This document shows, piece after piece, positions 1 to 42,665 of a stretch of DNA of 42,665 nucleotides (position 1 is the first letter of the stretch; the number at the start of each line of letters is the position of its first letter). A program made the translations under genes and the position numbers. Under the pieces are notes generated by a model. It was not told the DNA's origin. It saw only the letters and a list, made by a program, of their open reading frames with translations, and ran no database searches. Source of the DNA: Myxococcota bacterium (GTDB taxonomy: Bacteria; Myxococcota_A; UBA9042; DTJE01); assembly GCA_029975745.1 (NCBI GenBank), contig JARKOL010000126.1, positions 1-42,665 of the forward strand. Reading direction: 5' to 3'.

Positions 1-2760
1 AACTGCACCCTGGAGGACACGTGCCTGGGCGGCAGTTGCGTGGGCACCCCGATGGACTGCGACGACGGCCTGGTCTGCACCACGGATGGGTGCAGTGACG
101 GCGCATGTCGGCACAGCCCGGCACCGGGACACTGCTTCATCCAGGGGGTCTGCTACGTCGCGGACGAAATCAACCCCGACAACATCTGCCAGAAGTGCGA
201 TCCACCCCGGGTCCAGACCGTCTGGGGTCACAACAACGGCGCGACGTGCGATGACGGAAACGCCTGCACGTTCGATGATACCTGCAACCGTGGCGGCTGC
301 GACGGAACGACCTACGGGTGCGATGACGGACTGGCCTGCACGATGGACGTCTGCACGGGCGACGGCGGCTGCGACTTCGTGGTCCAGCCCGGCTTCTGCC
401 TGATCGAGGGGCGCTGCTACCAGGCCGGAGACAGCCACTTCCTGACGTCGTGCAAGGCCTGCATGCCCCTGGCAAGCCAGACCGACTGGACGGACCTGAC
501 CATCCCCTGTGACGATGGCAACGCGTGCTCGAAGGACGACGTCTGTCAGGACGGGTTCTGCACGGGCCTGCCCTACGTCTGCGACGACGGCATTTCCTGC
601 ACGACCGACCGCTGCGACGGGCTGGGGGGCTGCTCCTACGCCGTCCAGGTGGACAAGTGCCTGATCGGCGGGGTCTGCCGCAACGCCTACGCCACGAACC
701 CGGCTAACGTCTGCCAGGTCTGCCTGCCCAGCCTGTCCCAGACGAGTTGGCGGCACAACGACGGAGCCGCCTGCGACGACGGCGTCGCATGCACCCTGGG
801 CGACTACTGCCTTGGCGGCGCCTGCAACGGGCTTCCGTACGTGTGCGACGACGGCCTGTTCTGCACGAACGACATCTGCAACGGGGCCGGCGGCTGCACC
901 TACGAGCGCCAGCCGGAATACTGCCTGATCCAGAACCAGTGCGTGCTGGACGGCGAACGCAATCCCGCCAACACCTGTCAGGAGTGCGATGCCGTCGCGT
1001 CCCCCACCACCTGGATCGGCATCAGCGGGCCGCCGTGCAACGACGGCAACGCCTGCACGCTGAATGACGTCTGCACCAGCGGCGCGTGCGTCGGAACCCT
1101 GCACCCCTGCGACGACGGCGTGGTCTGCACGGCCGACATCTGCGACGGCATGGGCGGCTGCTCGTTCCCCCTGGCGCCGGGGTGGTGCCGGATTCAGGGC
1201 GTGTGCTGGCCCCAGGGTGCGCCGAAGCCGAACGACACGTGCCAGGCGTGCGTCCCGCAGGCCAGTACCAGCGACTGGACGGTGCTGGACGTCAACGAAC
1301 CCGAGATCTGCAACGGCATCGACGACAACTGCGACGGAATCACGGACCCGGAAAACACGTTCGGCTGCGTGTTCTACTACGTGGACGCCGACGAGGACGG
1401 ATTCGGGAACGGGGGCATCCCGCCGCGCTGCCTGTGCGCCCCCGAAGGGAACTATCGGGCGACCGTCGCGGGGGACTGCAATGACGACAACCCCTCGATC
1501 CACCCCGGTGCGACCGAGATCTGCGACTGGGTCGCCGGGCCCGGCTCGGCCCCCATCGACAACGATTGCGACGGACTGTTCAACCCGGAAGGCACCATGG
1601 GATGTGCGTTCTACCATCGCGACAATGACGGCGATGGACACGGCGTTCCGGGCGACTTCCGCTGTCTGTGCGAGCCGCAGGGCGTCTATAGCGCATTGAG
1701 CCCGACCGACTGCAACGACAACAACCCCTACGCATGGCTGGGCGCGCTGGAGATCTGCGACGGGCACGACAACGACTGCGACGGCCAGACCGATCCCGAG
1801 GGCGCGCTGGGGTGCTCGTTGTTCTACCGGGACGCCGACGGGGACGGATTCGGGGTCGGCTCGGAAAGCAGGTGTCTGTGCGGCGTCACCGGGGAATACA
1901 GCGCCACGCGCGCCGGCGACTGCGACGACGGAAACCCCGACGTGAATCCCGACGCCTTCGACGCGTGCAACGGCATCAACGACGACTGCGTCGGCGGGAT
2001 CGATGACGCCCCGCTGGCACTGATGTGCCCCACGGACCCGGGCGCGAACCTGAACGGCACCGTATCGTGCCAGGGTGGCGGTTGCCAGTTGATCTGCAAT
2101 GGCGCGATTCTCGCCCCGCCGCAGGGGGCCTGGCACGACAACGACGGCGTCCTGTTCAACGGGTGCGAGTGCCAGGATGACGCCTACTCGGTCGAGAGCA
2201 GGCACGACGTCTGTTCCAGCGCACGCGACCTTGGGGAAGTCAAGGACGACGGCGGCGTTCGCGTCGTCCAGGCGAACCTCGCGGCCCCCGGCACGTCGGA
2301 TTGGTGGCGCATCCGGGCCACCGACCTGACGCCCACGACCGAACCCGACGGCTGCGACAAGTTCAACTTCAAGGTGATCTTCCTGGACAACCCCGGGGAC
2401 GGGTTCCGGATCGACGCCTTCCGTGGGGGCTGCCAGGAGTTCAGGCGCATCTGCAGCAACGGAACGACGGTCGAGTGGGCCACCAACTTCCGGGACGCCT
2501 CGGGCCGTGGCGAGTGCGCCTGCTCGCCCCACCAGATCGACCTGTGTGACCCGCCCGAGGATCTGGCCGACTGCATCCGGAGGGTCGGCATCCAGAACTG
2601 CGGGTCGTGTCCGGGCATGGGGCAGCCCAACGCCAACCTCTGCACCGACAACTCCGAAGACTTCTACATCCGGGTCTTCCGCAAGGCCGGGGCGGCGCCG
2701 ACGTGCGCGAACTACCGACTGGAATTCTCGAACGGCAAGTACCCCTACAGCGGCAACTAG
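1..2760 (+). CDS. Cys-rich repeat protein with MopE-like putative metal-binding motifs (5' truncated by window edge)
   Basis: Frame 1 is open from base 1 through the listed ORF (40..2760). N-terminal half has repeated CDDGxxCTxDxCxxxGGC...NPxxxCQxCxPxxSQTxW units. Central part has about three EICNGxDDNCDGxTDPEGxxGC...YxDxDGDGFG...RCLC...DCNDxNPxxxPGAxEICD units, as in putative metal-binding (MopE-like) repeats. Confidence 0.85.
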   Translation, partial: NCTLEDTCLGGSCVGTPMDCDDGLVCTTDGCSDGACRHSPAPGHCFIQGVCYVADEINPDNICQKCDPPRVQTVWGHNNGATCDDGNACTFDDTCNRGGCDGTTYGCDDGLACTMDVCTGDGGCDFVVQPGFCLIEGRCYQAGDSHFLTSCKACMPLASQTDWTDLTIPCDDGNACSKDDVCQDGFCTGLPYVCDDGISCTTDRCDGLGGCSYAVQVDKCLIGGVCRNAYATNPANVCQVCLPSLSQTSWRHNDGAACDDGVACTLGDYCLGGACNGLPYVCDDGLFCTNDICNGAGGCTYERQPEYCLIQNQCVLDGERNPANTCQECDAVASPTTWIGISGPPCNDGNACTLNDVCTSGACVGTLHPCDDGVVCTADICDGMGGCSFPLAPGWCRIQGVCWPQGAPKPNDTCQACVPQASTSDWTVLDVNEPEICNGIDDNCDGITDPENTFGCVFYYVDADEDGFGNGGIPPRCLCAPEGNYRATVAGDCNDDNPSIHPGATEICDWVAGPGSAPIDNDCDGLFNPEGTMGCAFYHRDNDGDGHGVPGDFRCLCEPQGVYSALSPTDCNDNNPYAWLGALEICDGHDNDCDGQTDPEGALGCSLFYRDADGDGFGVGSESRCLCGVTGEYSATRAGDCDDGNPDVNPDAFDACNGINDDCVGGIDDAPLALMCPTDPGANLNGTVSCQGGGCQLICNGAILAPPQGAWHDNDGVLFNGCECQDDAYSVESRHDVCSSARDLGEVKDDGGVRVVQANLAAPGTSDWWRIRATDLTPTTEPDGCDKFNFKVIFLDNPGDGFRIDAFRGGCQEFRRICSNGTTVEWATNFRDASGRGECACSPHQIDLCDPPEDLADCIRRVGIQNCGSCPGMGQPNANLCTDNSEDFYIRVFRKAGAAPTCANYRLEFSNGKYPYSGN

Positions 2761-2789
2761 ATCCTGCCGGAACACAAGGAGCAAGCGAC

Positions 2790-3248
2790 ATGTCCCATCG
2801 ACACCCCTCGGCTCACCTCCCTGTCCGACGCCCCCCGTGTCGGGCGTTCCTGGCCCCCCTGCTGGTCCTCCCCCTGCTGCTGGCCGCCTGTGGGGACAAG
2901 GGGGCGCCCTACACGATCGAGGCCCCTGCCGTGACCTTGTCGGCCGAGGGTCAGGGGCAGGTCGCGATCCGGTTCGTCCCCCGCGCCGGATTCAAGTGGA
3001 ACGACGAGTTCCCCGCCCGCCTTCGGGTCGTGGACGCGGGCACGGCCACGCTGTCGAAGTCGGTCTTCACCCATGCGGACAAGGACTTCCAGGACCAGGG
3101 CGGAACCGGTGTCCTGGTGCTGGCCGTCAACGCCTCCGCCCCGGGTGCCACCACCCTGAAGGCCACGGCCGACTTTTCGGTGTGCAACGACGACGAGTGT
3201 CGCATCTTCCGAACGATTCCGGTCGAAGTCCCGATTCAGGTGCAGTAG
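2790..3248 (+). CDS. Small lipoprotein with DsbD N-terminal-like C-terminus
   Basis: Start at ATG 2790 after AAGGAG-type RBS. Signal/lipobox MSHRHP...LLVLPLLLAAC. C-terminal ADFSVCNDDECRIFRTIPVEVPIQVQ resembles the end of DsbD-alpha-like domains. Confidence 0.7.
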   Translation: MSHRHPSAHLPVRRPPCRAFLAPLLVLPLLLAACGDKGAPYTIEAPAVTLSAEGQGQVAIRFVPRAGFKWNDEFPARLRVVDAGTATLSKSVFTHADKDFQDQGGTGVLVLAVNASAPGATTLKATADFSVCNDDECRIFRTIPVEVPIQVQ

Positions 3249-3259
3249 CGGACACAAGG

Positions 3260-6145
3260 CTACTGCGAGATCCGGCAGGACACCTGGTAGTCCCAGGCGG
3301 TCCCAGGCTCGCCGCCGATCACCCGGACCGTGAAGGTGTCGTTCTTGCCCTTGGTGAACAGGCCGTTGACCGAGCCGCTGCCCGGCCCGGCAATGCCGCC
3401 CGGATACCGGGGATTGCCCTCATAGCTGGACTCGCCCCGCCAGCCGGTGTTCACGACCTGCATGCCGTCCGGGTAGTCGGCCAGGAACATGTCCGGAATG
3501 GAATAGGCATCGAATCGCAGGTCGAACACGGCCCCCTTCGGGATGTCCGAGATGTCCCAGGTGTCGATGGTCCCCGAAGACCCCCCGGACCCGGCCGCCT
3601 TCCACGAGTTGCAGATGGTCAGGTCGTACTCGCGCTCCGGAACCTCGCCGATCACCACCATCGCGGTTCCGGAGGCCAGGTTGTCGCCGCCGGCCTGGAC
3701 CACCGCGTACACGCCGAACGAGCCCTCGCGGACGAACCGGTGGAACACGGTGAACCCGGCGCGCCCCCCCTGGACCGTGGCCACCTGCTGCCCCAGCGCC
3801 TCGGGCGAACCGTCCCCGAAGTTCCACTGGAACGTGACCTGGCCCACGCCCGAGGGCAGACCGGTCGCCTCCATCGTGAAGGGATACTCGTTCTCCATGT
3901 CGCCCGCCAGGAAGGACGGCACGATGGTCAGCCGCGTGCCCACCGACACCTGCGCGCGCGCGTCCGCGATCTGCTCGCCCGTGTCCGTCCGCACCAGGAC
4001 CGCCGTCAGGATGTACGTTCCCGGAAGGGTGTACTCATGACGGATGACCGTCTGCGACCGGCCGCCCGAGACCGTCTCGACCGCGGCGTCGGTCGTGCCG
4101 TCCCCGAAGTCCCATTCGAACCGGACCTCGGTCAGTTCCGACGGAATCCTGGAGGCGGCCAGCGTGAAGGCGTACTGGCGCCCCACATCACCGTCCTCGA
4201 TCCCCGGCGGGTCGATGGTCAGCGACGTGTCCACCAGCACCTCGACGCGCGGCAGGCTCGTCGGATCATTCAGGGCATACGGCAGGCCGATCGCCCCAAA
4301 GAAGCTGTCGTACAGGTGGACGTTCAGGTCGTACGTGCCGTCCTCCCCCTCCTTCGGCGCCCAGTTCTGTCGGGCAATCCCGTCGGCGGGCATCGTGACT
4401 TCGACGATCTTCCGGGGCGGCGGCTGAGGCTCGCCGTCGGCGACGACCGGGAACGCGACGAATGCGGCGCGCAGGCCGTCCGCGTTGATCGCATCGGCCC
4501 GCAGGGTGACGTTTTCGGCGATGGTGACCTTGCGGGGACTTGCCTGAAGCCGGGGCCTGGGGGACTGCATCAGCATGCGCTTGTACTGGAACAGCACGAT
4601 GTCGATGCTGCTGATGCTGCCCAGGCCGATCTTTGACAACAGCTTGTTGGTCTCGGACAGGGTTTCCATCAGCGGCGACAGATCCGCGGAGACGCCGGCG
4701 TACACGTTCCACTCGGGGCCCTTGTACTGCCGATCATTCGGGTCGAACGGCAGCGCCAGCGCCAGGTCGGTCCCGGCAAAGAGCTTCAGACCGACGGTCT
4801 TGGCCGACAGCAGTTCCCAGTGCGCCAGCTGGATGGACTTCGCCAGCACGCCCCGGAAGAACGGCTCCACCTGGATCTTGAACTCGTGCTTCATGCCGCC
4901 GTCGAGCTTGCCCAGCGTGACCCCCTCACCGACATCCTCGCGCTCCTTGATGGGATAGAAGCCCTGCCCGCTGGCGTATCCGAACCCCAGTTTCACCTCG
5001 ATCCCCTTGTCCACCTTCGGCCCGGTCAGTTTCACCTCGCCCGCCGTGTATCCGACGGTGATTCCGACGCCAACCTCCGGCTTCAGCACCGGCGCGATGC
5101 CGATGGGGCCCAGGATCGGGATGAACGCGAACGGAATGCTGCCCAACTCCTGCACGCACTCCAGCTTCCCGGTCAGGCCGCCCGACAGGCTGACCTCGCC
5201 CACCGAGCCCGTGATGCCGGCACTGCCCCGAAGGTAGAAGTCGAACTGCTCGACACTGCTGGAAAACCACCCCTTCACGATCCGGACCTCGGCCACCGCG
5301 CGCAGACTCAGGCGCTGCTCCAACTGGAAGCCGCTGAACCCCACGTTCACGACGCTGGTTTCGCCCTTGCACTTCAACTTCGGCAGCGACAGGGCGCCGT
5401 ACAGGACGCCCTCCTCGCCGTCGTCGGGCGGCGGCTCGACCGCCTGGGATCCGTCACGACTGCTGCGCACCACGCGCGTCCCGTCGTCGTCCAGGACCAC
5501 ATCAAAGACGATCGGCGGTCCCTCGGCGATGACGTCCAGTTCCTCGAAGACCTCCAGCAGCGTCGCCGGCACCGTCTCGAAAGTCCGCCGCCCGCCCCCG
5601 TCCTCGACCACGTCGATGACCCGGTCCAGAAGGCCGCCGACATGACCGCCAAACAGGACCGTGCCCACGTCGATCGTCCCGGTCGCGGCGTTCCGGCGCA
5701 GCGTGACCAGCGCCCGATCGCGCAGGTCGGGATCCGGATACTCGATGGCAATCACGTCCTCACGGGACACCAGCACCGCCTGCGGCGTCAGCCCGGCAAT
5801 CGCGGCCACGACCGTCGCGGGGGTCGCCTTGCCCGAACTGACCGAGATCACGGCGGAGCCGGGCTGGAAGGAGGCCGCGGTCAGCTCGCCACTCTTGTTG
5901 ACCCAGACCACCTCCGGCGCGCTGGATTCGAACTGGAAGGACGCGCCGTCCACGACGCTGCCGTCGCCCCGGCGCACGACGGCCCGGATTCGCGCCTTCT
6001 GCCCCACCTCCGTGAACACGAAGAAGCTGTCCGAGGTGATCTCGACCCAGCCATCACCACCCGGGCCGGAGTCCCCGCAACCGGACAGCATCAGTACGCC
6101 CGCCAGGATCGAAAGCACCGCTCCCAGGAATCGTCCGCGCCCCAT
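3260..6145 (-). CDS. Large secreted lipoprotein with Ig-like and PKD domains
   Basis: ORF 3260..6181; ATG at 6145 has GGAGG 6 nt upstream. Lipobox LAGVLMLSGC. Two PKD-like units (FEWDFGDGTTDA..., FQWNFGDGSPEA...). Confidence 0.8.
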   Translation of the reverse strand: MGRGRFLGAVLSILAGVLMLSGCGDSGPGGDGWVEITSDSFFVFTEVGQKARIRAVVRRGDGSVVDGASFQFESSAPEVVWVNKSGELTAASFQPGSAVISVSSGKATPATVVAAIAGLTPQAVLVSREDVIAIEYPDPDLRDRALVTLRRNAATGTIDVGTVLFGGHVGGLLDRVIDVVEDGGGRRTFETVPATLLEVFEELDVIAEGPPIVFDVVLDDDGTRVVRSSRDGSQAVEPPPDDGEEGVLYGALSLPKLKCKGETSVVNVGFSGFQLEQRLSLRAVAEVRIVKGWFSSSVEQFDFYLRGSAGITGSVGEVSLSGGLTGKLECVQELGSIPFAFIPILGPIGIAPVLKPEVGVGITVGYTAGEVKLTGPKVDKGIEVKLGFGYASGQGFYPIKEREDVGEGVTLGKLDGGMKHEFKIQVEPFFRGVLAKSIQLAHWELLSAKTVGLKLFAGTDLALALPFDPNDRQYKGPEWNVYAGVSADLSPLMETLSETNKLLSKIGLGSISSIDIVLFQYKRMLMQSPRPRLQASPRKVTIAENVTLRADAINADGLRAAFVAFPVVADGEPQPPPRKIVEVTMPADGIARQNWAPKEGEDGTYDLNVHLYDSFFGAIGLPYALNDPTSLPRVEVLVDTSLTIDPPGIEDGDVGRQYAFTLAASRIPSELTEVRFEWDFGDGTTDAAVETVSGGRSQTVIRHEYTLPGTYILTAVLVRTDTGEQIADARAQVSVGTRLTIVPSFLAGDMENEYPFTMEATGLPSGVGQVTFQWNFGDGSPEALGQQVATVQGGRAGFTVFHRFVREGSFGVYAVVQAGGDNLASGTAMVVIGEVPEREYDLTICNSWKAAGSGGSSGTIDTWDISDIPKGAVFDLRFDAYSIPDMFLADYPDGMQVVNTGWRGESSYEGNPRYPGGIAGPGSGSVNGLFTKGKNDTFTVRVIGGEPGTAWDYQVSCRISQ

Positions 6146-6409
6146 CGACCACCTCCCTTGGGAACGCCGGCCCCCTCGCAAGGAAGCCCGACCGTCCCCG
6201 ACACTCTGGATTCAGTAGGGCAGACTCGCATCCCTGGCGGCCGAAGTCAACTTGCCGCCGACGCACTTGACGCCGAGGCCCGAAGGTCCCGACGCGTTGC
6301 GAGCCGAAGCGCCCTGGGACGGATGCAGCGCTTCAGCCGCGGGGTGCCAGGCCCCAGAACTACGTTCGAATGGTGGGATTGGGACAGGTTCGATGGGGGG
6401 ACGGCGCGC

Positions 6410-6790
6410 CTACTTCTTGTGGCAGTCGTTGCAGAGCGTGGGCGCCTTGGTGTCGGCCTTCTTGGCCTTCTCGGCCTTGTGGCACTTCTGGCAGCTGGCG
6501 TGGTAGGCGTCCTTCGAAGAGGGGGTATCGCCTTCCTTGGCCGCCTTGTGACACTCGCCGCACTTCGGCTTGGACTTGTCGCCACCCTTGAAGTTGTGGT
6601 GGCACTTGTCGCACTTGATGTCCTTGGCGTGCGTCGCGTGGTCGAACGTCACATCGCCGCGCTTGCTCTTCACGGTGACCTTCGCGGGCTCGCCCGCGAA
6701 GCCCGTCGCCTGGAACGAGCCGATGACCAGCATCAGCGCCCCGGCCGCCAGCAGCAGCGCCCCCGCGACATTCTTCGAAAACACCTTCAT
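6410..6790 (-). CDS. Small periplasmic tetraheme class III (c3/c7-like) cytochrome
   Basis: Signal peptide MKVFSKNVAGALLLAAGALMLVIG. Four CXXCH motifs (CDKCH, CGECH, CQKCH, CNDCH) and FDHATHAKD. Confidence 0.85.
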   Translation of the reverse strand: MKVFSKNVAGALLLAAGALMLVIGSFQATGFAGEPAKVTVKSKRGDVTFDHATHAKDIKCDKCHHNFKGGDKSKPKCGECHKAAKEGDTPSSKDAYHASCQKCHKAEKAKKADTKAPTLCNDCHKK

Positions 6791-6887
6791 GACCTGACCT
6801 CCCATGGGTTGGAAATCCACCCGCTCCGGCCCCGGAGCGGCACGCGGCATGGACGCAGGTCCAAGCCGAGTATTTCGGTCCGAATTA

Positions 6888-7964
6888 TCACCCGCCGTGG
6901 CACATTTTGCACATCTTTGTGTCCCGACCCGCCGTCGGGTTCCAGCCCTTCGGGTGCGGGCTGCGCCCGGCCGTGCCGCCGACCCGGTGGCACGTGATGC
7001 AGTTCGATGCGGCGCCCCGGTCGTGGCACGACGCGCAGGACACGATGTCCCGGCGAGCCGCATCCCCGTGGAAGTCCGGGGACTTCACATTCATGGCCCA
7101 GCCGGCCGGATGGGGCGAGGCCCGATCACCACGCCGCTGCCCCTGGGCAACGCGCGCCTCCTCGTGACACGTCTGGCACTGGCGGGTCGAGTGGCACTTC
7201 AGACAGGCGGCCGGGTCCGTGCGCGCCTCGATCGGATGACGCGTCAGGAAATCGCCCCGGTGGACCAGTTGCCGATCGACCTGCTCCGAGAAGCGCAGTG
7301 CCTGGGGCATGCCCTCCAGACGATTGTGGCAGTCCGAGCAGGAATCCTGGCGATGGCAGTGCGCGCACACGTCCCCGTCGGTCTTGGCCAGGCTGCCGTG
7401 ACGGGCCATGAAGTCGGCATCGTGCGAGAACAGCGCGGTGGGGCGCGACGGGTTCTCGGCCAGGTCGCCGTGGCATGCCTTGCAGTCGATATCCCGGAAC
7501 TCCTTGCGATGGCAGGACATGCACATGTCGTGGTTCATCGGGCGGGCCGCCTGGGACGGCGCGGTCCGCTGGGCCACCCCGGCGTGGCACGGTTCGCACT
7601 TGCCCTCGGACACCTCGACGTGCAGCGCGTGGCTGAACAGGACCCCTTGGGACGCCGGACGCGGCGTCCACGTTCCCGGATTGGCCGGGTTCGTGTGGCA
7701 CAGGCCGCACTCGCCGTCATTCTTCTCGTGGCAGTCCAGGCACTGGGCCTCGCGGTAGCGCATCGCGGACGTGACCTGATCGGACTCGATGACCGCCTGG
7801 TGGCAATCCGAGCAACCGATCTCGTTGTCGATGACGTGTAGCTTGTGGCTGAACTTGATCCGGTCCTCGCGCTTGACCAGGGATCCGCATGCGAACACGG
7901 TCCCCAGCCCGACGGCCGCGATCGCCACCATCCAGATTCCCTTGGACACGTGCAGTCGCTCCAT
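6888..7964 (-). CDS. Multiheme c-type cytochrome, 13 CXXCH motifs, probable lipoprotein
   Basis: Start MERLHVSKG at 7964. 13 CXXCH motifs counted (CSDCH, CLDCH, CGLCH, CEPCH, CMSCH, CKACH, CAHCH, CSDCH, CLKCH, CQTCH, CASCH, CITCH, CKMCH). N-terminal hydrophobic segment ending VFAC. Confidence 0.88.
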   Translation of the reverse strand: MERLHVSKGIWMVAIAAVGLGTVFACGSLVKREDRIKFSHKLHVIDNEIGCSDCHQAVIESDQVTSAMRYREAQCLDCHEKNDGECGLCHTNPANPGTWTPRPASQGVLFSHALHVEVSEGKCEPCHAGVAQRTAPSQAARPMNHDMCMSCHRKEFRDIDCKACHGDLAENPSRPTALFSHDADFMARHGSLAKTDGDVCAHCHRQDSCSDCHNRLEGMPQALRFSEQVDRQLVHRGDFLTRHPIEARTDPAACLKCHSTRQCQTCHEEARVAQGQRRGDRASPHPAGWAMNVKSPDFHGDAARRDIVSCASCHDRGAASNCITCHRVGGTAGRSPHPKGWNPTAGRDTKMCKMCHGG

Positions 7965-7972
7965 CGGACACC

Positions 7973-9373
7973 TCACTTGACGAACGTGTCGAATTCGTAC
8001 TGGAACTTCAGCAACCCCGACCACGCCTGCGTGAAGTCGGGATTCACATGCACCGCAACGTCACCCTGGAGACGCGCCCCCTTGCCCAGGTCGCATCCGG
8101 CGGTCAGCGAAACGACGTGCGAACGCTTGTAGCCGCCATCCCCGGTGTGCCGATAGGGCGTCACCCCCGACGGGTCCATCCGCCGCCAGACGTCCCACCC
8201 CAGCACCGCGTCGTCATAGAAGTAGTTGTTGATGTCCGCGGTGACCAGCAGGCGGCGGAAGGCCTCGGGCCGATACGCCGCGAACACCCGCGCCTGCGTG
8301 TAGGCGTTCTGGAAGCCCTTCAGGCGGGCGACCTCCAGCCCCACCGAACTGCCCGCGCCCGCACCGTCGAAGCGCAGGATCGGGCGCAACCCGACCTCGT
8401 AGCCGTGATCGTCATCCTCGTAGTGGTAGTAGCGCCCGTACAGGTTCGCGCCCAGCCACCCGGAGCCGTAGTAGGCCACGTCGGCCCCGACCTTGTGGTA
8501 GTCCGCGTCGGTGAACACGCTGAAGATCGACGTCTTCGGGATGCGGCCGGACGGGTCGTACATCCCGTAGTTCAGGGTGAAGCGCCAGTCGCGCCCCAGA
8601 AGGTACGTCAGCGAGTTCGACGTCTCCTGGAAGGACGCGGACACCAGGTCCACCAGCACGTAGCCGGCGAACTCGACCTGTCGGAAGTACCTGAAACTGT
8701 AGTCGACGCCCAGGTTGGACCGATCGAACTGGCCGTCGGCCCGCTGCCCCGTATAGGACACCCCGATATTGCCGAACTGCCAGGGTCGATAGGCGATCCG
8801 GCCACCAAAGACCGTCCGGTCCAGGTCGAAGTCCGACCCCTGGTACGGCACCCAGCCGCCGAACGCCGAGATCTCGAGGGGGATCTTCGGGCGAACGCGG
8901 ACGTAGACACCGTCCATCATCGTGTTGTTTCCAGCGCTTTCGTACAGGATCTGCCGCCCTGCGCGCACCGTCACCAGGTTCCTGGGATGGGTGTAGGTCA
9001 CCGTGCCGATCAACAGGTCCCCGGCAACCGAACGTTCACCGGCCTGGTGGAACGGGACCAGCCGGCCCCACCCGCTCATGTGGATCGAGAAACCAGGCAC
9101 GCCGACGTCGTCCGCGCCCATCGTCAGGTACTGGTACATCGGCATCTGGAACAGGCGGGACGTGGGATCGTTCGGATCCAGCACCTGTCTGCCCAGGAAG
9201 TAGGTCGTCGAGGATCCGTAGACCCTCGTTCGACCTTCCGACCGAGGCGACTGGGCCTGGACCGTGTCGGCCGGCTTGTCCCCCTCATCGGCCAGGACGG
9301 GCAGGGCCAGCGACAGGGTCAGGGCCCCCAGGATCGCCCCGGAAATCCCGAGGTTCCTTGCACCGATTGCCAT
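7973..9373 (-). CDS. Outer-membrane beta-barrel protein, putative porin partner of the adjacent cytochromes
   Basis: Start MAIGARNLG at 9373, signal peptide ending LALPVLADE. Alternating aromatic/polar strands throughout, C-terminus LKFQYEFDTFVK. Lies between two multiheme cytochrome genes. Confidence 0.75.
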   Translation of the reverse strand: MAIGARNLGISGAILGALTLSLALPVLADEGDKPADTVQAQSPRSEGRTRVYGSSTTYFLGRQVLDPNDPTSRLFQMPMYQYLTMGADDVGVPGFSIHMSGWGRLVPFHQAGERSVAGDLLIGTVTYTHPRNLVTVRAGRQILYESAGNNTMMDGVYVRVRPKIPLEISAFGGWVPYQGSDFDLDRTVFGGRIAYRPWQFGNIGVSYTGQRADGQFDRSNLGVDYSFRYFRQVEFAGYVLVDLVSASFQETSNSLTYLLGRDWRFTLNYGMYDPSGRIPKTSIFSVFTDADYHKVGADVAYYGSGWLGANLYGRYYHYEDDDHGYEVGLRPILRFDGAGAGSSVGLEVARLKGFQNAYTQARVFAAYRPEAFRRLLVTADINNYFYDDAVLGWDVWRRMDPSGVTPYRHTGDGGYKRSHVVSLTAGCDLGKGARLQGDVAVHVNPDFTQAWSGLLKFQYEFDTFVK

Positions 9374-9407
9374 GACAGCCTCCTTCACGTCCGAAGCCCC
9401 GAGACGC

Positions 9408-11720
9408 CTACCACCGTTCCGGACCATGACACATCGGGTCGCAGGTCCGCGTTCCGGCATCCCAGGTCCCGTTTCGAATCGCCACGTCCACCTTGCCGTC
9501 CAGGTGTTTCAGCGTGTCCAGGATCGCGGTGCCGAGCGTGTTCGTGACCCCCATGTGGCACCAGGTGCAGTCCGCCGCGATGCCGTTGTGATCCTCGTAG
9601 TTGCCGGGATGCTTCCCGGTCTTCGGGGGCAGGCCGTGACACGCGTCGCAGGACGACTGGGAGCCGTCCACCACGTTCCAGATCGGGGTCTGGTGCTTGC
9701 CGCCGACCAGGTCCGCTCCGTGGCAGTAGGTGTTGGTGCAGGTCCCTGCGACCCGGTCGAAGGACGGCGCCAGGCCTCCGGTCGTGGACAGGTCGCCGAA
9801 CACGACCTCGGCGGGACGCAGCGTGTCCATGTGCCCCGGGCTGGTCCACGTCGCGGGCACGATGTGACACGCGTCGCAGTCCAGGGGCACGGTGACGCCC
9901 CGGGTCGCCCGCAGGTGCGCCTGGTGCGCGCCCACCGTCATCAGCGCCGTGTCCGTGCCGCCTTCCAGATCGCGGGGCGGCGCGTCGTTGTCCAGCCCGC
10001 CATGGCAGGCGTTGCACTGGGGCGACGCATTGTGCTGGACCACGCCATCGATGTGCGTGGCGTTGCCCGGCCGCAGGCCCCCGTCCACCGTGGCCGTCGC
10101 CTCGTGGCAGGTGCCGCAGGCCGGCACGTTCGCCGGATGCGTCCCGCCCGGAGGCAGTCCGTGGCAGGAACCGCAGGCCACCTGGGAGCCGTCCACGGTC
10201 GTCCACAGCGGCGCAGTCCGACTTCCCCCGTCCAGAGTGGCGCCATGACAGTAGGTGTTCGCGCAGGTGACAGTGCCGCCGTCCCAGGTGGGCTGGGCCC
10301 CGCCGGCGACCGACAGGCCCCCGAACACGACCTGGACGGTGCCGTCCAGGTGTCCGGCATCATCGACCGCCGCCGGCACCACGTGGCACGACGTGCAGAC
10401 CACGGGCTGCCCGATGCATTGCAGGGCCAGCAGGTGCGCCTGATGGGCGCCCACCGAGCGCAGCGCCGTGTCGTTCCGCCCCAGCGTGTCCACCGGCGGG
10501 GCGGGATTGTCGGTGCTGCCGTGGCACGAGTTGCAGGTGCCGCCGGCCGTCACCTGGACGACCCCGTCGATGTGCTGGGCCGGCTTCGCAATCCGGCCGT
10601 CGGCCCCGACCGTGTCGTGGCAGTTCGCGCAGTTCGCCCCGGCCGGGTGGGCACCGCCCGACCGCAACGTCGCCGGCGCCATCCCGTGGCACGTGCCGCA
10701 CGCATCCTGGGTCCCGTCCACCTTCGTCCACTTCGGCGCCGTCACCGAGCCCCCGTCCAGGGTCGCCCCGTGGCAGTAGGAACCGGCGCAGGTCTCGGTG
10801 GCGACGTCCCAGGTCGGCGTCGCGCCGTCCAGCCGGCCCCAGGCGCCGAAGACGACCTGGGTCGTCCCGTCCAGATGGCCGGGCGACTCCAGTTCGGAGG
10901 GGACGAGGTGGCAGTCCGCGCACGTCAGCGCCGGCGCCAGCGTCGTGCCCTTCAGGTGTGCCTGATGGGCCCCCACGGTTCGCAGCGTGGTGTCCGAGCG
11001 CCCCGCCAGATCGACCGGCGGCGCGGCGTTGGCCGCGTTGCCGTGACAGGAGTTGCACGCGGTCCCGCCCCGGGCCTGGACCTTGCCGTCGATGTGCAGA
11101 TCGGGTCGCGCAATCGAGCCGTCGGCGGCCACGGTTTCGTGGCACATCGCGCAGTTGGCTCCGGCCGGGTGCGCCCCGCCCGAGCGGACCGTGGCCGGCC
11201 CCAGCCCGTGGCAGGAGCCGCAAACGACCTGCCCGGAGGGATTGTCCGCGTTCCAGGTCGGCTCGACGTTCGTCCCCCCGTCGAGGCCCGCGCCGTGACA
11301 TGCCACGTTGCGGCAGGTGACCCGCGCCGTTTCGCCGGTGCCATTCGCCACCACCTCGGGCACCAGGCCCCGGGCAATCGCGATGCCGACGAAACGAACC
11401 TCGGCCGGCAGCGCCGAGTCGATGTGTCCTACCGAATCCAGTTCGTCCGGGATGCGGTGGCAGGTCACGCAGGAGACCGAAGCCCCCAGCACCCCCCCCA
11501 CCAGGTGCGCCTGATGCGCGCCCACGCCGCGGAACGTCCGCTCGACGTTGCCGCGGCTGTCCGGTGCCGGTGCCCAGGGCGCCTGCGTACCGTGGCACCC
11601 GGCGCACGCTTCCTGCGGAGGCACGTCGGCCCCGCCCTCCGCGTCCCGGTACTCGGAACACCCCACCATCCCCCAGGCCACGCAGGCCGCCATCGCGACC
11701 CCGAACGTCCGCTTGCCCAT
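9408..11720 (-). CDS. Modular multiheme lipoprotein cytochrome with CX2CH, CX4CH and one CX3CH motif
   Basis: Start MGKRTFGVAMAACVAWGMVGC at 11720, lipobox. 16 CXXCH plus four CX4CH (CRNVACH, CAGSYCH, CANTYCH, CTNTYCH) plus terminal CDPMCH. Resembles the Geobacter-type CxxxxCH/CxxCH domain family. Confidence 0.88.
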   Translation of the reverse strand: MGKRTFGVAMAACVAWGMVGCSEYRDAEGGADVPPQEACAGCHGTQAPWAPAPDSRGNVERTFRGVGAHQAHLVGGVLGASVSCVTCHRIPDELDSVGHIDSALPAEVRFVGIAIARGLVPEVVANGTGETARVTCRNVACHGAGLDGGTNVEPTWNADNPSGQVVCGSCHGLGPATVRSGGAHPAGANCAMCHETVAADGSIARPDLHIDGKVQARGGTACNSCHGNAANAAPPVDLAGRSDTTLRTVGAHQAHLKGTTLAPALTCADCHLVPSELESPGHLDGTTQVVFGAWGRLDGATPTWDVATETCAGSYCHGATLDGGSVTAPKWTKVDGTQDACGTCHGMAPATLRSGGAHPAGANCANCHDTVGADGRIAKPAQHIDGVVQVTAGGTCNSCHGSTDNPAPPVDTLGRNDTALRSVGAHQAHLLALQCIGQPVVCTSCHVVPAAVDDAGHLDGTVQVVFGGLSVAGGAQPTWDGGTVTCANTYCHGATLDGGSRTAPLWTTVDGSQVACGSCHGLPPGGTHPANVPACGTCHEATATVDGGLRPGNATHIDGVVQHNASPQCNACHGGLDNDAPPRDLEGGTDTALMTVGAHQAHLRATRGVTVPLDCDACHIVPATWTSPGHMDTLRPAEVVFGDLSTTGGLAPSFDRVAGTCTNTYCHGADLVGGKHQTPIWNVVDGSQSSCDACHGLPPKTGKHPGNYEDHNGIAADCTWCHMGVTNTLGTAILDTLKHLDGKVDVAIRNGTWDAGTRTCDPMCHGPERW

Positions 11721-11798
11721 GTCGCAGACCTCTCGGCTCAACCCCGGTTGCTCGGCGACCCGCCCGGACCCCGGACGACCGCACCTTGGCGAGGTCGG

Positions 11799-11828
11799 AT
11801 TATAGGATGAGGGCCGTTCGATTGACAC
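11799..11828 (-). promoter_or_regulatory. Candidate sigma70-type promoter for the multiheme cytochrome cluster
   Basis: Minus strand: perfect -10 TATAAT (11799-11804), 18-nt spacer, -35 GTGTCA (11823-11828). It lies in the divergent intergenic region 11721-11970. Confidence 0.5.
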
Positions 11829-11970
11829 CCTTTTTCGGCCGAGAAAGTCCGGATTGGACGGCCGTCCCCTCGGCGCACGCCTGGCCGCGGCTTGACCCCG
11901 CGACGACCCGGGCCTACCATGCGGGACGCCCGGCCCTCGGGAGCCGGCACGCCGTCGTCGGAGGACGTCC

Positions 11971-12606
11971 ATGCTGACGGAGCGACTGCTTCAGGTGACC
12001 CTGGTCGGCAGCGAGTGGGTGCTGTACCTGCTGCTGTTCCTGTCGGTGGCGTCGATCGCCATGATGGTCGAGCGGGCCCTGTTCTTCAGGGCCAGCCGCA
12101 TCGCGTGGGACCGTCTGCTGGAACGCACCGAACCCCTGCTGCACGCCGGCCAGGTCGGGACCATCGAGGAGGTCGTCCGGACATGGCCCGGCCCCGAGGT
12201 CGAGGTGCTGCGCGCCGTGTTCGACGGGGCGGCCCGGGGCCCGGCGGCGATGGAGAAACTGGTCCACGCGGCCCTGCTGAACGAGCAGCAGCGGATGGAG
12301 CGGCGCATCGCGTTCCTGGGCACCATGGGCAACAACGCTCCCTTCATTGGCCTGTTCGGCACCGTCCTGGGGATCATTCGCGCATTCCGGGACTTGTCCC
12401 TGGACGTCAAGGGGGGCGCGAACGTCGTCATGGCCGGCATCTCCGAGGCCCTGATCGCCACCGCCGTCGGGTTGTTCGTCGCGATCCCGGCGGTCATCGC
12501 GTACAACTACTTCATGCGACGCAGCGCCCGCGCCAGCGTCCGCGCACAGTCCGTGGCCAGCCGATTGATGGCGCTGCTGCCCGCGCGACAAGATGTTCAG
12601 GTCTGA
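11971..12606 (+). CDS. MotA/TolQ/ExbB-type proton channel family protein
   Basis: GGAGG RBS 6 nt before ATG. Motifs FLGTMGNNAPFIGLFGTVLGIIRAF and GISEALIATAVGLFVAIPAVIAYNYF. Confidence 0.9.
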   Translation: MLTERLLQVTLVGSEWVLYLLLFLSVASIAMMVERALFFRASRIAWDRLLERTEPLLHAGQVGTIEEVVRTWPGPEVEVLRAVFDGAARGPAAMEKLVHAALLNEQQRMERRIAFLGTMGNNAPFIGLFGTVLGIIRAFRDLSLDVKGGANVVMAGISEALIATAVGLFVAIPAVIAYNYFMRRSARASVRAQSVASRLMALLPARQDVQV

Positions 12607-12609
12607 GGC

Positions 12610-12639
12610 TTGGCGTTCACACGAAACCCCTGATAGAAT
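12610..12639 (+). promoter_or_regulatory. Candidate promoter upstream of histidine kinase
   Basis: TTGGCG (12610-12615), 18-nt spacer, TAGAAT (12634-12639). Confidence 0.4.
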
Positions 12640-12701
12640 GCATCCACCGTGCAGTTGCGGTCACTCTGCCATGCGTGCAAGCGCGGCGCGCCGCCAGTGA
12701 G

Positions 12702-14051
12702 GTGCCAGTGGGTCCGGATGCTTCCAACATTGCCGATGACGGCAACCTGCTACGAACCGTGCTGGCGCTTTCCGACGCCATGGCCGGACTGAACCGAACC
12801 CTGGACACCCAGGCGGTGTACCGGGCCGTGTCCGCCTGCGCCGAGAAGGACCGCGGCATCGTGATGGGGTGGATGGGCCTGGTGGACGCCCAACAGCGGG
12901 TTCTGGTACCGGTCGCCTGGTGGGGAAGCGAGGACGGCTACCTGAAGGACATCCGAGTGACGGTGGATGGGTCCACGCTGGCGGGGGGACCGGGAGGCCG
13001 GGCCTTCGCCACGGGCCTGCCGGCTGTCGTGGACTCGATCGACGACCCGTCCTTTTCCCCCTGGCGACAGGAGGCGTCGCAGCGCGGGTTTCGCGCGGTC
13101 GCGGGCCTGCCCGTCCACGACACCGAGGGACAGGTCTTCGGCGTGCTGGTCCTGTACAGCGATCACGAAGGGTACTTCACGCCCATGCGGACCGCGCTGT
13201 ACACCCTTTTCGCGCGATCCGCCGGCCTTGCAATCCAGAACGCCCGGCTGGTCGAGCGGATGGAGAACCAGGCCCAGGAACTGGAACGCCGGGTCCGGGA
13301 ACGCACCGGGGAACTCGAGAAGCTGAATGCGGAACTTCGGGAGGCGAATCTTCAACTGCTGGAATCCGCCCGCTACAAGTCGGACTTCCTGTCCAGCATG
13401 TCCCATGAGCTGCGGTCCCCGTTGACGGCCATCCTCGGGTTCTCCGAGGTCCTGCGCGACGAGCTGTATGGCCCCCTGAACGCGAAACAGAAGGAGCACT
13501 CGGGTCATATCTGGCAGGCGGGCCGCCATCTGCTGGACACGATCGACGACATCCTGGAACTGTCGCGCATCGAGGCGGGCCGCACCGAACTGGACATCGG
13601 ACGCTGCTACCCAAGGCAGGTCTTCGAGGCGGCGGGCACGATGCTGTCCCAGTTGGCGACCACCCACGGCGTCGTGCTGGAATGGGCGGTCGATCCATCC
13701 GCCGAAGTCGCCATCGAGGCGGACGCCCGGAAGCTGAAGCAGGCCCTCTTCAACCTCGGTTCGCGCCTGCTGAAGCTGGCGGGTAGCGGAGGCAGGGTCT
13801 GGATGCACGCCGACGTCGTCGCGGACCGGCTGCACTTCGACCTGTCCTGGAGTCGCGGCGGCGAGGGCGGCAACGCCCCGGCCCCCAACCCCATCACCGG
13901 GTTCGGCGTGTCCTTGTCCCAGCAACTGGTCCGACTGCACGGGGGCGAAACGACCTACGAAACCCCGACGAACGCCGCGGGACGCTACCGCCTGGACCTG
14001 CCGTTGAAGGCGATTCCATCCGAGGTTCCTGCCCCGACCTCCCAGGAGTGA
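12702..14051 (+). CDS. GAF-domain sensor histidine kinase with degenerate ATP-binding domain
   Basis: ORF frame 11892..14051; likely GTG start at 12702 or 12708. GAF-like region, coiled coil, H-box SSMSHELRSPLTAILGF intact. N- and G1-boxes not recognisable. Confidence 0.8.
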   Translation: MPVGPDASNIADDGNLLRTVLALSDAMAGLNRTLDTQAVYRAVSACAEKDRGIVMGWMGLVDAQQRVLVPVAWWGSEDGYLKDIRVTVDGSTLAGGPGGRAFATGLPAVVDSIDDPSFSPWRQEASQRGFRAVAGLPVHDTEGQVFGVLVLYSDHEGYFTPMRTALYTLFARSAGLAIQNARLVERMENQAQELERRVRERTGELEKLNAELREANLQLLESARYKSDFLSSMSHELRSPLTAILGFSEVLRDELYGPLNAKQKEHSGHIWQAGRHLLDTIDDILELSRIEAGRTELDIGRCYPRQVFEAAGTMLSQLATTHGVVLEWAVDPSAEVAIEADARKLKQALFNLGSRLLKLAGSGGRVWMHADVVADRLHFDLSWSRGGEGGNAPAPNPITGFGVSLSQQLVRLHGGETTYETPTNAAGRYRLDLPLKAIPSEVPAPTSQE

Positions 14052-14055
14052 GACG

Positions 14056-15576
14056 ATGCGACCGCTGCGGATCCTGTTGGTGGACGATTCCGACCAGAAC
14101 CGGGTTCTGATCCGGGCCATCCTCGAGGCGGACGGCTTCGAGGTCACCGAGGCCATCGACGGGGATCAGGCCCTGGCCACCGCCCGGTCGCAGTCCTTCG
14201 ACCTGATGATCCTGGATCTGGTGCTGCCGGGAAAGGACGGCTTCGCGGTGCTGGCCGAGTTGAAGCACTCGCACCGGGCGGGCGAGATGCCGGTGCTGGT
14301 CATGAGCGCCCTGGATGATGAGCCATCGAGGATCCGCGCCCTGGAACTGGGGGCTTCGGACTTCCTGAACCGCCCAGCCGGTCGAGCCGAACTGTCGGTG
14401 CGCGTGCGCGGGCTGGTCCGGACCAAGATTCTCCAGGAGCGACTGGACGATTCGTTCTCGAAGCTGACGGCACTGGGACGCAACGCCGAGGTCCACCTGG
14501 CGGAACTGAAGGCGACGGGGCGCCTGGCAGCGGACCCGCTGCCGGCACTGGTCGAGCAGTTGCGAGCGGCCAGCAAGGTCGGACGGGACCCGGACCTGAT
14601 CGTCGCGTTCGAGCGACAGAACGGCTCGTTCGACGGGCGGGTGTTCCTGGGAACCCTGGAGGTCCGTCAGGCGCGCCTGGAGAACGCGCCCGCCATTCCG
14701 GCCGCGCCGGCGTGCACGTTGTCCGATGTCGGCATGTGGAACGAGGGCAGCTCGGACCCGGATCCGTGGGTCCACTCGATCCGAAGCGCCCTGGAGCCGG
14801 GCGTCGGGCCGGTCCACAGCATGGCGTACTGCGTCGCGCCGGGACGCGTCCTGGCCGCGGTCAACTATCCTGGCGGCGTCGATGCCTTCGACGTCGAGGT
14901 CGTCCGCGGGTTCGCGCTGCACTGGGAATTCGTGCGACGCGTCGTGACGGCATCCCGGGAGATCGAGGAGGCGTTCGAGTACACCGTCGGGGCGTTGTCC
15001 CGCGCCGCCGAGGCCAACGACGCCCACGTCGGAGCGCACCTGAACCGCGTCAACGCGTACAGCAGCATGCTGGCGGAACTGATCGACATGCCGCCGTCCT
15101 TCGTGCGCGCCATCCGCGTCCAGGCCCAGTTGCACGACGTCGGGAAGCTGCAGATTCCCGTGAATCTGCTGAACAAGCCCGGCGAGCTGACCCCGGCCGA
15201 GATGGAGATCCTGAAGGAACACACCACGCACGGCGCGCGCATCCTGGGCGATCACCCCCGGCTGGCCATGGCGGCAAGCATCGCGTTGTCCCACCACGAG
15301 CGATGGGACGGGACGGGCTACCCCCGAGGACTGCGAGGCGAGGACATCCCGATCGAGGGACGCATCGTCAAGCTGGCGGACGTCTACGACGCCTTGCGAT
15401 GCGAGCGGCCCTACAAGCCGGCGCTGAGCCACCGCTTCGCCGTCGAGGTCATCACGCGAGGGGACGGCCGCATCAAGCCGACCCACTTCGACCCGACGCT
15501 GCTGGACGCGTTCCGGCGTGCCACGCCCCGATTCTCGGAAGTTCACGAGGAGTTGCGGGCCCACAACGGCTTCTAG
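14056..15576 (+). CDS. Response regulator: REC, GAF-like linker and HD-GYP phosphodiesterase
   Basis: REC: ILLVDDSDQN..., LMILDLVLPGKDG. HD-GYP: LHDVGKLQIP, HHERWDGTGYPRGL. RBS CAGGAG before ATG. Confidence 0.9.
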   Translation: MRPLRILLVDDSDQNRVLIRAILEADGFEVTEAIDGDQALATARSQSFDLMILDLVLPGKDGFAVLAELKHSHRAGEMPVLVMSALDDEPSRIRALELGASDFLNRPAGRAELSVRVRGLVRTKILQERLDDSFSKLTALGRNAEVHLAELKATGRLAADPLPALVEQLRAASKVGRDPDLIVAFERQNGSFDGRVFLGTLEVRQARLENAPAIPAAPACTLSDVGMWNEGSSDPDPWVHSIRSALEPGVGPVHSMAYCVAPGRVLAAVNYPGGVDAFDVEVVRGFALHWEFVRRVVTASREIEEAFEYTVGALSRAAEANDAHVGAHLNRVNAYSSMLAELIDMPPSFVRAIRVQAQLHDVGKLQIPVNLLNKPGELTPAEMEILKEHTTHGARILGDHPRLAMAASIALSHHERWDGTGYPRGLRGEDIPIEGRIVKLADVYDALRCERPYKPALSHRFAVEVITRGDGRIKPTHFDPTLLDAFRRATPRFSEVHEELRAHNGF

Positions 15577-15586
15577 AACGCCGAGA

Positions 15587-16774
15587 TCAGGCCCCCTTGA
15601 AGGCGCGACGAAGGCGGACGGCGGCCTGTTCCACCTGTTCCAGGTCGGGCACCAGTGCGAAGCGCGCATGGAGGGCGCCGGGGTTCGTGCCGTCGGCCAG
15701 AGGCTCGCCCAGGGCGGGACCGGGACTGCACACGACGGCGACCGACGGGTCCAGCAGCCGCTTGGCGAACGCCAGCCCGTCCATGCCTTCCGGAACCCGC
15801 GGCCACAGATACAGCGTCGCGTCGGGGTCGGGGACGTCGCATCCGATGTCCCGCAGCGCCGGCACCAGCACGTCCCGCTTGCGGCGGTACAGGTCGCGCA
15901 TCCCGGCAACGTGGGACTCGTCCGCCAGCGCCGCGATGGCGCCGTCCTGGATGAAGGTCGCCGTGCCCGAATCGACGTTGGTCTTCAGCTTCTTGAACAG
16001 GTCGATGATGCGCGCATCGCCGACCACCCAGCCGACGCGATGGCACGTCATGTTGGACCGCTTGGACAGCGACTGGAACACGATGACGCCGTCGCGGCCG
16101 AACTCCAGGATCGAGCGCGGCGGTCGCTCGGTGAAATAGACCTCGCTGTACGCCTCGTCCGACGCGACAACCAGGCCGTGCCGCGCGGCGAACGCCAGCA
16201 GCCGCGGCCAGAAGTCGTCGGGCGCCACGCGGCCCGCCGGCGAGTTCGGGTAGTTGACCCAGATCAGGCGGGCCTTTGCCAGCACATCGGCCGGGATCGC
16301 GTCCAGGTCCGGCAGGAAGCCGTTGGCGGCCGTCAGCGGATAGTGCCACGGGACGCCCCCGGCGAACCACGTGCCCCGGTTGTAGGGCGGGTAGCCCGGA
16401 CTGGGGCACAGCACCACGTCCCCGGGGTCGATCAGGCAGTTCGGGAACTGGAACACCGCCTCCTTGGACCCGATGGTCGCGCAGACCTCGCGGCCGGGAT
16501 CGACCTCGACGCCGAAGCGCCGCGCCATGAACGCGGACACGGCCCGCCGGAACTCGGGCGCGCCGATGTAGGAGGGATAGCCGTCCCGCGCCCGGGCATC
16601 GACCCCCGCCTGGACCGCGCGGCGCACGACCTCGGGGGTCGGCTCGGTGGGGTCCCCCACCCCGAAATCGATGGGCGCATGGCCCGCCGCCTTCAGTTCG
16701 GCGACCATCCGATCGACTTCCGCGAACGGGTAACCGGGCAGCGCGGCGATCCGCCGGGATGGGCGAATGTCCAT
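15587..16774 (-). CDS. PLP-dependent class I/II aminotransferase (LL-/succinyl-diaminopimelate aminotransferase-like)
   Basis: DFGVGDPTEPTPEVVRRA, GYPSYIGAPEFRRAV, NYPNSPAGRVA, SDEAYSEVYF, SLSKRSNMTCHRVGWVVGD. Confidence 0.88.
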   Translation of the reverse strand: MDIRPSRRIAALPGYPFAEVDRMVAELKAAGHAPIDFGVGDPTEPTPEVVRRAVQAGVDARARDGYPSYIGAPEFRRAVSAFMARRFGVEVDPGREVCATIGSKEAVFQFPNCLIDPGDVVLCPSPGYPPYNRGTWFAGGVPWHYPLTAANGFLPDLDAIPADVLAKARLIWVNYPNSPAGRVAPDDFWPRLLAFAARHGLVVASDEAYSEVYFTERPPRSILEFGRDGVIVFQSLSKRSNMTCHRVGWVVGDARIIDLFKKLKTNVDSGTATFIQDGAIAALADESHVAGMRDLYRRKRDVLVPALRDIGCDVPDPDATLYLWPRVPEGMDGLAFAKRLLDPSVAVVCSPGPALGEPLADGTNPGALHARFALVPDLEQVEQAAVRLRRAFKGA

Positions 16775-16822
16775 GACGTTCTCCTGGCTGGAAGGGAACC
16801 GCGGTCGCGGGACGGACCCGAA

Positions 16823-18070
16823 CTACTGGTTCATCGAGTTCAGGAACTGGCGGTTCGAGTCGTAGCGGGACAGCTTGTCCAGCAGGAACTCCATCGCGTC
16901 CAGGACGTTCAGCGGGTGCAGCAACTGGCGCAGGATCCACATGCGGTTCAGCGCGAGCGGGTCCAGCAGCAGCTCTTCCTTTCGCGTGCCGGACTTGTTG
17001 ATGTCCAGCGTCGGGAAGATGCGCTTCTCCATCAGCTTGCGGTCCAGGTGCAGTTCGCAGTTGCCGGTGCCCTTGAACTCCTCGAAGATGACTTCGTCCA
17101 TGCGCGAGCCGGTGTCGATCAGGGCCGTGCCGATGATCGTCAGGCTGCCGCCGTCCTCGATGTTCCGGGCCGCGCCGAAGAAGCGCTTCGGCTTGTGCAG
17201 CGCGTTGGAATCGACACCGCCGGACAGGATCTTGCCGGACGGCGGAACGACGGTGTTGTACGCGCGGGCCAGACGGGTGATCGAGTCGATCAGGATGACG
17301 ACGTCGCGCTTGTGCTCGACCAGGCGCTTGGCCTTCTCGATGACCATCTCGGCGACCTGCACGTGGCGGGCGGCCGGCTCGTCGAACGTCGAACTGATGA
17401 CTTCGCCCTGCACCGACCGCTCCATGTCGGTCACTTCCTCGGGCCGCTCGTCGATGAGCAGCACGATCAGGTAGACCTCCTTGTGGTTCACGGCGATGGC
17501 GTGGGCCAGATCCTGCAGGATGACGGTCTTGCCGGTGCGCGGCGCGGCGACGACCAGCGTGCGCTGACCCTTGCCCTGCGGACACAGCAGATCGATGACG
17601 CGCGTCGAGTAGTTCTTGGACTCGAACTCCAGATTGAACTTCTCGTTCGGGTACAGGGGCGTCAGGTTGTCGAACAGGGTCTTCGTCTTGGCGACTTCCG
17701 GGTCCTCGTAGTTGATCGCCTCGACCTTCAGCAGCGCGAAGTAGCGCTCGCCGTCCTTCGGGGGCCGGATCTGGCCGGACACCGTGTCGCCGGTGCGCAG
17801 GTTGAATCGGCGAATCTGGGACGGGGACACGTAGATGTCGTCGGACCCCGGCAGGTAGGAGGTGTCCGGGGCGCGCAGGAAGCCGAAGCCTTCCGGCAGC
17901 ACCTGCAGGACGCCTTCGCCGTAGATCATCCCGTTCTGCTCGGTCTGCGCCTGCAGGATGGCGAAGATGAGCTCCTGCTTCCGAAGGCCCCGAGCCCCGT
18001 CGAGGTTCAGATCCTTGGCCAGGTTCAACAGGTCCGCGATCTTCATGTCCTTGAGGTCTTTCAGGTTCAC
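16823..18070 (-). CDS. rho: Transcription termination factor Rho
   Basis: GTG start at 18070 with [74 protein letters not shown]. Confidence 0.96.
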
Positions 18071-18299
18071 ACGATCCTCCACGTTTTCTTCGGCGCCGAA
18101 CGGTGTTGGACGTGGACGGGCGCCGCCGGAGCCACGTTCTGGTGGGTCTGCCCCCGGCACCATGCCAGCGGGCAAGATCGAAGCCAAAGTAGTAAAACTG
18201 GCCGGGCTGCCGGAAACTGGAATGTGCCAGGCCGAAAAAGGAACCTCGCAGACGTTCGAGACCCGGGAGACCCCCCGAATCCCAGGAAGGTTCGCGGGA

Positions 18300-18328
18300 A
18301 GGCTAACAATCCGGAGACCCGATGTCAA
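18300..18328 (-). promoter_or_regulatory. Candidate rho promoter
   Basis: Minus strand perfect -35 TTGACA (18323-18328), 17-nt spacer, weak -10 TAGCCT (18300-18305), AT-rich upstream. Leaves a leader of over 200 nt before rho. Confidence 0.4.
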
Positions 18329-18391
18329 CAAAAATCAACGGACAACAAATTCAGCACGCACCAGGAATCGGGAGAAGGGACGCCCTGGCGG

Positions 18392-19867
18392 CTATGCCTT
18401 GGCCACAGCCTCCCGATAACACGCCATCCGCTGGGCCCGATCCGCTTCCGTGAAGGTCGGATCGAACCGCCGATCAATCGCCGTCAGCCGCGTCAGGGCC
18501 GGCATGTCCCAGAGCCCGATACCAATGCCGGCCAGCATCGAAGCCCCCATGGCCGTCGTGTCGATGTTCGTGGGCCGCATCACGGGAACGCCCAGGATGT
18601 CCGCCTGGAACTGCATCAGCAGGTTGTTCGCGCACGCGCCCCCATCGACCCGCAGTTCCGCGATGGGCTGGCCCAGATCGTTGGACATCGCCTGGACCAG
18701 GTCCGCGACCTCGAACGCGATGCCTTCGAGCACCGCGCGGGCCACGTGGGCCGCGGACGACCCCCGGGTCAGGCCGACGAGGATGCCGCGGGCATCGGAA
18801 CGCCAGTAGGGAGCGCCCAGTCCGGCCAGGGCCGGCACGAACATCACGCCGCCCGAATCCGGCACCTGGCAGGCCAGGGACTCGCTTTCGGGCGCGGTGC
18901 GGATCAGGCCCAGGCCGTCGCGCAGCCACTGCACGGCCGCGCCGGCGATGAACGCACTGCCCTCCAGCGCGTAGGCGGTACGGCCATCGACCGTCCAGCC
19001 GACGGTGGTCAGCAGACCGTGCCGGGACGCGGCAATCCGATCGCCGGTGTTCATCAACAGGAAGGCGCCGGTGCCGTAGGTACACTTGGATTGGCCGACG
19101 TCGAAGCAGGTCTGGCCGAACAGCGCGGACTGCTGGTCGCCCGCGACGCCCGCGACCGGGATGCCGTCGGGCAGGAAGTTCAGGCCTCGGGTCACGCCGA
19201 ATTCCCCGGCAGATGGCAGGATGCGCGGCATCACGGACGCCGGCACGCCCAGAATGGCCATCAACTCCGGATCCCAGTCCAGTGTCCGCAGGTTCATGCA
19301 CAACGTGCGCGACGCGTTGGACACGTCCGTCACGTGGGACCGTCCGCCCGTCAGCCGGAATATCAGGAACGAATCCACCGTGCCGAATGCGACCTTGCCG
19401 GCCTCGGCATCCGCGCGAAGGCCCGGCACGTTGTCCAGCATCCAGCGAATCTTGGTGCCCGAGAAATAGGGATCCAGCACCAGTCCCGTGCGCTCACGAA
19501 ACAGCGCCTCGTGGCCCGCGTGCTTCAGTTCGTCGCAGAAGGGCGCGGTCCGGCGGCACTGCCAGACGATCGCATTGTGCCGCGGGCGCCCCGTCTGGCG
19601 ATCCCACAACAGCGTGGTCTCGCGCTGGTTCGTGATGGCGACCGCCGCGCACTCCCGCCCCTCGACTCCGGCCGCCTCCATGGCCTGACGGGCCGACGAG
19701 CCGGTCGCGGCCCAGATCGCCTCGGGCGCGTGCTCGACCCACCCCGGTTTGGGGTAGATCTGGGGAATCTCGTTGGACGCCTTGCCCAGAACCGTCAGGT
19801 CGGGCCCCACGACCATCGCGGTGGTCGCGGTCGTTCCCTGATCGAGCGCCAGGATGAATTTCGTCAT
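18392..19867 (-). CDS. glpK: Glycerol kinase (FGGY family)
   Basis: MTKFILALDQGTTATTAMVV, AAVAITNQRETTLLWDRQTGRPRHNAIVWQCRRTA, CTYGTGAFLLMNTG; AGGAGG RBS. Confidence 0.92.
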   Translation of the reverse strand: MTKFILALDQGTTATTAMVVGPDLTVLGKASNEIPQIYPKPGWVEHAPEAIWAATGSSARQAMEAAGVEGRECAAVAITNQRETTLLWDRQTGRPRHNAIVWQCRRTAPFCDELKHAGHEALFRERTGLVLDPYFSGTKIRWMLDNVPGLRADAEAGKVAFGTVDSFLIFRLTGGRSHVTDVSNASRTLCMNLRTLDWDPELMAILGVPASVMPRILPSAGEFGVTRGLNFLPDGIPVAGVAGDQQSALFGQTCFDVGQSKCTYGTGAFLLMNTGDRIAASRHGLLTTVGWTVDGRTAYALEGSAFIAGAAVQWLRDGLGLIRTAPESESLACQVPDSGGVMFVPALAGLGAPYWRSDARGILVGLTRGSSAAHVARAVLEGIAFEVADLVQAMSNDLGQPIAELRVDGGACANNLLMQFQADILGVPVMRPTNIDTTAMGASMLAGIGIGLWDMPALTRLTAIDRRFDPTFTEADRAQRMACYREAVAKA

Positions 19868-19892
19868 GGGCACACCTCCTTGGGGGCGGATT

Positions 19893-21503
19893 CTAGCCCG
19901 AAGCCCCGGGGAAGTCAGGGGCGGATGCATCCTTGGTGGGGGTTTGATCGGGTCCGGGCCCCGAAGGGCCGAACGCGCACAGGCCGGCCAGCAGCAGGCC
20001 GGTCGCCAGATACGCGGCCGCGAACGTCCACGGACGGCCCTCGGGGACGTCCCAGGGCAGATAGATGCCCCCGACCGGATCCACCGAGTGGATGACGCCG
20101 AAAACGCTGAATGCCGCCAACGCCGCGAACGCGCCCAGCACGGCCAGTGCGCGGCGATCGACCAGGAAGGCCACGGCGGCGCCCCACAGCATCGCGGTCA
20201 GGATGAATCCACGGCCGACCAGGGTCAGCGCGTCCAGCTCGGCAGCCAGCGCGGCGTGAGGCGTCGCCCCGGCGCCGATCAACTGGCCGGTGAAGATGGT
20301 CACGACGTACGCGAGAACCGGCAGGATCGAGAACGCCACCGCGGGAAGGTGCCGCCGCGGCGTCGCCGCGAATGCCTGGACGGTGATCGCGATGCCCACG
20401 AACATCAGGATGGGCGCGACGGCCACCTCGGGCACAACGTCGATCACCACCCCCAGAAGCCCCAGCATTCCCCCGATGCCGACGACCAGGCCGGTGGCCA
20501 TCGTGTAGCCCGCCTTCGCCCCCATCGCCTTGTAGGCCGGGTGGCCGATGTACGGTGTGGACTGGGCCACGCCCCCGAAGAGCCCCGCGACCAGCGTCGC
20601 TCCGGCCTCGACCAGCAGGATGTCCCGCGTCCGATAGGCATCGCCCGCCGCCCGCGCCGACGCGGTCACGTTGATGCCTCCGATGATCGTCAGCAATCCA
20701 AAGGGAATGCTGACGGGCAGGTAGTCCAGCGCCCCGGGAAGGCCCGCAAGCACCCTGCCGAATTCCGGGTATGGCGGGTGCCATCCGATCGCGGCGGCAG
20801 TTTCGTGGACCGGAATCACCTGCCAGCCCAGCAGGCCCAGCACCCGGTAGAGCAGGACGCCGACCACGACCGCCGCCAGCGCACCAGGCAGGCGCCATGG
20901 CAATCGATGTCCGGCGACCAGGGCGTACAGGACGATGCCGACCGCCACCAGTCCGGCCACGGGAGCCGAGAAGATCCGCACGACGGGAAACAGCCCCAGC
21001 AGGGCCAGACCGATGCCGGCCAGGGGCCCCAGCAGGCCCGCCTGGGGAATCCAGCGCTGGACGGCGTCCCCAAAGAACGCCAGCACCACCTTCACGACGC
21101 CCATCAGCACGAGCGTGGCCATGCCGACTTCCCAGGCCACGTAGGGATCGCCGGACTGGGCATAGACGGGGCCGATCACGATCAGCGCCATCCCCAGCGT
21201 GGAAGGCGTGTCCAGGCCCAGCGGCATCGCGGTCATGGCACGACCGCGACGGGCGGCCATCCAGGAGTACGCCAGATCCCCGACCATCACCCCCAGGGCC
21301 GTGCCGGGCACCATCCGCGTCAGGATGAACGCCGCCGGCATGCCGAACTGGAACACGAGAATCGCCGTCAGCATGACCAGGTTGACGACGTTGTCCAGCA
21401 ACAACGCGAAGAAGGCGTTCAGGTCGCCGACCGCCAGCCACGGGGGGCCGCGGCGCCCGGGGCCGGCAGGGTTGTCGGATGCGGTAGCGGCAGGTCCGAA
21501 CAC
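19893..21503 (-). CDS. NCS2/AzgA-like (xanthine-uracil type) permease
   Basis: Polytopic hydrophobic protein; LNAFFALLLDNVVNLVMLTAILVFQFGMP, PIGGINVTASARAAGD-type and GGVAQSTPYIGHPAYKAMGAKAGYT motifs. Likely GTG start 21503 with AAGGAG upstream. Confidence 0.7.
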   Translation of the reverse strand: MFGPAATASDNPAGPGRRGPPWLAVGDLNAFFALLLDNVVNLVMLTAILVFQFGMPAAFILTRMVPGTALGVMVGDLAYSWMAARRGRAMTAMPLGLDTPSTLGMALIVIGPVYAQSGDPYVAWEVGMATLVLMGVVKVVLAFFGDAVQRWIPQAGLLGPLAGIGLALLGLFPVVRIFSAPVAGLVAVGIVLYALVAGHRLPWRLPGALAAVVVGVLLYRVLGLLGWQVIPVHETAAAIGWHPPYPEFGRVLAGLPGALDYLPVSIPFGLLTIIGGINVTASARAAGDAYRTRDILLVEAGATLVAGLFGGVAQSTPYIGHPAYKAMGAKAGYTMATGLVVGIGGMLGLLGVVIDVVPEVAVAPILMFVGIAITVQAFAATPRRHLPAVAFSILPVLAYVVTIFTGQLIGAGATPHAALAAELDALTLVGRGFILTAMLWGAAVAFLVDRRALAVLGAFAALAAFSVFGVIHSVDPVGGIYLPWDVPEGRPWTFAAAYLATGLLLAGLCAFGPSGPGPDQTPTKDASAPDFPGASG

Positions 21504-21543
21504 GTTGGGTCGCTCCTTGTCGGGCGGGCCGCCGTCATGCCGG

Positions 21544-21637
21544 CGGGCAAGGGCTGCGGCATCGCCGCAGCACCAGGGACGCTGCGCGTCGGGCAAGGGC
21601 CGCGGCATGGCCGCAGCACTCCAGGGACGCTGCGCGT
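21544..21637. repeat. Tandem direct repeat of 46 and 48 bp (plus partial third), each copy with a hairpin-forming core
   Basis: CGGGCAAGGGCTGCGGCATCGCCGCAGCACCAGGGACGCTGCGCGT followed by CGGGCAAGGGCCGCGGCATGGCCGCAGCACTCCAGGGACGCTGCGCGT. Copy 1 core GCTGCGGC-ATC-GCCGCAGC is a perfect 8-bp stem. Confidence 0.8.
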
Positions 21638-21668
21638 CGGGCCACAAGCGGCGGCGCGGGGCCAGCCC

Positions 21669-22100
21669 CTAGAACGGGACGTCGTCGTCGGCGATCGGGG
21701 TCGGCGCGGCATCACGGCCGGTCGGCTCGGGAAGCGGCGCGTCCTCCATGCCGCCGCCGGTGCCCTGGCCCGCCCCGCCCACGAACTGGACGAAGTTGGC
21801 GACGATCTCGGTCATGTAGCGCTTCTGGCCGTTCTGATCCTCCCACTGGCGCGTCTGGAGCCGCCCTTCCACGAACACCGTGCGGCCCTTGCGCAGGTAC
21901 TGGCCGCACTGCTCGGCCTGGCGCCCCCACACGACGATGCGATGCCACTCGGTGCGCTCCTGTCGAGTGCCCGCCTTGTCGGTCCAGCTCTCGTTCGTCG
22001 CGACGTTGAAATTGGCGACGGACTGGCCGCTGGGGGTCATCTTGACCTCCGGGTCGGCCCCCAGGTTGCCCATCACAAAGACCTTGTTCAGCGATGCCAT
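21669..22100 (-). CDS. ssb: Single-stranded DNA-binding protein
   Basis: [19 protein letters not shown]..., [35 protein letters not shown], acidic tail DDDVPF. Confidence 0.96.
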
Positions 22101-22181
22101 GTCGATTCTCCAATCAGGGACGATGGTGCGTCGGCCCCGTGCCGACCCCCTTCCCCATATCGTTCGAGCCCGGAATTCGTT

Positions 22182-23399
22182 TCACCCTACCGACGATCCG
22201 CCGGAGGAATCGCCAGAAACCTCGGAATCCTCGATCAACGCCCGGTGCAGCGCCCGTGTCGTCTCCTCGACGCGATCCTCGGGGACGACCACCGTCATCG
22301 CACTGGGCGTCAGAATCATGCCCCGGAGGTGCGACATCGACCCCAGCACGGGCAGGCAACGCTCGCGCAGGTCCGGATGCGCCGCGATGTCCCCGATGGC
22401 CGTCACGGTGCCCAGGCCGGCTTCGACCCGGGCCGCACGGCACTCCAACGCACGTTCCAGCGCGGACTCGAGCCCCACGTTCGCCGCCTTCGAGAAGACC
22501 GCCAGCACCCCGCCGTCCGTTCCGGCGCACACGAAGTCCGGAAGCAGGCAGCACGCCCCCAGCAGCGACAGCGCCTGGGCCATGGCGTCCCCGCCGGCGG
22601 GCAGCGACACGCCCACGACCCCCTTCCGGCAGGCAATCCCCGTTGCGGCCCGCGGCGCGACCGGCGGATTCGTCCGGATCACGCTTCCCGGCAGGGTCGG
22701 GTCGAACGTGGAGCGCGTGTAGACCGCGATCTTCGCGTCGCGCGCGAACGCGATCGCCTCGGCGTTCAGCACCTTGGCCCCATGGCGCGACAGGTCCAGC
22801 ATCTGCTCGTAGGACAACTCCGCCAGCCGACGCGCGTCCAGGACCATCTTGGGATCGGCCGTGTACACGGCCTCGATGTCCGAATAGATCTCGCAGCGTT
22901 CCGCATCCAGCGCCGCCGCCAGCGCCACCGCCGTCGTGTCCGAACCGCCGCGTCCCAGGGTCGTGATCTCGCGCTTGTACGACGTGCCCTGGTACCCTGC
23001 AACCACGACGACACGCCCCGCCTCGAGCTCGTCCAGCACCCGGAACGGGCGGACCTCGATGATGCGGGCGTGACTGTGGCTGGCGCTGGTCATGATGCCG
23101 CACTGGGACCCGGTCAGCGAGATGGCGGGCTGGCCCCGCTTCTGGATCGCGATGGCCATCAGGGCCGTCGTGATCCGCTCGCCGACGGACAGGAGCATGT
23201 CCAATTCCCGTGTCGGCGGGGTCGGATCGACCTGCTGCGCCAGGGTCAGCAACTGGTCCGTCGTCCCGCCCATGGCCGACACGACGACGACCACGTCGAA
23301 ACCGGCGCGGCGCCGGGCAACCACCTGCTCGGCCACCCGATCGATGCGATCCAGGTCCGCGACCGAGGACCCGCCGAACTTCAGGACGATAACGGCCAA
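22182..23399 (-). CDS. lysC: Aspartate kinase
   Basis: [61 protein letters not shown]-terminal ACT-like region. Probable TTG start at 23399 with GGGGAGG RBS. Confidence 0.92.
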
Positions 23400-23420
23400 G
23401 GCAACCTCCCCGGGGGACGG

Positions 23421-23449
23421 ATTATAGGACGGCTTCAGGCGGCCGTCGA
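23421..23449 (-). promoter_or_regulatory. Candidate lysC promoter
   Basis: Minus strand -10 TATAAT (23421-23426), 17-nt spacer, -35-like TCGACG (23444-23449). Confidence 0.45.
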
Positions 23450-26400
23450 TGGAAAGGGCGGCGGTTCCGGGAATCGCGGGGGGCGCCGTTTGAACACGGT
23501 GTACAGGATCGGGACCAGCACCAGGGTGAACACGGTCGAGACCGCCAGACCGCCCACGACGGCGCGAGCCAGCGGCACGTTGGACTCGCTGCCCTCCCCG
23601 ATGCCGATGGCCATCGGAAGCAGCCCCAGCAGGGTGGTCAGCGTCGTCATCAGGATCGGTCGCAGCCGCACGCGCCCGGCCGCGACCACCGCCTCGAGAG
23701 CATCCAGTCCGTCGGACATCCGGGCATTCGCGAACTCGACCAGCAGGATGCCGTTGGACACGACGACGCCGACCATCATGATGATGCCCATGAAGGCGCT
23801 GACGGACAACGGCGTGCCCGTCAGCCACAGCGTCAACACGACCCCGATCATGCCCATCGGCACGGCGAACATCACGATGAACGGTTCGCGCAGCGACCGG
23901 AACTGGCTGGCCATCGTCATGTAGACCAGCATCAGCGCCAGCCCCATCGCCAGCATCAGTCCCCCGAACGACTCCCGCTGCTGCGACCGCTCGCCGCCCA
24001 GCCGAACGGAGAATCCCTCCGGCAGCACCAGGTCCTGCAGGCGGGACTCGACCTCGGCCGCCACGTCCCCCAGCGGACGCCCGAACACGTTCGCGGTCAC
24101 ATGGACGACCCGGTTCTGGTACTTGCGGTCGATCTGGACCGGCCCGGCCCCCGGCATCACGTCGGCCACCGTCCGCAGCGTCAGCACGCGGCGATCGTTC
24201 GTGACCAGCGGCACGTCCTCGAGGTCGTGCAGGTCATTCCGGTCGGACTCCTGGAAACGCACGACGATCCAGTACTCGTGGCCCGTGATCGGGTCCGTGA
24301 AGATGCCGGGGATGTTGACGTTCCCGGCGACCGAGGTCAGGACGCCCTGGGCGACTTCCCGCGTTGATAGCCCCTGTCGCGCCACCTTCTCGCGGTCGAT
24401 CCGGATGCCCAGTTCCGGGTAGTCGTCCTCGCGACTGACGCGCACATCGACGGCGCCGGGCGTGGACTCGACGATCTCGCGAACCTGCCGGTGGACCTCG
24501 CGCGCCGAGTCCAGGTCGTAGCCGATGATCTCGACGTCCAGGGGCGCCTCGGATCCGAAGTTCATGATGCGACGCTGGATGCCCCCGGCGTCGAAGAACA
24601 CCTGAACACCCGGAAGCTGCCCCGCCAGATGCTTGCGAACCTGTTCGACGGCCTCGCGGTCGGTGAAGGGCCGGTCCGCGGGCGGCACCAGGCGCACCCG
24701 GATGTTGGCCGCGTGGGGACCCGAGTTCCGGGCCCACATCGCCCCGCCCCCACCCTGACGAATGCCCGCGTCGGACACCACGGAGGTCACCTTGTCCCGG
24801 CCAAGCGCCTCGAACACGCCTTCCTCGATCCGGGAAACCGCATCCATGGTCCGCTCGACCCGCGTTCCCAGGGGGCCCCGGACCGAGATCCAGAACTGGC
24901 TCTCGTCGGTGGCCGGGAAGAACTCGGAGCCCAGCCGCGGCACCATCGCCATCGCCCCGGCGAACGCCGCGGCAATCAGTACCACCACCACGAACCGCCG
25001 ACGAAGCCCCCAGCGCAGGGCCCTTTCGTACACGGTGCCCAGTCGATCGAATCCGGCCTGCCAGGCGCGCATCAGCGGCCCCAGCAACCGGGGTGCGGCC
25101 TCGTCGCCCTGGGCCTTCATGCGAGCCGTCAGCGGCGGAATCACGGCCATCGAGACCAGGTAGGAGGCCCCCAGCGCGAACACGATGGTCAGGGTCAGGG
25201 GGATGAACAGCATCCGGGCGATCCCGATCAGGAAGATCACCGGGAAGAAGACCGCGATCGTCGCGACGGTGGACGCGAGCACGGGCATCGCGACCTCCCG
25301 GGCCCCATCCAGGGCGGCCTGGCGACTGTCCTTGCCCATCGCGCGATGCCGGAAGATGTTCTCGAGCACGACGATCGAGTCGTCCACCAGGCGTCCGACC
25401 CCCAGGGCCAATCCCCCCAGCGTGAACGTGTTCAGGCTCTGGCCCCCCAGGAAGAACAGCAGGATGAACGTCGCCAGGATCGACAGCGGAATGGCCGTGG
25501 CGATGACGAACGTCGAGGCGAACGAACGCAGGAACAGGAAGATCACCGCCATCGCCAGCAGGCCGCCCATCAGCGACTCGTTGACCAGGCTGCGGATCGA
25601 CTGGCGGATGTAAGTGGACTGGTCGAACGAGGGCTCGAGTTTGACCCCGGGGGGCATGCCCCGAATCCGCGGGATCTCGGCAAGCACCCGGTCCACGACC
25701 TGTATCGTGTTGGCGCCGGGCTGCTTGCGCACCCACAGATTGACGCCGGGAACGCCGTTGACCCGGACGATGTTCGTCTTGTCCTCGGCACCATCGAGCA
25801 CGCGTGCCACGTCCCGAACGAAGACGGGCGCCTGACCCGCGCCGCCCGGACGCACCACCACGTCGCCCAGGCGATCGACGTCGGTGATCTGGGTCTCGGC
25901 GAACACGCTGAAATCGACGTCGCCAACCTTCAGCATGCCCGACGGCAGCAGGAAGTTCGCCCCGCTCAACGCGGCGACCACGTCCTGGGCCGCCAGCCCC
26001 CGGGCCGCCAGCGCGTCCCGATCGGCGATGACCTGGATCTGGCGCACCAGACCACCCGAGATGCTTGCGGTCGAGACGCCCGGCACGCGTTCCAGCTGCG
26101 GCTGGATCACGTTGTAGGCCAGGTCGTACAGCGCGCGCTCATCCTGACCCTCGCCGTACAGATTCAACCCCACCACGGCGAAGTTCGAGATGTCCATCTT
26201 GATCACGAAGGGCGACTGCGCCCCCGTGGGCAGCGAACTCATGATCTGCTGGACGCGCTGGATGGCGTCCGACGCGCCGACATCGACATTGGTGCCCCAG
26301 GCGAAGTTCGCCCGGACGGTGGCGATGCCCTGGCGGGAAGTCGACTCGATGTACGAAACGCCGGGAACCGACGAGACCGCGCGTTCCAACTGCTCGGTCA

Positions 26401-26584
26401 CCGACGCCTCGATGTCGCGGGGTCCCGCGCCGGGATAGACGACGCCGACCATCACGACCGGCATGCTGATGTCGGGAAACAGATCGACCGGAATTCGCGT
26501 GACGGACACGTACCCCAGGACCACGACGGCCACCGAGACCATCAGGATCGCGACCGGGTTGCGCAATGCCGTCCGGGTCAGCAT
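23435..26584 (-). CDS. RND efflux transporter, HAE1/AcrB-like inner membrane pump
   Basis: 1049 aa; [62 protein letters not shown]. Confidence 0.95.
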
Positions 26585-26585
26585 C

Positions 26586-27686
26586 TCAATTCCCCTGGTC
26601 CCCGTCGGGCACCGTCCTCACCTCGACACCGTCGCGGACCAGATCCCGCCCCAGGGTGATCAGGGTGTCGCCCACGGCCAGACCCGAGCGAACCTCCACG
26701 CGGCCGTCGGGCAAGGTGCGCCCCAGTTCCAGCCGCGCCTCGTGCGCCCGGCCGTCGCGAACCACGTACGCGGTGCCGCCCTCGCCCCGCCGGATCACGG
26801 CGCGCGGCGGCACGACGATCACGTCCTCCAGACGATCGATGCCCAGCGTGACCCGGCCGTACATCCCCGGCTTGAGCACCCCCTTCCCGTTGTCGAAGGC
26901 GACCTCGACCTCGAGAGTCCGGGTCGCCACGTCCAGCGCGGGCGCGAACCGGGACACCCGACCCGAGAACACCCCATCGACGCCGTCCAGCACCAGGTCC
27001 GCCGGCATGCCGACGGTGATCCGGCCGGCATCCGCCTGGGGAATCGTCGCCACCGCCTTGATCGTGGCGATCGTGCCCACCTCGAACAGCGCGGGCCCCT
27101 GCGGCCCCACCAGTGCCCCGACGTCCACGTCGCGGCGCGTGACATAGCCGTCGAACGGCGCGGTGATGTCCGCCCAGGAGGCGCGCGTCCGCGTGGCGCT
27201 CAACGCCGCCTCGGCCGCCCTGACCTGGGCCTGAGCGACCTTCTCCGCCGTGTCCGCCGCGTCCGCCTCGGCCGGAGCCACCAGTTGCCTGGACCTCAGG
27301 CCCTCGAGGCGGCGCGCCTGGTCCTGGGTGTTGACCAGCGACGCCCGCGCCGCATCGAGCTGGGCAGCCGCCTGTCGCCGCTGCGCGTCCAGTTCGTCCC
27401 GCTCGACGACCGCAAGGCGATCGCCCTTCAAGACCCGATCCCCGCGATCGACATCCAGGCGCAGCACGTAGCCGGCCACGCGGGACAGGACGCCGGCCCG
27501 CTCGCCCGGCAGCAGGGAGACCAGATACGACCGGCGCAGTTCGACATCGATCCGATCGACCGTGCGGACCGCCACCTGGGGGGCCGGGCGCACCCTGGGC
27601 GCCTTCTTGCCGCCGTCGGCGCAGCCCGAAGCCACCGCCACCGCCAGCCCGGCCGCCGCCAGGAACCGCATCGCCGACCGCATCAT
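26586..27686 (-). CDS. RND efflux periplasmic adaptor (MFP/HlyD family)
   Basis: Lipobox VAVASGC; GYVLRLDVDRGDRVLKGDRLAVVERDELDAQ; ITAPFDGYVTRRDVDVGALVGPQG. Confidence 0.92.
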   Translation of the reverse strand: MMRSAMRFLAAAGLAVAVASGCADGGKKAPRVRPAPQVAVRTVDRIDVELRRSYLVSLLPGERAGVLSRVAGYVLRLDVDRGDRVLKGDRLAVVERDELDAQRRQAAAQLDAARASLVNTQDQARRLEGLRSRQLVAPAEADAADTAEKVAQAQVRAAEAALSATRTRASWADITAPFDGYVTRRDVDVGALVGPQGPALFEVGTIATIKAVATIPQADAGRITVGMPADLVLDGVDGVFSGRVSRFAPALDVATRTLEVEVAFDNGKGVLKPGMYGRVTLGIDRLEDVIVVPPRAVIRRGEGGTAYVVRDGRAHEARLELGRTLPDGRVEVRSGLAVGDTLITLGRDLVRDGVEVRTVPDGDQGN

Positions 27687-29053
27687 GGCGCCCCCTCCCC
27701 CGACAACCGGGCCGGAATCCGTCCAACCGCGCGATTCCAGGCCACGCGCGCCAGCGCCACGCCCAGCCGCGCCCGCACCTCGCCTGCCTCGGCATTCGCC
27801 AGCGCCGCCTGGGCATCCAGCAGCTCCACGGAGTCCCCCGTGCCTGCTTCGTAGCGGCCCTGAGCCAGTTCCAGCGCCTCGCGGGCCGCGTCGAGCGCGG
27901 CGAGGATCGGCGCCATGCGGACGTTCGCCTCGTTGACCGCCGCGGCGGCCTGCTCGACCTCCAGGCGCAGGGCCAGATCCAGCGAGGCCTGGTCGGCATG
28001 CAGCCGGGCCAGACGAGCCTTCGCCTCGCGGTACTCGTAGGTGGTCTGGACGGCGGACAGGACCGGCACCGTCACGCTGACGCCCACGCTCCAGTTCCAG
28101 ACCAGTTCATGGACCTCCAGCCCGCTGTCGTTGAACGAGGCATTCGCGGCCACCACGGGCAGCCATCGCGCGCGCACCGACCGGATCACGCCCTCCTGGG
28201 CGACGATTCGCGCCGCCAGCGCCGCCCGCTCGGGCCGCTGGCCGACCGCCTGCCGCACCCCCTCCGCGGCGTCGAACGGCCCGGCGTCGTCCTCCGCAAG
28301 CGGGCCCGGATCGACCACATCGACCGATGACAGGCCCGGATCCCCGATCGCGGTGGCCAGCGCGACCCGCGAGACGGCCAGCGCGTCCGCCGCGGACAGT
28401 CGGGCCGCCTCGGCGTTCTGGGCGTCGGCTTCGGCACGCACCGCGTCGATCCGCGGACGAAGCCCCGCCTCGACCAGCGCGCGCGCCCGGTCCGCATGCC
28501 GGCGCGCCTGGTCCGCGGCACGCTGCGCCACCTGGAGCATCTGCCGGGAGGCCAGAACGCCATAGTACCGGCTGACGACCCGCTCCCACACGTCCAGCCG
28601 GGTCACGCGGGCATCCCCCTCGGCCGCGCCAACCCCGGCAATGGCGGCGCGATGGGCGCCCAGCGTCCGGCCGTGGTCCCAGATCGTCTGGGACATCGTC
28701 AGCGAGAAGTTGAAGTAGTCATAGGATTTGTGGGTGCTCTCGTAACGGAACCCGCCCCCGCCGCCTCCCAGGTTCGAGGCGGACAGGCCGGGCCTGGGCG
28801 CGAAGTTCCCGGTCTGGCGGTTGTACGCAGCGGAACCCGACAGCGAGGGAAGCCAGCCGGTCATGGCCGCACGCTCGCGCGCCCGTGCCCCATCCAGGTC
28901 GGCGGCGGCTCCCGCCATGGCCGGGGCCGCCGCCATCGCGCGAGCAACCGCCTGGTCCAGCGTCAGCACCGTGGGCTGCGCCACCGCCAGGTGCGGCCCG
29001 ATCAGGACCGTCACCGGCAGCATCCACGCGCAGCATCTGAGTCCACCGATCAT
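27683..29053 (-). CDS. TolC-family outer membrane efflux protein
   Basis: Start MIGGLRCCAWMLPVTV at 29053. Stop overlaps adaptor start (ATGA). Coiled-coil OEP repeats, e.g. RYEAGTGDSVELLDAQAALANAEA. Confidence 0.92.
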   Translation of the reverse strand: MIGGLRCCAWMLPVTVLIGPHLAVAQPTVLTLDQAVARAMAAAPAMAGAAADLDGARARERAAMTGWLPSLSGSAAYNRQTGNFAPRPGLSASNLGGGGGGFRYESTHKSYDYFNFSLTMSQTIWDHGRTLGAHRAAIAGVGAAEGDARVTRLDVWERVVSRYYGVLASRQMLQVAQRAADQARRHADRARALVEAGLRPRIDAVRAEADAQNAEAARLSAADALAVSRVALATAIGDPGLSSVDVVDPGPLAEDDAGPFDAAEGVRQAVGQRPERAALAARIVAQEGVIRSVRARWLPVVAANASFNDSGLEVHELVWNWSVGVSVTVPVLSAVQTTYEYREAKARLARLHADQASLDLALRLEVEQAAAAVNEANVRMAPILAALDAAREALELAQGRYEAGTGDSVELLDAQAALANAEAGEVRARLGVALARVAWNRAVGRIPARLSGEGAP

Positions 29054-29094
29054 CCCGTTGACTCCGTCCCCCGACTCCAGCGCCGGGAACTGAT

Positions 29095-29124
29095 GATATA
29101 CGCGTTCCCCATCCGGGTTGACAA
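29095..29124 (-). promoter_or_regulatory. Candidate promoter of the RND efflux operon
   Basis: Minus strand -35 TTGTCA (29119-29124), 18-nt spacer, -10 TATATC (29095-29100). Confidence 0.5.
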
Positions 29125-29128
29125 CCCG
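29114..29128. promoter_or_regulatory. 15-bp palindrome, candidate repressor operator
   Basis: CGGGTTG-A-CAACCCG, perfect 7-bp arms, overlapping the -35 above, in the divergent intergenic region. Confidence 0.5.
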
Positions 29129-29202
29129 TGGAATCGCGGGCTCAATGATCGCGTGCCTTCGCACAGATCGTCGGCAGTCGCAACAATGCAAAGGGGGACC
29201 CC

Positions 29203-29556
29203 ATGACGCGATCGCATCTTCGCAAGGCGGGACTTGCGGGCATCCTGGCCCTGGCGGGCACGGCCCTGACCGTCGCCTGTTCCGCCGCGTTCGTGACGCC
29301 GGACGTCACGCCCCAACTGGCCGCGGCGTACGCCGACCGCTATCCCGATGCGGCCTCGGGCGATCTGGAACGGGGACGGGAGCTGTTCGCCTCGTCCTGC
29401 GGCCGCGGCGGCTTCTGCCACAAGCTGCCCAACCCGGCCAGCCGCCGGGACGACCAGTGGCCGTCGATCATGACGCGCATGGCCAGCAAGGCGGCACTGG
29501 ACGGCACCCAGGAGCGCGACGTCCTCCGTTTCATCCTTGCCGTGCGTGCCCAGTAG
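29203..29556 (+). CDS. Small lipoprotein monoheme cytochrome-like protein with atypical CX5CH motif
   Basis: Lipobox ALTVAC. GRELFASSCGRGGFCHKLPNP...WPSIMTRMASKAALDGTQERDVLRFILAVR resembles small cytochrome c proteins. RBS AAGGGGG. Confidence 0.7.
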   Translation: MTRSHLRKAGLAGILALAGTALTVACSAAFVTPDVTPQLAAAYADRYPDAASGDLERGRELFASSCGRGGFCHKLPNPASRRDDQWPSIMTRMASKAALDGTQERDVLRFILAVRAQ

Positions 29557-29586
29557 GCACCGACGCCCTTGCCCGGGGGAGCCGCC

Positions 29587-30570
29587 ATGGCGCGACTGGC
29601 ATCCCACCCGCTGGTACGGCTGGCCGCCGCCGTCTCGCCGACCGACCTGGCCATCCTGTTTCCGCCCGTCGGCGCCTGGCTGACCTGGCGCCTCGCGACC
29701 TCGCCTCCCGGTTCGCCCGCGCCGGTCATCCTGGACCAGGCCGATCGCGAGTTCCACGACCGACTGGCGGATGCCGCCCGCTTCCTGGCCCACCACTGGT
29801 TCCAGTGGTCCGTTCGCGGCGTCGAAAACGTACCGTCCCAGGACCCTGCCCTGCTGATCGGCAACCACAGCGGCGGCCTGATGGTGTTCGATGCCATCCT
29901 GGCCTGGCTGGCCATCCGGGATGCCCAGGGTCCCGATCGCGCCCCCCACGGGATGGCCCACGAGTTCGTCTTTCGCATCCCGGCCCTGCGTCGAAACGCA
30001 ATCCGCGGCGGCGTCGTCCCGTCCCGTCCCGATGCGGCGCACCAGGTGTTCGCGGCCGGTCGGCTGGCGGCGGCCTACCCCGGATCCGACTGGGACAGCC
30101 TGCGCCCGTTTCGCGAACGGAACAGGATCGTGCTGGGCGGACGCACCGGCTTCGTCCGGCTGGCGCTGCGCGAGCAGGTGCCCCTGGTGCCGATCGTCAC
30201 GGCGGGGGCGCAGGAACAGTTCATCGTGCTGACGCGAGGCGAGCGCATCGCCCGACTGCTGGGCTTCCGCGACCGCATCCGATCCAACGTGTTCCCCATC
30301 GGGGTCTCGCTGCCCTGGGGACTGGCGCCGTCCTTCCTGCCCTACCTGCCGCTGCCGACGGCCATTCAACAGGCGTTCCTTCCCCCGTTCCGCTGGCCCG
30401 GCCTGGGCCCCGAGGCCGCCGACGACCCCGCCGTGGTCCAGGCGTGCTATGACGAGGTCGTCGCCGCGATGCAGACCGCCATGGATGATCTGTGCCGGCA
30501 CCAGGTGCTGGGCAGCGCGCTCGCGACGCGCCTGGCCGAGGCGCTTGGAGCCCGTGCGAATGCCGGTTGA
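29587..30570 (+). CDS. Lysophospholipid/diacylglycerol acyltransferase-like protein
   Basis: RGVENVPSQDPALLIGNHSGGLMVFDAI, VPIVTAGAQEQF, FPIGVSLPWGLAPSFLPYLPLPT. Confidence 0.8.
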   Translation: MARLASHPLVRLAAAVSPTDLAILFPPVGAWLTWRLATSPPGSPAPVILDQADREFHDRLADAARFLAHHWFQWSVRGVENVPSQDPALLIGNHSGGLMVFDAILAWLAIRDAQGPDRAPHGMAHEFVFRIPALRRNAIRGGVVPSRPDAAHQVFAAGRLAAAYPGSDWDSLRPFRERNRIVLGGRTGFVRLALREQVPLVPIVTAGAQEQFIVLTRGERIARLLGFRDRIRSNVFPIGVSLPWGLAPSFLPYLPLPTAIQQAFLPPFRWPGLGPEAADDPAVVQACYDEVVAAMQTAMDDLCRHQVLGSALATRLAEALGARANAG

Positions 30571-30624
30571 TCCCGCGAACGGTTTGCACTACACCTGAGG
30601 CGGCCCCTGCGTGGAGAACGCCGC

Positions 30625-31392
30625 ATGCGCCCGGAACATCCCGTCGCCCTGATCACCGGAGCCTCCTGGGGAATCGGCGAGGCCACCGCTCGCGCGCTGG
30701 CGGCCGACGGCTTCCATCTGGCCCTGGGCGCGCGCAGCGTCGAGCGCGTGTCGTCCCTGGCGACGGAACTGGCCACAACCCACGGCATCCAGGCCTGGGG
30801 GGGCCCGCTTGACGTCCGCGACGGCGATTCCGTGCAGGCGTTCCTGGACCAGGCCACCGAACGCCTGGGGACCGTCCACGTCCTGGTCAACAACGCGGGA
30901 CTGGCCCGGGGACTGGATCGGATCGAGGACGTCCGCGACGCCGACTGGGACGAGATGATCCGCACGAACGTCGAGGGCGTGCTGCGAATGACCCGTGCCT
31001 GCCTGCCTGCCATGCGACGCGCCGGCTGGGGACACGTCTTCTTCCTGGGCAGCACGGCGTCCCATGGCGTCTACGAGGGCGGCGCCGTCTATTGCGGCAC
31101 CAAGCACTTCGTTCGCGCGATCACCGAAACGCTGCGCCTGGAACTGCTGGGGCTTCCCATCCGGATCACCAGTGTCGATCCCGGCATGGTCGAAACGGAG
31201 TTCTCGGTGACGCGGCTGGGCTCCCGCGAGCGCGCCGATGCCGTCTATCGCGGCATGGAGCCCCTGGTGGCCGCCGACATCGCCGAGTGCATTCGCTGGG
31301 CGGTCGGACTGCCGGATCGCGTCAACATCGACCAGATCCTGGTGAAGCCGCGGGACCAGGCGGCCTTCCACCGGGTACATCGGCAATCCTGA
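30625..31392 (+). CDS. Short-chain dehydrogenase/reductase
   Basis: ALITGASWGIGEATARALA, VLVNNAGLARGL, YCGTKHFVRAITETLRLEL; GGAG RBS. Confidence 0.93.
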   Translation: MRPEHPVALITGASWGIGEATARALAADGFHLALGARSVERVSSLATELATTHGIQAWGGPLDVRDGDSVQAFLDQATERLGTVHVLVNNAGLARGLDRIEDVRDADWDEMIRTNVEGVLRMTRACLPAMRRAGWGHVFFLGSTASHGVYEGGAVYCGTKHFVRAITETLRLELLGLPIRITSVDPGMVETEFSVTRLGSRERADAVYRGMEPLVAADIAECIRWAVGLPDRVNIDQILVKPRDQAAFHRVHRQS

Positions 31393-31427
31393 CGACGAGC
31401 AGGACGACGCAAACCGTGGAGAACCCC

Positions 31428-32084
31428 ATGGAATCCCAGGAACAACGCACCAGACGCGCCCGGGAGATCGCGACGTCGCTGGCGGAATGGTTCCCCGATG
31501 CCACGGGCAGCCCGCTGCACTGGAGGTCGCCGCTGGAGCTGCTGGTCGCCACGATCCTGGCGGCCCAGTCCCGGGACGACACGGTGAACCTGGTGATGCC
31601 CGACCTCATGGCCCGATTCCCCGACGCCCATGCGCTGGCCCAGGCCCCCATCGAGGAACTCGAACACCTGGTGCGAAGAACGGGCTTCTACCGGAACAAG
31701 GCCCGCGCCGTCCAGACGTGCTGCAGGCAGCTCGTCGAGCGCCACGACGGAGCGGTTCCGACCCGAATGGACGATCTGACGGCGCTGGCGGGCGTGGGAC
31801 GAAAGACCGCGAACGTCGTGCTGACCAACTGTTTCGGCATCCCGGGCATCGTGGTGGACACCCACGTCCTGCGGGTCAGCGCGCGCCTGGGCCTGACGGG
31901 TTCCTCCGACCCCGAAACGGTCGAGGCCGACGTCGGCGCCCTGCTGCCCGAAGCGGATTGGGGATCCTTCTGCCACCGGGTGACCTGGTTCGGACGCCAG
32001 ATCTGCCTGGCCCGCAAGCCCCGATGCCCCGAGTGCCGTCTGGCGACGCGATGCCCCCATGTCACCGGCAACGAAATCCGGTAG
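31428..32084 (+). CDS. nth: Endonuclease III
   Basis: LTALAGVGRKTANVVLTNCFG, VDTHVLRVSARLG, CX6CX2CX5C iron-sulfur motif CLARKPRCPECRLATRC. Confidence 0.93.
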   Translation: MESQEQRTRRAREIATSLAEWFPDATGSPLHWRSPLELLVATILAAQSRDDTVNLVMPDLMARFPDAHALAQAPIEELEHLVRRTGFYRNKARAVQTCCRQLVERHDGAVPTRMDDLTALAGVGRKTANVVLTNCFGIPGIVVDTHVLRVSARLGLTGSSDPETVEADVGALLPEADWGSFCHRVTWFGRQICLARKPRCPECRLATRCPHVTGNEIR

Positions 32085-32093
32085 AGTGCCGCC

Positions 32094-35033
32094 ATGGATG
32101 CGTTCGACCAGATGGATCGACAGCTTCGCCGGGCCTCCCGCCTGATCGCATGGGAGCAGGGTGCCCAGGCCGCGGCGGGCTTCCTGGTTGCGGCAACGAC
32201 GATCGCTCTCGCCGGGGCCATCTGGGCCTCGCGAGTCCCGGACTTCTCGACGGGCCGACGCTTCCTTCTGGCGACCCTGGGCGTCTGCGCCCTGGCGACC
32301 CTGGGCTGGTGGAGCTGGAATCGGCTGCGCGCCCGCGATCGGACGGTTCTGGCCCGGCGCGTCCAGCAGCGAGTGCCCTCCCTGGGCCGCGGAATCGAGG
32401 CGGTCGTCCGGATGCGGTCGCAGACCGACGAACCCGATGCGGCATTCTCGACCGGACTGCTGGTCGATCAGGCGAACCGGGTGGTTCGAACTCTCGAAGA
32501 GATGCCCTCCCGCGCCCTGATCCGGTACCGCGGCGTCGGGAAACTGGTGGTCGCGGCCCTGCTCCCGCCGGCGCTGGGACTGGCCTGGATGGCTGCCGAT
32601 CCCTGGCCGGCAATCCGCGGGCTGCGCGGCCTGGCGGGCCTGACCGATGCCGCGACCCCGGATTGGCTGATGGGCCCACCCCGACCCGTGGACGCCCTGG
32701 CGTTCGACGTCCGCGTCGTCGTGCTGCGCCGAAGCCCCGATGGCCAGGTGTCCCGGGTCCCAAGCGACGAAAGCGGCGACGTGATGGCGCCGCCGGGCAT
32801 GGAGGTCGAGGTCTCGGGGCGGCTGAGGCGCCCCGCCGGCCTGGGACATCTGGTCGTGTCCGGTACCGGGGAGTCCCGGTATCCTCTGGTGCTGGGGCCG
32901 GGCGACCACTTCCGGGCAACCTTCCCGATCGTGGCGGCGGGAACCTGGCACCTGCAGGTGGTGGTCCCGCCGGGCCTGCTGATGACCGAAACGGTTCGCC
33001 GCCGCGTCGTTCCCATCTCGCTGGATCGGCCGGTCGTCGAGGTCGTGCCCCCGGAGCGGCTGGCCCTCAAGCCTGGCGAGTCCGCGGTCGTCCGCTTCTC
33101 GGCCGAGTCGGCATCCGGTCTGGCCGGGATCGACGTGATCTACGAGTTTCCGCTGGACGGCGACCGCACGCCGGTCCGAATCCGCGACAGAGACGTCCCC
33201 CCAGGCACTCGGGCCACCCAGGGGGAGGTGGTGTTCACGCTGCCCGAGGACGTCCTGGACGTCGGCGGTCGCGTCGATCTGATCGTGGAGGCCCAGGATG
33301 GCCTGGGTCGCGGACCCGAGGATGCGGGGCGCGGCGAACCCGTTCGATTCATGCTGGACACCCCGGCCGTCCGCCGCGCGGCGGCCCTGGAAGGGCGCGA
33401 ACGCCTGCTGAACGACCTGGTCGAGTTGCTGGCCGCGATCTCGACGACCGATGCCGCCGCCGCAACCCTGCCCCCGCCGCTGCCGGCGCAGTTGCGCGCC
33501 GTGTCCCGCAGCGCGGCGGCCGCCGCGGTCGAGGCCGAAGCGGAGCGCGACGGTCCGGAGAGCACCCTGGGCGCGGTCGCCCGCGATCTGGAAACGCTGG
33601 CAGCGGTGGCGGATCCGGGACGGGAGGCCGTCCTGCTGGCGTTGGAGCGATCCATCCTGTGGGTGGATGATGTCGTTGCCGCATCCCGCGCCGCCATCCT
33701 GTCCGCGCGCCTTGCCGGCCTGGCCCGAGACGCCGCCCGACTGCGCCAGGCATCCGGAGGGGACGCGAACGCCCTGCGAGAGGCCCTGCGCGCCGTGGTT
33801 CGAGCGCGACGAGCCCTGGGCCTGCTGGATGCGACCCGCCGCCAGTGGCAGAAGGTGGCCGAACTGGAGGGCGGCATGCTCCGGTTCGTGCCCGCAACGC
33901 TGGCCAGAGTCTCGATGCAGGCGCGGGAACAACTCCTGGCCGTCGAGGACGCCGTGCGGCGCGACGACGCGACGACGCCCCAGCGCCGCAAGGTGCTGGA
34001 GGCAGGCCATGCGGCACTGGTGGAGGTGCTGGAGGCGTTCCGCACGGTGGAACTGCCGGGGGTGTCGCCGCCGCCCCGGGAGGCCCCCCTGCCGCCCGAG
34101 GTGCTGCCGGCCTTGCGTCAGGCACTGTCCGCGCAACGCGACGTGATGGATCGCACGGCCCAGGCGGCATTCCTGCTGCGACGACGCACCGAGAACCTGT
34201 CGGACCAGCGGGCTCCGGACGCCGGACGCCTGGCCACCCTGGTCGAGGAGGCCCGCGCGCTCACTGGCCGCGTCTCGCTGGAAGGGATGGACCCGACCGA
34301 CGCCCAGACCCTGGCCACCCTGCGGGACGACCTGGGGGCGGCGACGGACCTGCTGGTCCAGGGGGACCTAGTCACGGCGCGGCGCCTGACCGCGGGGGCG
34401 ATGGAACGAATCAACGGTCTGATCCAGGACTGGCGCGACGTGGCGGAGTGGACCGAGGAGGAACAGCCGGAGTCTGCCGCATTCCTGCGGGCCCAGGCCA
34501 CCCGGCTGGGACGATCCGTGCCGCCGCTACGCGAGGCCGCACGAACGCTGTCGGACTGGAGCCGGGAACGAACCGGCGTCGTGACCCGGGACGACCGCGA
34601 AGGCGCCGCCCGCATGCTGCGCGACCAGGAGCGGGCCCTGGCCCTGATGGCGCGGGCGTCGGAGGGTCTGCGGCGAACTCTGGGCTCGGACGCGGATGAT
34701 CGCGTTGCAACGGCCCAGTCCGCCAGGCGAAACATGGAGGAAGCGGCCCGGCGCCTGGCCGAAACGAACCCGATGGCCGCCGAGGCCCACCAGCGCCAGG
34801 CCATCCAGGACTTGCAGCGACTGCGTAAGGCGCTGGAGCGCGGCGCGCCGGACCCCCGAATCCAGGCCGCCGTCCCCCTTCCGGAAGACGACCCGGTCGA
34901 ACTCTCGCTTCCCGAACGCCTTCCCCCGGGCGACGCGTTTTCCCGGGAGGTCCGAGCGCACGCCGAAACCCCCGTTCCGGCCCCCTTCGACCCGATGGTC
35001 CGCGCCTACTACGACGCGATTCTCGGCCTGTAG
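32094..35033 (+). CDS. DUF4175-like large membrane protein
   Basis: 979 aa; N-terminal paired hydrophobic helices followed by long Ala/Arg-rich helical region, as in DUF4175 proteins. Confidence 0.65.
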   Translation: MDAFDQMDRQLRRASRLIAWEQGAQAAAGFLVAATTIALAGAIWASRVPDFSTGRRFLLATLGVCALATLGWWSWNRLRARDRTVLARRVQQRVPSLGRGIEAVVRMRSQTDEPDAAFSTGLLVDQANRVVRTLEEMPSRALIRYRGVGKLVVAALLPPALGLAWMAADPWPAIRGLRGLAGLTDAATPDWLMGPPRPVDALAFDVRVVVLRRSPDGQVSRVPSDESGDVMAPPGMEVEVSGRLRRPAGLGHLVVSGTGESRYPLVLGPGDHFRATFPIVAAGTWHLQVVVPPGLLMTETVRRRVVPISLDRPVVEVVPPERLALKPGESAVVRFSAESASGLAGIDVIYEFPLDGDRTPVRIRDRDVPPGTRATQGEVVFTLPEDVLDVGGRVDLIVEAQDGLGRGPEDAGRGEPVRFMLDTPAVRRAAALEGRERLLNDLVELLAAISTTDAAAATLPPPLPAQLRAVSRSAAAAAVEAEAERDGPESTLGAVARDLETLAAVADPGREAVLLALERSILWVDDVVAASRAAILSARLAGLARDAARLRQASGGDANALREALRAVVRARRALGLLDATRRQWQKVAELEGGMLRFVPATLARVSMQAREQLLAVEDAVRRDDATTPQRRKVLEAGHAALVEVLEAFRTVELPGVSPPPREAPLPPEVLPALRQALSAQRDVMDRTAQAAFLLRRRTENLSDQRAPDAGRLATLVEEARALTGRVSLEGMDPTDAQTLATLRDDLGAATDLLVQGDLVTARRLTAGAMERINGLIQDWRDVAEWTEEEQPESAAFLRAQATRLGRSVPPLREAARTLSDWSRERTGVVTRDDREGAARMLRDQERALALMARASEGLRRTLGSDADDRVATAQSARRNMEEAARRLAETNPMAAEAHQRQAIQDLQRLRKALERGAPDPRIQAAVPLPEDDPVELSLPERLPPGDAFSREVRAHAETPVPAPFDPMVRAYYDAILGL

Positions 35034-35052
35034 GGCCTTCGGAAGACCTGGG

Positions 35053-35442
35053 TCATGCCGCGGCGACCGCATCGATCTCGACCAGCGCCCCGCGGGGCAG
35101 CCCCGCCACCTGGAAGGTGGCCCTGGCCGGACGATGCTCGCCGAAGAACTCGCCGTACATCTGGTTGACCACGCCGAAGTCCGCCATGTCGGTCAACAGG
35201 ATCGTGGTCTTGACGACATTCCAGCGCCCCATGCCGCCGGCAATCAGGACCGCGTCCAGATTGGCCAGCACCTGCCGGGTCTCGGCCTCGATGCCGCCGA
35301 CCACCATGCTTCCGGTGACCGGGTCCAGTCCGATCTGGCCGGACAGGAACAGCATCCGCTGGGGACGACACTCGACGGCCTGCGCGTAGGGTCCGATCGC
35401 CTTGGGCGCATCCGGGCTCTCGATCGCATGATTCGGGTGCAT
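35053..35442 (-). CDS. ridA: RidA family reactive intermediate deaminase
   Basis: APKAIGPYAQAVE, LFLSGQIGLDPVTG, EAETRQVLANLDAVL, RATFQVAGLPRGALVEIDAVA. Confidence 0.93.
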   Translation of the reverse strand: MHPNHAIESPDAPKAIGPYAQAVECRPQRMLFLSGQIGLDPVTGSMVVGGIEAETRQVLANLDAVLIAGGMGRWNVVKTTILLTDMADFGVVNQMYGEFFGEHRPARATFQVAGLPRGALVEIDAVAAA

Positions 35443-35463
35443 GAAAACCTCCGTGGGCGAACG

Positions 35464-35841
35464 TCAGGGCGCGTTGGTCCCCTCGCGGCCATAGACATCT
35501 TCCAGGCGGACCACGTCATCCAGTTCGGGCGTGGACGCCTCGATCAGTTCACAGTCGATATTGCTGGGCGCGATGAAGCGATGCACCGTCCCCGGCACGA
35601 TCCGAAACCCCTGGCCCGCGGACACCGTGATCTCGCGAACGTCAGGCTCCTCGCCCAGTTGGAAGATCAGCGTCCCGGCCAGCACGAACAGCGTCTCGTC
35701 CTTGACCCGATGGTACTGGCGCGACAGCCGCTGGCCCCGGTCGATGTGCAGGAGCTTCGCGACGTAGCGGTCGGTGTGGGCCAGCAGGAGCTCGTAGCCC
35801 CACGGCTTTTCGACCTTGCGCGGCACGACGATGTCGATCAT
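35464..35841 (-). CDS. Cupin protein, mannose-6-phosphate isomerase type-II-like
   Basis: VEKPWGYELLLAHTDRYVAKLLHIDRGQRLSRQYHRVKDETLFVLAGTL; start overlaps upstream stop by 4 nt. Confidence 0.85.
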   Translation of the reverse strand: MIDIVVPRKVEKPWGYELLLAHTDRYVAKLLHIDRGQRLSRQYHRVKDETLFVLAGTLIFQLGEEPDVREITVSAGQGFRIVPGTVHRFIAPSNIDCELIEASTPELDDVVRLEDVYGREGTNAP

Positions 35842-36971
35842 GGGACCTCCACGGTGACGGACTGCTCATTATGGCGCTGATTGAACTCGCGGGAAAACGC
35901 CTGCGCCTCGGCCTGACTATTGTAGCGACCGATGCGGATCCGGAACCAGTGCTTTCCCCGCGCATCGACGAAGGGCATGACCCGCGCCGGATACCCCGCT
36001 TCGACCAGTGACGCCGCGTACGTGTTCGCCGCCTCCTCGTCCTGGTAGGCGCGGACCTGGACCTGATATCGCCGGGAAGGCTTCGGCGGCACCCGCTCGG
36101 AGTGAACGACCGGGGACGGGACCGGGGACTCGACCTCCGCATTGGCTTTCGCGGGCAGGGGCAGGGGCACGGGTTCGGGCGCGGGGGGCGGGGCCTCCGG
36201 CTCGAGCGGCGCATCAACCGCCGCGGTCTGGAAGCACTCGTGGGCGGGCGACAGGCGGGAACACCCGGCCTCCGGATCCGACACGCGCACCACGGACCAG
36301 GGGACGGGAAGCCCGACGGCCTGGACATGAGGCTCGAACCCGCGACGCCCGCCCGATGCCAGGACGTCCTCGCATGCACGCGGATCGGGCAGCACGACCG
36401 GCACCGGCTGGGGCGTGACCGCGGGGACAGGGGCAGGTTCCCGGGCAGGCGCAGGCTCGGGGAGGGGCACGGGCTCGGGAAGGGGCGCGGGCCCGGGAAG
36501 GGGCGCAGGCTCGGGGAGGGGCGCGGGCTCGGGGTCAGGCGCCGGAACAGGCTCGGACCTGGGAACGGGAGCCGGCGCGGGAACGGGTTCAGGGCCAGGT
36601 TCCGGCGTCGGCACCGGCGCCACCGAGCCGCTCGGCGGCCGGGCCTCGCCCTCCTCGACCAAGAGGCCGGAAGGCAAACCGCTCGGCACCCGCGGCGCAT
36701 CGGGAACGGGATCGTCCGGCAGGGGAGCCGAAAGCACGACCCGCGCGGGCTCCCCGGCATGGGACGGCATCGGCTCCGAAGGCGACATCATGCCGGATCC
36801 CAGCAGGAACCCGCCCGCGAAGGCCAGTCCGACCAGGCCCAGGACCAGAAGCAGGGTGCGACGGATGTGGCGGGGCTCGACGCGCAGCGGAGCCCGCTCG
36901 CGAATCTTCTCCAGATCCCGAATCCGCACCTCGATGGGCGGACGGTCGGGCCGGGGTTCAGGTCTGCTCAT
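35838..36971 (-). CDS. SPOR-domain protein with Pro-rich low-complexity linker
   Basis: Single TM near N-terminus (TLLLVLGLVGLAFAGGFLLGSG). Repeated PEPAPL units. C-terminal YQVQVRAYQDEEAANTYAASLVEAGYPARVMPFVDARGKHWFRIRIGRYNSQAEA. Confidence 0.85.
   Translation of the reverse strand: MSRPEPRPDRPPIEVRIRDLEKIRERAPLRVEPRHIRRTLLLVLGLVGLAFAGGFLLGSGMMSPSEPMPSHAGEPARVVLSAPLPDDPVPDAPRVPSGLPSGLLVEEGEARPPSGSVAPVPTPEPGPEPVPAPAPVPRSEPVPAPDPEPAPLPEPAPLPGPAPLPEPVPLPEPAPAREPAPVPAVTPQPVPVVLPDPRACEDVLASGGRRGFEPHVQAVGLPVPWSVVRVSDPEAGCSRLSPAHECFQTAAVDAPLEPEAPPPAPEPVPLPLPAKANAEVESPVPSPVVHSERVPPKPSRRYQVQVRAYQDEEAANTYAASLVEAGYPARVMPFVDARGKHWFRIRIGRYNSQAEAQAFSREFNQRHNEQSVTVEVP
36456..36545 (+). repeat. 18-bp minisatellite (about five units), G-rich on the + strand
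   Basis: CTCGGGGAGGGGCACGGG / CTCGGGAAGGGGCGCGGG / CCCGGGAAGGGGCGCAGG / CTCGGGGAGGGGCGCGGG / CTCGGGGTCAGGCGCCGG. Confidence 0.85.
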
Positions 36972-38661
36972 CCTCGGCCCCGTAATGCATCGATTCGGGG
37001 GCGCTGACGCCCAGCAATCCCAGGCCATGGCCCAGGACCGCCTGGATGCGCGACACCAGGTACAGTCGGGCCGCCGTCTTGGCAGCGTCGTCCGAAATCA
37101 CCTTTTCGGTGGCCTTGTAGCGCGTGTAGTACGAATGGAATCCCTTGACGACGTCCATCAGATAGAACGCCACGTGATGCGGCTCGCACTGGGTCGCCGC
37201 CGACGCCACGACCTGGGGATAGCGCGCCAGGTCCCGGATCATCGCGCGTTCCTCGGGCAGCCCCAACGCCGCGTCCAGAACCGGGTCGAACCCGGGAACC
37301 GTCAGCCCGGCCTCCGCCGCCTTGCGCAGAATCGATGCCACGCGAGCGTGTCCGTACTGCACGTAGTAGACGGGGTTCTCCATGGTCTGGGCCCGCGCCA
37401 GATCCAGGTCGAATTCCATCTGGGCATCCGCGCGTCGCAGCAGGAACAAGAAGCGGACCGCGTCCCGACCGACCTCCTGGACGATCTCTTGCAGCGTCAC
37501 GAACTTGCCCGTCCGCTTGCCCATCGGGACGACCTCGCCCCCCCGGATCAGCGTGACCATCTGGACCAGCAGCACCTGGAGCAGTTCCGGGTCGTGTCCG
37601 AACGCGGCCATGGCGGCACGCACGCGCGGGATGTAGCCGTGATGGTCGGCGCCCCAGACGTTGATCAGGCGCGAAAACCCGCGCTGGGCCTTTTCGTCGT
37701 GGTACGCGATGTCGGACGCGAAATAGGTCGGAACCCCGTTGCCGCGCACGATGACGCGATCCTCGGCATCCTCCTCGGAGTCCATCCGGAACAGGACGGC
37801 CCCAGAACCGTCGCGGTACGCGGCCCCCCGCGCCAGCAGGGCGTCCACGGACGCCTGGACACGGCCGCTGGAGTGCAGCGCCCGCTCGGAAAACCAGTGG
37901 TCGAAACGAATGTCCAGATCCGCCAGCGTGGCCTGGATGGCATCCAGCAGCCGGGACGACCCGAACCGCACCACCGCGTTGTCGTCGGCCGACCCGATGT
38001 CGTCGTACTGGCGCCGGCAGATCGCCTGCCCTTCGTCGGTCTGGACGAAGGACGCGGCCAGATCGCGGATGTACTGGCCGTGGTAGCCGTTCTCGGGGAA
38101 CGTGACCGGCAGGCCCAGGATCTCGCGCCCACGCGCATGCAGCGACCGCCCCAGCATCCCCATCTGGTTGCCGACGTCGTTCAACAGGTACTCGGTCTCG
38201 ACGGCGAAGCCCGCAGCGCGCATCAGGCGCGCCGCGGCATCACCCAGGATCGCGCCGCGCCCATGGCCCACGTGCAGCGGCCCCGTGGGGTTGGCGGACA
38301 CGAACTCCAGCAGAACCCGCTGCCCCTGGCCGACCTGCGGGATCCGGAACAGGGTGTCCAGTTGGGCGAACCACGCCTCGGAACGCACCCGGAAGTTCAC
38401 GTACCCGGGCGGGGCGAAGGTAACCTCGTCGAAGAGGCCCGGAGGCGCATCGATAGCCGCGATCAGGTCTTTCGCGCAGTCCGCCGGCGACCGCTTCGCG
38501 AATCGGGCCAACGCCAGCGGCAGCGCGCACCCGAAATCCCCGAATTCGGGACGCTTGGGGCGCTCGATCACGACCGCGCCCGGGAAGTCGGCGGGCACCT
38601 TCCCCTGGGACTTCAACAATTCCAGAGCCTTGACCAGAACCTGGGCAACGATCGCTTCCAT
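36958..38661 (-). CDS. argS: Arginyl-tRNA synthetase
   Basis: VLLEFVSANPTGPLHVGHGRGAILGDAAARLMRAAGF, INVWGADHHGYIPRVRAAM, MGKRTGKFVTLQEIVQEVGRDAVRFLFLLRR. Confidence 0.96.
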   Translation of the reverse strand: MEAIVAQVLVKALELLKSQGKVPADFPGAVVIERPKRPEFGDFGCALPLALARFAKRSPADCAKDLIAAIDAPPGLFDEVTFAPPGYVNFRVRSEAWFAQLDTLFRIPQVGQGQRVLLEFVSANPTGPLHVGHGRGAILGDAAARLMRAAGFAVETEYLLNDVGNQMGMLGRSLHARGREILGLPVTFPENGYHGQYIRDLAASFVQTDEGQAICRRQYDDIGSADDNAVVRFGSSRLLDAIQATLADLDIRFDHWFSERALHSSGRVQASVDALLARGAAYRDGSGAVLFRMDSEEDAEDRVIVRGNGVPTYFASDIAYHDEKAQRGFSRLINVWGADHHGYIPRVRAAMAAFGHDPELLQVLLVQMVTLIRGGEVVPMGKRTGKFVTLQEIVQEVGRDAVRFLFLLRRADAQMEFDLDLARAQTMENPVYYVQYGHARVASILRKAAEAGLTVPGFDPVLDAALGLPEERAMIRDLARYPQVVASAATQCEPHHVAFYLMDVVKGFHSYYTRYKATEKVISDDAAKTAARLYLVSRIQAVLGHGLGLLGVSAPESMHYGAEDEQT

Positions 38662-38679
38662 GGCCGACCTCCGGGCCCT

Positions 38680-38708
38680 GTTGTAGCCGCAAACGCCTTG
38701 CGCGGCAA
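38680..38708 (-). promoter_or_regulatory. Candidate argS promoter
   Basis: Minus strand -35 TTGCCG (38703-38708), 17-nt spacer, -10 TACAAC (38680-38685). A 15-bp palindrome CCTTGC-GCG-GCAAGG (38696-38710) overlaps the -35. Confidence 0.35.
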
Positions 38709-38879
38709 GGGGCGCCGAACGGCCGCAGCCTCCCAAGGAGGCGTCCGTCGGCGGGCACCCAGGCCAACGGCGAGTGCGCTTCGCAGGGATTGGGGCTAGA
38801 CTTGGCGGGCGTCCTCGGCGTGACCCAGGATCCGGGACAGCCATGGCGCACTTCCCATTTCCAGCGGAGCCAGACCCCG

Positions 38880-40532
38880 ATGATCGCGACCCGGAAGACG
38901 TCACTGACAATCGCCACGATGAGTTTGGTCGCGATGGCGACCACCTGGAGCGCTCCCCGAAGGGCCGCGGCGGACATCTGGGTCAGCAGCGCCGGCGGCA
39001 ATGCCACCGAACTGGAGCATCGCCTGGACGTCAGCCGCGAAGAGGATCTGGCGCGGATCGAGATGCGACGCGTCGTCCGCAACAACGGCCACAAGACGGC
39101 CGACCTGGTCCTGGCGATTCGGGTGCCCCGGGACACGGTGGCGACCGGTCTGAAAGTCGCCCCGGCCGGACATGCCCGGCTGCAGTGGGCTGGCCCCGAC
39201 CTCCTGGTCCTGGTGCTGCCCCAGGTGGGCCCGACGCAGGACCGGGAGGCCACGCTGACCCTCCGAGCGCCGATGGCCATGGGGCCGACGGCGTTCGAGC
39301 TGGAGCTGCCCGGCAGCGACGAGCCGCCTGGGATGGCCCCCCGACGCGTGTTCGTGGCCGGCGAGCGCGAGGTCCCGACCCGAAGCCCTGGCCACGCCAC
39401 GCTCGGCATTCAGCGCCGGCCCCCCGCCGTCGCCCGCGCCAGTCACTTCTACCTGCCGCTGGACGAGGGCGGCCTGCTGCTGGCGACGATCCAGGCCCCC
39501 CGCTACTTCACGACGCGCCCCAATCCGGCGCGATCCCTGGCCGTCCTGGACGTCGGTCCGGAAGCCCGGTCGGCGGGCCTTCGGCTGGCGGCCATGGTCG
39601 CGGCCCGCTTCGCCCGCGGCACCCACCAGTTCCTGCTGCCGGGAGATCCGCCGACGCCGATCGCCGAGGGATTCGTCTCGTTTCCCGAACTGGCCGCGAT
39701 CCTCGACGCCCGATTCCCGGACGTCGCGCCCCCGCCTGCCGTAACGCCGCGCCAGGATCTGGCCGCGATGGTGGCGGCGGCACCGTCGCTGCTGGCCGGC
39801 AATCTGGCCCCGTGCCGACTGCTGCTGGTCACGGATCGCGAGGCGCCAACCGCCGCCGAGATCGCCGCCGTGACCGGGACGCTGACGACCCTGCCGCCCG
39901 GCTCCCTGGTCCAGGTGCTGGTCCTGCGCGACACCACGTCGGGCCTGGGCCTGCGAGACGACGCCCATCCGTTGGCGGCCGTGGCCCGGCACCACGGCGG
40001 CATCGTGATGGGCATCAACCCCGGTTCGCTGGACCCGGACGGCCTGGCGCACGTGATGGGCCACCTGGTGCGGCCGCTGTGGGTGGACGATCTGGAACTG
40101 GTCCTGGACCGGGAGGCGCTGGGTGAACCGGGCGCGAACGAAACGGCCGAGCCGCCCAGTCCCATCGTGGTGCCCGCATGGGGCACCCTGCCCGGGGACA
40201 GGGCGGTCCTGCGCTCGGGTCGCGACAGCCGTCCCGGAACGGCGATCGCCTCGCTGCTGCCCGAGGGGGGTGCCGCCACGACGATTCGAGCCGTCCCGGC
40301 CCAGCCTCCGACCGTGTGGTGGCGCGCCCGCCTCTGGACCGGAGTCTGGACGCTGGAATCGCAGCCGTCGCCGGCACTGGAAACCCACGCGGCGCTGCGG
40401 GCCGTCGCGGCATCCTGGTACCCGGACCTGTCCCTGGAGGCCCAGGATCGGATCGCCGGGATCGTGCGAGCGGTCACGCCTCGCTGGTCCTGGCACGCCA
40501 CGCCGAACGGATCGACCTGGACCCGAAGATAG
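38880..40532 (+). CDS. Secreted VIT/VWA-like protein
   Basis: Signal peptide MIATRKTSLTIATMSLVAMATTWSAPRRAAADIW. VIT-like beta region (LEHRLDVSREEDLARIEMRRVVRNNG...), then VWA-like segments without a clear MIDAS. Confidence 0.55.
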   Translation: MIATRKTSLTIATMSLVAMATTWSAPRRAAADIWVSSAGGNATELEHRLDVSREEDLARIEMRRVVRNNGHKTADLVLAIRVPRDTVATGLKVAPAGHARLQWAGPDLLVLVLPQVGPTQDREATLTLRAPMAMGPTAFELELPGSDEPPGMAPRRVFVAGEREVPTRSPGHATLGIQRRPPAVARASHFYLPLDEGGLLLATIQAPRYFTTRPNPARSLAVLDVGPEARSAGLRLAAMVAARFARGTHQFLLPGDPPTPIAEGFVSFPELAAILDARFPDVAPPPAVTPRQDLAAMVAAAPSLLAGNLAPCRLLLVTDREAPTAAEIAAVTGTLTTLPPGSLVQVLVLRDTTSGLGLRDDAHPLAAVARHHGGIVMGINPGSLDPDGLAHVMGHLVRPLWVDDLELVLDREALGEPGANETAEPPSPIVVPAWGTLPGDRAVLRSGRDSRPGTAIASLLPEGGAATTIRAVPAQPPTVWWRARLWTGVWTLESQPSPALETHAALRAVAASWYPDLSLEAQDRIAGIVRAVTPRWSWHATPNGSTWTRR

Positions 40533-40610
40533 CCCGCCCTGGGTGCGGGCGGGATGGCACGGAACATGGCCCGGACACGCCGAAGAGGCCCCGGGCGCGG
40601 GAGGTGCGGT

Positions 40611-42665
40611 ATGAGGTACGCGCAGGCAAGCCTGATCGTCCTGGTGTTCGCGGTCGCCCTGGGCTCGACGAACGCCCGGTGCAGCGCCCCGGAGGCAGGC
40701 AACCGGCCCGTCCAGGCCGTCGGCCGAATCGTACAGGCACCCGCCTGGAACAAGCCCCTGCGCGGATGGGCCGCGGTCGATGCGCTGGTCGAGGAGCAGA
40801 AACTGGAGGCCGCCTCCGGGATGGCCGAAAAGCTGCTGGCCGACGCCCGCAAGGCCCGCAACGTCGCCGAGGAGGTCCGCGCACTGGTCCGGCTGACCCA
40901 GATGCGCATGGGCCTGCACGGATACGAGACCGCCGTCAGGAACCTGAAGGACGCTCCCTGGCCGAGCGATCCGCTGGCCCAGGCCGTGCTGAATCTGTAC
41001 TACGCCCAGGCCCTGGTGACCTACGGCAATGGGTACTCGTGGGAAATCCGCCAGCGCGAGGAGGTCGCCTCGACGGGCCCCGTGGACCTGAAGGCATGGA
41101 CCGCCCGCCAGATCCGCGCCGAGGCCCAGGCGGCGTTCGGCGCCGCGTGGAAGCAACGGGAGGCATTGGGAGGACTGGCCCGGGACGCGCTGCCCGAATT
41201 CGTGTCGGCCAACGACTATCCCGACGGCATCCGGCCGACGCTGCGTGACGCCCTGACCTACCTGTTCGCCTCCTTCCTGGACGACTCGGGCGACTGGACT
41301 CCGGCCCAGTCCGGCGACGTGTACCTGCTGGATCTGGAGGGCCTGCTGGGACCCGCCCGCCCCGCGACCGACGCCGACCTGGCCGCCGACCGGCATCCGC
41401 TGGAGTCGCTGGCCGCCGTCCTGGGCGACCTGGAGGCGTGGCACGACGCCCGGAAGGCCGTCGGCGCCCGGCTGGAGGCGCGGCTGCAGCGCATCCGCCA
41501 CCTGCATGAACACGTCACGCAGGACGACGACCGGACCCGCATTCGGGAACACCTCGTCAACAGGCTGGAAACGACCCGCAGCGACCCGTGGTGGTCCGTC
41601 GGGATGGCCCTGCTGGCGGAACTGACGCGATCCCGGAACGTCTGGGATGCCGACGCGCTGGCCCGGACGATCGCCGAACAGGGATGGAAGGCCTTTCCGG
41701 ACGACGTCGGGGGACGGCGCTGCCTGTACATCGTGCGAGCCATCGAGGCCCCCGAGTTCACGATGAACGCGATGGCGTCGGACGCCCCCGATCGACGTTC
41801 GATCGGGGTGACCTCGCGCAACCTGGGCCAGTTGCACTTCCGGGCGTGGCGAATCGCGGATCCCTGGGATCTGATCGAGCGGTCGGACGACTACCATTTG
41901 ATGCCCCGAGGCAACGAACTCGAGGCCCGGCTGCGCCGCTCGCCCGACCATGCGTGGTCCGTCGAACTGCCCGTGCTGCCCGACTATCGGAACCACCAGA
42001 CCTGGGTCATGCCGCCCATGCGGACCCCCGGCCTGTGGATCGTGGCCGCGTCGGCCGACCCGGGGTTCGGCGAGGAAGCCAACGTCCGCACCGCGGTCCC
42101 CATGGTGGTGGGCGATCTGGTACTGACTCGGACCGTCGAGGACGCCGACGTGTACGTCCGCGTGCTGTCGGGCGCCACGGGCAGGCCGGTCGCCGGCGCC
42201 GAGGTCCGGATGTACCGCAAGGATTGGAACAAGGGCCACAAGGTCGCGGCGCGGGCGACATCCGGCGACGACGGTCGGGCGATCCTGAAGGCCGGGGGCA
42301 CCGGCAACCAGTGGTTCGTGGCCGCGCAGAAGGACGATCAGTTCGCGCTGGACGCCGACGCCTTCTGGCTGGGCCGTCCCTCGCGACCACAGGCCCGGGA
42401 CGCCGCCCTGATCTACACCGATCGCAGCATCTACCGGCCGGGCCAGACCCTGAAGTTCAAGGTCCTGGCCTACGGCACCCAGACGCCGGGCGAACGATTC
42501 CGCACGCTGCCCGACCGGAACCTGACGGTGACCCTGCGCGACGCCAACGGCCAGCAGGTCGAGGCCGTCGAGGTCAAGACCAACACCCACGGCACCGCAT
42601 CGGGCCAGTTCCTGCTGCCCGCGGGACGCATGCTTGGCCCATGGCGCCTGGTCGCGTCCATTCCC
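40611..42665 (+). CDS. Alpha-2-macroglobulin family protein (3' truncated by window end)
   Basis: Not in the ORF list because it runs off the window. ATG 40611 with GGAGG RBS; 685 codons open to the last base. Contains IYTDRSIYRPGQTLKFKVLAYG (MG2-type motif). Confidence 0.85.
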   Translation, partial: MRYAQASLIVLVFAVALGSTNARCSAPEAGNRPVQAVGRIVQAPAWNKPLRGWAAVDALVEEQKLEAASGMAEKLLADARKARNVAEEVRALVRLTQMRMGLHGYETAVRNLKDAPWPSDPLAQAVLNLYYAQALVTYGNGYSWEIRQREEVASTGPVDLKAWTARQIRAEAQAAFGAAWKQREALGGLARDALPEFVSANDYPDGIRPTLRDALTYLFASFLDDSGDWTPAQSGDVYLLDLEGLLGPARPATDADLAADRHPLESLAAVLGDLEAWHDARKAVGARLEARLQRIRHLHEHVTQDDDRTRIREHLVNRLETTRSDPWWSVGMALLAELTRSRNVWDADALARTIAEQGWKAFPDDVGGRRCLYIVRAIEAPEFTMNAMASDAPDRRSIGVTSRNLGQLHFRAWRIADPWDLIERSDDYHLMPRGNELEARLRRSPDHAWSVELPVLPDYRNHQTWVMPPMRTPGLWIVAASADPGFGEEANVRTAVPMVVGDLVLTRTVEDADVYVRVLSGATGRPVAGAEVRMYRKDWNKGHKVAARATSGDDGRAILKAGGTGNQWFVAAQKDDQFALDADAFWLGRPSRPQARDAALIYTDRSIYRPGQTLKFKVLAYGTQTPGERFRTLPDRNLTVTLRDANGQQVEAVEVKTNTHGTASGQFLLPAGRMLGPWRLVASIP

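Follow-up and report, generated by a model that had tools for sequence, protein, structure and literature searches.

A conserved gene cluster of Myxococcota predicted to encode a porin-cytochrome conduit with a lipidated inner cytochrome and a surface cytochrome built from pentaheme units

The window analysed here is a 42,665-nt stretch of DNA from a Myxococcota bacterium (contig JARKOL010000126.1). Reading of the sequence and its open reading frames placed four consecutive genes on the minus strand between positions 6410 and 11720, encoding a 21-heme lipoprotein, an outer-membrane beta-barrel, a 13-heme cytochrome and a tetraheme c3 cytochrome (Table 1). Coordinates, strand and motif counts (21, 0, 13 and 4) agreed with the original prediction. 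The intergenic gaps were 34, 8 and 97 nt in the order large cytochrome, barrel, 13-heme and c3; the close spacing of the first three genes reported earlier was confirmed from the coordinates, and the c3 gene stands further off. Searches with Pfam and NCBIfam profiles gave curated-family matches at the locus to TIGR01904 (E 7e-60), PF14522 and PF02085. Because of these matches and of the heme density (13 in 358 aa and 21 in 770 aa), chance was ruled out as the source of the motifs.

Table 1. Features of the putative conduit locus; positions are those of the window, and gene coordinates include stop codons.
Feature	Coordinates	Strand	Remarks
Large multiheme lipoprotein (TIGR01904/PF09698 class)	9408..11720	-	770 aa, 21 hemes; proposed surface wire
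Pentaheme unit 1, N-terminal cap including lipobox Cys	11133..11681	-	heme spacers 2-2-4-2-2
Pentaheme unit 2, 174 aa	10611..11132	-	60% identity to unit 3
Pentaheme unit 3, 173 aa	10092..10610	-	heme-motif repeat
Pentaheme unit 4, 192 aa	9516..10091	-	heme-motif repeat
C-terminal tail of large cytochrome, last heme CDPMCH	9411..9515	-	motif
Outer-membrane beta-barrel, 466 aa	7973..9373	-	22 predicted strands, no CxxC, no known family
13-heme cytochrome, 358 aa, 13 CxxCH, predicted lipoprotein (VFAC)	6888..7964	-	11 invariant or near-invariant non-motif His
Tetraheme class III (c3-type) cytochrome, 126 aa, 4 CxxCH, signal peptide	6410..6790	-	PF02085 E 6e-16

The barrel protein has a signal peptide ending in VLA-DE. 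Its AlphaFold model, made with 35 sequences, was confident (pLDDT 85, pTM 0.76) and showed a disordered leader followed by 22 long strands, as counted from the element list of the model with one four-residue element left out. No Pfam or NCBIfam family was matched at E up to 1, no match was obtained in a profile search of PDB sequences, and Foldseek returned generic barrels only (porins, ushers and AlgE) with TM of about 0.5 or less. Membership in the MtrB/PioB family was rejected: TIGR03509 matched neither the barrel, nor the host genome, nor any of 52 genomes of its class, and a profile comparison (hhalign) of the barrel with four TIGR03509 proteins of the same phylum gave a probability of 18%, which is not significant as a family match. 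The presence of TIGR03509 in 8/141 genomes of the phylum showed that the search worked. The MtrB-type CXXC had already been described as missing, and indeed no CxxC was found anywhere in the 466 residues. MtrB and PioB have 26-28 strands as against the 22 of this barrel, which falls within the 18-22 strands reported for porins of porin-cytochrome (Pcc) clusters (PMC4245776). The likeness drawn to OmbB, ExtB, ExtE, ExtI and the Anaeromyxobacter Pcc porins is one of published description.

The barrel was found in 25 of the 53 genomes sampled around the window, at 25-69% identity. In the loci read, an ORF with 12-13 hemes came after it, and another multiheme ORF preceded it in most close relatives where the contig extends far enough. 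The barrel sequences diverge too far for their alignment to serve as a genome-wide query; the alignment of the 13-heme protein was used in its place over 85,462 species genomes, and 46 loci (L025-L070) were obtained. The barrel gene lay directly upstream of the 13-heme gene in every one of the first 38 (L025-L062), nearly all of which were titled Myxococcota, Myxococcales or Deltaproteobacteria. An automatic adjacency rule recovered 37/39 cases (window plus 38 loci); the two misses, L048 and L062, were artefacts, because long stop-to-stop frames mislead the rule, and both show the adjacency by coordinates. The pairing of barrel and cytochrome put forward in the original prediction is thus strictly conserved, in 39/39 loci with the window included. 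It is very improbable that the barrel is an ordinary porin merely adjoining cytochrome genes; the generic fold matches would suit such a porin, but the adjacency holds in all 39 loci despite barrel identity down to about 20%, and no porin family was matched by Pfam, NCBIfam or PDB profiles or by profile comparison. Two of the three outcomes named with the original prediction as refuting it, a barrel of an unrelated porin family and a lack of conserved synteny, were thus looked for and not seen.

The c3 gene behaved differently from this pair. A 4-heme ORF follows the 13-heme gene in L025, L031 and L032. As the c3 gene has this place only in some close relatives, it was dropped as a fixed component of the conduit; its product is probably a periplasmic electron carrier.

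The 13-heme protein matched Cytochrome_C7 in the profile search, and its profile matched PDB 3ov0 over the N-terminal half, while TIGR03508 gave a weak partial match far below the cut-off. Its AlphaFold model was poor (pLDDT 64). A lipobox, VFAC, was overlooked in the first reading of the sequence; C26, which follows the signal sequence, was conserved in at least 90% of 38 relatives, with lipobox-like contexts including ALAGC, SASAC and GMPAC. The 13 heme motifs were kept almost throughout these 38 relatives, with 12 in a few, and among the non-motif His ten were invariant, an eleventh was present in 37/38 and two more positions varied. The 13-heme protein is accordingly predicted to be lipid-anchored itself, unlike MtrA, which has 10 hemes and is described as periplasmic and not lipidated.

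The 21 CXnCH motifs of the large cytochrome comprised 16 CxxCH, 4 CxxxxCH and 1 CxxxCH, and its lipobox was GMVGC. The protein scored 198.8 bits against TIGR01904 (cut-off 27) in 5 stretches, and its earlier assignment to the CxxxxCH/CxxCH class was correct. The heme pattern was found to repeat, with the spacers 2-2-4-2-2 recurring at distances of about 45, 46, 28, 23 and 32 residues, so that a pentaheme unit measures about 174 residues and four units plus one last heme give the 21. About five non-motif His were present per unit, which would allow every heme to be bis-His; hemes and non-motif His numbered 21/23 in the window and 26/26, 28/28 and 36/36 in relatives. No PDB chain was matched by the pentaheme unit. 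Tandem Repeats Finder detected no DNA-level repeat in the window, indicating that the units are old there.

Among relatives, 2, 3, 4, 5 or 7 pentaheme units were counted. The protein of a sister genome has five units and 26 hemes, that of L029 four units and 21 hemes, and those of L026, L027, L030 and L032 seven units and 36 hemes; the CxxxxCH-class cytochromes of distant relatives amount to three units (15 hemes), four units (20 hemes) or, where the start is of another kind, about two units (13 hemes). The first and last units were orthologous across the closer species, and the internal units were mutually alike, with identities of 60% in the window, 74% in L025 and 85% (89% at the DNA level) in L029. 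In one sister clade the ends were similar in heme spacing, but between them lay diheme repeats, each about 55 residues long, and the totals were 26, 28 or 36 hemes. When the repeat states were placed on a tree built from the barrel and the 13-heme protein, no fewer than ten changes were needed, with a single origin of the diheme form. Collapse during assembly is an unlikely source of the unit counts because the units are 40-85% identical, though draft genomes can still mislead. From these comparisons, the outermost heme protein seems to have grown and shrunk during evolution through gain and loss of whole five-heme blocks. A heme chain is likewise extended by repeat units in nanowire cytochromes of the GSU1996 type (PDB 3ov0), which are soluble, whereas the protein described here is a predicted outer-membrane lipoprotein with CxxxxCH pentaheme units. 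The unusual composition claimed for the cluster at the outset was correct, but what is unusual is really the lipid anchor predicted for the 13-heme protein and the make-up of the surface cytochrome from pentaheme repeats.

Ser after the lipobox Cys favours sorting to the outer membrane by the Lol system, and the lipobox of the large cytochrome is followed by Ser. It is rather improbable that this cytochrome is instead periplasmic, acting as an electron store or a wire spanning the periplasm while the barrel and the 13-heme protein alone cross the membrane. Such an arrangement would fit a weaker 13-heme paralog group in other Myxococcota, which has a barrel-like neighbour, no surface cytochrome nearby and no obvious lipobox, so that the wider 13-heme family can do without a surface partner; it would also fit the two-gene Pcc clusters of Anaeromyxobacter (PMC4245776). 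Besides the sorting signal, the variation among loci speaks against it, since it falls on the outer cytochrome, as would suit a surface-exposed protein and as is seen in Geobacter (PMC6148476).

The confident 22-strand model and the lipoboxes on both large cytochromes support an assembly at the outer membrane and, together with the strict synteny, the porin-cytochrome reading of the original prediction. We consider it highly likely that the cluster specifies such a conduit, with a sheathed 13-heme protein, a 21-heme surface wire, a c3 feed and decaheme outlets, and the genes very probably build an outer-membrane electron wire to the exterior. In the proposed mechanism, tetraheme c3 would shuttle electrons between quinone enzymes of the inner membrane and the 13-heme cytochrome; the latter, lipid-anchored at the periplasmic face and sheathed by the 22-strand barrel, would carry electrons through the pore. 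Outside, the four pentaheme units and the last heme of the 21-heme lipoprotein would form a bis-His wire that carries the path further from the cell, and collagen-stalked OmcA/MtrC decahemes may serve as further outlets.

Shi et al. (2014; PMC4245776) described Pcc clusters from six phyla and reported two-gene forms for Anaeromyxobacter. The gene logic of the Geobacter OmbB-OmaB-OmcB/Pcc conduits, namely a barrel, an inner multiheme cytochrome and an outer lipoprotein cytochrome, is the same as here, and atypical heme motifs are common in Pcc outer cytochromes, as in the large cytochrome of the window (PMC4245776). OmaB has 8 hemes as against 13 in the predicted lipoprotein of the window, and OmcB 12 as against 21 (to 36 in relatives) in a protein built from pentaheme repeats. 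Anaeromyxobacter belongs to the Myxococcota too, and the inner cytochrome of its Pcc cluster (12-14 hemes, 338-344 aa) is close in size and heme number to the 13-heme protein of 358 aa; its cluster was reported without an outer cytochrome gene (PMC4245776), whereas the window has one. On these descriptions, the two-gene paralog group of Myxococcota may be its nearer counterpart. A single Geobacter carries several unrelated conduits with outer cytochromes replaced (Otero et al. 2018; PMC6148476). In its non-homologous conduits ExtABCD, ExtEFG and ExtHIJKL of G. sulfurreducens the inner cytochrome is conserved and the outer one variable (PMC6148476), just as in our relatives' loci the partner next to the barrel was conserved and the outer cytochrome varied. 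By description, ExtA and ExtG are periplasmic with 12 hemes, in contrast to the 13-heme protein with its predicted lipid anchor, and the Ext outer cytochromes have 5 or 12 hemes (PMC6148476). With MtrCAB, PioAB and MtoAB the cluster would share the working principle of a barrel sheathing a multiheme cytochrome; MtrCAB has a TIGR03507 surface decaheme in the operon, whereas the outer cytochrome of the window operon belongs to TIGR01904. Judged from sequence, the cluster is a conserved candidate outer-membrane electron conduit of Pcc-like and not Mtr design, set apart by the lipid anchor predicted for its inner cytochrome and by an outer wire whose length appears to change in whole units.

The host genome also encodes two decahemes of the OmcA/MtrC family (TIGR03507) outside the conduit operon, on contigs C367 and C109. 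In the C367 protein, collagen-like Gly-X-Y triplets come directly after the lipobox. Such stalks, taken as runs of six or more triplets, were present in 22/24 loci examined, and a nine-heme protein encoded nearby in one relative has as many as 31 triplets; matches to families of collagen-like adhesins agree with this. A TIGR03507-type gene adjoins the conduit in L032, L050, L056, L058 and L060, while the nine-heme proteins of L041, L043, L045 and L048 carry this kind of stalk but fall outside TIGR03507 (tested for L041 and L043). Among 52 genomes of the class, 22 had both conduit and TIGR03507, 3 the conduit only, 2 the decaheme only and 25 neither (Fisher p = 3e-9). With versus without the conduit, TIGR03507 was present in 8/9 versus 0/4 genomes of one family (f1, p = 0.007) and 13/14 versus 0/8 of another (f6, p = 3e-5); these p values overstate the evidence since the genomes are related, although the pattern is repeated in two families. 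Given this co-occurrence and the failure to find MtrB, feeding of the decahemes by the conduit is the simplest reading, which suggests that OmcA/MtrC decahemes dock on a non-Mtr conduit; the co-occurrence may also reflect shared loss of respiratory genes. The collagen-stalked decahemes coded elsewhere are probably further outlets in the host genome and in most conduit-bearing relatives. The full combination of a lipidated 13-heme protein inside a 22-strand barrel, a surface wire of block-set length (with diheme blocks between similar ends in one sister clade) and decahemes docking without MtrAB is put forward tentatively.

The host genome encodes NrfHA, Qrc-like subunits, an octaheme cytochrome and a fusion of an NrfD-like protein with a six-heme domain, a set that allows either direction of electron flow. 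Qrc receives electrons from tetraheme c3 in sulfate reducers. Qrc-like homologs of QrcA (above the cut-off), QrcD and QrcB lie on contig C67, and the only NapC/NrfH-type quinol oxidase found adjoins NrfA, with no CymA-like gene beside the conduit; these findings would fit an inward flow in which electrons donated by Fe(II), a mineral or another cell enter along the surface wire, cross by way of the 13-heme protein and are handed by c3 to a menaquinone reductase of the Qrc type. We regard inward flow as unlikely, however, as both surface cytochromes of the CxxxxCH class and decahemes of the OmcA/MtrC family typify outward reducers. Complexes of the Qrc-like kind have a role in internal electron flow as well, and quinol could be oxidised by the NrfD-like fusion, which is located on C367. 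The decaheme partners are the reason for preferring outward respiration.

The key-term passages of PMC12133095 and PMC12977616 do not describe this conduit family, and no relevant paper linking collagen to multiheme or decaheme cytochromes turned up in the open-licence literature searched, an absence that is weak evidence of novelty. The finding touches on how heme wires lengthen in evolution and on whether surface cytochromes can swap conduits. The natural series of 2, 3, 4, 5 and 7 pentaheme units on one base of barrel and 13-heme protein makes the relation of length to electron-transfer rate or reach testable, and OmcA/MtrC-family proteins that do without MtrB would demonstrate that the outer and the membrane-spanning parts of conduits can be exchanged. 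With the barrel present in about half of the sampled genomes, the potential for extracellular electron transfer would be placed in a broad set of uncultured Myxococcota.

The OmcA/MtrC-family decaheme encoded on contig C367 was found to carry a collagen-like Gly-X-Y stalk immediately C-terminal of its lipobox, and conduit presence was tracked by similar collagen-stalked decahemes throughout the class of this bacterium. At four related loci the conduit was adjoined by nine-heme proteins with stalks of 9-31 triplets; the two that were tested (L041 and L043) gave no match to TIGR03507, the profile of the surface decahemes, and partially matched an UshA-like selenoprotein.

A group of 13-heme paralogs (loci L164-L170 and L174), widespread in Myxococcota, has no obvious lipobox; the neighbour is barrel-like and the surface cytochrome is absent. 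A 1202-aa protein with 51 CxxCH hemes was also observed in a groundwater Deltaproteobacteria MAG (L068 1373-4978).

Features beside the conduit, elsewhere in the window and in the same genome
Feature	Position	Remarks
Collagen-stalked nine-heme protein	L041 8890-12258	adjoins conduit
Collagen-stalked nine-heme protein	L043 1065-3968	adjoins conduit
Collagen-stalked nine-heme protein	L048 909-3908	adjoins conduit
Collagen-stalked nine-heme protein	L045 3252-6173	adjoins conduit
OmcA/MtrC-family decaheme	G000:C367:8432-11323 (L186)	own genome, outside window; TIGR03507 E 9e-116
OmcA/MtrC-family decaheme	G000:C109:370-2403	own genome, outside window
NrfD/HmcC-like membrane protein fused to six-heme domain	G000:C367:3110-5197	
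Qrc-like menaquinone reductase genes (QrcA, QrcB, QrcD homologs)	G000:C67 (L187 6409-11224)	
Predicted lipoprotein, 961 aa, two PKD domains	window 3263-6145	minus strand
Cys-rich protein, repeated CDDGxxCT motifs	window 1-2760	plus strand; truncated by window edge

Within the window, the PKD-domain lipoprotein gene lies downstream of the tetraheme c3 cytochrome gene on the same strand. The NrfD/HmcC-like fusion, encoded near the stalked decaheme, is a possible quinone link.

Follow-up and report, generated by a model that had tools for sequence, protein, structure and literature searches.

The window analysed here is a 42,665-nt stretch of DNA from a Myxococcota bacterium. It carries, on the reverse strand, a gene for a repeat-rich multiheme cytochrome followed by a porin-like gene and two further cytochrome genes. 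Successive heme motifs within a module of the repeat cytochrome are referred to below as slots A to E, and the single motif at the C-terminus as T.

9408..11720, reverse strand: open reading frame for a 770-aa predicted outer-membrane lipoprotein cytochrome with 21 heme motifs, (ABCDE)x4 + T, matched by TIGR01904, PF09698 and PF14522
11658..11660, reverse strand: Cys21 of the predicted lipobox (MVGC-S), the lipid anchor site, read from the sequence
11295..11315, reverse strand: CX4CH motif CRNVACH, slot C of module 1, from a motif count on the translation
10770..10790, reverse strand: CX4CH motif CAGSYCH, slot C of module 2, from the same count
10245..10265, reverse strand: CX4CH motif CANTYCH, slot C of module 3, from the same count
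9720..9740, reverse strand: CX4CH motif CTNTYCH, slot C of module 4, from the same count
9609..9611, reverse strand: His704, the one histidine (GxHP) that D-E loops usually have
9588..9590, reverse strand: His711, an extra residue in the last D-E loop (KHPGNYEDH) and candidate distal ligand, from its co-occurrence with T
9426..9443, reverse strand: CX3CH motif CDPMCH, terminal heme motif T, slot A by heme order, from motif order and flanking profiles
7973..9373, reverse strand: second cassette gene, for a 466-aa porin-like protein of the outer membrane, kept beside the repeat cytochrome in relatives
6888..7964, reverse strand: 358-aa predicted lipoprotein cytochrome with 13 CX2CH motifs, third gene of the cassette, from the motif count and relatives
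6410..6790, reverse strand: small four-heme cytochrome c3/c7-like protein, likely a periplasmic carrier (PF02085, E=6.3e-16)

The 770-aa protein contains 16 CX2CH motifs, four CX4CH motifs and one terminal CX3CH motif, and its heme linkers read 22422 22422 22422 22422 3, with CX4CH always at slot C. The coordinates given in the preliminary description for the CX4CH motifs and for CDPMCH were all confirmed on recount. TIGR01904 matches the protein with E=6.7e-60 and 198.8 bits (curated cut-off 27), with five stretches over threshold, and PF09698 matches with E=7.4e-14 and 52.6 bits (cut-off 21.7); cytochrome c7/c3 models match as well, including PF14522 (E=4.4e-21). The order on which TIGR01904 and PF09698 are built, CX4CH followed by CX2CH, is found at slots C and D of all four modules. 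Judged by these matches, the protein is a member of the known GSu_C4xC__C2xCH family. Because both models are named for the Geobacter CxxxxCH...CXXCH motif, the CX4CH heme site is an already known, named feature.

When the modules are aligned from slot C to slot C, any two have 87-100 identical residues in an alignment of 176-182 columns, and the CX4CH columns are invariant in 45 aligned modules. The module alignment and the five TIGR01904 stretches agree with the earlier proposal that the protein repeats in tandem and has CX4CH at the same slot each time. The shared module text was found too, slightly altered in module 4 (GHMD, ADLVGG, CDACHG), and the C-terminal motif does belong to the same architecture as the modules. 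Relatives keep the same module phase over 3 to 16 modules and 16-81 hemes (26, 36, 68 and 81 hemes are examples from the same family). Another family of the same class has proteins of 73-83 hemes in which slot D is CX3CH (CGASCH, CGTTCH) in each regular module, giving the linker string 22432 (L102-L106, from G017, G025, G037, G029 and G047). Two genomes hold a second, far longer copy of the repeat cytochrome beside the 36-heme cassette copy (81 hemes in G005, L099; at least 68 in G011, L095), and no porin homologue was recognised adjoining these long copies. Structure prediction with AlphaFold2 gave a pLDDT of 43.7 for the mature full-length protein, too low to support a heme layout, and of 72.4 for one module, a weak model for which no fold match was found in the PDB; the conclusions below draw on neither model. 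A PDB sequence search with the 770-aa protein and its profile returned nothing significant.

The three intervals between CX4CH motifs are exactly 525 nt each (175, 175 and 175 aa), as had been noticed at the outset, and the spacing of GAHQAHL is uneven, as had also been noticed, with intervals of 183, 174 and 173 aa (+24, -3 and -6 nt from 525). The further suggestion that the exact period is meaningful did not hold up. The segments within the three intervals are unequal (CH to CH: C-D 29/28/28, D-E 23/23/19, E-A 32/32/34, A-B 45/46/46, B-C 46/46/48), so the equal totals arise from small differences that cancel. The C-to-C interval of relatives has a mean of 172.3 aa (about 172 +/- 2, 85 modules), falls mostly within 168-178 aa and most commonly takes values of 171-175; the two nearest relatives have 177/170/172 and 175/174/174/175 aa. 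Exactly equal consecutive triples account for 11 of 55 in relatives, and 175-175-175 is therefore unremarkable. Module 1 alone has a longer B-C loop (54 residues CH to CH, versus 44-48), as it does in most relatives, and this 8-residue extra is the main source of the uneven GAHQAHL spacing. Since the loop lies upstream of the first CX4CH, it is absent from all C-C intervals, yet it does lengthen the first A-A or B-B interval.

One might still ask whether the 175-aa period itself is under selection, for example through a fixed helical repeat of the wire. Slots C and D do show the smallest interval spread (sd 2.2-2.3 aa, versus 3.3-4.6 at A, B and E), but the wider spread at A and B stems from the module 1 loop. 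With outliers removed, the total variance of module length is below the summed variance of the segments (3.8 versus 5.5; permutation p=0.006, with modules that are not independent), while no variance reduction is seen with all relatives' modules kept; the negative covariance is mainly that of D-E with B-C, for which lineage history could be the reason. Cancellation of segment lengths across relatives is weak at most. One group of relatives (f6) holds about 180 aa across many modules, but the period ranges from 149 to 194 aa between lineages, the nearest relatives are uneven, and recent tandem duplication by itself gives near-equal modules. Selection on the period is thus improbable, and the exact 525-nt spacing was rejected as a special feature on the basis of the relatives' intervals and the mixed outcome of the compensation test.

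The histidines outside the heme motifs follow a regular pattern. Their number between successive hemes is 2-1-0-1-1 in each module, or five per five hemes, and their contexts in order are GAHQAH (two), GH[LIM]D, none, GxHP and H[IV][DN]G. The count of such histidines equals the heme count in some relatives (26/26 in G001, 36/36 in G006 and 16/16 in L044), whereas the 770-aa protein has 23 for 21 hemes, with His563 and His676 as surplus residues outside the pattern. Because this protein and some relatives exceed one histidine per heme, the count alone does not assign ligands.

A closer association was found at the end of the protein, where the last D-E loop contains an extra histidine, His711, in addition to the usual His704. 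The pattern was first noticed in 11 proteins, where the extra residue is present in 11/11 last D-E loops and in 0/77 internal loops, and it was then checked in further genomes. The wider set has it in all 25 proteins that carry T, in none of the 10 that end at HxDG without T, and in 1 of 209 internal loops. Three of 28 rows with T were dropped from this set after the result had been seen, as they were judged not to be terminal caps or to be misparsed: a 45-heme ORF (L166) and an ORF from L041, with one D-E histidine each, and, from L171, a broken ORF that has three such histidines. If every row is retained, the contrast is 26/28 versus 0/10 (p=1.4e-7), and because the proteins compared are related, such p-values overstate independence. 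The contrast holds across several families and at distant loci in Anaeromyxobacter (L042), candidate division GN15 (L045) and Holophagaceae (L087). On the simplest reading of this covariation, T probably does bind heme and has a distal ligand to itself. A narrow literature search found no description of the coupling between a terminal heme motif and an extra histidine.

The preliminary description regarded CDPMCH as the CX4CH position minus one residue, that is, as a counterpart of slot C. This reading is disfavoured by the heme order, by the flanking profiles and by the variable linker of T. T comes after C-D-E and so stands at slot A of a would-be fifth module (21 = 4x5+1), where the normal motif is CNxCHG. 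The terminal segments of 12 proteins were scored with profiles made from relatives' internal segments. The segment before HxDG scores better with the E-A profile than with the B-C profile in all 12, although the margin is small in the 770-aa protein (2.6 versus -1.3 bits). The segment after HxDG prefers the slot A profile in nine proteins and the slot C profile in three, with several margins of about 1 bit; for the 770-aa protein the scores are 21.4 bits with slot A and 11.9 with slot C. Internal control segments reach 51-74 bits when scored with the matching profile and 6-7 with the opposite one. The scores of T fall far below these controls, arguing that it is a divergent third type and not a clean copy of either A or C. 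The linker of T in 25 proteins is X3 in 13, X4 in five, X6 in three, X7 in three and X2 in one, and since it also takes X2, X6 and X7, a linker one residue shorter than X4 sets up no special link to slot C.

A descent of T from slot C nonetheless deserves consideration, in which a truncated fifth module, produced by recombination between HIDG (E-A) and HLDG (B-C), would have left a shortened CX4CH at the C-terminus. The TWD..T.TC text near T truly resembles slot C (TWDAGTRTCDPMCHG compared with PTWDGGTVTCANTYCHG), and a chimeric origin is for this reason conceivable. The E-T distance of 42-50 residues (CH to CH) is also nearer to B-C (44-48) than to E-A (31-36), and the five relatives with CX4CH at T and the three proteins that favour slot C after HxDG fit the same idea. 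These points have to be set against the heme order and the text before HxDG, which indicate slot A in 12/12, against the nine segments after HxDG that prefer slot A, that of the 770-aa protein among them, and against the range of T linkers. On balance a shortened slot C is unlikely, if still worth weighing, and a cap at slot A is the likelier identity of T.

Whether the unusual motifs could receive heme depends on the attachment machinery. CcmE, CcmF and a CcmA-like ATPase are encoded at one locus of the genome, together with CcmB- and CcmC-like genes recognised by eye. The genome's CcmE carries CXXXY (KCPSKY) and not HXXXY (L109, G000:C27); no match to CcmH was found in the genome, which is 87% complete, and no ResB was found there. 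Of the three PF01578 matches, one was read as CcmF; inspection by eye suggests that another is CcmC-like and that the third, encoded next to a hemA-like gene, is CcsA/HemX-like. A dedicated heme lyase, which the preliminary description had advised looking for, was not found beyond one ordinary CcmF. CcmE is present in 41 of 53 relatives and a CcmH match in three of the 53, and CXXXY (KCPS[KR]Y) occurs in all 30 CcmE proteins retrieved from relatives (L180-L209). This class of Myxococcota appears, from these sequences, to use a cysteine-type System I. Cysteine-type CcmE is known in archaea and in bacteria such as Desulfovibrio desulfuricans, and Methanosarcina acetivorans has a CXXXY CcmE without CcmH (PMC9084895). 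Mass spectrometry of MmcA from M. acetivorans found heme on both CXXXCH and CXXXXCH (PMC11024163), and cytochrome c3 has CXXXXCH twice (PMC10454114). These precedents make it plausible that hemes are attached at both CX4CH and CX3CH of the 770-aa protein without a dedicated lyase.

The opposite possibility is that the terminal CX3CH, and perhaps the CX4CH motifs too, hold no heme, T being a relic or a cap closed by a disulfide bond. In favour of this, CX3CH falls outside the canonical heme motifs, and no biochemical data were found for the 770-aa protein or its relatives. However, most of the proteins compared keep the motif at the C-terminus, its presence goes with that of the extra histidine (25/25 versus 0/10), the slot C CX4CH columns do not vary, and MmcA is proven to be hemylated at both kinds of site in a host whose Ccm system is of this type (PMC11024163). 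A heme-less terminus is accordingly given little credence.

The repeat cytochrome is the first gene of a cassette. The order of repeat cytochrome, porin and 13-heme cytochrome recurs in five relatives (G001, G005, G009, G011 and G012), and fragments or divergent versions are found in G003, G006 and G026, the version in G026 being a more distant one. Identity in family-level relatives is 47-66% for the 466-aa porin and 54-74% for the 13-heme cytochrome. Further away in the phylum, repeat cytochromes with 15-20 hemes have homologues of the porin and of the partner cytochrome (12 hemes) beside them, and the porin profile matches 49 of 284 genomes of the phylum. The 466-aa protein has no Pfam or NCBIfam match at E<=1 and no PDB match; its putative identity as a porin, and with it a barrel fold, comes from cassette conservation and appearance. 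With a porin-like gene kept between the 21-heme and 13-heme genes here and in relatives, the layout is, as far as gene content and order can tell, the standard one for an outer-membrane electron conduit. Orthologues of the four-heme c3/c7-like gene adjoin the cassette in G001 and G006.

Other genes lie nearby. A TolQ/ExbB-like gene (11971-12606, forward strand) is divergent and upstream, and is kept there in five relatives (64-80% identity). A 906-aa protein (40-2760, forward strand) has repeated CDDGxxCT / CxxGxC text, and similar genes occur near the cassette in G001 and G009. Downstream of the cassette is a gene for a large predicted lipoprotein with two PKD domains (3260-6151, reverse strand), which was not found in the relatives' cassettes.

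Based on this and the preceding evidence, we consider it probable (roughly 75%) that the gene encodes a lipid-anchored, surface-exposed cytochrome of an outer-membrane porin-cytochrome conduit, built of pentaheme modules and a separate slot-A cap with its own distal histidine, with hemes attached by System I. The protein would move electrons across the outer membrane together with the porin and the partner cytochrome; its topology and the direction of electron flow are presumed, as are heme attachment and axial ligation, whereas the sequences themselves show the repeat architecture and slot order, the conserved cassette, the histidines that go with hemes, and a CXXXY CcmE with no CcmH detected. 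Each module would bind four hemes at CX2CH and one, at slot C, at CX4CH, and its five conserved non-motif histidines, in the contexts given above, would provide a second axial ligand for every heme. Wires would grow longer or shorter as modules are gained or lost in tandem. The single-heme cap T, CX3CH in this protein, may close the C-terminus in place of the next slot A, with the extra histidine of the last D-E loop as its distal ligand. System I (CcmABCEF), with its cysteine-type CcmE, would attach all of the hemes, including those at CX4CH and CX3CH.

A broader version of this model can be offered more tentatively, as a conjecture with slightly less than even chances. Length-variable wires of this family would end in a dedicated one-heme slot-A cap, with linkers from CX2CH to CX7CH and always with its own distal histidine in the preceding D-E loop, while uncapped proteins would lack that histidine. 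The cap would then be an exit or docking heme, and CXXXY CcmE without detectable CcmH would permit the varied linkers.

The predicted layout gives every heme of a pentaheme module one histidine and the end heme a histidine to itself, and it thereby predicts axial ligands for a cytochrome family for which sequence searching found no solved structure. The analysis also links the non-canonical heme sites of this bacterial class, CX3CH and CX4CH, to a CcmE of the cysteine type without detected CcmH, a system proven in one archaeon to hemylate both. The coupling of T to the extra histidine is the part that deserves further attention; the period and the CX4CH motif are ordinary for the known family.

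In comparison with known systems, the 770-aa protein has in common with TIGR01904 and PF09698 a CX4CH followed by CX2CH at a fixed distance, in tandem. That domain model spans slots C and D only (73 positions), whereas the present protein has a five-heme unit, five conserved histidines and a terminal cap, a combination that was not found described in the literature searched. The OmcS, OmcE and OmcZ filaments gave no PDB sequence match, and no fold match to the weak one-module model. MmcA (PMC11024163) has the same mix of CX2CH, CX3CH and CX4CH, but it is an archaeal protein with seven hemes and no pentaheme repeat. The MtrAB, MtoAB and PioAB conduits have a porin of the MtrB/PioB family and a decaheme partner of the DmsE/MtrA family, and the 13-heme protein here scores 19.2 bits with TIGR03508 against a cut-off of 192.2; as the porin matches nothing in Pfam, NCBIfam or the PDB, the cassette is not assigned to the Mtr/Pio group.

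PCC3 of Fe(II) oxidisers combines a porin, a repeat-rich extracellular multiheme cytochrome (median 34 hemes) and a second multiheme cytochrome in one cluster (PMC5566968, He et al. 2017), and the same kinds of gene, compared by description, are found together in the present cassette. The systems differ in the second cytochrome, with a median of about 21 hemes in PCC3 and 13 CX2CH motifs here, and in the porin, which has up to 42 predicted transmembrane strands in PCC3 and is a 466-aa protein here. PCC3 clusters also encode a conserved protein of the inner membrane (about 300 aa, two HX13H motifs), and none was recognised in the annotation of the genes around the present cassette. Likened by layout, the cassette also resembles the OmbB-OmaB-OmcB and Ext conduits of Geobacter (PMC12307469), in which an outer-membrane porin is combined with inner- and outer-facing cytochromes for the same presumed job.
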